From: Spirochaetota bacterium
Lineage (GTDB): Bacteria > Spirochaetota > JAHITG01 > JAFGFC01
NCBI GenBank assembly: GCA_016931325.1
Contig: JAFGFC010000157.1
Location: 1 to 52,011, forward strand
DNA length: 52,011 nt
Reading direction: 5' to 3'
A model generated the notes under the pieces. That model was not told the origin of the DNA. It did no database searches and worked only from the letters and a program-made list of their open reading frames with translations. This document shows positions 1-52,011 of the stretch, piece by piece (the stretch's first letter is position 1; every line of letters begins with the position of its first letter). The translations under genes were made by a program, and so were the position numbers.

Positions 1-39
1 AAAGTTCCTCTTATATTGACCTTTAAAGGAGGGTTTTTC

Positions 40-273
40 ATGATAGACAATTACACCAGATTCATTTTAACCATTATTGCTCTTTTACTTTTCTGTCATT
101 TAATGATTTCTATTTTTGATCTGACTCCTGTCAGGGCAAAATCAGATGTTTTAGATGTCAACATTAAAGCCATCGGAGGCAGCACAACCTATTTACGGTC
201 GGTTCCTGTGGATATTATGAAAATAAACGGGAAATTATTTCAATCGTCAAGATTACCGGTCGATGTCCATTGA
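40..273 (+). CDS. Small single-span membrane protein, unknown
   Basis: This 77-residue protein has one hydrophobic segment (about residues 6-27) followed by a roughly 50-residue tail with no motif I recognise. I chose the ATG at 40 because AAAGGAGG lies at the correct distance upstream; an in-frame start at 16 would lie upstream of that site. The stop overlaps the region of the next gene's start, so it may be cotranscribed with the cation exporter that follows. Small proteins with a similar N-terminal segment occur in several diderm phyla without known function. The tail is probably periplasmic; that is inference. Confidence 0.6.
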   Translation: MIDNYTRFILTIIALLLFCHLMISIFDLTPVRAKSDVLDVNIKAIGGSTTYLRSVPVDIMKINGKLFQSSRLPVDVH

Positions 274-278
274 TCTCT

Positions 279-1187
279 ATGAAAAACAACAGAGCCAAAA
301 AAGCTATTCGTATCACGATTCTCGGACTGATCGGAAATACGCTCTTATCCCTGTTCAAACTTTTTGCCGGAATCTTTGGATCAAGCTCCGCTCTGGTCGC
401 TGATTCCATCCATTCTTTCTCTGATTCCTTTTCTGATATTGTTATCCTTTGGGGATTTCAAATTGCCAGAAAACCAATTGATAAAACCCATGATTACGGT
501 CATGGGAAATTTGAGACCCTGTCCACGATCATCCTGGCCATTTTTCTTTTCCTGGCAGGCATAGGTATTCTTGGTAATGGCATTAAAAATATCATCCTGG
601 TCATAAAAGGGTCATCTCTGCCCCGGCCTTCTTTTATGGCCTTTGTCGCCGCCTGGATCTCGATCATCTTTAAAGAAATACTGTATCAGGTTACTTATAA
701 AATCGGGAACCAAATTAAAAGCGACGCCATTGTGGCTAATGCCTGGCATCACAGAAGTGATGCCCTTTCTTCTGTCGGTGCTATGCTGGGAGTAGGCGGA
801 GCTATTTTTCTCGGCGAACGGTGGCATATCCTGGACCCCCTGGCGGCCTGCGCGGTCAGCTTCTTTATTATCAAGATCGCTATCAATCTCTCATCCAGCA
901 GTCTTAATGAACTGCTGGAAAAATCATTGGATGAAAAAACAGAAGATCATATTATAAACCTTGTGAACCATATCAACGGAGTAAAAAATCCTCATAACCT
1001 GAAAACCCGGAAAATTGGTAACAATGTGGCCATTGATATCCATATTGAAGTGGATAAGGACATGACCGTCAGGCAGTCACATAAAATAGCCACACTGGTG
1101 GAGAACAAACTGAAAAAACATTTCGGGGATGAGAGCTTTGTATCTGTTCATGTAGAACCTGAGGGATATAAAAGAAAGCATCAATAA
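279..1187 (+). CDS. CDF-family divalent cation exporter
   Basis: This 302-residue protein is a cation diffusion facilitator. Such proteins exchange Zn2+, Fe2+, Mn2+ or Cd2+ for protons at the inner membrane. An HxxxD pair lies in TM2 (H45 and D49, preceded by D42) and a second, HHRSD, lies in TM5 near residues 156-160; together they form the transport site. The C-terminal 90 residues form the usual cytoplasmic dimer domain with 'DIHIEVD' and a late 'VHVEP'. Length is normal. I chose ATG 279 over an in-frame TTG at 270 that overlaps the upstream stop; neither has a clear ribosome-binding site. The metal cannot be assigned from sequence. Confidence 0.92.
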   Translation: MKNNRAKKAIRITILGLIGNTLLSLFKLFAGIFGSSSALVADSIHSFSDSFSDIVILWGFQIARKPIDKTHDYGHGKFETLSTIILAIFLFLAGIGILGNGIKNIILVIKGSSLPRPSFMAFVAAWISIIFKEILYQVTYKIGNQIKSDAIVANAWHHRSDALSSVGAMLGVGGAIFLGERWHILDPLAACAVSFFIIKIAINLSSSSLNELLEKSLDEKTEDHIINLVNHINGVKNPHNLKTRKIGNNVAIDIHIEVDKDMTVRQSHKIATLVENKLKKHFGDESFVSVHVEPEGYKRKHQ

Positions 1188-1206
1188 ACAGCCTGGCTAT
1201 TTCCTG

Positions 1207-1234
1207 TTGACTATTCATCACAGCGCGATATATT
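1207..1234 (+). promoter_or_regulatory. Sigma70-type promoter for the MBL-fold gene
   Basis: TTGACT and TATATT are separated by 16 bases, and the predicted start of transcription falls near 1241, leaving a leader of only about 14 bases. No Shine-Dalgarno sequence lies before the ATG at 1255. Confidence 0.6.
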
Positions 1235-1254
1235 ATTCCCTTCTGACGTAAATT

Positions 1255-2067
1255 ATGAAATTTCTTTTTTTAATCCTTCTTGTTCTTATGATGGAAAGCC
1301 GGATGCGAGCTGATAAAAATTATTTAATTCATGTCGGGCATTCAACCGTGTTCATCCATCTGGACGGCCGGAATATCATCACAGATCCAAACTGGAACAA
1401 TAAAAACCTCTTTTTAAAAAGGATCACACCCCCACCGTTTGGTCCTGAACAACTTCCTCTCATCGATCTGGTGCTTGTATCACATGGGCACTTTGATCAT
1501 ATGGATATTCCCACTCTCGAAAAAATTTACAGGATAAATAATAAAGTCATGATCTATGTGCCAGAGAACCTGGGATCTGTTCTAAAAAGATCAGGGATCA
1601 CCAATTACAAAGAGTTGACCGACTCCCAATCTGTGCCTTTTGAAAATATTATTATAGAATCTCACAAAGCAAAGCATGACGGCCGTCGGTACGTTATTGA
1701 TAATACCGGTCTTTCCCTGTGTTTTCTTATTAAAGGAAGCAAAACACTTTTTTTTTCCGGGGACACCGGTTATACTGATTTATTTAAAACCCTTGGCAGG
1801 CAACAAAAGATCGATATCGCTATGATCATGATCGGCGGCTGGAAAATACCCTATCTTTTCCAGAGCACCCATCTACGGCCTTCTGAAGCCATTCAGGTAT
1901 TTCTGGATCTAAAGGCCAAGCGCCTTTTGCCCATTCATTATGACACCTTCCCTTTAGGAAGAGAAAAAAAGGGGGAATCAGTTGAGCTTTTAAAATATCA
2001 TGCCCGGAAGTTGAAATTGGAGAAAAAATTGATAATCAATAAATTTGGGGATAAAATATTTTTTTAA
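1255..2067 (+). CDS. Secreted MBL-fold metallohydrolase, UlaG/NAPE-PLD-like
   Basis: This 270-residue metallo-beta-lactamase-fold hydrolase begins with a hydrophobic signal sequence (about residues 1-19). The metal-binding motif SHGHFDHMD sits near residues 79-87, followed by the 'SGDTGY' ligand loop near 167 and a late His in 'IHYD'. The short spacing and 'HVGHSTVFIHLDGRNIITDP' opening are typical of the UlaG / N-acyl-phosphatidylethanolamine phospholipase D branch. The substrate is unknown; in this branch it can be a phospholipid or a sugar-phosphate lactone. A signal peptide argues for a periplasmic substrate. The stop is three bases from the stop of the opposing cNMP-binding gene, leaving no room for a separate terminator. 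Confidence 0.85.
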   Translation: MKFLFLILLVLMMESRMRADKNYLIHVGHSTVFIHLDGRNIITDPNWNNKNLFLKRITPPPFGPEQLPLIDLVLVSHGHFDHMDIPTLEKIYRINNKVMIYVPENLGSVLKRSGITNYKELTDSQSVPFENIIIESHKAKHDGRRYVIDNTGLSLCFLIKGSKTLFFSGDTGYTDLFKTLGRQQKIDIAMIMIGGWKIPYLFQSTHLRPSEAIQVFLDLKAKRLLPIHYDTFPLGREKKGESVELLKYHARKLKLEKKLIINKFGDKIFF

Positions 2068-2070
2068 GTC

Positions 2071-2463
2071 TCAGTCTTTCTTCCCGTACATTATCTCGAG
2101 GCTCTTTTTTTCACCCTCTATCTTTGAAATAACATTATGCGCATCTAAAAGCCTCCCCGCCATGGTCTTGATGACCTGCAAGGCAAAATCAGGATCTTCC
2201 TGAATGACCTGGACAAAACTTTTTTGATCATGGATCAGGATCTCGCAATTTGTCACAGCCTCGATGGAAGCGGACCTTGGTTTTTGCAGGAATAAACTCA
2301 TTTCACCAAAAAAATCATCAGGCCCCATCTGGGCCAACTCTATCCTTTTATTATCAATGGTTTTAAATACCTTTACCTTGCCGGAAATGATAACATACAT
2401 TTCGTTTCCTTTTGTCCCTTCCTGCAGGATCAACTCTCCTTTGCCAAATCGTTTTTTTTCCAT
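2071..2463 (-). CDS. Single-domain cyclic-nucleotide-binding protein
   Basis: This 130-residue protein is a lone cNMP-binding (Crp-like) domain with no DNA-binding domain. The family signature is clear: 'LILQEGTKGNEMYVIISGKV' and the phosphate-binding cassette 'FFGEMSLFLQKPRSASIEA' in the middle, followed by the helix that closes on the ligand. The R in 'PRSASI' contacts the cyclic phosphate in this family. Solo cNMP domains are numerous in spirochaetes, where they are thought to sense cAMP or cGMP and act on partner proteins. The ATG at 2463 is preceded by GGAGGT at a somewhat short spacing. The partner and ligand cannot be read from sequence. Confidence 0.88.
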   Translation of the reverse strand: MEKKRFGKGELILQEGTKGNEMYVIISGKVKVFKTIDNKRIELAQMGPDDFFGEMSLFLQKPRSASIEAVTNCEILIHDQKSFVQVIQEDPDFALQVIKTMAGRLLDAHNVISKIEGEKKSLEIMYGKKD

Positions 2464-2656
2464 ACTGACCTCCGCTCATTGTCTCACTATTATTCACGAC
2501 AAAAAAACTAAAATATTAAGGAAATATCCTTTTGCCCGGGAGAAGTCATGATACTGATTTCGGTCTTTGTATTTTTTATATAAGGCAAATCATAGCCTCC
2601 TCGCTTCATTGCGATTATTTTAAATAAATTGCAAAGTCAAATAATTAAAAAAGCAT

Positions 2657-2684
2657 TTGACATATTGTATTTAAATGATAATAT
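2657..2684 (+). promoter_or_regulatory. Sigma70-type promoter for the STAS gene
   Basis: A perfect TTGACA is followed after 16 bases by TAATAT in a very AT-rich stretch. A TATATT at 2682-2687 is an alternative -10 with a 19-base gap. The gene start at 2708 has no clear Shine-Dalgarno sequence. Confidence 0.55.
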
Positions 2685-2707
2685 ATTAATACCAGAGAAA
2701 CCATCTG

Positions 2708-3046
2708 ATGTCAAAACCTATGGAAAAAATAACAGAAGAGTATAAAGGACATTATTTCGGTTACAAGATCACTAATAAGAAATTCTACCTGGAGCTGGTC
2801 AATAAGAATCAGGAAATTGATCTGAATAATGTGGCAGAACTTTTTCAGATAGCTGAAACAGGCGTCAAAAAAGGATACAAAACGTTACACTTTGATTTCA
2901 AGGACCTCAAGTTCATTGATTCAGCCGGTATTGGTAAATTGATAAAACTTTCTAATGTGGTTAAAGTTGTCCTTTTAAATGTCAATGATAAGATCAAAGA
3001 GATCATCAAGATCACCAAGGTGGCCTCTTTTTTTACTATCAAGTAA
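2708..3046 (+). CDS. STAS-domain anti-sigma-factor-antagonist-like protein
   Basis: This 112-residue protein is a single STAS domain of the SpoIIAA/RsbV type. The conserved phosphorylation loop is present as 'DLKFIDSAGIGKL', with the regulatory serine after FID. In the family, a serine kinase (RsbW/SpoIIAB-like) phosphorylates this site to control binding of an anti-sigma factor or other partner. No kinase or phosphatase gene lies nearby, so it probably belongs to a network spread over the genome. A second in-frame ATG at 2720 is possible. Its 3' end overlaps the opposing membrane-protein gene by eight bases. Confidence 0.82.
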   Translation: MSKPMEKITEEYKGHYFGYKITNKKFYLELVNKNQEIDLNNVAELFQIAETGVKKGYKTLHFDFKDLKFIDSAGIGKLIKLSNVVKVVLLNVNDKIKEIIKITKVASFFTIK

Positions 3047-3440
3047 CTCTCTTCTGGATCACGGAAAGGATCAAAGCTCCCAATAAAAATATAACGGCCA
3101 GGACACCGACTGTAAGATAGCATTCTAAAGAAGCCGGGTATAATCCTGGATCTTTCCCCTCCTGGGGAGGGACAGTCAGATAATTTCTGACAAGAACGAT
3201 AAGCAGCATACATCCCGTTATAACAGCTACTCTTTTATTCACCTTGAGTGAAAATCGGGATAAGAAAAAACCTGATAATATTAAAATCATTGAAATCACA
3301 ATGAGCGGCCAGCTCCAGAATAAGGGGGAAAGATTAAAAGGACCCCCTATGCTGACAGGCAGGGTAATGATAAAGCTGACAGGCGCTAAGATGATCATAC
3401 CGGTGATCAGAAACAATAAGCCAAAATATCTTTTTATCAT
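3039..3440 (-). CDS. Four-TM membrane protein, unknown
   Basis: This 133-residue protein has about four hydrophobic segments, a basic loop in the middle ('RFSLKVNKR') and a polar loop carrying 'PPQEGKDPG' before the last span. I recognise no family. Its promoter (3463-3491) is close to consensus and gives a leader of about 16 bases lacking a Shine-Dalgarno sequence. The 3' end overlaps the STAS gene tail to tail. It is probably an inner-membrane protein; nothing in the sequence indicates its role. Confidence 0.6.
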   Translation of the reverse strand: MIKRYFGLLFLITGMIILAPVSFIITLPVSIGGPFNLSPLFWSWPLIVISMILILSGFFLSRFSLKVNKRVAVITGCMLLIVLVRNYLTVPPQEGKDPGLYPASLECYLTVGVLAVIFLLGALILSVIQKRVT

Positions 3441-3462
3441 AGGACGTAACTGTTACTGTTTC

Positions 3463-3491
3463 ATTTTATTATAACTGCGGTCAAATGTCAA
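3463..3491 (-). promoter_or_regulatory. Sigma70-type promoter for the 3039-3440 gene
   Basis: Reading the minus strand, TTGACA is followed after 17 bases by TAAAAT. An overlapping TATAAT lies too close to the -35 (12 bases). Confidence 0.6.
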
Positions 3492-3565
3492 CCATTATAA
3501 ACTGATTGCCTTTGTCAGTTAAGATTATTATGTTCAATTAAAATGTCTGACATGGTTGGCATAAA

Positions 3566-4012
3566 ATGATATATAATGAAGAGAATTGTCTGCGATATCT
3601 TAAACTGGCCCTGGGGGATTTTGAATCCGCCAAACTCGCTGTGAAAGGTCAATCCTCATGCTCCAAGATGGAGCTGAACCGTGCCTATCAAGGATTTATG
3701 CTGGCCTGTAAGGTCCTTGTATCCATTGTGAACAAGACCGATATGAACAGTAACGTGAATATTATTAAATCCGTATCACAGATCCTCAAAAGGCCTGATC
3801 TGATGGATATTAACAAATCGCTGGGCAGGCATTTTACCGGTTTCAAGGACGGCCCGTCCTATGTTTTTGATCAATCAGAGTATATTAATATAAATGAAGG
3901 CAAAAAATATTTCCAGTCTATGGCCCATATTATAGGATTAATAAAGAAAAGGATCAAAAAAGAGCTGGGTTTGAAAAAGATCAACCATTCTTTTTTTCAA
4001 AATCTTTCATAA
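3566..4012 (+). CDS. Small all-helical protein, HEPN-like, unknown
   Basis: This 148-residue soluble protein is predicted to be helical. The opening 'YLKLALGDFESAKLAV' and a later 'RAYQGFMLACKVLVS' resemble the first helices of HEPN domains, which often carry RNase activity or bind nucleotides. The R-x4-6-H motif of active HEPN nucleases is not obvious, and no nucleotidyltransferase (MNT) partner is adjacent, so a toxin-antitoxin reading is not supported. The last 32 bases overlap the 3' end of serC on the other strand. No clear Shine-Dalgarno sequence precedes the ATG at 3566. Assignment to HEPN is tentative. Confidence 0.55.
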   Translation: MIYNEENCLRYLKLALGDFESAKLAVKGQSSCSKMELNRAYQGFMLACKVLVSIVNKTDMNSNVNIIKSVSQILKRPDLMDINKSLGRHFTGFKDGPSYVFDQSEYININEGKKYFQSMAHIIGLIKKRIKKELGLKKINHSFFQNLS

Positions 4013-5057
4013 AGCTGATAAAATCCTTTACCCCTTCTAATGGAAAAGCATTATAGATCGAAGCCCTCAAACCGCCGAGACTTCTATGCCCTTTGATGCC
4101 GATAAAGCCATTGGCCTTGGCCTGTTCAACAAATTGATCTTCGAGATCATTGTTCTTTATCCTGAAAACAATGTTCATTTTTGAGCGGCTCTGTTTTTCA
4201 GCCAGTCCGTAATAGAATTCAGTGCTGTCTAAATAATCATATAGAACGGCTGCTTTCTCATTATTTGTTTTTTCAATGGCTTCCATTCCGCCGTTATCAA
4301 CGATCCAGCCCAAAACGAGATTTACAATATAGATCCCTATCACAGAAGGAGTATTATAAAGGGACTCTTTTTCAATATGTGTGCTGTATTTCAACATAGT
4401 TGGCAGTTTGGCATTTTCTCTGGTCACCATGTCCTTATGGATAACGACAAGGGTGACGCCGGATGTGCCAATATTCTTCTGAGCACCGGCATAGATCATT
4501 TTGAATTGATTCACATTGATCTTGCGGCTCATAATGTCTGAAGACATATCAGCCACAAGAGGGACATTCCCGGTATCAGGAAAGGCCTGAAATTGAATAC
4601 CATTGATGGTCTCATTAGAGGTCAGATGAACATACTGGGCATCAGAAGAAAAATTATATGTATCCGGAACACAGGAAAATTTTTTATCTTCTGAAGAAGC
4701 GGCAATATTAACATCCCCTACGGTTTTACCTTCTTTAATCGCTTTTTTAGCCCATTCACCGGTATGGATATAATCCGCTTTTTTACCATTCATAAAATTC
4801 ATGGCCACCATGCTAAATTGCAGACTGGCGCCGCCCTGGAGAAAAACAACATGATAGTCATCTGAAATATTCATTATCTTTTTTGTTCTTTCCCGGGCCT
4901 GTTTCATGACTGTATCAAATCCCTTGGAGCGGTGAGAGGTCTCAACAATAGAAAGACCTGTGCCATCAAAATCTAAAAACTCCTTTTGGATCTTTTTCAT
5001 AACATCAAGAGGAAGAATAGCCGGTCCGGCATAAAAATTATAGGGTCGCTTGCTCAT
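3981..5057 (-). CDS. serC: Phosphoserine aminotransferase
   Basis: SerC converts 3-phosphohydroxypyruvate and glutamate to phosphoserine in serine synthesis, and can serve the pyridoxal phosphate pathway. The 358-residue protein has the normal length and the class-V aminotransferase layout: 'NFYAGPAILP' at the start, 'ETSHRSKGF' at 39-47, 'FLQGGASLQF' at 72-81 and the PLP-binding lysine K194 in 'GAQKNIGTSG'. 'GHRSLGGLRASIYNA' near the C-terminus is the substrate-binding Arg region. AAGGAGGG precedes the ATG. It is monocistronic here, with its own promoter at 5092-5119. serA and serB are not in the window. Confidence 0.96.
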   Translation of the reverse strand: MSKRPYNFYAGPAILPLDVMKKIQKEFLDFDGTGLSIVETSHRSKGFDTVMKQARERTKKIMNISDDYHVVFLQGGASLQFSMVAMNFMNGKKADYIHTGEWAKKAIKEGKTVGDVNIAASSEDKKFSCVPDTYNFSSDAQYVHLTSNETINGIQFQAFPDTGNVPLVADMSSDIMSRKINVNQFKMIYAGAQKNIGTSGVTLVVIHKDMVTRENAKLPTMLKYSTHIEKESLYNTPSVIGIYIVNLVLGWIVDNGGMEAIEKTNNEKAAVLYDYLDSTEFYYGLAEKQSRSKMNIVFRIKNNDLEDQFVEQAKANGFIGIKGHRSLGGLRASIYNAFPLEGVKDFISFMKDFEKKNG

Positions 5058-5091
5058 GGTTTCCCTCCTTATCTTAAAAATAAAGACTATT

Positions 5092-5119
5092 AGTATAGAA
5101 AATACTACAACAAAGTCAA
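5092..5119 (-). promoter_or_regulatory. Sigma70-type promoter for serC
   Basis: On the minus strand TTGACT and TATACT are separated by 16 bases; the transcript would begin near 5085 and include the strong ribosome-binding site of serC. Confidence 0.65.
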
Positions 5120-5153
5120 GATATTTTTTATCGTTCAGGGGAAGAAGAGGATC

Positions 5154-5549
5154 CTATTTTATCAGATGTTCCTTGATCAATCCCATAGCATCCTCTTTAT
5201 TCATCTCATCATCATAACCAAAGCATTCAAGGGATTTTTGATCCAGTTTATACATACGACAAATTCCTTCAAGGGTTATCTTTTCCATTGATCTTTGTAT
5301 ATCCTTATAGAGCCAATTCGCCAGAACCTTCTCCCTTATGATGCCGGCCAAGACAAAGAAAAATATCACGACAACGCAGATAAAGGCTCCATTTTTAATA
5401 ATAACAGGGAATAAGACATTATGACTGGATTTTATCTTCTCAAAGCCCAGATACCTGTGAAGAAGATACAGGATGATGCCTAAGGCGACCAGAATCCCGA
5501 TCACTCTTCCCTGTACCTTTTTTGAAAATTTCATAAGGATCTGTTTCAT
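5154..5549 (-). CDS. Two-TM protein with cytoplasmic C-terminal domain, unknown
   Basis: This 131-residue protein has two hydrophobic spans (about residues 16-33 and 48-69), a basic N-terminus and a hydrophilic C-terminal half of about 60 residues. I recognise no family. It begins five bases after the stop of the coiled-coil gene upstream and is the last gene of that run, so the two are almost certainly cotranscribed. It is a plausible membrane anchor for the coiled-coil protein. That is inference from order only. Confidence 0.65.
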   Translation of the reverse strand: MKQILMKFSKKVQGRVIGILVALGIILYLLHRYLGFEKIKSSHNVLFPVIIKNGAFICVVVIFFFVLAGIIREKVLANWLYKDIQRSMEKITLEGICRMYKLDQKSLECFGYDDEMNKEDAMGLIKEHLIK

Positions 5550-5554
5550 TTCAT

Positions 5555-6886
5555 TTACTGATACTGAATCGAATATTTTCGCTTTATAAGATCTTCCAGA
5601 TATTCGATATGATCATCCAGAAGTCTCCCTGCAATAGTTTCTGAAATACCCGGCTGCTCGCGGATGGTTTTATACAGCTGTAATGCCTTTAACAAATTGC
5701 CGCTTTTTTCAGCTTTAATACAGCTCTGGATAAAACTCTGGAACCGTTTCAACTGGATATCGGACAGGATCTCCTGCCAGTTAAAGGGAGCATAATTGCG
5801 ACCCCGTTTGAAGACCACTTCCTGGACGTCTTCGCCAAATTTCTTTTTCTTTTTAGCCTCTTCTTCGGCTTTGGTCCTTTCCCCCCCAATACTTCCCCCT
5901 TTGCCGGCACCTTCTTTTCCTCCCGCCTTTTGTTCAGGGGAGTCTATTTTTTTTTTTGCATCCCCTTGATCTTCCCCGGCCTGTGTTGCCGTTCCTTTTC
6001 CCGCGGCTCCAGATCCAGAACCCTTACCAACGCCGGCACTGGCCTGATCACCTGCTCCTTTCCGGCCCCCCAGGGTTTCAGAAGCCATCTTTTCCACTTT
6101 ATCTCGGGACCCGGAGGTAATCGTTGAAATCTCCTGAAAGATACCATCGATCTTGGGAGCGGCACCAAGTTTGACAGTAACATTTTCAATGTTCTTGATC
6201 AGAGTCGTTCCGCCCGGCAGGCCTTTCATATCCCTGAATTCATTGAAAAGGGCCTGTGATTCCTCGGCTATCCTTTCCGAATCCTCAATGATCTTGGTCG
6301 GTTGTATAAAGTCAGCATGGGCAATATCCAGCATTGACAGCGCTTCCTGAAGATCGTTCAAAGCATGACGAATATATTTTTTTGATGTTCCCTGTTTTTT
6401 CGATATTTCCGCAATGATCTCTTTGTAATGATCATCCACTCCCTGAAGCTGGGTTTCCAGCTTGGCATAGTTGGCTTTCATATCATCCAGTAATTTGTTT
6501 TTATACTCTTCCCTTTTTCCCAGCTCATCCTGAATGGCCAATTTTAAGGAATCCAGAGATGATCGGACCTGAGATTTATAACTTTCAAAAGCCGCTTTAA
6601 ATTCTTCCACTTTTGAAGACAGTTTCCCTTCGGTAACTTTGAAAAGAGAAAGTTCAGCCTGGCTTTTAGCCAGATTGGCTTCCACTTCCCTTACCCGCAT
6701 GGACAGTGATTTTACCTGCATCAGCTTTCGAGAATTATCTTCAGCCAGCATCCTTATCTGCTGCTCATTCAGCTTGTCTCGTCGAGTGGAAGACTCTTTA
6801 ATACTGACGATAAGATTATCCTTTTCACGGATAATATTCAGCAAGGCATCAACATCTTTATCCATCGGATCTTTTTTTTCTGCCAT
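5555..6886 (-). CDS. Coiled-coil protein with Gly/Ala/Lys linker, unknown
   Basis: This 443-residue protein has three visible parts. Residues about 5-215 are heptad-rich, charged and probably a long coiled coil. Residues about 270-345 form a low-complexity Gly/Ala/Lys/Ser linker. The last 80 residues look helical and TPR-like ('KAEKSGNLLKALQLYKTI'). There is no signal peptide, so it is likely cytoplasmic. A GTG at 6895 overlaps the upstream stop as GTGA and could be the start; I prefer the ATG at 6886. The neighbours are an SH3 lipoprotein before and a two-TM protein after. No known family is recognised. A scaffold or cytoskeletal role would fit the architecture but is not shown. Confidence 0.72.
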   Translation of the reverse strand: MAEKKDPMDKDVDALLNIIREKDNLIVSIKESSTRRDKLNEQQIRMLAEDNSRKLMQVKSLSMRVREVEANLAKSQAELSLFKVTEGKLSSKVEEFKAAFESYKSQVRSSLDSLKLAIQDELGKREEYKNKLLDDMKANYAKLETQLQGVDDHYKEIIAEISKKQGTSKKYIRHALNDLQEALSMLDIAHADFIQPTKIIEDSERIAEESQALFNEFRDMKGLPGGTTLIKNIENVTVKLGAAPKIDGIFQEISTITSGSRDKVEKMASETLGGRKGAGDQASAGVGKGSGSGAAGKGTATQAGEDQGDAKKKIDSPEQKAGGKEGAGKGGSIGGERTKAEEEAKKKKKFGEDVQEVVFKRGRNYAPFNWQEILSDIQLKRFQSFIQSCIKAEKSGNLLKALQLYKTIREQPGISETIAGRLLDDHIEYLEDLIKRKYSIQYQ

Positions 6887-6891
6887 TTCTA

Positions 6892-8100
6892 TCACACACC
6901 TTCATTAACTAAAAACAGGGTCAGATATTTGCCAAATATCCAGCCTGTGATTCCGTCTTTCAGTTCCACTTTATACCAGTAATTCTTTTCCCCGTTTATC
7001 TCTTCTATGGTGTCACTTCTTTCCACCACTATTACTTTATCGCCATAATTCAATGAAGTTATAACATTTTTCTTCCTCACGGACGGATCTTTTCTAACCC
7101 TGACCCTCTTCCCCAGCACATAAGCCATTTTCTTGTCCTTTAATTTTTTATTATACCGCAACAGGTATTTCACCAGCTGGATTTTTTTAGCGATCTCTTT
7201 TTGAAGTGTCGCTTTAGTTGAATCAGGAAGATCTTCATAATTGACCAGCAGGGCGGGTAAGTCGGCCTTCTTTTTTTCTGCTTTTCTTAAAAAATCAACG
7301 GCTTTCTCAAAATATTCCTTGGCCTTATCCAGCCGGTCCCGACTCAAGGCGATCTGGGCCAGAATATAATACTTCAAAGCCAGATAGAATTTGGACCTGG
7401 ATTCAAATCCTTCCAGATTTTTATAGATCCTGTCAAGGTCTTCCTGTTGCTTTAATAATATAATATTCTTATTGATAAACGCTTCTGCTTTTTCTGTACT
7501 ATTCGCTTTGGATCGCATGATCTGATCGCTCAACTCTAAAAGTTTTAACGAATACTTTTTACTGTTACTGATAAATTTTTGTATATATAACTCGGACAGG
7601 GCAAGTTGCCATTTCGCCTTATCATTCAATCCCTTGATATATTTTTCCAGAGAAGATATCCTTTCACTAATATTGGTTCTGGTTTCAAACCATTGATCAA
7701 AAGATATTTTCCCTATCTCTGAATTGGGAAATTTTTTCCATACCGGGACAAGGTCTTCTCCGTCGTAGTCCAGATCTCCCTGAACAAGATCCAGATGATA
7801 CCTTTTAGCAATCTTCTTTTTCTCATCTTTTGATCTTATTTTATTGGCCTGTTCAACTATCGCTTCATAAGTTTGAGCCTTTTTTACAAGCAGTTTAGCA
7901 TTGGAGTCATTCAATTCATATTTTTCAAAAAATTCATTGATAAAGTTGATGACCTTTTCATAATTTCCGCTTTCAAATTCCTGGTTGATTAAAATTATTT
8001 CCTGCGCAATAGATGGATCATCTTCAATGGAAATATTTTTCTTTTTTGAACAAAAGTTGAAAGAAAGCAGAACAATCAAAAAAAAGATCCGATACCTCAT
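6892..8100 (-). CDS. Lipoprotein with helical repeats and C-terminal SH3 domain
   Basis: This 402-residue protein starts with a lipoprotein signal ending in S-F-N-F-C17, so it should be lipid-anchored. The middle is helical and repeat-like ('LALKYYILAQIALSRDRLDKAKEYFEKA' region near 245-270 fits TPR helices). The C-terminal 70 residues form a bacterial SH3 domain: 'GKRVRVRKDPS', 'NYGDKVIVVE', 'YWYKVEL' and 'GWIFGKYL'. Bacterial SH3 domains usually bind peptidoglycan. The start overlaps the bioY stop by one base (TGATG), and the next gene overlaps this stop, so translation is coupled along the run. A periplasmic link between membrane and cell wall is the simplest reading. Confidence 0.8.
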   Translation of the reverse strand: MRYRIFFLIVLLSFNFCSKKKNISIEDDPSIAQEIILINQEFESGNYEKVINFINEFFEKYELNDSNAKLLVKKAQTYEAIVEQANKIRSKDEKKKIAKRYHLDLVQGDLDYDGEDLVPVWKKFPNSEIGKISFDQWFETRTNISERISSLEKYIKGLNDKAKWQLALSELYIQKFISNSKKYSLKLLELSDQIMRSKANSTEKAEAFINKNIILLKQQEDLDRIYKNLEGFESRSKFYLALKYYILAQIALSRDRLDKAKEYFEKAVDFLRKAEKKKADLPALLVNYEDLPDSTKATLQKEIAKKIQLVKYLLRYNKKLKDKKMAYVLGKRVRVRKDPSVRKKNVITSLNYGDKVIVVERSDTIEEINGEKNYWYKVELKDGITGWIFGKYLTLFLVNEGV

Positions 8101-8645
8101 CAGGCCATCCTTTTTATTGATGAAAGTAACATCGTTGCCAGAATTATTTTTAAGGCATCCCCGTAAAGAAAAGGCAGTACTCCGGCTAAAAGAGCGCCAG
8201 GCAAGCCAAGAAGGAGAGATAATCTTGCTGCACCAAATGCATAAATAATCAAATTCCCAAGAATAAGTGTCATGACAAGTTTAAATAGAGAATAGGTTCT
8301 GTCCTCTAATGACCGGCTCACGACAAAGGAAGCTATTAAAAAACCAATGATATACCCAAAAGTGGGATGCAATAAACTCATCTGTCCTGTTGCCTGGCTG
8401 GCAAAAATATTGACCCCTGCCAGGCCTAATATAATATAGACAAACTGTCCGGCCACGGCAATATACCAGGATGAGACAGCCGCCAGAGTCAGAACAGTAA
8501 AGGTCTGAAATGTGACAGGCACAGGCGAAAAGGGGAGATAGACCCTTATCTTTGCCGAAATAAAGGTTAAAACCGGGATGGCAATAAATAGAAGAATATT
8601 TTTCGATACAACAAAACCGTTTGTCTTTATGATATCTGTTCTCAT
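8100..8645 (-). CDS. bioY: Biotin transporter substrate-binding component BioY
   Basis: BioY is the biotin-binding S component of an ECF-type importer, and can work alone or with an EcfAAT energising module. The 181-residue protein has about six spans and the family signatures 'PFSPVPVTFQTFTVL', 'GLAGVNIFA', 'GYIIGFLIASF' and a late 'YGDALKIILA'. GGAGG precedes the ATG at 8645, nine bases after the ssb stop. That spacing suggests it is read with rpsF and ssb. No bioM, bioN or biotin synthesis genes are in the window. Membership of a ribosomal-protein operon is unusual for this gene. Confidence 0.93.
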   Translation of the reverse strand: MRTDIIKTNGFVVSKNILLFIAIPVLTFISAKIRVYLPFSPVPVTFQTFTVLTLAAVSSWYIAVAGQFVYIILGLAGVNIFASQATGQMSLLHPTFGYIIGFLIASFVVSRSLEDRTYSLFKLVMTLILGNLIIYAFGAARLSLLLGLPGALLAGVLPFLYGDALKIILATMLLSSIKRMA

Positions 8646-8654
8646 TCAAGCCTC

Positions 8655-9125
8655 CTAGAACGGTATCTCTTCATCATCCAGTGGTTCATCGAAATCTTCA
8701 ACCACTTCACTTTCAGTACCCGTATTTTCAGGTGCTTCAGAAACGGGAACGGTTTCTTCCGGCTGTGGGACCTGGGCCTGTCCCTGACCCTGACCGGAAC
8801 TGCCCAGAAATTGTACCCTGTTAGCGATCACTTCAATGGTATGCCGTTTTTCCCCCTGCTGGGTTTCCCAAACCCTGTGCTGTAACCTTCCCTGAACCGC
8901 TATCTGCCGACCTTTGTCAAGATACTTGGCGCAATTCTCAGCCGCCTTGTTCCACACGATAATATTGAAAAAATTGGCTTTCTGTTCTGATCCACTATTC
9001 TGCCTTTTAACAAAAGCGTTATTCGCTATTTTCAGTGTCGTAACCGGTGTCCCCGAGTGAGTATACCTTAAAATAGGTTTTTCCGTCAGGCGACCCACCA
9101 GTGTTACAGAATTAATATCGCTCAT
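8655..9125 (-). CDS. ssb: Single-stranded DNA-binding protein
   Basis: SSB coats single-stranded DNA in replication, repair and recombination. The 156-residue protein has an N-terminal OB fold (about residues 1-110, with 'SVTLVGRLTEKPILRYT' and 'FFNIIVWNKAAENCAKYL'). A flexible Gln/Gly/Pro/Glu-rich linker follows, then the acidic tip DDEEIPF, which recruits partner proteins. Size and layout are typical. It lies 20 bases after rpsF, the conserved order in bacteria. The usual next genes rpsR and rplI are replaced by bioY. Confidence 0.96.
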   Translation of the reverse strand: MSDINSVTLVGRLTEKPILRYTHSGTPVTTLKIANNAFVKRQNSGSEQKANFFNIIVWNKAAENCAKYLDKGRQIAVQGRLQHRVWETQQGEKRHTIEVIANRVQFLGSSGQGQGQAQVPQPEETVPVSEAPENTGTESEVVEDFDEPLDDEEIPF

Positions 9126-9145
9126 AGACTATCACCCCGCTTATC

Positions 9146-9415
9146 TTATTTGATAAACATGTGTCTTAAAATATTATCATTGATCAAAAGCTTTTTGTTA
9201 ATCTGTTTAATGGCTGATGTGGGTATTTCGATGTTCAGGATCACATAAAAACCCTGGGTTTGCTTCCCTATAGGATAGGCCAGTTTCCTTGACCCCCATT
9301 TTTCTTCCTTTATGACTTTGGCATTGCCTGCTTTTAAAAGCTCTTTTACTTTACCAATGACTTCCTCTGCGTTATCTTTGTCTTTTGTGATCAGTACCAG
9401 TTCATACTTTTTCAT
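9146..9415 (-). CDS. rpsF: 30S ribosomal protein S6
   Basis: S6 binds the central domain of 16S rRNA together with S18. The 89-residue protein matches the family from 'YELVLITKD' at the start through 'WGSRKLAYPIGKQTQGFYVILN' split around residues 41-62, to 'LLINDNILRHMFI' at the end. It lacks the acidic C-terminal extension found in some species. GGGAGG lies before the ATG at 9415 and is the right arm of a hairpin (9423-9445) with a CCG in the loop, so translation may be autoregulated. It heads the rpsF-ssb-bioY run. Confidence 0.95.
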   Translation of the reverse strand: MKKYELVLITKDKDNAEEVIGKVKELLKAGNAKVIKEEKWGSRKLAYPIGKQTQGFYVILNIEIPTSAIKQINKKLLINDNILRHMFIK

Positions 9416-9422
9416 CTAGACC

Positions 9423-9445
9423 TCCCTTCGGACTTTTATAAGGGA
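9423..9445 (-). promoter_or_regulatory. Hairpin over the rpsF ribosome-binding site, S6:S18-like
   Basis: On the minus strand TCCCTT pairs with AAGGGA (6 bp), leaving an 11-base loop that ends in CCG just before the right arm. The right arm is part of the Shine-Dalgarno sequence of rpsF. The known S6:S18 mRNA site displays a CCG from a hairpin upstream of rpsF and lets the protein pair repress its own operon. The sequence shows the hairpin and CCG; regulation is inferred. Confidence 0.5.
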
Positions 9446-9548
9446 AACTGTTCAAAAAGTCTGTTTTTCAAGATAAATAAAAATTCCTGAAAAATGACCT
9501 TTTAGGACAGCCTCCAGAGAGGGATTCTTAAACGAGTCCTCTCAATTT

Positions 9549-9896
9549 TTAAACTTCCATATAAGGTTTTCTACCCAGAGCGTTGGATATGGGTACGGTA
9601 AAGATCTCACAGATCTTTTGACTTGAGATATCGATCTGGCTTTCCTTCAAAATCGAATCAATCTCATGGATGATCTCTTCTGTGTCAACTAAAGCGAGTA
9701 CAAGCCTTGAAAAAGGCTTTTCTCCTTCCATTGTGAATTTCAGGCCACCAAAAACAGGAACACTCAACGGCAGGGCCTCTTCAAACGAACGTGCCTCTAT
9801 AACATTGGAATTCAAGATACCGACTTCAACAAGCGTGGATAAAATAGATTCGAGATACTTTTCTTTATAAATGATCACCATTAAAAGATATAACAT
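9549..9896 (-). CDS. PII-like small regulatory protein
   Basis: This 115-residue protein fits the ferredoxin-like beta-alpha-beta repeat of the PII/CutA-like superfamily: a first strand 'LLMVIIYKE', a helix with 'LESILSTLVEVG', a long central loop, a strand 'SRLVLALVD', a second helix and a final strand 'KICEIFTVPISNALG', which resembles the end of PII proteins. The GlnB uridylylation and ATP-binding motifs are not evident. It starts six bases after the stop of the PTS EIIA gene, with AAGG upstream, so the two form an operon. A regulator of a transporter or enzyme is likely; the ligand is unknown. An internal start at 9881 is possible. Confidence 0.65.
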   Translation of the reverse strand: MLYLLMVIIYKEKYLESILSTLVEVGILNSNVIEARSFEEALPLSVPVFGGLKFTMEGEKPFSRLVLALVDTEEIIHEIDSILKESQIDISSQKICEIFTVPISNALGRKPYMEV

Positions 9897-9902
9897 ATTC
9901 TT

Positions 9903-10409
9903 TTACCTTAACAGGGCTCTGCCATTTTCAGATATTTCGATCTTTAATCGATCAGGATACGCTTCATCAAAATTCTCAAGTACTTTGATGACTTCCTTTG
10001 GTTTATCGCATGTTGTAAATTTTTCCCTCCAGTCCCTTGTCTTCAATATTCTGGCGATTTTAGCAATGATCTGCAGATAGGTCTTGGTCATGGTGGCAGG
10101 AGCGGCTATAAGAAAGACCAGCCTGACCGGTTTTTTGTCCCATGAATCAAATTCAATACCTGTTTTACAGATACAGATGGCAACGGATATGATATTCACA
10201 CAATCCGACTTGGCATGAGGGATGGCGATCTGTTCACCTATACCTGTACTCTGGATCTTTTCCCGCTCCATCACCTGTTTATATAATTTTTCGGAATCCG
10301 TCACTCTACCTGATTTATGTAAAAGATTAACCATGCTCTTTAACACTTCACTCTTGGCAGAACGCTTTTCTTGTATCAATACCAGATCTTCGTTAATGAT
10401 AGATAACAT
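9903..10409 (-). CDS. PTS EIIA domain protein, PtsN/fructose type
   Basis: This 168-residue protein is a stand-alone EIIA domain of the mannitol/fructose class. The phosphorylated histidine is H65 in 'GEQIAIPHAK', with the usual upstream 'REKIQSTGIG' and downstream 'VRLVFLIAAP'. Lone EIIA proteins of this type (EIIA-Ntr) act as regulators of nitrogen, potassium or carbon responses, receiving phosphate from an EI-HPr chain. The C-terminal 30 residues extend beyond the minimal domain. AAGGTGAT precedes the ATG. Its partner in the operon is a PII-like protein, which suggests nutrient signalling. No EIIB or EIIC genes are nearby. Confidence 0.88.
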   Translation of the reverse strand: MLSIINEDLVLIQEKRSAKSEVLKSMVNLLHKSGRVTDSEKLYKQVMEREKIQSTGIGEQIAIPHAKSDCVNIISVAICICKTGIEFDSWDKKPVRLVFLIAAPATMTKTYLQIIAKIARILKTRDWREKFTTCDKPKEVIKVLENFDEAYPDRLKIEISENGRALLR

Positions 10410-10425
10410 TGAACATCACCTTTAC

Positions 10426-10465
10426 AATAATATTACTTTCATTCTGAAAGGCAAATAATATTACT
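10426..10465. repeat. Pair of 12-base direct repeats upstream of the EIIA gene
   Basis: AATAATATTACT occurs exactly at 10426-10437 and 10454-10465, 28 bases apart from start to start. The second copy includes the stop codon of the OmpA-like gene. Each copy is one base short of a perfect palindrome. The spacing of just under three helical turns would suit a regulator dimer pair, but chance in AT-rich DNA is possible. Confidence 0.4.
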
Positions 10466-13460
10466 CGCGTTCAGGGGCTTTGGCACCGGGTTTGATCAGA
10501 ATAAATTCCACACGCCTGTTCTTAGCCCGGCCTTCTTCTGTATCATTGGGCGCTACGGGATATTTAAAGGCCAATCCAATAATATTAAGTTTGTCTGCCT
10601 TGATCCCTTCTTTGACAAGGTAATTGTATACTGATTCAGCCCGGCGTTTTGAAAGATCAAGGTTGTATTCCATGGTACCTATATTGTCCGTATGACCTTC
10701 TATCCTTACATTATACGTTGGAAACTTCTCCAAAATCTGCATAACTCGTTCCAGTATTTTAAAGGCATTGCCTCTCAAGTCTGCCTTATTATAGGCAAAT
10801 TCAATATTACTGATCTTTATCCGCCAGCCATAAGGGGTCTTTATGACCAGAACATCAACACTCATCGTCTTATTGACGGTCCTTATATTTCCCAGTATAT
10901 CTTCCACGATCAGTTCCAGAGCGTAATCCATAGCGCTTTCAACCAGTTCACCCTTTTTATCCCTTCCATCCCAGAGGATCTCCTGACCCGGGAGTTCTTT
11001 GCCATCCCAGTCAATAAAAAGACTTTCCCTCTTTCCCGACCGTATGGGATAAATATTCAATTTCCAGCTTTTGATCTTCTTTTTATCATAAGAGAATATT
11101 TTAATCTTCAACAGGTCATTTTCGCCATCCCCATCCGGTGAAAACATCTCCGGTTCAAATTCAAAATCAACATCAGGTGATTTTGTATCTATTTTGATCT
11201 GAATTTTTTCTGTGTAGGTTTTGTTACCCAGGACATCCTCAACAAAAGCAAAAACATAATATTTATTTTTTGACTGCACCAGTTTTCCATCATCGCTTAC
11301 CCCGTTCCACAGTATCTCCCCGGCGGGTATACCACTGCCTTCGAATTTCTTGAATGTTTTTTCCGGTGAAGAGGTCTCGGATATGACGATTGTCCACTTC
11401 TTTATCAGCGATTTATCCTCAACATTAAAAAGGAATTTAATGATATCATTCTCCTCATCTCCATCAGGAGAAAAAATATCCGGTTCAAACTTTAATTTTA
11501 TACTGGGTGGGGTCTGATCCACAAGGATCTGTTTGGGAAATGATTCAGGATGATTTCCGCTATCATACCAGGCCTCAAATCTATAATAATAGAGACCATC
11601 GGTTACGGGTTTACCATTACTATCGATTCCCTCCCAGGTTATATCCTTTGGTACATCACTTTGGCCCTCAAAGGTCTTGGTCTTTTTGCCGTCATTATCC
11701 GTAATGGTCAAAAGCCATCGCTGAAGACCGTTACTATCCGATATATAGGTTTCCAGTACCACCTTATCCATAATACCGTCCCCATTGGGCGAAAAAGCAG
11801 GAATATCCGCTGAAATGGCTACACTCTGCTTGGCTGTGGTCAACGTGATCTCCCGCACAGATCGCTTTACAACATTGCCGGCTCTGTCTTTTCCACGAAC
11901 GATGAAATCATAATTCCCATCCGGGGCCAGCACATTCCGGTCTGTTTTACCATCCCAATCGACCTGAGTTATCTTTTTTCCTTCCCATTTGTAGGTCTTC
12001 ATGACCGTGCCTTCTTTGTCCTGTATAACAGCTGAAAATTCATCGTCATTCTCGGCGATAAGATCCAAGTCAATTTTAACCGAGTCCTTTACGCCATCGC
12101 CGTTGGGTGAAAAGATATGGCTCTCCGCTCTCAAACTAACCTCAGGGGGAGTATTATCCACTTTAAATTCTAACGCTTTGGTGGTGGCTTCATTTCTTTT
12201 TTCATCCAGGGCTTTGGCTATAATTTTATACTGACCGTCTTTAACCCGTGTCCCTTTCTCGTCAATCCCATCCCACACGATCTTGTCAGGGACCGGGGCC
12301 TCTTTCTTCTTTTCGAATAGTCTGGTAAATACCTTTTTTAATGTGAGTTTCCCTTTCAGCGTATCGATATCGGGGCTGGTATATTTTTTTACTGGTTTAT
12401 TATTCTGATCAAGGATCTCTATCTCCCATGATCTTAAAACTTTATTGTCATCGATAGCCGGTGTAATTTCAAGGTAATCAGCATTTCCATCATAATTGGG
12501 GGAGAAATCTTTCAGATTCAATTCAAGGGCTGTGTCAGGGGGCGATGTATCGACTGACCCGAAATAGATGTTGGCCCCTAAAAAATGCTCCGTCTCATTA
12601 TTCCTGGTGGATACGAAAGCATAATTTATTTCAGGTTGTATATTATTGACCTGAAATTTATATCCTGCCCCTGCTGAAAAGGTCGCAAAATCAGATTCAA
12701 TCTGATACCCGAGTCTTAAGGATATTTTTTCCTTGATCATATTCTCCAATCCGAACCCTATGGAGAATTCATTAGCTTTTCTGAAAATAAAATCAGCGGA
12801 TAAGATCGTGTCAACATGGTTTATAATATTAAAACTGGCTGATGGGCCTGTCCGCAGAGTAATAGGAGGTGAGATAACCACATCATTTAAAGAAAGATAG
12901 GATCCGATGTTGATAATGTTAAAACCTATTCTAAAGTTCTTTAAAAATTTATTTTCCCTTTTCGCTGTATATGGTTGAAAATGATAAATACCTCCTAAAT
13001 TCAACCCCAGCGTGATCCCGTCATCATTATAATATTCGGCTTTGAGGAAATTCAATCCCAGCCCGACAAAGAGTTTTTCTGTGAACACTTTGGAAAAATT
13101 AAGATTGATCCCGGTAGCGTTATTCAGACCCTGATCCAGTGCATTAGCCCCAAAATAACGGATATTTCCCGAGACGACTCCCCTTGATGTCGGCTGAAGA
13201 TAGGATATCTGTAAAAAATTATTAAATCCCAGAATATCGCCGTATGTAAAAGAAAGCACAGGAATTTCAACATCTGCTGATGAAGCCGGAGAAAGGATAT
13301 AAACAGCGGGTGAAAATATTCTGGCGGCACTCACAGAACCGCTGCCCAGAGCCTGGGCATCTCCTCCATACTCCAGAATCTGAGATTCATAGAACTGGGC
13401 ATTTAATATATTTGAAATTAATAACAGATTCAACCAGATTAAATATAATAATTTTTTCAT
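10461..13460 (-). CDS. Giant envelope protein: PorV/UPF0164-like barrel, five FlgD-type Ig repeats, OmpA domain
   Basis: This 999-residue protein has a signal peptide (about 1-21). Residues about 22-300 are rich in alternating strands ('ALGSGSVSAARIFSPAVYI') and resemble the FadL/PorV-like UPF0164 barrels of spirochaetes. Five Ig-like repeats follow, each opening with FSP(N/D)xDGxxD near residues 318, 449, 553, 661 and 771; these resemble FlgD Ig repeats. An OmpA domain closes the protein (about 880-990), with 'IEGHTDNIG', 'LSKRRAESVYNYL' and 'NRRVEFIL', which binds peptidoglycan. The promoter lies at 13537-13565. It may tie the outer membrane to the cell wall across a thick periplasm; binding or transport by the barrel is unknown. 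Confidence 0.85.
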   Translation of the reverse strand: MKKLLYLIWLNLLLISNILNAQFYESQILEYGGDAQALGSGSVSAARIFSPAVYILSPASSADVEIPVLSFTYGDILGFNNFLQISYLQPTSRGVVSGNIRYFGANALDQGLNNATGINLNFSKVFTEKLFVGLGLNFLKAEYYNDDGITLGLNLGGIYHFQPYTAKRENKFLKNFRIGFNIINIGSYLSLNDVVISPPITLRTGPSASFNIINHVDTILSADFIFRKANEFSIGFGLENMIKEKISLRLGYQIESDFATFSAGAGYKFQVNNIQPEINYAFVSTRNNETEHFLGANIYFGSVDTSPPDTALELNLKDFSPNYDGNADYLEITPAIDDNKVLRSWEIEILDQNNKPVKKYTSPDIDTLKGKLTLKKVFTRLFEKKKEAPVPDKIVWDGIDEKGTRVKDGQYKIIAKALDEKRNEATTKALEFKVDNTPPEVSLRAESHIFSPNGDGVKDSVKIDLDLIAENDDEFSAVIQDKEGTVMKTYKWEGKKITQVDWDGKTDRNVLAPDGNYDFIVRGKDRAGNVVKRSVREITLTTAKQSVAISADIPAFSPNGDGIMDKVVLETYISDSNGLQRWLLTITDNDGKKTKTFEGQSDVPKDITWEGIDSNGKPVTDGLYYYRFEAWYDSGNHPESFPKQILVDQTPPSIKLKFEPDIFSPDGDEENDIIKFLFNVEDKSLIKKWTIVISETSSPEKTFKKFEGSGIPAGEILWNGVSDDGKLVQSKNKYYVFAFVEDVLGNKTYTEKIQIKIDTKSPDVDFEFEPEMFSPDGDGENDLLKIKIFSYDKKKIKSWKLNIYPIRSGKRESLFIDWDGKELPGQEILWDGRDKKGELVESAMDYALELIVEDILGNIRTVNKTMSVDVLVIKTPYGWRIKISNIEFAYNKADLRGNAFKILERVMQILEKFPTYNVRIEGHTDNIGTMEYNLDLSKRRAESVYNYLVKEGIKADKLNIIGLAFKYPVAPNDTEEGRAKNRRVEFILIKPGAKAPERE

Positions 13461-13536
13461 GACATACTCCTGGATGGGTTATATTCTTTCATATTCTGAT
13501 AACCATAACACATTATTTAAACTCAAATTAAACTGT

Positions 13537-13565
13537 AATTTAATAACTTGTGGTATAAAAGTCAA
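13537..13565 (-). promoter_or_regulatory. Sigma70-type promoter for the OmpA-like gene
   Basis: On the minus strand TTGACT and TAAATT are separated by 17 bases, starting just after the sirtuin stop codon. The leader is about 70 bases and ends in an AGGAG ribosome-binding site. Confidence 0.55.
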
Positions 13566-13568
13566 GAC

Positions 13569-14315
13569 TTACGATAGTCCCATGGCTTTGGCCAGCATCT
13601 TGAAGGTTTCCGTCAAAGAGCCATGGATAACAATTTTAGCCTCATCATCCATCGGTGTGGGATCCCTGTTGATGATAATGATATCACCCGAGCATAGACG
13701 AGGTAGTAAGGCAGCAGGATAAACGGTGAGTGATGTCCCGCAAATTAATAAAAGATCGGCTTTTTTTATTTCTTCGGAGGCTTTTTGATAATCCGGTGGT
13801 AATGATTCACCAAAGAAGGTGATGTCAGGTTTGACGATCCCTGAGCAGAGGTTGCATCGTACCGGATTCTGGTTTTTTTCTAATAATTCATCCTTTATAT
13901 ATTCTATGTCAAATTCTTTATGACACCCCAGGCAATGCGAAGTTTGAATCTGCCCATGGATCTGTAAAACCCTTTTGGAACCGGCTTTTTGATGCAACCC
14001 GTCAATATTTTGAGTTATAATGCATTTTAAAAACCCTCTTCTTTCAAGATCAGCTAAAAAAACATGAGCCTGATTGGGATTTTTTTGCAGTATTGAAAGT
14101 AAAAATGTTTTACTGAAGGCATAAAAAATTTCGGGTTTTATCATAAACAGGTCGATAGAAAAAACATCTTCAGATATCTGGCTGTACAGGCCATCCGGGC
14201 TTCGAAAATCAGGAATTCCGCTTTCAGTTGAATGCCCGGCCCCTGTTAGAGCCACACCGTATTTGCATTGTTTTAATCTTTTACCTAACTGTTCGACCCT
14301 GCTGGATCTGTTCAT
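13569..14315 (-). CDS. SIR2-family NAD-dependent protein deacylase
   Basis: Sirtuins remove acyl groups from lysine using NAD+. The 248-residue protein has the NAD-binding motif 'GAGHSTESGIPDFRSPDG' near residues 21-38, 'TQNIDGLHQKAG', the catalytic His in 'QIHG' and a zinc site of two Cys pairs (CLGC and CNLC). The GAGxS/AxSGIPDFR motif usually has I/V/A before the Ser; here it is H. 'GTSLTVYPAALLPR' marks the second NAD contact. The weak promoter (14325-14352) leaves only nine bases between its -10 and the ATG, so the mRNA may be leaderless. The acyl preference cannot be read from sequence. Confidence 0.93.
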   Translation of the reverse strand: MNRSSRVEQLGKRLKQCKYGVALTGAGHSTESGIPDFRSPDGLYSQISEDVFSIDLFMIKPEIFYAFSKTFLLSILQKNPNQAHVFLADLERRGFLKCIITQNIDGLHQKAGSKRVLQIHGQIQTSHCLGCHKEFDIEYIKDELLEKNQNPVRCNLCSGIVKPDITFFGESLPPDYQKASEEIKKADLLLICGTSLTVYPAALLPRLCSGDIIIINRDPTPMDDEAKIVIHGSLTETFKMLAKAMGLS

Positions 14316-14324
14316 GTTTATCTC

Positions 14325-14352
14325 AATTTATTCGTTTTAAATCGTAAATCAA
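14325..14352 (-). promoter_or_regulatory. Weak sigma70-type promoter for the sirtuin gene
   Basis: TTGATT and TAAATT on the minus strand are separated by 16 bases. The -10 ends nine bases from the ATG. It faces away from the ferredoxin promoter in the same intergenic space. Confidence 0.4.
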
Positions 14353-14378
14353 GGTGCCTCAGGACAGCGTCTTTTTTC

Positions 14379-14406
14379 TTGACAAAATAATTTTTTATAT
14401 TATATT
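14379..14406 (+). promoter_or_regulatory. Sigma70-type promoter for the ferredoxin gene
   Basis: A perfect TTGACA is followed after 16 bases by TATATT. The leader contains a strong AAGGAGGA ribosome-binding site at 14433-14440. Confidence 0.65.
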
Positions 14407-14447
14407 CTGGCTATTCTTTTAAATTTTATCCCAAGGAGGATAGGCGA

Positions 14448-14630
14448 ATGAAACCAGTGATTGATGCTGATGCCTGCATAGGTTGCGGAGTTTGTGAATC
14501 GGTTGTTCCTGATGTATTTCAAATGCAGGATGATGGGAAAGCCCATGTTATTAAAGAAGCCGGTGTTGATGAGACACAGGTCCAGAGTGCCGCTGACCAA
14601 TGCCCCACTCAGGCTATAAAATTAGAATAA
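14448..14630 (+). CDS. Single-cluster [4Fe-4S] ferredoxin
   Basis: This 60-residue electron carrier has Cys10, Cys13 and Cys16 in 'ACIGCGVC' and the distant Cys52 in 'QCPTQAI'. It lacks the second cluster motif of clostridial 2[4Fe-4S] ferredoxins, so it belongs to the Thermotoga/Desulfovibrio ferredoxin I-like group. It has a strong promoter and ribosome-binding site and is monocistronic. No redox partner gene is adjacent; the convergent neighbour is a membrane transporter. It ends three bases before that gene's stop codon. Confidence 0.94.
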   Translation: MKPVIDADACIGCGVCESVVPDVFQMQDDGKAHVIKEAGVDETQVQSAADQCPTQAIKLE

Positions 14631-14633
14631 CGT

Positions 14634-15887
14634 TTATTTTTTCTTTTTCTCTATTTTAATAATCTTTACTTTTTCAATACTCCGTTGGGTACTTTCAAGA
14701 ACAATAAACTTATAATTGTTGTACAGGAAGGAATCATTTTTTCTGGATATTTTGCCGGAATGGTATTCAATAAATCCGGCTACGGTTTCAAATCCGCTCT
14801 TGGGAAGTCTTAATCCCACTTCTTCAAACAAATCATCAATATCCATTCCTCCGTCAACCACCCATTCATTTTTCCCTGCGATCTTGACGATCTCTTCTTC
14901 GGCCGGGTTTGAATCATCTTCAATTTCGCCAACTATCTCTTCTACAATATTTTCCGGAGTGATGAGCCCGGACACGCCGCCATACTCATCAACAATAAAG
15001 ACAATAGGACTTTTTTTATTATTCATCTCGAAGAAAAGCTCGTCTATCTTTTTCGTTTCAGGCACATATAAGGCCGGTACAATATATCTCTTGATGCTCT
15101 CATGCGCTTTGGCCTTGAAAAGATCGTATACATTCACATAACCGATAATATTATAGGCTTTTTTCTCGTATATGGGTATCTTGGTGTATCCACTTTTTCC
15201 GCTTTCTTTTATAACATCGATCACCTTGGCATTATGAGACAGCAGATGTATATCGACCAGAGGCACCATGATCTCCCTGGCATAGGTGGCCCCAAAATCG
15301 AACACGCTGTAAAGGATTTTCTTATCAAACTCTTTGATGACACCCTTTTTCGCCGTGATATTGAATACCGCCTTTAAATCCTCCCTGGTTAAAAGGGCTT
15401 CGCTTTTTTCCCGTTTAAATCTTCTCAAAAGAGGCATATTCCTTACGGTCTTTATGATAATATTAACCACAGGAGTAAAAATAAAATTGATGACCTCGAT
15501 AAATCCAATGGTATGGATCAATACAGGTACAGCCACTTTTCTAAAAATAGATTTTGGCAGTATCTCGGCAAAGATCAGAATTAGCACAGTAATAGCCACT
15601 GTAGAGTAATATTCTCCTGCGGGACCATATTTTCTTATAAACAGCATAGAGGCCAGCGCAGCCGCTGAAACCATACAAATATTGGTTCCCACCAGCAAAG
15701 AGCTCAATACCCGGTCAGGATCCTTGATCAATCTGAGCACACGTTTTACTTTTTTTGCTTTTTTGGGGTCATGAGACAGGGCTTTTAAACTCAACTTGCT
15801 GGCGGAAATGATGGCTGTCTCAGACCCGGCAAAAAAACCCTGGAACAGGATAAACCCGATGATCAATATAAAATAAAGGATCTCCAT
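14634..15887 (-). CDS. CNNM/CorC-family transporter, second of a tandem pair
   Basis: This 417-residue protein has an N-terminal DUF21 membrane domain of about four spans ('FFAGSETAIISASKLSLKAL' at 20-39), two CBS domains in the middle ('IMVPLVDIHLLSHNAKVIDV' begins the first) and a C-terminal CorC/HlyC domain ('GFETVAGFIEYHSGKI'). Members move or control Mg2+ or related cations; CBS domains sense adenine nucleotides. The start overlaps the stop of its paralogue by one base (TGATG), so they are translated together. It ends in a Lys-rich tail. The hemolysin label sometimes given to this family is historical. Confidence 0.88.
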   Translation of the reverse strand: MEILYFILIIGFILFQGFFAGSETAIISASKLSLKALSHDPKKAKKVKRVLRLIKDPDRVLSSLLVGTNICMVSAAALASMLFIRKYGPAGEYYSTVAITVLILIFAEILPKSIFRKVAVPVLIHTIGFIEVINFIFTPVVNIIIKTVRNMPLLRRFKREKSEALLTREDLKAVFNITAKKGVIKEFDKKILYSVFDFGATYAREIMVPLVDIHLLSHNAKVIDVIKESGKSGYTKIPIYEKKAYNIIGYVNVYDLFKAKAHESIKRYIVPALYVPETKKIDELFFEMNNKKSPIVFIVDEYGGVSGLITPENIVEEIVGEIEDDSNPAEEEIVKIAGKNEWVVDGGMDIDDLFEEVGLRLPKSGFETVAGFIEYHSGKISRKNDSFLYNNYKFIVLESTQRSIEKVKIIKIEKKKK

Positions 15888-17143
15888 CAGGGCACCTCGA
15901 CAATGACGGTCAATATTTTCGGACCTTTCATCTTGCTGATGGCAAAATCAAAATCCCCGATAATGATCTTTTCGCCTCTTCGAGGGATCTTTTCTGTATG
16001 CTCCATGATAAGTCCGCTGATCGTCTCGGATGATTCGGTTTTCAGGTGACACTTGAAGATCTGATTGAATTCCGAAATCTCCATATCCCCTTGAATAAGG
16101 TATTTGTTCTTTCCGATCTTCCTGAACATGCCGTTCTCTTTCTCATATTCTGTTTTATATTCTCCCATGATCGTTTCAATGACATTCTCTATTGTCACCA
16201 CTCCCAGTGTACCGCCATACTCATCCACCACGACCGCAAAATCTTTTTTTTCATTCTGGAATTCCCGTAAAAGATTATTGATCTTTTTATTTTCAGGAAT
16301 ATAGAGTACGGGTTTGATGATCTCGCTTATACTTTTCTCTCTTTTCAGGTTAAAGATCAGGGGTAAAATATCTTTTTTTCTAATTACGCCCTGAATACTG
16401 TCCTTGGTCTCTTTGTACACCAGAACTCTGGGGTAATCATGTTTAATGATGTTATTTATAATATACTTGTCACCTTTTTCTATGTTGACAGAATACACCT
16501 TGGGCCGTGGCATCATGATCTGTGACACTTCTTTATTGATGCTCTGAAAAATATTCTCTATAATCGCTTTTTCGTCTTCGTCAATGATGCCTTCTTTATG
16601 GCCTATTTTAATAATGGATTCTATGTCTCCCTCTTTTTCGGGTTCGGCAGAATACTTGATGATCTTGTTTGTGATGATATCCGCCAGGTATTGGAAAAGA
16701 ATAGTAACGGGACGGAGCAGAATGACGATAATCTTCATGGGATAAGAAAATCTTCTGGCAAATTGCACCGGTTTGGTGATCGCTACCATCTTCGGAGATA
16801 TCTCCCCGAACATCAGGATGATAATACTCATCACTCCGATAGTGATTGACGTTCCGATGATATCGGCCATCTGTAACTTACTCATGATCTTTATGGCCAG
16901 CCCGGAAGCCACGGATGACGCTAAAATATTAACAAACATGTTCCCGACCAGTATGGTGATCAGTAACCGGTTAGGATGAGTTAAAAGATTATAAACCGCC
17001 CGGGATGGATTCCCCTTCTTTTTCAATTTCTCCCGCGTGATATAATCAATGGAAAAAAAGGCCGATTCAGAACTGGAAAAAAAGGCCGAGAGAACCAGTA
17101 AAATAATAATACGGACTATTTCTAAAGGAAGCGCGTCTTCCAA
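15887..17143 (-). CDS. CNNM/CorC-family transporter, first of a tandem pair
   Basis: This 418-residue paralogue has the same three-part layout: DUF21 membrane domain ('LSAFFSSSESAFFSIDYITR' near 18-37), CBS pair ('QIMMPRPKVYSVNIEKGDKY' opens the first CBS domain) and a C-terminal CorC/HlyC domain ('ETISGLIMEHTEKIPRRGEK'). The two proteins have diverged clearly over their whole length, so the duplication is old. Tandem pairs of this family could form heterodimers, since known members are dimers. The ion is not known from sequence; Mg2+ is the usual suggestion. Confidence 0.88.
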   Translation of the reverse strand: MEDALPLEIVRIIILLVLSAFFSSSESAFFSIDYITREKLKKKGNPSRAVYNLLTHPNRLLITILVGNMFVNILASSVASGLAIKIMSKLQMADIIGTSITIGVMSIIILMFGEISPKMVAITKPVQFARRFSYPMKIIVILLRPVTILFQYLADIITNKIIKYSAEPEKEGDIESIIKIGHKEGIIDEDEKAIIENIFQSINKEVSQIMMPRPKVYSVNIEKGDKYIINNIIKHDYPRVLVYKETKDSIQGVIRKKDILPLIFNLKREKSISEIIKPVLYIPENKKINNLLREFQNEKKDFAVVVDEYGGTLGVVTIENVIETIMGEYKTEYEKENGMFRKIGKNKYLIQGDMEISEFNQIFKCHLKTESSETISGLIMEHTEKIPRRGEKIIIGDFDFAISKMKGPKILTVIVEVP

Positions 17144-17186
17144 GTCGTTATTTTCACCTCTGCGCTAGCTCTGCGCCAGTAATACC

Positions 17187-18350
17187 TTATTGTTCTATCA
17201 TGGAAATCATATTGCTCAACAGGGTATCGAATTGGTCAAAATTATTGATCATATCGTTCTTGTCAAGGATGAAGGTAAACCCGCTTCCACGTATCTTCCC
17301 TTCCCATTCCGGGGTTTTGTTCCTTATAAGAAAAATAATATCGGTCTTTTCATTAAAAGACGTTATCTGAAATTCATTGATCTCTTTTATCTTCTGGATC
17401 ATGGCGTCCGCTGAATCATCACCGTCAAGAGAAACGATAACAACCCGGGGATTTCTATTTTTCATGCTGACAAAAAGACCTTCTTTATTATCAAACCCAT
17501 CCAGAAATTGAACACAATGTGTCTTAAGGATCCTTTTTATGTTCAATGAAGCATGAGGGTCTTTTTCATAAAGCATGACCCCGAAGAGGGCTTTTTCAGG
17601 GATATAATAAATTTCCGGATCTCCCTGTAAAAGAGCACTGAATTCCTGTGATTGAAGAAACGCATCATCCATGGGCTCACCGGACCGTTTCAGGGGAATG
17701 GAATGGTAATTAAACAGATTGAAGCGTGAGACGTTCCCTCCGGTTGAAAGTTGATCAATAAAATCTTCCTTTTTTTTAGCCTTCCTGATCGAGTTCAATT
17801 CCTCTTTCAGATCAGGCAACTCATCCTTCGTGAGTTTTTCGCCATACTCTATGACACGCCTGTTCTCCTGCGGGATATAGAGATCATTTAAAATATAGAC
17901 CCCTTCGCCGGAAATCACTTTTTCCATGAGCCCGGAAAGTTTCATTCTCAATTTGGAAGTTTTGAAAAAATCAGGATAAGACGATAAAAGTTTCTTTAAA
18001 AGAGAGCCGCCGGGAGGCATCAGATCATCTGTTTGTGAAACATCGAGCATCGGGATCTCTTTTTCAATAAACTGAAAATTTTTTGTAAACACCCTTGTCT
18101 TGATCTTGGGGAGTTTGTCTGTTGATTTTTTAAAAAGAGACACATCATTATCTCTGTGGCAGACCTTGAGTATCTGATTAAGGACCTGCCCTATCTTTTC
18201 CAGAACTGTTATGGATTCATTCTTCATGGTCTCGCTGAAAGATGTACCGGCAGGCAATTTCAGGTAATGACCCATGTCCAGAGAAGAAATAATATGTTTA
18301 CCCTGTAAAAATTCTGGTGACTCTAAAACAATACCTAATGGAATCTTCAT
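17187..18350 (-). CDS. Unknown protein with degenerate receiver domain at C-terminus
   Basis: This 387-residue protein matches no family I know over residues 1-250. Residues about 258-387 follow the response-regulator receiver pattern: an opening strand with acidic residues ('GVMLYEKDP'), a central strand 'PRVVIVSLDG' and a late strand with lysine ('GFTFILDK'). The phosphorylated aspartate is replaced by serine in 'VVIVSL', so phosphorelay through it is unlikely. There is no signal peptide or membrane segment. A weak promoter (TTGATT, 17 bases, TATCTT at 18373-18401) lies upstream, and the gene is 47 bases after speB. Function is unknown. Confidence 0.68.
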   Translation of the reverse strand: MKIPLGIVLESPEFLQGKHIISSLDMGHYLKLPAGTSFSETMKNESITVLEKIGQVLNQILKVCHRDNDVSLFKKSTDKLPKIKTRVFTKNFQFIEKEIPMLDVSQTDDLMPPGGSLLKKLLSSYPDFFKTSKLRMKLSGLMEKVISGEGVYILNDLYIPQENRRVIEYGEKLTKDELPDLKEELNSIRKAKKKEDFIDQLSTGGNVSRFNLFNYHSIPLKRSGEPMDDAFLQSQEFSALLQGDPEIYYIPEKALFGVMLYEKDPHASLNIKRILKTHCVQFLDGFDNKEGLFVSMKNRNPRVVIVSLDGDDSADAMIQKIKEINEFQITSFNEKTDIIFLIRNKTPEWEGKIRGSGFTFILDKNDMINNFDQFDTLLSNMISMIEQ

Positions 18351-18397
18351 TTACTTTGTTAAAACCCTATCAAAGATAGCGAGTAACAGGTGAAAAA

Positions 18398-19228
18398 TCA
18401 AGTTTTAATCTGATATGATAATCTGATCAATATCTCCCTTAACAGTTTGGCGGCAAAAACAGACGAGATAAATGACGGGTCACAGCCGGGATTGATCTCC
18501 ACCACGTCAACACCGATAACACTTTGAAAGGGAAATTCTTTCAACCATTTCATGAAATCAATGAAATTAATACCGCCAGCTTCGGGATTACTCACACCCG
18601 GCACAAAACCGGGGTCAAAAACATCCATATCAATAGAAACATATATTTTCTTCCCTTTAATAATATAATCCATTTTTTTAAAATCATCAAATGAATGCAA
18701 AATATTATTTTTTCTGGCAAACTCAAATTCTTCTTTTGTGCCTGATCTGGCTCCCAATAGAACAACCTTAAGACCCATATCCACAATCCTTCTCAGGACT
18801 GTGGCATGAGACAATTTAATGCCAAGATAATTATCTCTCAGGTCCGTATGGGCATCCAGACAGACGAGAATCATATCTTTGTATCTCTCATGCAAAGCCT
18901 GGACAAGGCCAAGCGTGACCAGATGCTCTCCCCCCAGACTCACCAGGATCTTATCACTGTTCTTCCTGGCGAATCGAAAGACTTTTTTTACCGCCCGTTT
19001 CGTATCACCGGGTGAAATGTCAATATCGCCTGCATCAAAGAACTTGAAATCATCCAGGCAACGATCCTGATAGACAGAATACGTTTCTATGGATTGGGAG
19101 GCCTCCCGGATGGAAGCAGGGGCAAAACGACTGCCGGCTCTGAATGAAGAAGTCCCATCAAAAGGGATCCCTGAAATAAGGATCCTGGAATTTTTCCTGT
19201 CTTTACTGGCACCTAGGAATGGATTCAC
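18398..19228 (-). CDS. speB: Agmatinase-family ureohydrolase
   Basis: This 276-residue enzyme removes urea from agmatine or a derivative, making polyamine precursors. The two-manganese site is intact: H102 in 'GGEH', D125-H127-D129 in 'DAHTD', H141, and D200-D202 in 'DMDVFDP'. It overlaps speE by four bases (ATGA), so translation is coupled. In Thermus the SpeE-SpeB pair works in the order agmatine, N1-aminopropylagmatine, spermidine. The same pairing here allows that route, but putrescine from agmatine remains possible. No arginine decarboxylase is in the window. Confidence 0.93.
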   Translation of the reverse strand: MNPFLGASKDRKNSRILISGIPFDGTSSFRAGSRFAPASIREASQSIETYSVYQDRCLDDFKFFDAGDIDISPGDTKRAVKKVFRFARKNSDKILVSLGGEHLVTLGLVQALHERYKDMILVCLDAHTDLRDNYLGIKLSHATVLRRIVDMGLKVVLLGARSGTKEEFEFARKNNILHSFDDFKKMDYIIKGKKIYVSIDMDVFDPGFVPGVSNPEAGGINFIDFMKWLKEFPFQSVIGVDVVEINPGCDPSFISSVFAAKLLREILIRLSYQIKT

Positions 19229-20058
19229 TTTAAAAGATCCTTTGCAAAATTTGGCATACTGAAAGTAGCGAGATGAATATCTTCATTATAATATTGTGTC
19301 TTAATCCTTGATTCCCTGTATCTTTTTTTTACAAAATGCTTTACTGGATCATACTTCTTTGAAGCATATAAAAAGCTCCAGAAGGATAAAGGATAATCCG
19401 GGATACAGGTTAAAGCCGGTCTGGTGAGGGGGAATATCCTCTTTAATCTTTTATAAAAATTTTTAAAATATTCTTTCAAATAAAAAGGCGACTCCGACTG
19501 CCCGATAAAAATGCCATCTTTTTTCAATATCCTGTAACAGTTACAAAAGAACTCTGCAGTAAAAAGACCCTCTGCCGGGCCCACGGGATCAGAAGAATCC
19601 AGCATGATAATATCATAGACCTCTTTCTTGTTCTTTACAAATTCAATCCCATCGCCCACAATAATATTGGCTCTTTTATTATGGAACTGTGAGCTGATGC
19701 TCTGCAAGTATATTCTGGAAGATTCCAGAACCTTTTCATCTATCTCCACCATATCCACATTTTCTACTGATCTGTGTTTCAGGACTTCACGTAATGTCCC
19801 CCCGTCTCCGCCGCCAATGATCAACACATTTTCCGCACCGGGATGAATAAAAAGAGGGATATGAGCCATCATTTCATGATAGATGAATTCAAACCGCTCG
19901 GTCAGCATCACAATATCATCCAGTATCATGATACGGCCATGAGACTCTGTCTGCGCGATCCTCACCCTCTGGAACTTGCTTTTCTTATCATAAAGAACTT
20001 TATTAATCTTGTATCCATATTTAAAACCCTTGTGCGATTCAAAAAACCAATTTCCCAT
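19225..20058 (-). CDS. speE: Polyamine aminopropyltransferase (spermidine synthase)
   Basis: SpeE transfers an aminopropyl group from decarboxylated S-adenosylmethionine to an amine. The 277-residue protein has 'GGGDGGTLREVL' (82-93) for the nucleoside, an acidic 'EID' strand near 105 and the catalytic 'DSSDPVG' loop (154-160). I chose the ATG at 20058 because AAAGGA lies upstream and because family members start near 'GNWFFE'. An earlier in-frame ATG at 20100 would overlap leuC by 11 bases. It sits between leuC and speB in one direction, linking polyamine genes to the branched-chain operon. The amine acceptor, putrescine or agmatine, is not certain. Confidence 0.94.
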   Translation of the reverse strand: MGNWFFESHKGFKYGYKINKVLYDKKSKFQRVRIAQTESHGRIMILDDIVMLTERFEFIYHEMMAHIPLFIHPGAENVLIIGGGDGGTLREVLKHRSVENVDMVEIDEKVLESSRIYLQSISSQFHNKRANIIVGDGIEFVKNKKEVYDIIMLDSSDPVGPAEGLFTAEFFCNCYRILKKDGIFIGQSESPFYLKEYFKNFYKRLKRIFPLTRPALTCIPDYPLSFWSFLYASKKYDPVKHFVKKRYRESRIKTQYYNEDIHLATFSMPNFAKDLLK

Positions 20059-20089
20059 TTCCTTTTTCCTTTTGTCAATACAATGGATA

Positions 20090-21349
20090 TTAAATATCAT
20101 CCGGGTGAACGATTTTCCCGGCCACAGCGGAAGCGGCTGCTACCGCCACACCGGCCAGATAGACTTCACTCTGGATATGACCCATACGTCCGACAAAATT
20201 TCTGTTCGTGGTGGATATCGCTCTTTCTCCCGGTGCTAAAATCCCCATATGTCCACCCAGACAGGGCCCGCATGTCGGAGTGGAAAAGGCGACCCCGGCG
20301 TCCAGAAAGATCTCTACCAGCCCTTCTTTCACGGCCTGCTTGCAGATCTCCTGAGTGCCCGGCAGGATGATAACCCTTACATTTTTATTCACCTTTCTGC
20401 CTTTAAAGATCTTTGCCGCGATCCTCAAATCCTCTAACCGGCCATTGGTACAGGAACCGATAACAGCCTGATCTATCGCGATATTCCCGATCTCTCTGAC
20501 ATTCACCGTATTCTCGGGAAGATGAGGCTTTGCCACCTGGGGTTCGATTCCTGACACATCGATCTCGATTGTATCGCAGTAGGAGGCATCTTCATCGCCG
20601 GTATAGACCTTGTAATCTCTTTTCGCGCGTTTTTTTATATACTCCTGTGTCTTCTTGTCCACGTCAAAAAGTCCGGCCTTTCCCCCGGCTTCAATCGCCA
20701 TATTCGACATGGTGAATCGATCAGCCATGGATAACTCTTTAACAGCCTGACCCGTAAAATACATAGCCTTGTAGGTGGCTCCATCAACACCGATCTTTCC
20801 AATGGTATAAAGTATCAGGTCCTTGCCGCTGACCCATGGATTCCGTTTCCCGAAATAGATGAACCTCATGCTTTCAGGTACTTTAAGCCATACCTTTCCT
20901 GTAATAAAAGAAGCGGCCAGATCAGTACTTCCCACACCCGTAGCAAAAGCGCCCAGTGCCCCATACGTGCAGGTATGGCTGTCCGCTCCAATTACCAGAT
21001 CCCCCGGCAGGACAAGCCCCTGTTCCGGCAATAGAACATGCTCTATGCCAACCCGGCCTGTGTCAAAAAAATGGATAATATTATACTTCCTGGCAAAGTC
21101 CCTTAATACCTTGGATTGAATAGCACTTTTAATATCTTTATTAGGGGTAAAATGATCGGCAACAAGGACGATCCGGGAACGATCCCATACATCAGAGGTT
21201 TTTGTCCTTTCAAATTCCTTAATGGCCAGAGGGGCGGTAATATCATTGCCCAAAGCCACATCAATACTCGCTTCAATGAATTCACCTGGGATTAGATTTT
21301 TTTTATTACTCTTTGCTGCCAGTATCTTTTCCGCTAATGTCATACCCAT
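20090..21349 (-). CDS. leuC: 3-isopropylmalate dehydratase large subunit
   Basis: LeuC is the iron-sulphur subunit that isomerises 2- to 3-isopropylmalate in leucine synthesis. The 419-residue length and sequence place it in the shorter LeuC2/HacA-like group. Cluster cysteines lie in 'VIGSCTNG' and 'TPTCGPCLGG'; 'ADSHTCTYGALGAFATGVGS' is the conserved substrate loop. The small subunit LeuD, usually next, is absent here, as is leuB; both must be elsewhere. AAAGGAA precedes the ATG at 21349. Because this group includes homoaconitase and methylmalate enzymes, the leucine role rests on the neighbouring leuA. Confidence 0.93.
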   Translation of the reverse strand: MGMTLAEKILAAKSNKKNLIPGEFIEASIDVALGNDITAPLAIKEFERTKTSDVWDRSRIVLVADHFTPNKDIKSAIQSKVLRDFARKYNIIHFFDTGRVGIEHVLLPEQGLVLPGDLVIGADSHTCTYGALGAFATGVGSTDLAASFITGKVWLKVPESMRFIYFGKRNPWVSGKDLILYTIGKIGVDGATYKAMYFTGQAVKELSMADRFTMSNMAIEAGGKAGLFDVDKKTQEYIKKRAKRDYKVYTGDEDASYCDTIEIDVSGIEPQVAKPHLPENTVNVREIGNIAIDQAVIGSCTNGRLEDLRIAAKIFKGRKVNKNVRVIILPGTQEICKQAVKEGLVEIFLDAGVAFSTPTCGPCLGGHMGILAPGERAISTTNRNFVGRMGHIQSEVYLAGVAVAAASAVAGKIVHPDDI

Positions 21350-21408
21350 ATTTTATTCCTTTATTTTTATCCATGAGGATTTAATACGCCAATGTTAGAT
21401 TTAAGAAT

Positions 21409-22929
21409 TTATTTCTGCAACATTAAACATCTGTTGATAGCATTGATATACGATATCGCTGAAGCCTCAATGATATCAGTACTTGAGCCAATACCAAAAT
21501 ATCGATTATTTTTATAGGAAATGATCACTCTGACCTCACCCATGGCCTCTTTTCCACCGGACAGAGATTTTATTATATAATCTTCCAGTTTGGGCTGTAA
21601 CCTGACGATCTTGTCGATCGCATTATAGATCGCATCAATGGGACCATCCCCATAGGCGGCCTCGCTGTAGATCTCTTTTCCTTTTTTTAATTTAATAACC
21701 GCTGAAGGGACCACATTTATGCCTGTCAGGACATGGAAATATTCCAGTCGATACCACTTTATCGATTTTTTCAATTCCGATTCAATAATCGCCACCAGAT
21801 CATCATCATAGATCTGCTTTTTCTTGTCCGCTACCTCAAGAAATTTCTTATATATATCCTCCATCTCTTTCTCATTAAGTTTATATCCCAGTTCCTGCAC
21901 ACATTTAATAAATCCATGTCGTCCGGAATGGCGACCCAGAACAATATGAGAGATGGTTCGTCCCACCGATTGAGGGGTCATGATCTCGTACGTTTCCCGT
22001 GCTTTCAGCATTCCATCCTGATGGATCCCGGATTCATGGGCAAACGCATTTTCCCCTACAATAGCTTTATTGGGTTGAACCGCCACCCCGGTTAAGATAG
22101 TTAAAAGCCGGCTTGTAGGATAGATCTGTTTTGATTCAACTGACACCATTTTATTCATGATATCCTTACGGACCTTCAAGGCCATAACGATCTCTTCCAG
22201 CGCGGCGTTCCCGGCTCTCTCTCCGATCCCATTGATAGTGCATTCGATCTGATTGGCTCCATTCTGAATAGCCGAAAGAGAATTGGATACCCCGAGCCCC
22301 AGATCATTGTGACAATGAACACTCAGGACCACTTTCTTTCCAAGATCCGGTATATTTTCAATGAGTCGTCTGATCAGCTGACCAAAATCTGAAGGAATGG
22401 CATATCCGACAGTGTCGGGTATATTAATAGATCTGGCCCCGCTTTTTATGGCCAGATCGACGATCTCGCATAAAAATTCAAATTGACTGCGTGTGGCATC
22501 TTCTGCTGAAAATTCAACGTAATCAACCAGAGAACAGGCATATTTCACTGACTCAGAGGCCAGATTCAATACTTCTTTCGGTGTCTTTTGCAATTTATAC
22601 CGCATATGGATATCAGAAGTGGCGATAAACGTATGGATACCATGTTTGGGAGCATGCTTGACAGACTCATAACAAACATCAATATCTTTTTTTACGGCTC
22701 TGGCCAGCCCCAGGATCCGCGGTCCCCGAACCGTTTTTGCAATTCGTTTTACCGCCTCGAATTGAACAGGGGATGAAACAGGAAACCCGGCTTCAATAGC
22801 ATCAACTTTGAGTTTAGCCAGTTGCCTGGCCAGATTCAATTTAGCTTCAATGCTCATACTAAAACCCGGAGCCTGTTCCCCATCTCGCAGAGTTGTATCA
22901 AAAATATATATTTTATCCTGTTTTGACAT
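21409..22929 (-). CDS. leuA: 2-isopropylmalate synthase
   Basis: LeuA condenses 2-ketoisovalerate with acetyl-CoA, the first step to leucine. The 506-residue protein has the HMGL-like TIM barrel with 'FDTTLRDGEQAPGFSM' near 10-25 and metal ligands in 'HCHNDLGLG'. A linker of about 60 residues leads to the C-terminal regulatory domain (about 385-506, 'AYGDGPIDAIYNAID'), which gives leucine feedback inhibition in the family. Full regulatory length argues for a true LeuA rather than citramalate synthase. It is 13 bases after ilvC, in the same run. Confidence 0.96.
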   Translation of the reverse strand: MSKQDKIYIFDTTLRDGEQAPGFSMSIEAKLNLARQLAKLKVDAIEAGFPVSSPVQFEAVKRIAKTVRGPRILGLARAVKKDIDVCYESVKHAPKHGIHTFIATSDIHMRYKLQKTPKEVLNLASESVKYACSLVDYVEFSAEDATRSQFEFLCEIVDLAIKSGARSINIPDTVGYAIPSDFGQLIRRLIENIPDLGKKVVLSVHCHNDLGLGVSNSLSAIQNGANQIECTINGIGERAGNAALEEIVMALKVRKDIMNKMVSVESKQIYPTSRLLTILTGVAVQPNKAIVGENAFAHESGIHQDGMLKARETYEIMTPQSVGRTISHIVLGRHSGRHGFIKCVQELGYKLNEKEMEDIYKKFLEVADKKKQIYDDDLVAIIESELKKSIKWYRLEYFHVLTGINVVPSAVIKLKKGKEIYSEAAYGDGPIDAIYNAIDKIVRLQPKLEDYIIKSLSGGKEAMGEVRVIISYKNNRYFGIGSSTDIIEASAISYINAINRCLMLQK

Positions 22930-22942
22930 TAATGATCAACCT

Positions 22943-23935
22943 TTACTTTTTTTTGATCCATGACATCATTTTTCTGAGCCTGGCTCCGACCTGCTCTATC
23001 TGGTGCTCACTCATATGCCTTCTGGAAGCTTTAAACGACGGCCGACCGGCCTGATTCTCAAGGATCCATTCCCTGGCAAAATCCCCTGATCGAACCTCTG
23101 ACAGGATATTTTTCATCTCCTGTTTGGTTTTATCTGTTATGATCCTCGGACCTCTGGAATATTCTCCATATTCAGCGGTATCACTGATCGAATAGTTCAT
23201 ATTCGCAATACCGCCTTCATACATGAGGTCGATAATGAGTTTCATTTCATGAAAGGTTTCAAAATAAGCGATCTCTGGCTGATATCCGGCCTCAACCAGG
23301 GTTTCAAATCCTTTTTTACAGAGTTCTACAAGCCCACCGCAGAGAACGACCTGCTCGCCAAAAAGATCTGTCTCTGTTTCCTCCTGAAAGGTTGTCTCAA
23401 TGATCCCGGCCCTTCCGGCTCCAATACCACAGGCGTGAGCCACAGCCATCTGATACGCTTTTTTAGTGGCATCCTGATAGACAGCGATCAGGGCAGGAAC
23501 ACCTGATCCCTGTTCATAGGTCCGCCTGACAAGATGTCCCGGCCCTTTAGGGGCAACCATATACACATCTATATCTGAAGGAGGCGTGATCTGCCCGAAA
23601 TGGATATTGAATCCATGGGAAAAGACCAGGGCTTTGCCTTTTTTCAAGTTATCCTTTATCTCTCTTTCATAGACCACTGACTGGATCTGATCGGGAACAA
23701 GTATCTGGATTACATCCGCCATCTTTGAAGCTTCGGCGGCGCTGAAGGGTTTGAATCCTGCTTTTTCAGCCATTTTATAATTCAGAGTACCCTTCACTTC
23801 GGCCACAATGACATCATATCCACTATCCCGCAGATTCTGACCCTGCGCATGTCCCTGACTCCCGAATCCGATGATCGCGATCTTCTTCCCTTTTAACGAG
23901 GCGGGCTTATTGTCTTTGTCATAATACATCTTCAT
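22943..23935 (-). CDS. ilvC: Ketol-acid reductoisomerase
   Basis: IlvC converts acetolactate to dihydroxyisovalerate using NAD(P)H. The 330-residue protein is class I. It has the Rossmann loop '[20 protein letters not shown]' near 24-43 and Mg-binding acidic residues in '[15 protein letters not shown]' and '[11 protein letters not shown]'. The cofactor strand ends '[11 protein letters not shown]' instead of the common 'GLRxGS'. The acidic residue there and the lack of the arginine that binds the NADPH phosphate suggest relaxed or NADH preference. GGAGGT precedes the ATG. It is 28 bases after ilvN. Confidence 0.96.
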
Positions 23936-23963
23936 GGATTGTTTACCTCCGATATAATCATGA

Positions 23964-24446
23964 TTATATATTCAGGCTTCGGGCTAACGCCACTTTACCT
24001 GTACGTACGATCTCTTTGATCCCGTAAGGCTTGAGCAATTTGATGATCCCCAGGACTTTGCTTGTTTCACCGGTCGCTTCGATGGTCACATCTTGATGGG
24101 AAACATCTATGATACTGGCGTGATATATATCGACTATCTCTATTATTTCTGAACGGTGAGTCGGTGTGGCCTTGACTTTAAGAATACAGAGTTCACGGAC
24201 CAGCGGGTTCTTCCCGGTCAGATCATAGACTTTGACCACATCAATACTCTTGTTCAACTGTTTTTTAACCTGTTCCATCACCTTTTCATCCCCTTCGACG
24301 ACGATCGTCATCCTGGACATGGTCGGATCATCTGTTTCAGCGACTGTAAGAGAAACAATATTAAATCCCCTGGCGCTAAAAAGTTGTGCCAGCCTGGCTA
24401 AAACGCCGGCATGGTTTTCCACTAATGTCGATATTGTATACTCCAT
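23964..24446 (-). CDS. ilvN: Acetolactate synthase regulatory subunit
   Basis: IlvN (IlvH type) binds valine and controls the catalytic subunit encoded just upstream. The 160-residue protein has an N-terminal ACT domain ('[20 protein letters not shown]') with the Gly/Asn region that binds valine, and a C-terminal domain ending '[15 protein letters not shown]'. Length is normal for the full-length regulatory subunit. It lies 25 bases after ilvB. Feedback by valine is expected from the family. Confidence 0.96.
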
Positions 24447-24471
24447 AATATTCCCCTTTATTTTGTAAGTT

Positions 24472-26220
24472 TCAGGTCACAGAATGTTCCAGCATTTTGT
24501 TAATCGGCTGACCCGCCGGTACCATCGGAAATACATTCTCTTCCTGATCAACCCTGAAATCCATGATCACAGGGCCTTTTATGGCCAGGGCCTCTTTTAG
24601 AACCCCACGTACGTCTTTTGGATTCTTTATGGTATACCCTTTAACATTATAGGCTTTGGCTAATTGTTCGAAATCAGGGACCATGTCAGGACAATGAGAA
24701 CCCGGCCCATGACAGATCGGAGAGCAGTCCTTATGCCTTCCCAGGCAGGTGAATGAATATCTCTTTTTAAAGAACAACTGTTGCCATTGCCTCACCATCC
24801 CCAGATACATGTTGTTCATGATAACCACCTTTACGGGGATCTGGTAATTTGATACGGTTGCCAGTTCCTGAATATTCATCTGGATACTCCCGTCACCGGC
24901 AATATCAACAACAGTAGCCTGCGGATTGGCCACGGCCGCTCCAATCGCCGCGGGGAATCCATATCCCATTGTCCCCAGACCACCGCTTGATAACAGCTGC
25001 CGGGTTCGCGCATATTTGTAATACTGAGCCGCCCACATCTGATGCTGACCCACTTCGGTACAAATGATCGCTTCCCCCTTTGTCAGATCATAGAGCTGTT
25101 CCAGTACATACTGTGGTTTTATCACTTTCTCACTTTTTGTATAGGACAGGGGATACTTTTTTTTAATATCCTTAACATAAGCAACCCATTCTTTTATATC
25201 ACATTTTGAAACATACTTTAAAAGCTCCTTTAATACCAGCTTTACATCCCCGACGATGGGCATGTCCACATCAACACTTTTACCAATAGAAGAAGGATCA
25301 ATATCAATATGGATGATCTTGGCATGAGGAGCAAATTCATCCAGCTTTCCTGTCACCCTGTCATCAAACCGCGCGCCGATGGAAATGACCAGATCGGAAT
25401 CGCTTACAGCGATATTAGCATACTTTGTCCCGTGCATACCCAGCATCTCGAGACTCAGGGGATGCAAGCTGGGGAATCCTCCCAGTCCTAAAAGAGTCAT
25501 GGTTACAGGAATGCCTGTTTTTTCAACAAGGCTCTTTAATTCTTTATCCGCTCCGGAGAGGATCACACCACCGCCGGCATAGATAACGGGCTTTTTGGCT
25601 TCCATTATCATTTTTGCAGCCTGCTGGATCTGTTTGATATTCCCTTCATACGTAGGGTTATAACCCCTTATATTCACCTTTTCCGGAAGCTTTTTAAACT
25701 CTGTTTGAGCCTTTGAAATATCAGAAGGGATATCTATAAGAACCGGTCCCGGGCGGCCGGTTTTCGCTAAATAAAAAGCTTCTTTTATAACTCGAGGCAG
25801 ATCCCTGACATCCTTTACCAGATAATTATGTTTTGTAACAGCATATGTGATGCCGGTTGTATTGACTTCCTGAAAAGCGTCATTACCTATCATCTTGGTC
25901 GCTACCTGCCCTGTAATGGCCACCATGGGAATGGAGTCCATATAAGCTGTCGCAATGCCGGTGACCAGGTTCGTGGCTCCCGGACCCGAAGTGGCCATGC
26001 AGACACCCACTCTGCCGGTTGATCGGGAATATCCATCAGCCGCATGAGCGGCAGCCTGCTCATGCCGCATCAGGTAAAATTTGATCTTTGCTGAATAATC
26101 AAATAGTGTATCAAAAATAGCAATGACCGAGCCCCCGGGGATCCCGAATATTGTATCCGTCCCTTCTTCGATCAGTCCATTGATTAATATCTCCGAGCCT
26201 GTTCTTTTCAAAGCGATCAC
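24472..26220 (-). CDS. ilvB: Acetolactate synthase large subunit with cysteine-rich insert
   Basis: IlvB makes acetolactate from pyruvate using thiamine diphosphate. The 582-residue protein has the three expected domains. The catalytic Glu lies in '[14 protein letters not shown]' and the ThDP/Mg motif in '[15 protein letters not shown]'. Near residues 488-512, after 'KKRYS', it carries an extra loop with four cysteines spaced C-x6-C-x3-C-x6-C, absent from the E. coli enzymes. The start is uncertain: GTG 26220 has its AAAGGA almost adjacent, whereas TTG 26211 ('MKRTGSEI') lies at the normal distance. It heads the ilv-leu-spe run behind the promoter at 26278-26306. Confidence 0.95.
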
Positions 26221-26240
26221 ATCCTTTTATTAAATTTGTT

Positions 26241-26261
26241 AAAAAAGGACACCGTCCCCTT
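26241..26261 (-). promoter_or_regulatory. Leader hairpin with U-rich 3' arm before ilvB
   Basis: On the minus strand AAGGGGAC pairs with GTCCTTTT (8 bp, two G-T pairs) around a GGT loop, and the 3' arm runs into six T in all. It sits in a leader of about 50 bases between the promoter and ilvB. It looks like a weak intrinsic terminator, so it could act as an attenuator. The core also resembles short repeats scattered in many uncultured genomes. Confidence 0.45.
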
Positions 26262-26277
26262 AAAATTGGTAATCTGT

Positions 26278-26306
26278 ATAATACTATAACATATATTAAA
26301 TGTCAA
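26278..26306 (-). promoter_or_regulatory. Near-consensus promoter of the ilv-leu-spe operon
   Basis: On the minus strand a perfect TTGACA is followed after exactly 17 bases by TATTAT. Transcription should start near 26271. Confidence 0.7.
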
Positions 26307-26344
26307 GTGAAAATGGCCTGACCTTTGTTCTTTGAAAATTTCCC

Positions 26345-26373
26345 TTGACCCTTTAAAACAAAATCGATATAAT
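26345..26373 (+). promoter_or_regulatory. Near-consensus promoter of tRNA-Gly
   Basis: TTGACC is followed after exactly 17 bases by a perfect TATAAT. Transcription should begin near 26380, about ten bases before the mature tRNA. It is back to back with the ilv promoter. Confidence 0.7.
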
Positions 26374-26390
26374 TGACCATGTTCCTTTTT

Positions 26391-26461
26391 GCGGCCGTAG
26401 TTTAATGGTAAAACCCCAGCCTTCCAAGCTGGTTATGTCGGTTCGATTCCGATCGGCCGCT
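26391..26461 (+). tRNA. tRNA-Gly (anticodon TCC)
   Basis: The 71-base sequence folds as a full cloverleaf: a seven-pair acceptor stem GCGGCCG/CGGCCGC, a four-pair D stem GTTT/AAAC, an anticodon stem CCAGC/GCTGG with loop CTTCCAA, and a T stem GTCGG/CCGAT with loop TTCGATT. The anticodon TCC reads GGA and GGG glycine codons. The discriminator is T and no CCA is encoded, so CCA is added by enzyme. A TPR lipoprotein gene starts 16 bases after the tRNA and is probably on the same transcript. Confidence 0.95.
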
Positions 26462-26476
26462 TTATATCAGTATACA

Positions 26477-27193
26477 ATGAGAATAAAAAACATTTATATT
26501 ATTATTTTACTCTTTCTCTTCCTCTTTCATTGTTCAAAATCACAGGTAGAGATGGCCAGGGATAAAGAAAATTTTGCCAAACTTACCACTCAGGGTGATA
26601 TTTTATATAATGATTCGGATTATGTGTCCGCTCTGCCTTATTTTTTAAAGGCAGAAAAGATCGCTCCTAAAGATGGCTTATTACTCTACAAAATCGCCTT
26701 CTGTTATGATAAAGGGGAAAAGGACCTTGTCAATGCTAAAAAATACTATGAACGATCATTGAAATTTCTTAAAACCAATGATCATATCAGTGAAATGGCC
26801 GGGGCTTATTTCAATCTTGGTGTGATTGCCCAGCGCAAGGATAATTTTGAAGAAAAATATAATCATTTTGCTGCCGCCTACTCGCTGCTCAGCAAGATCG
26901 AGGAGATGGGAAAAGCCTCAGGGATCGACTTTTTTCGATTGGGATATTATGCCATGGACAGCAAACAGTATGATCTTTCCATAAAATATTTTAAAAAAGC
27001 CATTCATGCTCTGAGTGTTGAAAATCCAAACCATTTTTACCATGCCGGGGCTTATTTTAACATTGGCAAGATCTATTGGGATAATAATGATATAAAGCAG
27101 GCTCTTTCTTACTGGAAAAAGGCTCTTGATCTGGAACCTGATAATGCCATGTATAAAGAGTGGTATGACAAAGCCCTTTTAGAACAAGATTAA
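26477..27193 (+). CDS. TPR-repeat lipoprotein
   Basis: This 238-residue protein starts with a hydrophobic signal ending L-F-H-C19, a relaxed lipobox, then a Ser/Lys-rich stretch. The rest consists of TPR repeats: 'YVSALPYFLKAEKIAPKDG' near 50, 'YDLSIKYFKKAI' and 'DIKQALSYWKKALDLEPDN' near the end. TPRs mediate protein contacts; the partner is unknown. I chose the ATG at 26477, because an upstream reading would run through the tRNA. No Shine-Dalgarno sequence precedes it. The 3' end overlaps the opposing NSS transporter gene by four bases. Confidence 0.78.
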   Translation: MRIKNIYIIILLFLFLFHCSKSQVEMARDKENFAKLTTQGDILYNDSDYVSALPYFLKAEKIAPKDGLLLYKIAFCYDKGEKDLVNAKKYYERSLKFLKTNDHISEMAGAYFNLGVIAQRKDNFEEKYNHFAAAYSLLSKIEEMGKASGIDFFRLGYYAMDSKQYDLSIKYFKKAIHALSVENPNHFYHAGAYFNIGKIYWDNNDIKQALSYWKKALDLEPDNAMYKEWYDKALLEQD

Positions 27194-28614
27194 AGCCTTA
27201 TCGCTCCGATCGTAAATAAAAAAGCTATAAAGACAGCTACCGGTGATATAAACCTCAAAAAGATCCCCCATAAAGAAGCCAGTGTAACCACATGTATATC
27301 AGAATTATGACTGGGATCATCCTTTAGCCCGGCCAAAAGAGCGATCAGATGAACATCTGCAAAGTTAGCCGAGCCATGTCTGATCTCATCCACAGCCGGT
27401 TTTACTCCCCAGACCCATCCAATAAAAACAGAGATGAAAAAGCCGCCCAGGGGCAGAAAATAATTCGAGGCCAGATTATCTACAAAATCAAAGAAAGATT
27501 TTCCTGCGATTGAAACATGTTTCCAGACCCCAAAAGAAAGCGCAGAAGGAATACCCAATAAAAAGATAAACGTACCAAAAATAACAACCGCCAGAGTCCT
27601 TTTCATCTTTAATTCATCCACAAAATAAGCGGTCACGACCTCTAAAAGAGAAACAGCCGAGGTCAGAGCCGCGATAGCCACAAGGGAAAAGAATAAAAGA
27701 CCCCAGAAAGACCCGAAGGTCATTTTTGCAAAAACAGCCGGAAGTATATTAAAAACCAAACCCGGCCCGGCATCAGGCGGAAAACCCATGGCAAAAACAG
27801 CCGGGAATATAGCCAATCCGGCTAAAAGGGCGATTACTGTATCAATGATCACAACCATAAGTGAAGACTTGAATAAATTCTCGTTCTTGGAAAGGTAACT
27901 TCCATAGGTTATCATCGCTCCCATCCCAAGACTCAGAGAAAAAAAAGCATGGCCCAGAGCAATAAGAACAGACCGGGAAGACAGCTTTGAAAAATCCGGG
28001 CTTAAATAGTACCTGACCCCTTCCATAGAGCCCTTCAGAGATAAGCCCTTGAAAACAAGGACCAGGATGATAACAAAAATAGTGGGCATAAGGATCTTGC
28101 TCCACCTTTCTATCCCTTTCCTGATGCCTTTATAGACAATAGCTATAGCCAGGAACATGAATACGGCGTGACATAAAATACTGTAATAAGGGCTGGCCGT
28201 AAAGTTACTGAATTCAGAGCTGGAATCTTTTATCGTTGAAGCGAAACTGAATCCTGTAGCAACAGATTTAAAAATATAACCCAGAGTCCACCCTCCGACT
28301 ACACTGTAAAAAGAGAGAATTAAAAAGCCCGCTAAAACCCCCATATAACCCGCCAGTTTCCAGAACTGTCCCCGGTGAAGTGACATATAGGCGCCTACGG
28401 GATTTCGCTGAGTCTTTCTTCCCACTACGATCTCAGCCAGCATAACCGGCAACCCGACAAAAATAATGGCTAAAAGATATACCACAACAAACGCGCCACC
28501 CCCGTTCTCACCTGTGATATAGGGAAATTTCCAGATGTTCCCCAGACCCACGGCTGATCCGGCGGCCGCCAGGATAAATCCGATGCGACTGCTCCAATGT
28601 TCTCTTCTTTCCAT
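27190..28614 (-). CDS. NSS-family sodium-dependent transporter
   Basis: This 474-residue protein belongs to the neurotransmitter:sodium symporter family (LeuT, MhsT), which imports amino acids or similar solutes with Na+. The hallmark first span with its unwound ion-binding stretch is clear: 'AAAGSAVGLGNIWKFPYIT' near 14-32, followed by 'GGGAFVVVYLLAIIFVGLP' and 'MLAEIVVGRKTQRNP'. About 11 to 12 spans are expected at this length. The substrate cannot be told from sequence. A promoter (28639-28666) and an AAGGAA site precede the ATG. It is monocistronic. Confidence 0.93.
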   Translation of the reverse strand: MERREHWSSRIGFILAAAGSAVGLGNIWKFPYITGENGGGAFVVVYLLAIIFVGLPVMLAEIVVGRKTQRNPVGAYMSLHRGQFWKLAGYMGVLAGFLILSFYSVVGGWTLGYIFKSVATGFSFASTIKDSSSEFSNFTASPYYSILCHAVFMFLAIAIVYKGIRKGIERWSKILMPTIFVIILVLVFKGLSLKGSMEGVRYYLSPDFSKLSSRSVLIALGHAFFSLSLGMGAMITYGSYLSKNENLFKSSLMVVIIDTVIALLAGLAIFPAVFAMGFPPDAGPGLVFNILPAVFAKMTFGSFWGLLFFSLVAIAALTSAVSLLEVVTAYFVDELKMKRTLAVVIFGTFIFLLGIPSALSFGVWKHVSIAGKSFFDFVDNLASNYFLPLGGFFISVFIGWVWGVKPAVDEIRHGSANFADVHLIALLAGLKDDPSHNSDIHVVTLASLWGIFLRFISPVAVFIAFLFTIGAIRL

Positions 28615-28638
28615 ATTTTTTTCCTTGAATTTTTAAAT

Positions 28639-28666
28639 AAAATAATTTTTTCTTTTACAATGTCAA
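28639..28666 (-). promoter_or_regulatory. Sigma70-type promoter for the NSS transporter
   Basis: On the minus strand a perfect TTGACA is followed after 16 bases by TATTTT, 24 bases before the ATG. Confidence 0.5.
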
Positions 28667-28680
28667 GAAAAGCCAGTTCC

Positions 28681-30117
28681 CTACAGATTGCTTATTTCTG
28701 TGCGGTTTTTATATTCATTCACAAACGCCGTATCCAGGTTTAGTTCCAGCTGGGCTTCTCTGATATTATCCTCGGACAACCAGTTCACAGGACATTGTTT
28801 GTCCGCAAATATTCTCAGGACCACATACTTTACGGGAATATCCTGAAGGATCCGATGGTGCTCTGTTTTCAAAAAACGGTCATGCTCCTCATCATAAACA
28901 GCCACGGATCTGAGATCATCCTGCCTTAAAATACTTTCTTTCCCCTCGCAGGAGGAAAACAGGTTATGGTTGCGAACATCGATGATACTTCTGGATATAA
29001 CAAATTCTGATGAAGGGATCAGACGCTTCAGCTTGCTTTTCATCTCTTCTTCGTTTATGATATGATCTTTCTTCATGAACTTGTAAATATAGTTCTCCTC
29101 TTCAAATATGGTTTTAAAGACCGTCTCTCTTTTATCAAGGATATTAAGCCAATAACGGGCGATCTTTTTTTTCTCTCCCTTCTCGTTCTGCCAGACCCGG
29201 ATCTGCGAATTCAAGCTGAAATCATCCAGAAAAAGAAACTTGTCCAGATCTTTATGGATATTCCCAAATTTCATGATCTTGAATATTTGAGGTATCAATT
29301 TCCCGAAAGAAAATTCCAAAAGCTGTTTTTTTTCATTAAAATAAACATTCTTGAACATATTCAGGCGTATATCAAGAAAAGATCTCAGGGCCGGAAGAGC
29401 ACATTTATTGATGGTCAGGCCCCGGATGGAAATAAAGGACTGGTCAAAGAGTCTTTTATAATTGATCTGTCCGATTTCCTTGACCCCCGAAAAGTACTGG
29501 TCCCTCAGCAAAAAATCGATAGCATCAACATTGAACACACCGAACATGATCTTGGCAAAGACCCTTTCCCAGAAATCAAACGAACCAAGGTCCTTTGGCA
29601 TTTTTATAAATTTGACAACAGATTCTGGTTCTATGGTTTTTTCAAAAGGGCCAAAAGGCGAGACCTTGATCTGGCGCAGAATATCACCCATTTCTTCGGT
29701 GATGATTCTGGCTGAAATATCTTCATGAGTTTTTTCATATAATGGATAGGTATAGATCTCATCAATGAGATGACCAAAAGGAGCATGCCCTATGTCATGC
29801 AAAAGCCCGGCTAATCGAAAAAGTTCAACAACATAATTCTCTTCCGGAATGAATTCATCCGGAAAGGTCTGTCTGAAAGTAGGATAAAGTTTTTTCGCCA
29901 TATCCCCTGCCAGATGCATGGTGCCCAGAGAATGTAAAAATCTTGTATGCACACTGTTCGGAAATACAAGCCAGCTGGTCTGCAGCTGAAGGATCCGCCT
30001 CAAGCGCTGGAACCAGGGAGAATCGATCAGGTCTTTTTCTGATTTTCCGTCATGGGATTTAGTAAAGTAGATATAATCATAAATAACATCTCTGATCCAT
30101 TCCAGACCATTTATCAT
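28681..30117 (-). CDS. HD-superfamily phosphohydrolase, dNTPase-like
   Basis: This 478-residue protein has a complete HD metal site: H62 in 'RFLHSLGTMHLA', H107-D108 in 'LLHDIGHAPFGH' and a later Asp in 'VDAIDFLLRDQ' (about 205). The layout matches the SAMHD1/dGTPase-like branch, whose members hydrolyse dNTPs or related nucleotides. The C-terminal 250 residues are less conserved and contain 'NPVWLSEDN'-like motifs I cannot assign. The predicted promoter (30125-30152) ends only seven bases before the ATG, so the mRNA may lack a leader. The substrate is not certain. Confidence 0.88.
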   Translation of the reverse strand: MINGLEWIRDVIYDYIYFTKSHDGKSEKDLIDSPWFQRLRRILQLQTSWLVFPNSVHTRFLHSLGTMHLAGDMAKKLYPTFRQTFPDEFIPEENYVVELFRLAGLLHDIGHAPFGHLIDEIYTYPLYEKTHEDISARIITEEMGDILRQIKVSPFGPFEKTIEPESVVKFIKMPKDLGSFDFWERVFAKIMFGVFNVDAIDFLLRDQYFSGVKEIGQINYKRLFDQSFISIRGLTINKCALPALRSFLDIRLNMFKNVYFNEKKQLLEFSFGKLIPQIFKIMKFGNIHKDLDKFLFLDDFSLNSQIRVWQNEKGEKKKIARYWLNILDKRETVFKTIFEEENYIYKFMKKDHIINEEEMKSKLKRLIPSSEFVISRSIIDVRNHNLFSSCEGKESILRQDDLRSVAVYDEEHDRFLKTEHHRILQDIPVKYVVLRIFADKQCPVNWLSEDNIREAQLELNLDTAFVNEYKNRTEISNL

Positions 30118-30124
30118 AAAACAA

Positions 30125-30152
30125 AAAATATAAACATTCCCTAAAAAGTCAA
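30125..30152 (-). promoter_or_regulatory. Promoter of the HD phosphohydrolase, very close to the ATG
   Basis: TTGACT and TATTTT on the minus strand are separated by 16 bases; only seven bases lie between the -10 and the start codon. A TATATT with a 14-base gap overlaps it. Confidence 0.4.
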
Positions 30153-30166
30153 CACATTTCCTTCAC

Positions 30167-30210
30167 CGTTCTTCGCTTAAAAAAACCAAGAACGATGAAC
30201 AAAGAACATA
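30167..30210. repeat. Short GAAC-type repeats in the 30.1-30.3 kb intergenic space
   Basis: Three seven-base units (GAACGAT, GAACAAA, GAACATA) lie in tandem at 30190-30210, and CGTTCTT at 30167-30173 is the inverse of AAGAACG at 30188-30194. The style resembles the degenerate short repeats at the uvrB 3' end. Such tracts are common between genes; the role is unknown. Confidence 0.4.
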
Positions 30211-30218
30211 TTAGTTTA

Positions 30219-30247
30219 TTGACATTTTCCTTTCTCTGCGTTAAATT
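30219..30247 (+). promoter_or_regulatory. Promoter of the GATase-like gene, very close to the ATG
   Basis: A perfect TTGACA is followed after 17 bases by TAAATT. Only 13 bases separate the -10 from the ATG at 30261, and no Shine-Dalgarno sequence is present. Confidence 0.5.
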
Positions 30248-30260
30248 ATGATTAGATGAT

Positions 30261-31514
30261 ATGAAAAAATTAATATTCATCATTTTATGCCTTTTCTGTT
30301 CATTGAACCTGTACAGCCAAAAGCTTTTGATCTTTATGGATGAAATGCAGACAGACCATTTAAAAGCCTATGGTGTGGTATACTGGGCCCTGACTCAGGG
30401 TGAAAGAGCGGAATGGCTCCTTAATTACAGGAGCGGATCATTTCTCATCGATGACTCTCAGGAAAGCAGGGAGAAAGCGAATCTAATGGGAGTCTCCTTT
30501 CAACCGCTTGACAGCGATCAGCTGACATCCATCTATCAACAGATAGAAGAGAATAATATGAACCAGATCTTTTTAGATAAGGCTCCCAGAGTGGCTGTCT
30601 ATGCGCCCTCTTTTGCCGAACCGTGGGATGATGCTGTGAGGTTAGCCCTTGAATACGCAAGCATTCCTTACAAAAGGCTATGGGATGAAGAAGTGCTTTT
30701 AGGTGAGCTTGAACAATACGACTGGCTTCATCTGCATCATGAGGATTTTACCGGCCAGTATGGCAAATTCTATGCCAGTTATAGAAAAACACAATGGTAT
30801 CAAAAACAGGTCTCACTTTTTACTAAAATGGCCAGGGAACTGGGTTATAAATCAGTTCAGTCAGAAAAATGCGCTGTGGCTAAAATGATACAGGCTTATG
30901 TATCTGCCGGTGGTTTTCTCTTTGCCATGTGCGCGGCCTGTGATACCATTGATATTGCATTGTCAGCGGAAAATATTGATATTGTCCCTCAAGAGATAGA
31001 CGGAACCGGTTTTGATAGCGATGCTCAGAAAAAACTGGATTTTACCAAATGTTTTGCCTTTGAAAATTTTCAGCTCATTTTTGATCCTTTTGTATATGAA
31101 TTTTCTGATATTGATATTAATATCATGCAGGAAGGGCTTTATTACAAACCGGACACATTCAGCCTATTCGACTTTTCTGCCAAGGAGGATCCTGTCCCCT
31201 GTATGCTTACGCAGAACCATAAGAACGTGATAAAAGGTTTCCTGGGCCAGACCACCGCGTTTAACCGCAAAGTGATAAAAGACTCTGTCACTATTTTAGG
31301 TGAAACAAAGGATACGGATAGAGTACGCTATATCCACGGCGAATTCGGCAAAGGCACCTATACGTTCCTGGGAGGTCATGATCCCGAAGATTACAGGCAT
31401 CTTGTCGGTGATCCTCCCACTGACCTTTCCTTGCACAAAAATTCTGCAGGATATCGACTTATTTTAAACAATGTCCTTTTCCCGGCAGCGCACAAGAAAC
31501 GGAGAAAAACCTGA
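30261..31514 (+). CDS. Secreted protein with class-I-GATase-like fold, function unknown
   Basis: This 417-residue protein has a signal peptide (about 1-19). 'LIFMDEMQTDHLKAYGVVYW' follows directly, then 'EWLLNYRSGSFL'. I recall this pattern from proteins in Bacteroidetes labelled asparagine synthetase B. It has none of the AsnB N-terminal Cys or ATP-binding motifs, so that label is wrong. The region near 220 ('GGFLFAMCAACDTIDIAL') looks like a nucleophile elbow with Cys, and the end 'GGHDPEDYRHLVGDPPTDL' is distinctive. A GATase-like or ThuA-like fold in the periplasm is my inference. It is three bases before uvrB, probably in one transcript. Confidence 0.7.
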   Translation: MKKLIFIILCLFCSLNLYSQKLLIFMDEMQTDHLKAYGVVYWALTQGERAEWLLNYRSGSFLIDDSQESREKANLMGVSFQPLDSDQLTSIYQQIEENNMNQIFLDKAPRVAVYAPSFAEPWDDAVRLALEYASIPYKRLWDEEVLLGELEQYDWLHLHHEDFTGQYGKFYASYRKTQWYQKQVSLFTKMARELGYKSVQSEKCAVAKMIQAYVSAGGFLFAMCAACDTIDIALSAENIDIVPQEIDGTGFDSDAQKKLDFTKCFAFENFQLIFDPFVYEFSDIDINIMQEGLYYKPDTFSLFDFSAKEDPVPCMLTQNHKNVIKGFLGQTTAFNRKVIKDSVTILGETKDTDRVRYIHGEFGKGTYTFLGGHDPEDYRHLVGDPPTDLSLHKNSAGYRLILNNVLFPAAHKKRRKT

Positions 31515-31517
31515 TCC

Positions 31518-33545
31518 ATGGAATTTAAAGTCCAATCTAAATTCCAACCTGCCGGGGATCAACCAACCGCCATAAAACAGCTGGCAGACGGAATTAAAAA
31601 AAAGCACCGTTATCAGACCCTTTTAGGGGTGACAGGGTCCGGCAAGACCTTTACCATGGCGAAAGTGATCGAAGAGGTTCAGAAACCCACTCTGGTGATA
31701 TCGCACAATAAAACACTGGCTGCTCAGCTTTACCGGGAATTCAAAGAATTTTTTCCAAAAAATGCCGTGGAATACTTTGTCTCTTATTACGATTACTATC
31801 AACCTGAAGCCTATGTCCCGGCCAAAGACCTTTATATTGAAAAGGATTCCTCCATTAATGATGAGATCGACCGTCTACGGCTCAAAGCGACCAGTTCTAT
31901 CATGGAACGGAATGATGTGATCATCGTTGCCACGGTATCTTGCATCTATGGGTTGGGGTCACCTGAGGATTATAAAAAGATGCTTCTGTTGCTTGAAAAA
32001 AACCAGGTCATTGACCGGGATAAGATATTAGAAAAATTGATCAAGATCCAGTATGAAAGGAATGATTTTGACTTTGGGCGTGGAACCTTCCGTGTGAGAG
32101 GGGATACGATAGAGATATACCCGGCCTATTCTGAAGAGGCCGTACGGATCGAAATGTTCGGTGACACCATAGAGGCCTTGAGCCGGATCCATCCTGTTTC
32201 AAATAAGACAACCACATCTCTTGAAAAACTGGCTATTTATCCGGCAAAACATTTTGTCACCCCCCGCCAGAAAATCGACCAGGCTATAAAAGCCATCAGA
32301 CAAGAATTGGAGGAACAGCATCAATACCTTGAATCAAAAAATCTCCTTGTTGAAGCGCAACGTCTTTTTTCAAGAACGAACTATGATATTGAAATGCTGA
32401 AAGAAGTTGGCTATTGTACGGGGATCGAGAATTATAACCGCCATCTTACCGGAAGAAAAGCAGGAGAAAGACCCGCTTGCCTGCTGGATTATTTTGACAG
32501 TGATTTTATAATGTTCATTGATGAATCACATGTTACTGTTCCACAATTACACGGGATGTATGCCGGTGATAGATCGCGAAAAGAGGTCCTTGTAAAATTC
32601 GGGTTCCGACTCCCGTCGGCTCTTGATAACCGACCCCTTTTCTTTGATGAATTCCTTAAAATGACCCACCAGATCATTTTTGTCTCGGCTACACCCAGAG
32701 AATATGAGATACAATCAAGCCAGACTATTGCCGAACAGCTTATCAGGCCTACCGGACTTGTTGATCCTGAAATTATTGTCAAACCTATAGAAAATCAGAT
32801 CGATGATCTGATAACAGAGATCCACAAAACCATTAAGCATAAAGAGCGTGTTCTGGTCACAACACTGACCAAGAGAATGTCTGAGGATCTGGCCAATTAT
32901 CTGGCTACTCTCAATATTAATGTCAGATACCTTCACTCGGAAATTGAGACCATTGAAAGAGTGGAACTTTTACGTGATCTCCGAGCCGGCCACTTTGATG
33001 TCCTTGTGGGTATTAATCTTTTACGGGAAGGGCTGGACCTGCCAGAAGTATCTCTGGTGGCTATCCTTGATGCGGACAAAGAAGGGTTCTTGCGTTCTGA
33101 CATTTCTTTAATACAGATCATGGGGCGAGCCGCAAGAAATATCAGAGGCAAGGTTATCCTCTATGCTGATAAAATCACAAAATCTATCCATAAAGCCATA
33201 AGTGAAGCCAGCAGGAGAAGAAAGATCCAGATAGCGTATAATAAAAAGCACAGGATCATACCTAAAAGCATTGAAAAGGAAGTGGTCGACATCCTTGAGC
33301 GAAAAAAAGAAGAGTCACTTGACTTTGACAACATTATTGGGCAGGCCAAGGAGAAAGTGAGATCATACAAGATGTCAGATGCCCAGTTCAAGACTAAATT
33401 GATCAGCGAGCTGGAGAAAAAGATGTTTGATCTGGCAAACAATCTGGAATTTGAAAAAGCCGCCTATATCAGGGACTTTATCAAGAATATGGATGATCCT
33501 GAGAACAAAGGGTTCAAGGACCCTGGGATTCAAGGATTCAAGTGA
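31518..33545 (+). CDS. uvrB: Excinuclease ABC subunit B
   Basis: UvrB verifies DNA damage in nucleotide excision repair with UvrA and UvrC. The 675-residue protein has the Walker A '[12 protein letters not shown]' near 41-52, the damage-wedging hairpin '[12 protein letters not shown]', the Walker B 'FIDESH', helicase motifs V and VI ('[13 protein letters not shown]', 'QIMGRAARN') and the C-terminal UVR motif ('[19 protein letters not shown]') that binds UvrC. The last 13 residues ('[13 protein letters not shown]') are not UvrB-like; they are encoded by the left arm of an inverted repeat (33510-33603) that has replaced the original end. The UVR motif itself is intact, so function should be kept. 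Confidence 0.97.
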
Positions 33546-33603
33546 AGATTCAGTATATTAAGTTTAGTCACTTGAACCCCAGATTCCTGGAACCCTCGAA
33601 CCC
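33510..33603. repeat. 36-base imperfect inverted repeat made of GATTCAAG-like units
   Basis: The left arm (33510-33545) includes the uvrB stop codon; the right arm (33568-33603) is its inverse with about three quarters identity, starting with an exact TCACTTGAA/TTCAAGTGA. The spacer is 22 bases. Inside the left arm the units GGTTCAAG, GATTCAAG and GATTCAAG recur every 8-15 bases. No T-run follows the right arm, so it is not a standard terminator. It looks like an intergenic short-repeat element. Confidence 0.7.
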
Positions 33604-33647
33604 AGAACAAAAAGTCAGATTAATTTGTATTGGATAATTAAATACAT

Positions 33648-33875
33648 ATGAAAAACGATCAGTTAGTGGAACTTGTGACCTATTATGATCTGGCCCAGTT
33701 TGGTAAGATCGAAGCGGTTCTGAAACAGTACAGGATAAAGTTCCTGAACCGAAGCTTTTTGGATTCCGCTTATAACGGTATTTACACATTGAAACATGGT
33801 CTCGGCAAGATATTTATTTTTCCTGCAGACGAAAAAAAAGCAAAAAAGATCCTGAAGCAAGAAGGATTGCTGTAA
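33648..33875 (+). CDS. DUF2007-family small protein
   Basis: This 75-residue protein resembles the DUF2007 family of putative signal-transducing proteins: a first strand 'LVELVTYYDLAQFGKIEAVL' with a helix, a middle Asn/Ser region and a final 'GKIFIFPADEKKAKKILKQ', matching the usual VPxExxxxAxxLL end. These domains have a ferredoxin-like fold and are often fused to zinc ribbons; no zinc ligands are present here. Function is unknown. It lies 44 bases after the repeat that ends uvrB, and converges with clpB after three bases. Confidence 0.7.
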   Translation: MKNDQLVELVTYYDLAQFGKIEAVLKQYRIKFLNRSFLDSAYNGIYTLKHGLGKIFIFPADEKKAKKILKQEGLL

Positions 33876-33878
33876 CTA

Positions 33879-36464
33879 TCATTTTTTTGAAAAAACAATC
33901 TTTTTTTTAAAATCTACAGCTACCCTGTCCCCTTCTCTCACATCGCCGGAGAGGATCTTGAAGGCTAAAGGATTCATAATCTCCTGCTGGATCACCCTCT
34001 TTAACGGTCTGGCTCCATAAATCATACTATAGCCTTTTTCTCTCAAATAATCCTTTGCCTGGTCAGTTAATTGTATTTGTATCTTTTTTTGTTCAAGATT
34101 TTTATTCATGTGATTGATCTGTATATCCACGATTTTTTTCAGATCATCTTTGGTAAGATTTTTAAAAACAATGACTTCATCGATACGATTTAAAAATTCC
34201 GGTTTGAATACATCCTTCAACGACTGTCTCACCTTATTTTCAATAGCAGTAAAAGAGCCTTTTTTCTCATCCATCTCCATTAAAAATTGGCTGCCAATAT
34301 TGGATGTCATAATAATGACGGTATTCTTGAAATCCACGGTCCTTCCTTTCCCGTCTGTCAGACGGCCGTCATCAAGGATCTGTAAAAGGATATTAAATAC
34401 ATCCGGATGGGCTTTTTCTATCTCATCGAACAAAATGACACTGTAAGGTCTTCGTCTGACAGCTTCGGTCAGATACCCCCCCTCTTCATAACCCACATAG
34501 CCCGGAGGGGATCCGATCAGCCTGGCCACAGAATGCTTTTCCATATACTCGCTCATATCCACTCTGATCATCGCCTTTTCATCATCAAAGAGGAACACGG
34601 CCAGCGCCTTGGTCAATTCCGTCTTTCCAACACCGGTCGGGCCTAAAAAGATAAAAGAACCGATAGGCCTTTGGGGATCCTGAATCCCTGCGCGTGCCCT
34701 CCTGATAGCATCAGAGACAGATTTGATCGGAGCAGACTGCCCCACAACGCGTTTGCTCATCTCGTCTTCCATTTTCACAAGTTTTTCCACTTCACCCTCA
34801 AGTAATTTGGAAACAGGAATACCTGTCCATTTTGATACGATCTCTGCAATATCCTCATCATCCACTTCCTCTTTCAGCATCATCCTGTTCTTCTGGATAT
34901 CCTGCAATGCCTTACCCAGATTTTCCAGATCTTTATTTAATCCCATCAGAACACCATAGCGTATCTGGGCGACCTTGTTCAGATCACCTTTACGCTGTTC
35001 ATTCTGTTCTTCTATTTTAGCCTGATCGATCTTTTCTTTTGTTTTTCGTATCTCGTGGATCTTTTCTTTTTCAAGTTTCCAGTGGGCGCCAAGCTCTTTT
35101 TTCTTTTCATTCAGGTCAGCCAGCTGTTTCTCGATCTTCTTTAATCTTTCTCTGCTGGTTTCATCCTTTTCTTTCTTTAAAGCCTGCTTTTCTATTTCCA
35201 GCTGCATGATCTTTCTTGTTATCTCGTCCAGTTCCTGAGGCATGCTGTCTATTTCTATCCTGAGCTTGGAAGCCGCCTCATCCACCAGGTCAATGGCCTT
35301 ATCAGGTAAAAAACGATCTGTAATATAACGATGGGAAAGGAGAGCAGCGGCCACAAGCGCTGAATCCTTTATTTTAACCCCATGATATACTTCATATTTT
35401 TCCTTCAGCCCTCTGAGAATAGCGATTGTATCCTCAACATCGGGTTGCCGAACAATGACGGGCTGGAATCTTCGTTCCAGCGCAGCATCTTTTTCAATAT
35501 GTTTTTTATACTCGGTCAAGGTAGTGGCACCGATACATCGTAATTCTCCCCTGGCCAGAGCTGGCTTGAGCATATTAGAAGCATCAACTGCTCCTTCGGC
35601 GGCCCCAGCACCAACTACTGTATGTAATTCATCAATAAAAAGGATGATCTGTCCTGATGCCTGGCTGATCTCTTTCAGCACCGCCTTTAACCTTTCTTCA
35701 AACTCCCCTCTGAACTTGGCACCGGCCACCAGAGATCCAACATCCAGGGCCAGAAGCCGTTTATCTTTTAAAATATCAGGCACATCGCCAAAGGCGATCC
35801 TCTGGGCCAGGCCTTCGACAACAGCGGTCTTGCCCACACCCGGCTCACCAATAAGCACCGGATTATTTTTTGTGCGTCTTGAGAGCACCTGGATCACCCT
35901 CCGTATCTCATCATCCCGCCCGATCACAGGATCCAGCTGGCCTTGTTTCGCTTTTTCCGTCAGATCAATGCTGTAACGTTTTAAAGCCTGGTATTTCTCT
36001 TCAGGAGATTGGTCAACCACACGGCTTGATCCTCGGATATCCATTAAAACTTTCAAAAGATCATCCCGTTTGATCTTGAGGCGCTGGAAGATATCTGAAA
36101 CAGGAGAAGACACCTCTTCCATAGCGATCAAGATATGCTCGGTTGAAATAAATTCATCATTCAAGGCAGAAGCCTCCTGTTGCGCTTTCTCGAGAACCTC
36201 GTTCAATTTTGGTGAAATATATATCTGGCCGGTCACCCCTTGAACTCGGGGTATCTTTTCCATCTGTTCTTTTAAAAGTTGTTCCAGATATGAGATCTTG
36301 ATCCCTATTCTTTTCATGACAGGAATGACCATTCCCTCATTATCTTCTAATAAAGCCAGTAATAAATGGACCACATCAATATTCTGATGGTGATGCTCCT
36401 GAGCTATTCCAGCGGCTTTTTCCAGTGCACCCTGTGCTTTCAGTGTAAATTTTTCCAATCTCAT
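33879..36464 (-). CDS. clpB: ATP-dependent chaperone ClpB
   Basis: ClpB works with DnaK to pull proteins out of aggregates. The 861-residue protein has the N-domain repeats (about 1-145), a first AAA+ module with Walker A '[13 protein letters not shown]' near 205, the long M-domain coiled coil (about 395-530), and a second AAA+ module with '[13 protein letters not shown]' near 605 and '[13 protein letters not shown]' for the substrate pore. There is no ClpP-binding IGF loop visible, which fits ClpB rather than ClpA/ClpC. I chose ATG 36464, with AAGGAG just upstream; an in-frame TTG precedes it. It directly follows deoB. Confidence 0.97.
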
Positions 36465-36467
36465 CAA

Positions 36468-37640
36468 CTATCTCCTTATCAGATCATAAAAACTCTTCCC
36501 CTCTCCAGGGGGTTTTACTCCCAGAATATCCGCTATAGTCTGACCCAGATCGGCAAAGCTTTCTCTTGTCCCTAAAAAAACGTTCTCTTTCAACTGCTTA
36601 CCGTATCCAAGGACAGGTACGTACTCTCTGGTATGATCCGTTCCGATAAATGTAGGATCATTGCCATGATCTGCAGTAATAAAGAAAGTATCCGTATCCC
36701 TCATCCTTTTCAGATACCCATCCAGGGCTTTGTCAAATTCCTTCAACGCTTTATAGTATCCTGAAACATTTCTTCTGTGCCCGTACAGCATATCAAAATC
36801 AACAAGATTGACAAAAACAAGTCCGGTTGTTTTTTCATTTAAAATGTCAAATACAGCCTGGATACCCTCGGCATTATTGCCGGTATGCAGACTTCGTGTT
36901 ATGCCCTGTCCATTAAAAATATCATGTATCTTTCCCACGGCAATAACCTCCTGACCCGCCTCCTTTACATGGTCAAGAAGCGTATTATCAGGAGGGGTCA
37001 GGGAATAATCTTTTCTGTTCTCTGTCCTTTTGAATTCTCCTTTTTTTTGACCCAGAAAAGGCCGTGCTATGACCCTTCCGACACAGTGATCCCCTTTTAA
37101 AAGATTCCGTGTTGTTTCGCAAATATCATACAGTCTTTCCAGGCCAAATGTCTTCTCATGAGCCGCGATCTGGAACACACTGTCGGCACTGGTATAGACA
37201 ATGGGATAACCGGTCCTCTGGTGCTCTTCTCCAAGATCCTGGATGATCTGGGTTCCTGACGCCGCCATATTGCCCAGATAACCATCAAGGCCGTTTTTAC
37301 GCATAAACTCTTCCAATACATCTTTAGGGAACCCATCCGGATAGACGGGGAAGGCCTTTTTAAGGACCAGCCCGGCTATTTCCCAATGACCTGTTGTGGT
37401 ATCCTTACCGGGTGATCGCTCTGCCATTTTTCCATAAACACCTTTGCTTTTCCTTCTGCCCTTTTTTGGGTTTATAAGGTTTAAAAGCCCCATCTGTTCC
37501 AGGTGGGGCAGATCGAAATTCTTTACCTTTTCGCTTATATGCAAAAGGGTGTTGGCCCCCACGTCATTATATTTATCTGCATCAGGTAAATAACCACAAC
37601 CCGCACTGTCCAGCACAATTAAGAATACTCGTTCGATCAT
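36468..37640 (-). CDS. deoB: Phosphopentomutase
   Basis: DeoB interconverts ribose or deoxyribose 1-phosphate and 5-phosphate in nucleoside breakdown. The 390-residue protein is an alkaline-phosphatase-superfamily enzyme with the first metal site at 'VLDSAGCGYLPDA' (8-20), the phosphorylated Thr in 'SPGKDTTTGHWEI' near 84-96, and 'TADHGNDPTFIGTDHTRE' near the end for the second metal. GGAGAA precedes the ATG. It is followed at once by clpB, whose ribosome-binding site lies in the last codons of deoB, so the two are cotranscribed. Other deo genes are absent. Confidence 0.95.
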   Translation of the reverse strand: MIERVFLIVLDSAGCGYLPDADKYNDVGANTLLHISEKVKNFDLPHLEQMGLLNLINPKKGRRKSKGVYGKMAERSPGKDTTTGHWEIAGLVLKKAFPVYPDGFPKDVLEEFMRKNGLDGYLGNMAASGTQIIQDLGEEHQRTGYPIVYTSADSVFQIAAHEKTFGLERLYDICETTRNLLKGDHCVGRVIARPFLGQKKGEFKRTENRKDYSLTPPDNTLLDHVKEAGQEVIAVGKIHDIFNGQGITRSLHTGNNAEGIQAVFDILNEKTTGLVFVNLVDFDMLYGHRRNVSGYYKALKEFDKALDGYLKRMRDTDTFFITADHGNDPTFIGTDHTREYVPVLGYGKQLKENVFLGTRESFADLGQTIADILGVKPPGEGKSFYDLIRR

Positions 37641-37725
37641 GGAATTCTCCTTTTATTAACTGATTTTATTGTAAGCACAGCCTTGATCATTGTCAAGTTG
37701 TCACAGGACCGGAATTTTACACTGG

Positions 37726-38634
37726 CTATTTCGAATATTCCAGCATCCTGTTCAAGGCTGCCTGAGCGTTGCGGATAATAGGATCAGGCAAGTTTATTTC
37801 GTATTGTTCACAGGTAAAAGACCTGAGGACATCCTCAAGACCGGTCTTTTTCATATTCCGGCACAGCGTGGGTTTTGACGCAGGATAGAATATTTTATCA
37901 GGAGCCTCTTTTTTCAGCCTGTCGATCATTCCCTCTTCGGTGGCGATAATAAATTCGGTTTTTTCTGAATCTTTCACAAATTTGACCATACCATTCGTAC
38001 TCGTCACTTCATCAGCCAGTTCAATGATCTGGCTTTCGCATTCCGGGTGAACTAACACTAAAGCCTCAGGGTGTTCTTTTTTCATCTTTTTCAAATGTTC
38101 TTTATTTATCCGGACATGGACAATACAGTATCCATCCCAGAGTTGGATCTCTTTTTCCGGAACACGGCGTTTAACAAAATCACCCAGATTCTTGTCCGGT
38201 ACAAAAAGGATCTTCCTGGCTTTGATGTTTTTTACAATTTGAACGGCATTCGCTGATGTGCAGCATATATCACTGACCGCTTTTACTTCTGCCGATGTAT
38301 TGACATAACTGACCACAAACACGTCCGGATGTTCTTTTTTATAGTCAAGGATATCGTTTGCCGTAACCATATCGGCCATGGGACATCCGGCATCAAAGAC
38401 CGGCAAAAGGACCTTTTTATCCGGTGAAAGTATCTTGGCTGTTTCAGCCATAAATCTGACACCACAAAAAATGATCATGGGGTTTGATGTTCCTTTGGCT
38501 TTTCTGGAAAGATCAAGTGAGTCTCCCAGTATATCGGCAATATCCTGGATCTCTTTCTTCTGATAGTTATGAACAAGGATAACAGCATCTTTTTGGCTTT
38601 TTAATTTTTGTATTTTTTCGATCAAGGCTTTCAT
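37726..38634 (-). CDS. nadA: Quinolinate synthase
   Basis: NadA condenses iminoaspartate with dihydroxyacetone phosphate to quinolinate, using a [4Fe-4S] cluster, in NAD synthesis. The 302-residue length is typical. The three cluster cysteines lie in 'FDAGCPMAD' (C84), 'VHPECES' and 'PTLCRNMKKTGLEDV'. 'LVHNYQKKEIQDIAD' opens the first domain. It starts three bases after lpxB. nadB and nadC are not in the window. Confidence 0.96.
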   Translation of the reverse strand: MKALIEKIQKLKSQKDAVILVHNYQKKEIQDIADILGDSLDLSRKAKGTSNPMIIFCGVRFMAETAKILSPDKKVLLPVFDAGCPMADMVTANDILDYKKEHPDVFVVSYVNTSAEVKAVSDICCTSANAVQIVKNIKARKILFVPDKNLGDFVKRRVPEKEIQLWDGYCIVHVRINKEHLKKMKKEHPEALVLVHPECESQIIELADEVTSTNGMVKFVKDSEKTEFIIATEEGMIDRLKKEAPDKIFYPASKPTLCRNMKKTGLEDVLRSFTCEQYEINLPDPIIRNAQAALNRMLEYSK

Positions 38635-38637
38635 GAT

Positions 38638-39765
38638 TTATACGATTTGAAGGATTTTACGAGCTGTCTTTTCAAGATCCCCTTTTCTCCCCAAAAGAGA
38701 TTTAACTTTTTTCAGGGCCTTTTGCTGATCCTGCCGATAGGACCGATTTTGAAGTATCTTGAGACACTCAAGCGATATGTTTTCCGGAGTTAAATCTTTT
38801 CCCACCAATTCTTCCACGATTTTTTTCCCAAATAAAAGATTGACCAGGCTGATAAATTTAGTGCGTATTAAAAAATATCGGATCAAAAGGTAGGACAATT
38901 TACTGAGGTTATACACAACAAGCATGGGAACAAGAAAAAAGGCCCCTTCCAGAGTTATCGTACCAGAGACCATAATGGCGCAGTCGGCAATATTTAATAT
39001 ATCACAGGTTCTGTCTTGCAGAACCATTGTGTTCTGTAAATGATAGGTTTTTATCTTCTCCTGCAAAATATTCTTTTTTATGTTTGACGCGCATCCCATA
39101 AGGATAAACGTATCAGGCATTTTCGACTGGATCAGGCAAACCCCCCGGCAAATGACATCCAGATTATATTTGATCTCCTGAGCGCGGCTCCCCGGGAATA
39201 CCGCGATCAGTTTATGCTTCTTCGGTATATTCAATCTTATTTTCAGATCTTTATCTCTGATCCAGATATTCTCCGTGACAGGATGCCCGAAGAAAGTATA
39301 GGGGATCCTTTCTTTACCATAGATCTTTTTTTCAAAATCAAGAACAGGAATGACCAGATCGATATATTTTTTAATCTCTTCCACTCTGTGATAATGCCAG
39401 GCCCATATCTGAGGCGGGATGAAATAAACGGTCTTTATGCCCAGGTCATGACAATACCGGGCTACCCTTAAATTAAAGCCGGGAAAATCGACCAGAATAA
39501 CCATATCCGGTCTTTGGCTTTGTAAAAAATGAAATACCTTTTTCAGTATCTTTTTAATAAGAAAGTACTTGCTGAGTACCTCGATAAAACCGATGATCGA
39601 TATATTTTTATAATCCTCCAGGATCAGGCATCCTTCTTTTTTTAACAGCCCGGAACCGATGGCATAGAATTTCAGGTCTTTTCTTATCTGCTTCATATAC
39701 CGGATAAGGTTTTTAGCGTGAGTCTCCCCGGATAGTTCTCCTGTAAGAATAAAGATCTTTTTCAT
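38638..39765 (-). CDS. lpxB: Lipid-A-disaccharide synthase
   Basis: LpxB joins UDP-diacylglucosamine and lipid X into the lipid A disaccharide at the inner membrane. The 375-residue protein opens with 'IFILTGELSGETHAKNLI', the GEASGD-type signature, and has 'VDFPGFNLRVAR', 'PPQIWAWHYHRVEEIKKYID' and the GT-B Pro/Glu region 'VSGTITLEGAFFLVPMLVVY'. Start and stop codons overlap lpxI by four bases, so the two steps are translated together. It shows that the organism makes lipid A. Confidence 0.96.
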   Translation of the reverse strand: MKKIFILTGELSGETHAKNLIRYMKQIRKDLKFYAIGSGLLKKEGCLILEDYKNISIIGFIEVLSKYFLIKKILKKVFHFLQSQRPDMVILVDFPGFNLRVARYCHDLGIKTVYFIPPQIWAWHYHRVEEIKKYIDLVIPVLDFEKKIYGKERIPYTFFGHPVTENIWIRDKDLKIRLNIPKKHKLIAVFPGSRAQEIKYNLDVICRGVCLIQSKMPDTFILMGCASNIKKNILQEKIKTYHLQNTMVLQDRTCDILNIADCAIMVSGTITLEGAFFLVPMLVVYNLSKLSYLLIRYFLIRTKFISLVNLLFGKKIVEELVGKDLTPENISLECLKILQNRSYRQDQQKALKKVKSLLGRKGDLEKTARKILQIV

Positions 39766-40583
39766 TTAACCCCTATGATGCTGACATTATGCTTTGAAGC
39801 GATTTTTTCAATCGTCTTTTTATCAATCAATAATACCCAGTCAGATTCCAGAACAATACTTTTTATATTCGCCCGGATCAGATTTTTAAGTGTTTGAGGT
39901 CCAAAACCAGGAATATCAAATTGAGGGTTATGATCGGGTTTACTGACCTTGATAAAAATAGCATTTCGAGTCAAGTAGGGTCTTGACCTGTTGATCATTT
40001 CATCAGTACCCTCAATGGCTTCTACAGCGATGACCATACCATTTTGAACGATAAGTGACTGTCCGATCCCCAGAGAAGCGATTGTCTTGGCTATCGGGAA
40101 TCCTGTATCCAGATCACGCTTTTGTTCTTTACTTATCCCTTTGCCGATCATAAGCCCTTCTTTGACAAGATCGCTCTTGAATAATTTTTTCTGGGAAAGG
40201 ACGGAAATCCCCTTTTTTTCAAAATAATTCACCAGTTTCTGCAAAACTGAAGAATCACTTTTATCTTTGAGGGACAGCAGCAATTTCACAGCCACAAGAT
40301 CAAATTTTTTCTTTTTAAAAGTCTCTGTTTTATTTATCTTCCCGATAAAAAGGATCTCCTTAACGCCTTCCTTTTGAAGTATTTTAACGTTTCTTCTTAC
40401 AAGCCCGGGATAGGATTCATAGAGCCTTATTCCCTTGAACGCCTTTAATCCGTTGATATCGATACTTCCCTTAAAAGCGATCACCACAATTTTTTCATAA
40501 AAGGCCCTGGCCTTTTTAATGGCTTCAAATGATACAGCACCACCGCCGGCTAAAATCCCAATACTTTTTTTTATTTTTTTCAT
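39762..40583 (-). CDS. lpxI: UDP-2,3-diacylglucosamine pyrophosphatase LpxI
   Basis: LpxI (DUF1009) cleaves UDP-2,3-diacylglucosamine to lipid X, replacing LpxH. The 273-residue protein has the family opening 'IGILAGGGAVSFEAIKKA', a central 'LDTGFPIAKTIASLGIGQSL' and the catalytic-domain pattern 'VIAVEAIEGTDEMINR'. The overlap with lpxB and use of its product as LpxB substrate support the role. It starts 46 bases after tRNA-Ala in the same direction. No ribosome-binding site is obvious before the ATG. Confidence 0.93.
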   Translation of the reverse strand: MKKIKKSIGILAGGGAVSFEAIKKARAFYEKIVVIAFKGSIDINGLKAFKGIRLYESYPGLVRRNVKILQKEGVKEILFIGKINKTETFKKKKFDLVAVKLLLSLKDKSDSSVLQKLVNYFEKKGISVLSQKKLFKSDLVKEGLMIGKGISKEQKRDLDTGFPIAKTIASLGIGQSLIVQNGMVIAVEAIEGTDEMINRSRPYLTRNAIFIKVSKPDHNPQFDIPGFGPQTLKNLIRANIKSIVLESDWVLLIDKKTIEKIASKHNVSIIGVK

Positions 40584-40629
40584 AATGTTTTTTTATGGAT
40601 GACCTGAAAGTATTTAAGGGAGAGATAAT

Positions 40630-40702
40630 TGGAGCAGAGCGGAGTTGAACCGCCGACCTCTTCCGTGCGAGGGAAGCGCTCTCCCAACTGAGCTACTGCC
40701 CC
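40630..40702 (-). tRNA. tRNA-Ala (anticodon CGC)
   Basis: The 73-base sequence on the minus strand folds as a cloverleaf with acceptor stem GGGGCAG/CTGCTCC. This contains the G3-U70 pair that alanyl-tRNA synthetase requires. The anticodon stem is CTTCC/GGAAG with loop CTCGCAC, giving anticodon CGC for GCG codons. The discriminator is A and CCA is not encoded. It sits four bases after the stop of a small membrane-protein gene and 46 bases before lpxI, all on one strand, so it is probably cut out of an mRNA. Confidence 0.95.
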
Positions 40703-40706
40703 GGTT

Positions 40707-40895
40707 TTATTCTTTTACAATAGCAAAAAAGACCAACCCGATAAGGATGGCTATTCCGCCTGCTGATCCTTTTATAAGGATCAATAGATCTTTATACCAG
40801 CCCAGACAGGGAATGGTTCCAACAGGAGGAAGGTATAAAAAAAGACCCGCCAGGATCAATATTAATCCTGCCAGTATTTTTATTATCGCTTTCAT
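40707..40895 (-). CDS. Small two-span membrane protein, unknown
   Basis: This 62-residue protein is almost wholly hydrophobic, with one span at about 5-24 and another at about 41-59. The loop between them carries 'PPVGTIPCLGWYKDL'. A strong AGGAGGT precedes the ATG and the codon pattern is regular, so I take it to be real. It lies 34 bases after the FlaA-like gene and four bases before tRNA-Ala. I recognise no family. Confidence 0.65.
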   Translation of the reverse strand: MKAIIKILAGLILILAGLFLYLPPVGTIPCLGWYKDLLILIKGSAGGIAILIGLVFFAIVKE

Positions 40896-40929
40896 ATGCC
40901 TTTCACCTCCTAAAAACTAGAAAAAAAAA

Positions 40930-41598
40930 TTACCATGTATCCTTGATCTCGCTTCCATCATAAGAAGGGAGCGTAAACTCATTACAATACGCCTTTATCT
41001 GATCAAAATAAACATAAAATGGCTTGAAGCTTTCCTGCCCGATCTGATTTTCTATAATAAACGCCAGTATTTTCATGGGCCGGTAATCCAATCTATTGGG
41101 GTCTATCTGGGGGATCTTCTGGTCAATATTATCGATCACCATCTCCTTCCACCCAAAGAACTGCAGGGAAGAAGGCTCGGGTTCAAGCGTATAAATACCG
41201 TTGAAATAATTGGAAAATCTCACCTTTATAATAAGGTTCTTATTTCGCCCATTTACCCAGAAGGAGACCTTTTTACATACTCCCGGCAAATGGATAGGAA
41301 GGATCGGGGTCACAAAAACTTCATTGGCATATTTTGAACCGATCCTGAGGATCTTTATGCCCATTACATTGTTCTTCGGAGAATCCTGAAGACCTTTGGG
41401 AGCGCCGGGTATGACGGCCAGGCGGGGATTTCGATAATAGTATTCAGGTTGTGCCGTCCGGGTATTGATCACCGGCCAGTTGTAACATTCCTCAAAATTA
41501 TCTATAATAAACCATTTCCATTCACCTTTTGATTCCTGAGCATAAATTGAAAAAGATAACAGGGTTGTGATGATTAAAAAAAAGATAACCTTTTTCAT
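40930..41598 (-). CDS. FlaA-like periplasmic flagellar sheath protein
   Basis: FlaA forms the outer layer of periplasmic flagellar filaments in spirochaetes. The 222-residue protein has a signal peptide (about 1-20, ending 'IYAQ'). It then follows the FlaA pattern: 'IIDNFEECYNWPV', 'VMGIKILRIGSKYANEVFVT' and 'GVCKKVSFWVNGRNKNLIIK', where the WVxGRN motif is diagnostic for FlaA-like domains, then 'FGWKEMVIDN'. Length is at the short end of the family. No other flagellar genes are in the window, so it may be a FlaA paralogue. A strong ribosome-binding site lies in the 3' arm of a small hairpin (41607-41621). Confidence 0.78.
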   Translation of the reverse strand: MKKVIFFLIITTLLSFSIYAQESKGEWKWFIIDNFEECYNWPVINTRTAQPEYYYRNPRLAVIPGAPKGLQDSPKNNVMGIKILRIGSKYANEVFVTPILPIHLPGVCKKVSFWVNGRNKNLIIKVRFSNYFNGIYTLEPEPSSLQFFGWKEMVIDNIDQKIPQIDPNRLDYRPMKILAFIIENQIGQESFKPFYVYFDQIKAYCNEFTLPSYDGSEIKDTW

Positions 41599-41606
41599 GG
41601 GATCCT

Positions 41607-41621
41607 CCTTAAAGCTTAAGG
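41607..41621 (-). promoter_or_regulatory. Hairpin masking the flaA-like ribosome-binding site
   Basis: On the minus strand CCTTAA-GCT-TTAAGG forms a six-pair hairpin, and its 3' arm is the first part of TTAAGGAGG, the ribosome-binding site of the FlaA-like gene. It could slow translation at low temperature. The stem is short and AT-rich, so the effect may be small. Confidence 0.4.
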
Positions 41622-41631
41622 ATACGTATCA

Positions 41632-41659
41632 ATACTATTAAAAATAATTAAAATGTCAA
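41632..41659 (-). promoter_or_regulatory. Sigma70-type promoter for the flaA-like gene
   Basis: On the minus strand a perfect TTGACA is followed after 16 bases by TAGTAT. No sigma28-type motif is visible, which is common for class-II-like flaA genes in spirochaetes. Confidence 0.5.
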
Positions 41660-41708
41660 TTAAAATTCTAATTATATGGATACCGGTCCTGGATCATTGA
41701 TCCTGGCG

Positions 41709-42260
41709 TTATTCGTTATAGACCCGTATATCGTTCAATTCCCTGAAATATTCTTTATAATCGAGACCATAACCCACAACAAAAATATCCTCAATTTCAA
41801 ACCCTTTAAAATGGATTGGCACGACAACTTTTCTTTTAGACGGTTTGTCTAACAGGACACACACCTGGATATCTTTCGGTTTTTTGAAATCCTCGAGATA
41901 CTTGATCAAATAATCCACTGTTATCCCGGTATCGATAATATCCTCAATGATCAAAACATGCCTGCCTGAAATGTCTATCTTCAGATCCTTGACAATCCTT
42001 ATTTTTCCTTCACTTTTCACGCCATCATAACTGGAAAACGCCACAAAATCCATAATCGTGGGGATGGTCAGATAAGAGGACAGATCTGACAAAAATCTGA
42101 AACTCCCCTTTAGATTACATATGAGCACCACTTCACTTTCGCTGTAATGATCTGATATCTCTCTGGCCAGATCCTTTATTTTCCTCTGTATCCTTTTTTG
42201 AGAAATAATTATTTTTCCAAGTTTTTTATAATATATCGTATGTTTCATTGTCCCGATCAA
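41709..42260 (-). CDS. hpt: Hypoxanthine phosphoribosyltransferase
   Basis: Hpt makes IMP or GMP from hypoxanthine or guanine and PRPP, for purine salvage. The 183-residue protein has the PRPP-binding motif 'VLIIEDIIDTGIT' near 106-118, the flexible loop 'FVAFSSYDGVKSEGKIRIVK' and 'VVGYGLDYKEYFRELNDI' at the end for the base. The ATG at 42260 overlaps the nagZ stop (ATGA); an inner ATG at 42248 is an alternative. It is the last gene of the run that begins with the M23 peptidase. Confidence 0.95.
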   Translation of the reverse strand: MIGTMKHTIYYKKLGKIIISQKRIQRKIKDLAREISDHYSESEVVLICNLKGSFRFLSDLSSYLTIPTIMDFVAFSSYDGVKSEGKIRIVKDLKIDISGRHVLIIEDIIDTGITVDYLIKYLEDFKKPKDIQVCVLLDKPSKRKVVVPIHFKGFEIEDIFVVGYGLDYKEYFRELNDIRVYNE

Positions 42261-43972
42261 AAAAGTAAATACTCGTCAAATTTTTTTTTCTGCTTGTTCT
42301 TGCCTTGAAAAATGACACCGACAGCGGCTTCTATTTGAAGGGCCTTAGCCGAATAGGTATTCACGATCGTATCTAAAAAATCGAGTGATTTTATATTTAC
42401 AGGATGCAGATAATTAATTAATATGATATTCTTGTTCTTTGTAAAAATTTGTTCTATGGGATAAGTATATTTATCGTTCTTTATCCCTATCAGGATAACA
42501 TCATTTTTATCCCGCCCTATCCTGTCCATTGTAATGTTCTTTATTGACATAAATTGACAATTCGGGAACCATTTTCGAACCTGAGTGAAAAGACCCCTGT
42601 CCTCTGCTATCACGAGTATCTTGAACTTTTTAAATGATCTCTGTTCTCTGAGGGGGATGAGATTTTTTCTGTTCTTAACAATATCTGTTGTTAAATAGCT
42701 CAAGGTCCGGGCTAATTTTTTATTTTTGTCAGACCCTATCATTCTAATACTTTCTTTGTCTATTTTATAACTCTTGATCCGAAAGATCTTTGAGGAAAAT
42801 ATTTTTTGAGGATTCGTTGTGGTAAAAAGGAAAGCCTTGGCATAGATGATTTTTCTTAATGAATCATCCACCTGTTTCTGAAAATTCTTATCCTTTTTAT
42901 ACTGTTCCAGCAGGTATTGAAAAACCTTTTTCACGGCATGATAATTTTGATTCAATACAACGATATTGACCCCGGCTTTCAAAGCCATATAAACGGCTAC
43001 TTCCAATTTGTGGTTTTGTTTAATACTTTCCATGGCCATTTCGTCCGAAAAAACAAGGCCGCGGGCCTTTAAAGAATGACGGATATACCGGTTGATCATG
43101 ATCCTTGACAGAGAAGCCGGCAAGTAATAATAGGATCGATAATTCATTCTATCAACTTTTTCCATATATTTTACTATGCCCGGGAAAGCGATATGAGAAC
43201 TCATTATCCCCGTAACAGGTGATTGGCTTAATGTTTGAAAGGGAAGCAGTTCGGTATCCTTCAATGTTTCATAATCATGATAATTTGTCAATGGCATATT
43301 ATGTGAATCTTTTGACAGGCTTCCATGGCCCGGGAAATGCTTGATAACAGGCATGACATTGAGCTTTGTATGAGCTTTGATGAACTCATTAGCCATCTGT
43401 GTCACCACCTCCGGATCCGATGAAAAAGCCCTGGGCCCGATGACCCAATTTTTATCGTTCAGATCAAGGTCGACAACCGGGGCAAAATTGACATTGATTC
43501 CTGCTGCCGCTAACTCTGAGGCAATGATATGGCCTGCCAAAAAGGCTAATTTCTTATCTTTTGTTCTTCCGATAGCCATAGGAGAAGGAGGGATGGTAAA
43601 ACCTTTTTTAAGATGAGCGATCCATCCGCCTTCCTGATCTGTGGCCACAAACATAGGGATACCTTTGTTCTGTTTTAAAGATAGATTCTGCGCCTGACTG
43701 ATAAGTCTAATGAGCCTATTTTTACTGACGAAATTTTTGCCAAAGATCTTCATGTTCCCAATATTATATTCTTTGATCATCTCTGCCAATCCCTGATCCA
43801 GGTCAGCTGATCGTGGTGCGATCATTAACAGCTGTCCTATCTTCTGAGAAGGGGTCAATGTTAAAATAAAAGTTTCCAGTCTCTGCTTATTGAATAAGAT
43901 GATGCTGGTTCCCAGAATAATAAGCAAAGCGATGATAATAAAAATGATAGTATATTTATTTGTCAGATTCAT
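42257..43972 (-). CDS. nagZ: Membrane-anchored family GH3 beta-N-acetylhexosaminidase (NagZ-like)
   Basis: NagZ-type enzymes remove GlcNAc from peptidoglycan fragments. The 571-residue protein has an N-terminal membrane span (about 8-26), then the GH3 barrel with 'TDQEGG', the family signature 'KHFPGHGSLSKDSH' and the catalytic Asp in 'FSDEMAM'. About 200 further C-terminal residues contain a nucleotide-like alpha/beta domain ('FKILVIAEDRGLF'). E. coli NagZ is cytoplasmic and about 340 residues, so this is a longer, anchored form, more like those of Bacteroidetes. I chose ATG 43972; an earlier ATG at 43993 would overlap the gene before it. Confidence 0.88.
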   Translation of the reverse strand: MNLTNKYTIIFIIIALLIILGTSIILFNKQRLETFILTLTPSQKIGQLLMIAPRSADLDQGLAEMIKEYNIGNMKIFGKNFVSKNRLIRLISQAQNLSLKQNKGIPMFVATDQEGGWIAHLKKGFTIPPSPMAIGRTKDKKLAFLAGHIIASELAAAGINVNFAPVVDLDLNDKNWVIGPRAFSSDPEVVTQMANEFIKAHTKLNVMPVIKHFPGHGSLSKDSHNMPLTNYHDYETLKDTELLPFQTLSQSPVTGIMSSHIAFPGIVKYMEKVDRMNYRSYYYLPASLSRIMINRYIRHSLKARGLVFSDEMAMESIKQNHKLEVAVYMALKAGVNIVVLNQNYHAVKKVFQYLLEQYKKDKNFQKQVDDSLRKIIYAKAFLFTTTNPQKIFSSKIFRIKSYKIDKESIRMIGSDKNKKLARTLSYLTTDIVKNRKNLIPLREQRSFKKFKILVIAEDRGLFTQVRKWFPNCQFMSIKNITMDRIGRDKNDVILIGIKNDKYTYPIEQIFTKNKNIILINYLHPVNIKSLDFLDTIVNTYSAKALQIEAAVGVIFQGKNKQKKKFDEYLLF

Positions 43973-43976
43973 AGGA

Positions 43977-44651
43977 TTATTGTGTAAGAGCAAAATATAT
44001 TATATTAATACCCATCTGTATAGCCAACTCCCGTTTCTGAAGAGAATCGTGATGGACTTGCTGCTTTTCCCAGCCATCAGCGATATCAGCATTATAGGCA
44101 TAAAACAGGACCAGCCTGTTGTTAATAAATATCCCCAATCCTTTTGGCGGGCCCGGATAATGCTCATGAATTTTTGGCAATCCATTTGTGAATTTATAAA
44201 AACAGGAATATATAGGATGATCAAAAGGGACAGTTACAAATTCTTTGTCCGGAAAAACTTTTTTTATCTCGCGTCTCAGATGCGTGTCCAGACCATAATC
44301 ATCATTGCAAAATAAAAAACCTCCGTTATACAAGAATTGTCTTAGACGGACAACTTCTTCATCTGTAAGTCGAATATTCCCATGCCCGTTGATGAATAGA
44401 AAGGGATACAGAAAAAGATCATCATCTGTCAATTTCACTATCTTTTCCCTGGGATAGATCTTGACAGAGCATCTTTTTTCCATTTGATGCAAAAGATTTT
44501 TCACACCGGTAATACCATTGTACCAATCGCCACCACCGCCATACTGGACAATGGTAAACACAAAATCATAATCGGAATAAATATCACATGTCAGACAGGG
44601 GGACAGTATCATAAAAAAGAATATTACTAAACTAACTCCTTTTGCTCTCAT
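43977..44651 (-). CDS. DUF4159 secreted protein
   Basis: This 224-residue protein has a signal peptide with two cysteines ('LSPCLTC'), then the DUF4159 pattern: 'FVFTIVQYGGGGDWYNGIT', 'FLFINGHGNIRLTDEEVVRL', 'GGFLFCNDDYG' and 'LPKIHEHYPGPPKGLGIFI'. The fold is GATase-like. DUF4159 proteins are found near gliding and MoxR-type genes in other phyla, but no such genes are seen here. It lies 22 bases after ctpA and four bases before the nagZ start. Function is unknown; an envelope role follows from its signal peptide and neighbours. Confidence 0.85.
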   Translation of the reverse strand: MRAKGVSLVIFFFMILSPCLTCDIYSDYDFVFTIVQYGGGGDWYNGITGVKNLLHQMEKRCSVKIYPREKIVKLTDDDLFLYPFLFINGHGNIRLTDEEVVRLRQFLYNGGFLFCNDDYGLDTHLRREIKKVFPDKEFVTVPFDHPIYSCFYKFTNGLPKIHEHYPGPPKGLGIFINNRLVLFYAYNADIADGWEKQQVHHDSLQKRELAIQMGINIIYFALTQ

Positions 44652-44673
44652 ATCGGGTTCAACTATGGTTCTA

Positions 44674-46047
44674 TTATTTCATCGCTTTCAGGGATACAAG
44701 CTGGACAGCCATTTTCAATTGCAGATCCGTATCCAGATCATAAATAGGAGCTTTTTTATTCCTGTATTTTTCATTTTTAACAAGTCCTCTGATAATGGGT
44801 TCGTCCAGATCCAGATCTTCGGAGACCAGTTTCTTCCGTAAATTCTTAATATCTTCGTCATTATAATCCGTTTTTTCTTTTAAAAATTGCTTGATATATC
44901 CCTTCTTTCTGATTTCCTCGATATTGGCCATTTCTTTTTTCGTCAATATCAGGGGTTTTACTTCAATATCCGGTTCAATCCCCTTCTTATGGATCAGGCG
45001 CCCGCCGGGTGTATAATAATATGCTGTTGTATATCTCAAACCGTACCCATCCAGATTAATAACCGATTGAACAGAACCTTTTCCGAATGATTTAACCCCC
45101 ACAAGCACCCCTTTTTTATGGTCCTGTATCGCTCCTGCAAAGATCTCTGAAGCCGAAGCAGAACCATGATTAATAAGAACGGCCAGAGAAACGTCATCAG
45201 AGACCATCGTTGTGTTTTTATTGGCATAATAGTCTTTATTTAAAAAAATATTAAAAACTCCTTCACGGGCTCTTGTATAAACAATCAATCCTTCAGAGAT
45301 AAAAAGATCGACAATGTTAACAGCCACATCTAAAAGACCCCCTGGATTATTCCTTACATCCAAAATCAGGCTTTTGACCTTTCTCTTTTTCATGCCACGT
45401 AAGGCTTTTTCCAGTTCACGGGGCGCGTTCCTGTTAAAAGAGATTATTTTTATATATCCGATCTTGTTATCTATCACAGTGCTTTTTATAGCTTTCAATT
45501 TAATGATCTGGCGTGTCATGGTATAATCTAAAAGTTCATCCAATCCTTCTCTTTCAACTGATATCGTCACTTTCGTTCCCGGTGTACCCCTCAATTTATT
45601 GACCACCTCATTAAGTATGGGATCCTTTACTGGCTCATTTTCGATCTTTATGATCTTATCCCCGGCCAGTATCCCGGCTTTCTCCGCGGGTGTATCCTCC
45701 ATAGGAGATATAACGGTCAGTATATTATCCCTTACCCCGATCACGATCCCCAGCCCCCCATATTCCCCCTTTGTTTCAATGGAAAGCTCTTCCTTTTGCT
45801 GAGGAGATAACAGGGCTGTATGAGGATCATCCAGTGTTCTTATCATACCATTTATCGCCCCGAGTAAAAGGTCTTTAGGATCCTTCTTCTCTACATATTC
45901 ATCTCTCAGCTTTTTATATACTTTTTTAAACAGGTCCAGGAACTGTTCTTCATCATCAGAGCCCTGAACCTGAAGCACAGAAAATCCGATCAAAAAGACT
46001 AAAAGAACAATTATCCTTTTAAAAATAATAATTCTGTTATATTTCAT
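44674..46047 (-). CDS. ctpA: S41-family C-terminal processing protease
   Basis: CtpA cleaves C-termini of envelope proteins and peptidoglycan hydrolases in the periplasm. The 457-residue protein has an N-terminal signal or anchor (about 6-25), a PDZ domain with 'GGLGIVIGVRDN' and 'DTPAEKAGILAGDKIIKIEN', and the S41 domain with the catalytic Ser in 'LINHGSASASEIF' and Lys in 'KSFGKGSVQ'. I chose the third of three nearby ATG codons (46047) because GAGG lies six bases upstream; the first is at 46059. The NlpI-like adaptor used in E. coli is not seen, though a TPR protein lies 3 kb upstream. Confidence 0.95.
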   Translation of the reverse strand: MKYNRIIIFKRIIVLLVFLIGFSVLQVQGSDDEEQFLDLFKKVYKKLRDEYVEKKDPKDLLLGAINGMIRTLDDPHTALLSPQQKEELSIETKGEYGGLGIVIGVRDNILTVISPMEDTPAEKAGILAGDKIIKIENEPVKDPILNEVVNKLRGTPGTKVTISVEREGLDELLDYTMTRQIIKLKAIKSTVIDNKIGYIKIISFNRNAPRELEKALRGMKKRKVKSLILDVRNNPGGLLDVAVNIVDLFISEGLIVYTRAREGVFNIFLNKDYYANKNTTMVSDDVSLAVLINHGSASASEIFAGAIQDHKKGVLVGVKSFGKGSVQSVINLDGYGLRYTTAYYYTPGGRLIHKKGIEPDIEVKPLILTKKEMANIEEIRKKGYIKQFLKEKTDYNDEDIKNLRKKLVSEDLDLDEPIIRGLVKNEKYRNKKAPIYDLDTDLQLKMAVQLVSLKAMK

Positions 46048-46118
46048 TTTCATCCTCATGGCGCTATAAAATAGTTATGAAAAAATTAATACATTTCCTG
46101 TTAAAAAGCAAACTTATT

Positions 46119-46538
46119 TTATAATATTTTTGTCAGGTAGTTTTTATCCCGGATATTTTTGATCACTGATCTCTGGTAAATCCTTGTGATTAAAAAGGCC
46201 AGATAGATACCTGAAAATCCGCAAAGCGCAGAAATTAATTCTGTGGCTTTATTTTGAAAAAATCTGTAAAGATAAAGCGAATACAAAAGATAAAAAAGAA
46301 AGAAAAAAAGAACAGGGAGCATATATAGAATAAAACTGATCTTTACTTGAACAGCAGGAGAAATAAAAACTTCGACCGTATCATTTATTTTAGCCCCCAG
46401 GCCATCATAAGCGAACACCTTTCTTCCGGTGGGGCTTGCCGGGTGACACAACCCACATGATTCACACTGGGCTTTTGAACTTATTAATACTTCTACCAGT
46501 TCACCCTTTTTTCTGATAACACATCCTTTTTCAATCAT
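46119..46538 (-). CDS. RseC/MucC-family redox membrane protein
   Basis: This 139-residue protein has an N-terminal soluble part with a cysteine cluster 'CESCGLC' (about residues 24-30) and two membrane spans (about 64-87 and 99-117). That is the RseC/MucC layout. In E. coli RseC takes part in reducing SoxR together with the Rnf complex; in other phyla homologues are linked to rnf genes. No rnf or sigmaE genes lie nearby. Its start overlaps the M23 peptidase stop by four bases. Confidence 0.85.
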   Translation of the reverse strand: MIEKGCVIRKKGELVEVLISSKAQCESCGLCHPASPTGRKVFAYDGLGAKINDTVEVFISPAVQVKISFILYMLPVLFFFLFYLLYSLYLYRFFQNKATELISALCGFSGIYLAFLITRIYQRSVIKNIRDKNYLTKIL

Positions 46539-47476
46539 CGCTTGGCAAAATATCTTAAATGGAAATAGGGATTAAGGGCCTTGCTGTACTTTCTGATCTC
46601 AAAATGAAGGTGTGAACCCGTTGCCATGCCGCTTCGACCCACATAACCGATGACCTGGCCCTGTTTCACTTTTCGTCCATGTTTTACTCTGATTCTGGAC
46701 AGATGCCCGTATCGGGTGGAATAGCCTCCCTTATGCTTGAGAATGACCATCTTTCCATATCCGCCATAGTTCCCGGCAAAGATCACCTGTCCTGAAGAGG
46801 AAGCCTTTACCGGAGTACCATAAGCGGTGGCAATATCCAGACCGGTATGAAAATGTCTTCTCCTCGATATGGGATGCCTTCGCCAGCCAAAACCAGATGT
46901 GATTCGTCCAAAGACCGGCATTAAAAACCGTCCTAAAAGGGAGATCCTCTCTTCCAATCCGAGCTTCCCTTTAGGAATGAATATATCCTCACCCTCTGTT
47001 ATGGAGTTTTCATCCACCTCATTGATATTCAAAATATCTTCTTCCGGGACCTTGAATTTTTCAGCGATCCCCTCTAATGTTTCACCTGGTTTTACTTTAT
47101 AGAATATTCCATCTTTATTGGGTATCATGATCTCTGTGTCAGGCTGAATGATATGCACATTTTCCAGATTATTGATACTTAACAAAGCATCCATGGAAAG
47201 GCCTGTTCTTTGAGCAATATTCCACAGGCTATCCCCTTTCTTGAATTTATAAAGAACGATCTTCAGATCAGTATCAATAAGGCCTCCGCCTTTGCCGTCA
47301 TATTTTTGATTAAAGATCTCGATATCATGGAGCAGCTGACGTGAGATACCATCATCACCATCTAATGATTCGACATGTTTCCCATCATAATCCGGTTTAT
47401 GGGTAATGAGTAAAACGAAGAGAATAACCAGTAAAGACACGATAAGAATCAATCTTTTTTCTTTTAACATGCTCAC
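46535..47476 (-). CDS. LysM-containing M23 peptidase
   Basis: This 313-residue envelope enzyme has an N-terminal span (about 8-24), two LysM motifs that bind peptidoglycan ('KKGDSLWNIAQRTGLSMDAL' and 'VKPGETLEGIAEKFKVPEED') and a C-terminal M23 domain. The zinc ligands are intact: H in 'HFHTGLDIA' with D, and 'HLHFE'. It should cleave cross-links or amidase-regulate like EnvC; an intact site favours hydrolysis. The start may be GTG 47476, with GGAGG five bases upstream, or ATG 47470. The promoter at 47515-47543 appears to serve this gene and the following rseC, ctpA, DUF4159, nagZ and hpt. Confidence 0.92.
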   Translation of the reverse strand: MSMLKEKRLILIVSLLVILFVLLITHKPDYDGKHVESLDGDDGISRQLLHDIEIFNQKYDGKGGGLIDTDLKIVLYKFKKGDSLWNIAQRTGLSMDALLSINNLENVHIIQPDTEIMIPNKDGIFYKVKPGETLEGIAEKFKVPEEDILNINEVDENSITEGEDIFIPKGKLGLEERISLLGRFLMPVFGRITSGFGWRRHPISRRRHFHTGLDIATAYGTPVKASSSGQVIFAGNYGGYGKMVILKHKGGYSTRYGHLSRIRVKHGRKVKQGQVIGYVGRSGMATGSHLHFEIRKYSKALNPYFHLRYFAKR

Positions 47477-47514
47477 TTTCCCCTCCCTATTATTCTCGTT
47501 ATGCTGACTTGAGA

Positions 47515-47543
47515 AATATACCTAAAAAACCTGATTATGTCAA
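47515..47543 (-). promoter_or_regulatory. Near-consensus promoter for the M23-rseC-ctpA run
   Basis: On the minus strand a perfect TTGACA is followed after exactly 17 bases by TATATT; the leader is about 32 bases and holds GGGAGGGG. Confidence 0.7.
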
Positions 47544-47557
47544 TAATTTTAAAAATA

Positions 47558-49342
47558 TTATTTTACTTTTAAAATAGATAAAAAAGCTTCCTGGGGAATA
47601 TCGACATTCCCGATACGTTTCATCCTCTTTTTCCCCTCTTTCTGCTTTTCTAATAATTTCCTCTTTCTTGTGATATCTCCCCCATAACATTTTGCGATCA
47701 CATCTTTACGCAAAGGAGGAATGCTTTCCCGGGCGATCACCTTTGAACCAACAGCCGCCTGTATGGCCACTTCAAAGAGCTGGCGTGGTATCACCTTTTT
47801 TAATTTTTCTACGATTTTTTTTGCCTGATAATAGGCTTTTTCCCTGTGGGTAATGATGGACAAAGCATCAACTGTTTTTTTATGGATCAGGATATCCACC
47901 TTGACCAGATGGGAAGCACGAAATCCCGTCATTTCGTAATCAAAAGAAGCAAAACCACGACTGACAGATTTAAGGCGGTCTAAAAAATCAAAAATGATCT
48001 CTGACAGCGGAATGTCATACACGAGTTCAACACGGGTGGGATTAATGTATTCGGTTTTTTGATATTCCCCTCTGTACTCCTGCATCAGTTTCATGATATT
48101 ACCGATATATTCTGAAGGTGTGACGATAAGGGCCTGGACAAAGGGCTCTTCAATCTTGTCGATTTTTTTCCCGATCGGAAAATCAGATGGATTGGTTATT
48201 TCCTGTGTCTGGCCTCCCTGTACATGGAGCTTGTAACTTACATTGGGAGCAGTTATCACCAGATCCACATCAAACTCTCTTTCAAGCCGTTCCTGAACGA
48301 TCTCAAGATGTAACAATCCTAAAAACCCGCATCGGAAACCCAATCCTAACGCCTGAGAATTATCCGGCAATGAGCTTAAGGCCGCATCATTCAGTTTTAA
48401 CTTTTCAATGGCTGTTTTCAGATCATCGTACTTATTCCCCTCAACAGGATAGATCCCGGCAAATACCATAGGCTTGACTTTTCTGAAGCCTTTCAAAGGA
48501 CTGGGGGCCGGTCTTTTTGAAAGGGTTATCGTATCGCCAATACTGACATCACTGATCTGCTTGATACCGGCTACAATATACCCGACATCCCCGGTGGAAA
48601 GCACATTGCATTTTTTATATCCCAGAATATAGTATCCCACTTCAGAAACTTCATAACTCTGCTTGGAAGACATAAATATAATCCTATCAGATCCTTTCAC
48701 GTCGCCATCAAATATCCTGACTTTCAGAATAACACCTCTGAAAGAGTCATAATATGAATCAATGATCAAAGCCCTTAAGGGTTGAAGAGGATCTCCCTTG
48801 GGTGATGGTATCTTTTCTACGATCCTGTTCAATAAGGCTTCCACTCCCAGCCCGGATTTAGCGCTGACGGAAATAATCTCTTCTTTGGGAATTAACAGGG
48901 TATGCTCCATTTCTTCTTTAACTTTCGGTACATCAGCAGAGGGAAGGTCTATTTTATTGATAACTCCGATGATCTCCAGCTGGTTATCAAAGGCAATATT
49001 ATAGTTGACAATGGTCTGGGCTTCCACGCCTTGAGCGGCATCCACAAGAAGAATCGCTCCCTCGCAGGCAGCCAGGGAGCGGGAAACCTCATATCCGAAA
49101 TCCATGTGTCCCGGTGTATCGATCAGGTTCAATATGTAATTCTGATCGTTGTAATGATAATTCATCCTGACAGCATGGGATTTAATGGTGATCCCTCTCT
49201 CTTTTTCCAGATCCATATCATCAAGCACCAGAGAATGGCCACCTTTAGCTTTTATATGGGTCAATTCTAAAAGCCTGTCGGCCAGGGTTGATTTTCCGTG
49301 ATCAATGTGGGCAATTATTGAAAAATTTCTAATATTCTTCAT
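47558..49342 (-). CDS. lepA: Elongation factor 4 (LepA)
   Basis: LepA is a ribosome-binding GTPase that aids initiation or back-translocation. The 594-residue protein has the P-loop 'IAHIDHGKSTLADRLLE' near 8-24, 'DTPGHMDFGYEVSRSLA', 'NKIDLPSAD' and the LepA-specific C-terminal domain with 'VIPRQLFEVAIQAAVGSKVI'. I chose ATG 49342 because family members begin with 'MKNIRNFSIIAHIDHGK'; an upstream in-frame start at 49399 would add 19 unlikely residues. It lies 62 bases after the TPR gene; a weak -35/-10 pair (TTGCTT, 18 bases, TATAAC) lies in that gap. Confidence 0.97.
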   Translation of the reverse strand: MKNIRNFSIIAHIDHGKSTLADRLLELTHIKAKGGHSLVLDDMDLEKERGITIKSHAVRMNYHYNDQNYILNLIDTPGHMDFGYEVSRSLAACEGAILLVDAAQGVEAQTIVNYNIAFDNQLEIIGVINKIDLPSADVPKVKEEMEHTLLIPKEEIISVSAKSGLGVEALLNRIVEKIPSPKGDPLQPLRALIIDSYYDSFRGVILKVRIFDGDVKGSDRIIFMSSKQSYEVSEVGYYILGYKKCNVLSTGDVGYIVAGIKQISDVSIGDTITLSKRPAPSPLKGFRKVKPMVFAGIYPVEGNKYDDLKTAIEKLKLNDAALSSLPDNSQALGLGFRCGFLGLLHLEIVQERLEREFDVDLVITAPNVSYKLHVQGGQTQEITNPSDFPIGKKIDKIEEPFVQALIVTPSEYIGNIMKLMQEYRGEYQKTEYINPTRVELVYDIPLSEIIFDFLDRLKSVSRGFASFDYEMTGFRASHLVKVDILIHKKTVDALSIITHREKAYYQAKKIVEKLKKVIPRQLFEVAIQAAVGSKVIARESIPPLRKDVIAKCYGGDITRKRKLLEKQKEGKKRMKRIGNVDIPQEAFLSILKVK

Positions 49343-49404
49343 TGGTATCTTTTTATTATCAGGTTTTAGGTTATACAAATGGCGTGAAAAATCAAGCAAA
49401 TTCT

Positions 49405-50499
49405 TTATAGTTTGGGGAATTCATACATATCGGCAAGATCTCTGTATATCGGGGAAGATTTGTCGGCAAAATCTTTAAATGAATAACTGTTAAAAACATG
49501 GTTATCATATCTTTTAATCTGTTGAAAAACCATTTTAGCCTGCTCTGTTTCCCTGTTTAAATAAAAAGCGAGAGAAAGAACAAGGTGATATTTAGCTCCC
49601 TGAGAATCTATTCTAAAAAGCCTGTGAAAAAATCTTGATACTCTTGTCTTTTTATTGTACAGATCCACTGTTCTTTGAATGAAAGGCAAGGCGTTTGGAT
49701 AATTATTTGTCAACAGATACAAAAGGCCCATATTATAATTGAGGATAATATTATTCCTGTCTTCCTCCAGGACAAGATTCAACTGCTCCAGGGCCTTTTT
49801 ATATTTCTTATATTTTAAAAAGATGATCCCTGATACGATCTTGTATTTTTTTAATCCGAGATCCTTCCTGGCTCGCATCAAATTGGCCATTTCGGAATAA
49901 GCCTGGGAACTATCTTTATCAGACAGATTGTCATAGGCTGTTTGAAGAAAGGAATAGATTTCAAGATCATAAGGATTGGCAGTAATAGCCTTTTCAAAAT
50001 AAGTGATGCTGTGAGAGTAGTCATTAAGAATAAATAAATTCTTTCCTATGGATTTATTGATCATATAGGGATTAACAGGCTCTATGATATCCCCTCCCGT
50101 TTCGCTTTCAGACTCTGTATATATTTTTTCAAGATCAAAAAGATATTTTAAAGCGAGTTTGTACTTGCCCAGAGAAAAATATATTTTACCTAATTTATAA
50201 TAAATAGAATAGCAATATTGATTCCTGTCCAGGGCTTGTAAATAGATATCCATGGCTTTGATCATATCACCGGAGTCTTCATAGACCTTCCCCAGAAGAA
50301 TATACGGATAACATTTATCCGGAAATTTATCCAGATAATTCAAACAGGATTGCGCTGCATTTTGAAAATCATCTCTGGCAAGATATTCTGCCACGGTTCT
50401 TTCCAGGTTCCTTTTCAGTTCATCCGCCTGTAAAACCGTACCCGATAACAAAACGATAAAGAGAAATAAAATACCACATGCCCTTGTTTTGATTTTCAT
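49405..50499 (-). CDS. Secreted TPR-repeat protein
   Basis: This 364-residue protein has a signal peptide (about 1-24) and then a row of TPR units over the rest: 'CYPYILLGKVYEDSGDMIKA', 'YSIYYKLGKIYFSLGKYKLA', 'SITYFEKAITANPYDLEIY' and 'NNYPNALPFIQRTVDLYNKK', among others. It should be a periplasmic binding platform; the partner is unknown. The promoter 50509-50536 leaves only nine bases before the ATG, so its mRNA may lack a leader. Confidence 0.78.
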   Translation of the reverse strand: MKIKTRACGILFLFIVLLSGTVLQADELKRNLERTVAEYLARDDFQNAAQSCLNYLDKFPDKCYPYILLGKVYEDSGDMIKAMDIYLQALDRNQYCYSIYYKLGKIYFSLGKYKLALKYLFDLEKIYTESESETGGDIIEPVNPYMINKSIGKNLFILNDYSHSITYFEKAITANPYDLEIYSFLQTAYDNLSDKDSSQAYSEMANLMRARKDLGLKKYKIVSGIIFLKYKKYKKALEQLNLVLEEDRNNIILNYNMGLLYLLTNNYPNALPFIQRTVDLYNKKTRVSRFFHRLFRIDSQGAKYHLVLSLAFYLNRETEQAKMVFQQIKRYDNHVFNSYSFKDFADKSSPIYRDLADMYEFPKL

Positions 50500-50508
50500 A
50501 TTTTCTGT

Positions 50509-50536
50509 AATATATCCGATTAAAGGGAAATGTCAA
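50509..50536 (-). promoter_or_regulatory. Promoter of the TPR gene, next to its ATG
   Basis: On the minus strand a perfect TTGACA is followed after 16 bases by TATATT, and the ATG comes nine bases after the -10. There is no ribosome-binding site. Confidence 0.6.
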
Positions 50537-50586
50537 GTCCGCGTAAGAGCAACCAGCGCGAGGCCTCCCTCAAGGAGACAGGGATT

Positions 50587-50690
50587 TTAACCACTAAAAA
50601 TACTTAAATTATAGGAATTGCAGAGTCTTGTAGATTCAACTAATTTCAGTGACCTCTGTGGTCTTTTTATTTTTTCAGGGGTTTAGTCCT
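50587..50690. repeat. Weak inverted ACCAC / GTGGT motifs between the TPR and DUF721 genes
   Basis: TTTAACCACT near 50588 and GTGACCTCTGTGGTC near 50650 carry parts of the AACCACAGAGG motif that recurs between genes in many bacteria. Only one pair is present in the window. The rest of the 167-base gap holds the TPR promoter and nothing else I can name. Confidence 0.3.
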
Positions 50691-50960
50691 GAAGAATAAT
50701 TTTGTAACGATCTGTTTACTAAAATATTGATTAATCTTATGGATGATCTCATTTTGCATATAGTTTAACTGGTTCGCCCATACAGGAGAGTCAACATCGA
50801 TATAAAGCGTTTGTTTACTGATAAAGCCGGGGACGGTGTGAGCGGCCAGCACTTTCCCAACACAATCTTCCCAATGATTTTTCAGCATGGCCAGACCAAA
50901 TCGACCTTCCCATTTTCTTTTTGAAATGATATGTTTTATGATCTCAGAGATTTTTTCCAT
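50667..50960 (-). CDS. DUF721 (DciA-like) protein
   Basis: This 97-residue protein matches DUF721, whose members sit next to recF and gyrB in spirochaetes. Its core is 'WEDCVGKVLAAHTVPGFISK' followed by 'LYIDVDSPVWANQLNYM', the typical W...VG...H..P....L.V.V.s..Wa..L pattern. DciA, of this family, helps load the DnaB helicase. The start overlaps recF by 17 bases, so the two are cotranscribed. The next gene, usually gyrB, is not here; a TPR gene with its own promoter follows. Confidence 0.85.
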   Translation of the reverse strand: MEKISEIIKHIISKRKWEGRFGLAMLKNHWEDCVGKVLAAHTVPGFISKQTLYIDVDSPVWANQLNYMQNEIIHKINQYFSKQIVTKLFFRTKPLKK

Positions 50961-52011
50961 TAAGACTGATCTCCTTTTTAAATTCTATGGATTGAAATTT
51001 ATCTTTCTCCCTTGCCGTGATAATAAACTGTGCTCTCAAAGAGTTGATCCATTTTTGAAAAATATGGGTATTCTGATCATCAAGTTCAATAAAAATATCA
51101 TCCATAAGGACAATGGGGCATTGTCCTGTTTTTTGAGAAAGGAACTCGAATTCAGAGAATTTCATAACCAGCACCATTTTCTTTTTCTCTCCCGCTGACA
51201 ACACCTCCTTGGCTTCTATTCCTCTTTCGTTTTTAAATATCAGATTATCACGATGGGGACCAAAAAGGGTAAAACCAGAAAGTTTTTCCTTTTTTCTGTT
51301 ATGATGTAATATTCTAAAAAAGCGGGAAGCGATATGATTAATGTCGTTATCCTTGTCCCCGGAATAGCTTTCTAAAATATCATTACCGTAGGCCAGAGTA
51401 AGGTGCTCCTTGATCTCTCGTTGCTTCCTCTGCCGGGAAAAGAGAACAGAAAGACAGTTGATATACTGTACTCTTTTAGAAATAAGAAAGGAGCCATATT
51501 CCACAAGGGGTTGATCCAAAATTTCGAGATTTTTTTCTTTTTGAGATGATTCATCCTGCTTGAGAACAAAATTCCTTGATTCCAGTATCTTCTGGTATTT
51601 ATTAAGCGTTTGATAGTATTTCTTATCCACCTGCATGAAAAGTGTGTCCAAGAATCGTCTTTTAATATCAGGGGCTCCGTCAAGAAGGGAAAGATCATCC
51701 TGGACAAAAAGCACTGTTTTCAACATATCAAGATTTACGCTGTTTCTTAGCAGCACATTATCGATCCTGATTCTTTTCTTTTTCTTAGATTTTGAATAGA
51801 CCTGCTCGATCGTATGCCTGGCATCTTTTTGTCCGACCTCTCCTTTTAAAGAAAAATAGTCCTGTCCATAAAGTGGGATGAAACTGTCGGATGACCGGAA
51901 AGAACGCCCATGCGTGAGCATAAAAATAGCCTCTATCATGGATGTTTTTCCTGATCCGTTTTTTCCAAAAACTATATTTTTATCATTACAGAAATCGACT
52001 ATTTCATGAGA
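50944..52011 (-). CDS. recF: DNA replication and repair protein RecF, 5' end beyond the window
   Basis: RecF is an SMC-like ATPase that loads RecA at gaps with RecO and RecR. The open frame runs to the right edge of the window: 24 codons before the ATG at 51939 encode the Walker A 'FGKNGSGKTS', so the gene begins beyond 52011. The C-terminal half has the ABC signature 'LSAGEKKKMVLVM' and Walker B 'CPIVLMDDIFIELDD'. About 355 residues are seen; the family is about 360, so only about 5-20 residues are missing. dnaN and then dnaA usually precede it. Confidence 0.95.
   Translation of the reverse strand, partial: SHEIVDFCNDKNIVFGKNGSGKTSMIEAIFMLTHGRSFRSSDSFIPLYGQDYFSLKGEVGQKDARHTIEQVYSKSKKKKRIRIDNVLLRNSVNLDMLKTVLFVQDDLSLLDGAPDIKRRFLDTLFMQVDKKYYQTLNKYQKILESRNFVLKQDESSQKEKNLEILDQPLVEYGSFLISKRVQYINCLSVLFSRQRKQREIKEHLTLAYGNDILESYSGDKDNDINHIASRFFRILHHNRKKEKLSGFTLFGPHRDNLIFKNERGIEAKEVLSAGEKKKMVLVMKFSEFEFLSQKTGQCPIVLMDDIFIELDDQNTHIFQKWINSLRAQFIITAREKDKFQSIEFKKEISLNGKNL

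Follow-up and report, generated by a model that had tools for sequence, protein, structure and literature searches.

The window, the whole stretch of 52,011 nucleotides that was analysed, is contig C188 of a Spirochaetota genome (G000; 2.88 Mb in 204 contigs, 95% complete). On its minus strand rpsF, ssb and bioY are followed by genes for three proteins designated P0003, P0002 and P0001, with successive gaps of 20, 9, −1, −4 and 5 nt. Upstream of rpsF lie genes for an OmpA-domain protein, a PTS EIIA-type protein and a small ORF, the gaps on to rpsF being 51, 6 and 133 nt. The features of the locus, in window coordinates, were as follows.

5154–5549, minus strand: P0001, small protein of 131 aa with two transmembrane (TM) segments at residues 12–30 and 53–71 (ORF)
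5555–6886, minus strand: P0002, coiled-coil protein (ORF; 443 aa from the likely ATG, 446 aa from a GTG at 6895)
5558–5794, minus strand: P0002 residues 368–446, the C-terminal TPR/MIT-like domain of three helices (model, structural neighbours, remote relatives in family A7)
5795–6073, minus strand: low-complexity Gly/Ala/Lys linker of P0002, residues 275–367 (pLDDT <50, composition)
6338–6868, minus strand: P0002 residues 10–186, predicted to form one long helix (AlphaFold2 pLDDT about 90 for most of its length; periodicity)
6716–6835, minus strand: conserved head of P0002, residues 21–60 in GTG numbering (62–68% mean pairwise identity, six full rows)
6892–8100, minus strand: P0003, predicted lipoprotein of 402 aa in which TPR-like helical repeats precede an SH3_3 domain at the C-terminus (ORF, Pfam, model, relatives)
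6922–7107, minus strand: SH3_3 domain of P0003, residues 332–393 (Pfam PF08239, E 6e-9)
8100–8645, minus strand: bioY (PF02632, E 3e-31), a local neighbour outside the conserved unit
10461–13460, minus strand: large protein of outer-membrane type that carries CHU_C, FlgD-Ig and OmpA domains (Pfam)

The last three genes of the run had been described in the original prediction as an envelope trio joined by overlaps or a five-base gap. They are real minus-strand ORFs at the positions given there (6892–8100, 5555–6895 and 5154–5549), with a 4-nt overlap between P0003 and P0002 and a gap of 5 nt between P0002 and P0001 when P0002 is read from the GTG at 6895. Judging from the sequence, the ATG at 6886 is the more likely start of P0002, because AAGGTG lies 10 nt upstream and the starts of the relatives align there; the P0003–P0002 gap is then 5 nt. 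The genes that usually follow rpsF and ssb are rpsR and rplI; in the window (8655–9415) bioY and the P0003–P0002 pair stand in that place. Neither of two small ORFs, at 3566–4012 and 9549–9896, matched any Pfam model at E up to 1.

P0003 had been read as a lipoprotein with helical repeats and a peptidoglycan-binding type of SH3 domain. The SH3_3 match exceeds the curated cut-off (36.3 bits against 27). The repeats are weaker at the sequence level, the best TPR score being 19.1 bits against a Pfam cut-off of 25.7; the predicted structure has a TPR-like fold with structural neighbours up to Z 13.3, the leading ones being repeat proteins of a general kind. In this model (mean pLDDT 70) helical repeats occupy residues 120–322 approximately and the SH3 sheet residues 324–397, and the N-terminal third is poorly predicted. 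The first Foldseek match was a Campylobacter periplasmic flagellar-motor scaffold (E 3.6e-3). The PDB sequence search returned TPR, designed and other unrelated proteins, CpoB being the best (E 5e-6), and in the PHROGs search the SH3 region matched an amidase family. All three members with an N-terminus have a Cys after a hydrophobic stretch. The residue before it is F in the window, N in G001 and G in G004 (M-T-G-C), so the lipobox of the window protein is irregular and P0003 is a putative lipoprotein. Another irregular lipobox occurs in the same genome, in a TPR protein at window positions 26405–27193 with H preceding the Cys of its signal stretch. Scanning of the genome-contig collection with P0003 gave no match. 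SH3 proteins at six further loci (L006–L010 and L014) were rejected as orthologs because the match to P0003 was confined to the SH3 domain and the architecture differed.

The description of P0002 as a cytoplasmic coiled-coil protein with a Gly/Ala/Lys linker and a TPR-like end was borne out: no TM segment was predicted, and periodicity, composition and a helical C-terminus agree with it. The AlphaFold2 model was built from 7 sequences (mean pLDDT 66). Its long helix comprises 177 residues and would measure about 26 nm if straight; the helical hydrophobic periodicity of residues 10–190 was attained by none of 500 shuffled sequences. Outside the head, mean pairwise identity over the six full rows was 45–54% at residues 141–200, 50% at 221–240, 37–45% in the C-terminus and 12–24% in the linker, the length of which ranges from 58 to 276 aa among the relatives. 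A rod with conserved ends and a variable tether would be expected of a scaffold or adaptor protein.

The C-terminal domain of P0002 shares a three-helix fold with the MIT domains of katanin p60 and Vps4 (rmsd 1.5–2.3 over 60–64 residues, Z 6.9–7.5) and with TPR hairpins (Z 6.7), values below 8, which may reflect merely a common arrangement of helices. Unlike the katanin and Vps4 domains it is not attached to an AAA ATPase, and the MIT Pfam models gave no match to it at E up to 1. PDB sequence searches returned nothing at E <0.4 for this domain and nothing at E <0.03 for whole P0002, and Foldseek found nothing below E 0.78 for the whole model, long-helix matches being disregarded. Neither P0002 nor P0001 belonged to a Pfam or NCBIfam family above cut-off or matched a PHROG at E 0.01.

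Both hydrophobic segments expected of the third protein were found in P0001. The genome carries two copies, the second (locus L042, 8469–8867; contig C183) being 32% identical and distant from any P0002 copy; it sits between phosphoribosyltransferase-like and glycosidase-like genes, labelled by eye. A search of 385 genomes gave no credible relative outside G000, the sole outside hit (in G109; E 8.6e-4) being discarded with three internal stops.

Of 392 Spirochaetota genomes searched, 7 have a full-length relative of P0002 (G000, G001, G002, G004, G010, G022 and G033), although a contig end truncates the copy in G001. These are all three examined genomes of the class of G000, all three examined of that of G010 and the single one examined of that of G004. 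When 84,980 species were scanned with a sequence pattern, the same six other genomes and no more were returned, and a scan of viral contigs (query A4) yielded no relative. The 392-genome search also gave seven weak hits (L056–L062). Of the five that were read, one (L060, in G212) is a protein of the A7 type, considered below, with the shared C-terminal domain; the other four (L056, L057, L059 and L061) looked unrelated and were set aside.

G001, G002 and G004 have relatives of P0003 that extend beyond the SH3 domain, the G002 copy being truncated where its contig ends; other hits were essentially to the SH3 region, and no match at E 0.001 was obtained in G010, G022 (81% complete) or G033 (76% complete). 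The P0003 gene immediately precedes that of P0002 in the same orientation in three of the four genomes with both (G000; G002, at 17 nt; G004, at 23 nt from the likely start). The fourth genome, G001, has P0003 truncated at the end of one contig (C68) and P0002 starting inside another (C112), which would fit a pair broken by contig ends but does not prove it. The pair thus occurs in two classes, with sequence identity of about 30%, and its other neighbours differ: a zinc metallopeptidase and a peptide transporter in G004, znuA in G002. Of the proposed trio, then, the P0003–P0002 pair is conserved and P0001, with credible matches confined to G000 among 385 genomes, is not, so the trio as a unit was ruled out. 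The proposed coupling to bioY also failed, since among the loci read bioY adjoins the pair in this window only; the neighbours are others in G001 and G004, and the G002 contig ends inside P0003. The outcome that the original prediction named as refuting it, genes that do not stay together, thus holds for P0001 and bioY but not for P0003 and P0002.

P0002 is immediately followed, in G010, G022 and G033, by the gene for that genome's best match to the OmpA-domain protein of the window; in G022 and G010 a further protein matched the same query comparably or more weakly. These three genomes form one class, so the adjacency may be a single event. In the window the OmpA-domain gene, on the strand of P0002, is separated from it by 3.6 kb on the upstream side, which we take as a second, weaker instance; in G001, G002 and G004 the ortholog is not near P0002. 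The window protein resembles the Lsa66-type OmpA proteins (NF053608) over residues 309–756 (E 2e-78), but at 264 bits it falls below the cut-off of 700 and is not a member. In G004 (L078, 1751–8901) the OmpA/FlgD-Ig ortholog comes directly after a run of flagellar rod and P-ring genes (FlgE/F/G, FlgA, FlgI and rod-binding families), at 27 nt. FliF was detected in six of the seven P0002 genomes, so most P0002-bearing cells are probably flagellated; G022 (81% complete) gave no match. No flagellar gene was seen beside the P0003–P0002 pair in the loci read.

A profile of the P0002 C-terminal domain (A6) matched proteins in 34 of 385 genomes, namely the seven P0002 genomes and 27 others (E 4e-6 to 1e-3). 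Loci were seen for 23 of the 27, and in 21 of these the protein matched one family, A7, although seven of the 21 had served to build the A7 profile; in 12 of the 23 loci the domain matched twice, flanking a coiled coil. A7 is an unnamed spirochaete family (L093, L095, L096, L098, L103, L105 and L107) with a very conserved C-terminus, and the four members scanned received no Pfam or NCBIfam name at the cut-offs of those collections. Profile–profile comparison linked the P0002 domain to A7 at E 2e-6 (probability 89). Seven A7 members were aligned; six have an N-terminal TM segment followed by arginines, and the seventh is cut. The positive-inside rule places the arginine-flanked side in the cytoplasm, so the body of A7 is predicted to be cytoplasmic. 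A7 and P0002 have the C-terminal domain and a coiled coil in common, but A7 has two domain copies, often an N-terminal TM segment, and no P0002 head; the P0002 members, each with one domain copy and no TM segment, fall outside it. In the seven P0002 genomes the A6 profile found P0002 alone. Its sensitivity is borderline, since G009 gave no match although its congener G032 did, and we do not take the result to mean that A7 and P0002 exclude each other. Three loci (L101, L108 and L115) represent a second A7 branch, in which the next gene, by eye, is prepilin peptidase-like.

We tentatively propose that deep-branching Spirochaetota have an undescribed envelope-associated scaffold of which P0003 and P0002 each form a part, with a bridge that is encoded elsewhere or does not exist; the proposal has a reasonable chance of being right, if somewhat less than an even one. 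P0002 would be a cytoplasmic rod whose long helix dimerises or bundles. Its conserved head would join rods or bind a partner, and the TPR/MIT-like domain on its flexible tether would bind a client. P0003 would be a periplasmic lipoprotein with helical repeats that bind protein and an SH3 domain that binds the wall; in the class of G010 the OmpA-domain outer-membrane protein would take its place in the pair. P0002 has neither a signal nor a TM segment and P0003 is predicted to lie outside the membrane, so the two could not touch directly. P0001 might serve as a bridge here but not in the relatives. For both reasons two parts of one envelope-linked process are favoured: probably a membrane protein whose gene lies elsewhere connects the two sides, or they share a process (wall or periplasmic flagella) without touching. 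Of the chain through wall, membrane and cytoplasm that had been suggested, the lipoprotein and coiled-coil ends are thus retained across two classes, and the membrane link, P0001, is not conserved. The P0003–P0002 and P0002–OmpA pairings are both compatible with an envelope-linked scaffold, as are the restriction of P0002 to the examined genomes of three classes, its conserved head and C-terminus around a variable linker, and the structural models. Against it count the separation of the two proteins with no conserved local bridge, the position of the OmpA-domain gene away from P0002 in G001, G002 and G004, the number of directly seen adjacencies (three), the irregular lipobox in the window and the middling confidence of the models. 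None of the findings speaks directly to the suggested role in sensing or cell shape.

An alternative is that the pair is an accessory of the periplasmic flagellum, P0003 being a collar-like TPR part, P0002 a cytoplasmic organiser of the motor or pole, and the OmpA-domain protein an outer anchor. The distribution of FliF, the rod and P-ring genes ahead of the OmpA ortholog in G004 and the Foldseek match of P0003 all point that way. The flagellar collar of Borrelia likewise includes an exported protein with TPR domains, although SH3, the domain of P0003, has no occurrence in that account (PMC8609358). We nevertheless regard this alternative as unlikely, given that the pair adjoins no flagellar gene in the loci read, that the link runs through the OmpA-domain protein in one genome only, that the TPR matches of P0003 are generic, and that FliF was not matched in G022. 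Similarly unlikely is that P0002 acts alone as a cytoskeletal filament like CfpA or an intermediate filament and that P0003 is merely co-expressed. The long helix with conserved head and tail would suit such a filament, and PMC2776988 describes CfpA of Treponema as cytoplasmic, restricted to spirochaetes, rich in coiled coil and filament-forming. One of the seven P0002 members approached the crescentin rod model (PF19220; E 0.007, below cut-off), the window member not being listed; none of the seven reached the cut-off of that model or of SpiroCoCo (NF047515, 125 bits), from whose matches at E up to 1 P0002 was absent. A literature search on SpiroCoCo found no paper. A lone filament also leaves the conserved pairing with envelope genes unexplained, and we know of no pairing of CfpA with a wall-binding lipoprotein. 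Finally, the pair might be only a unit of expression, in which one promoter serves a lipoprotein and a coiled-coil protein whose roles are unrelated. P0001 and bioY are clearly local, and unrelated genes do share this stretch, because only short gaps separate the pair from bioY, ssb and rpsF in the run. The P0003–P0002 order is, however, kept in two classes despite different neighbours (G004 and G002), and we consider such a unit rather improbable.

The scaffold reading could be widened to a phylum-wide cytoskeletal scaffold of spirochaetes built of coiled-coil rods with MIT/TPR ends, which in many families would be membrane-tethered and two-domain (A7), and in the deep classes soluble and operon-coupled to wall-binding proteins of the outer envelope, tying the cytoplasm to the wall. 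This broader version is put forward as a long shot. What was found is a small, deep-branching and uncharacterised gene pair that is linked through one domain to a broader, unnamed spirochaete family. Given their shape and periplasmic motility, spirochaetes must couple cytoplasm, wall and outer membrane strongly, and to our knowledge few components of that coupling are known. P0002, which occurs in every examined genome of three classes and is paired with putative wall-binding proteins, is a concrete candidate for such a component, and its domain link to A7 opens a route to tests in cultivable spirochaetes.
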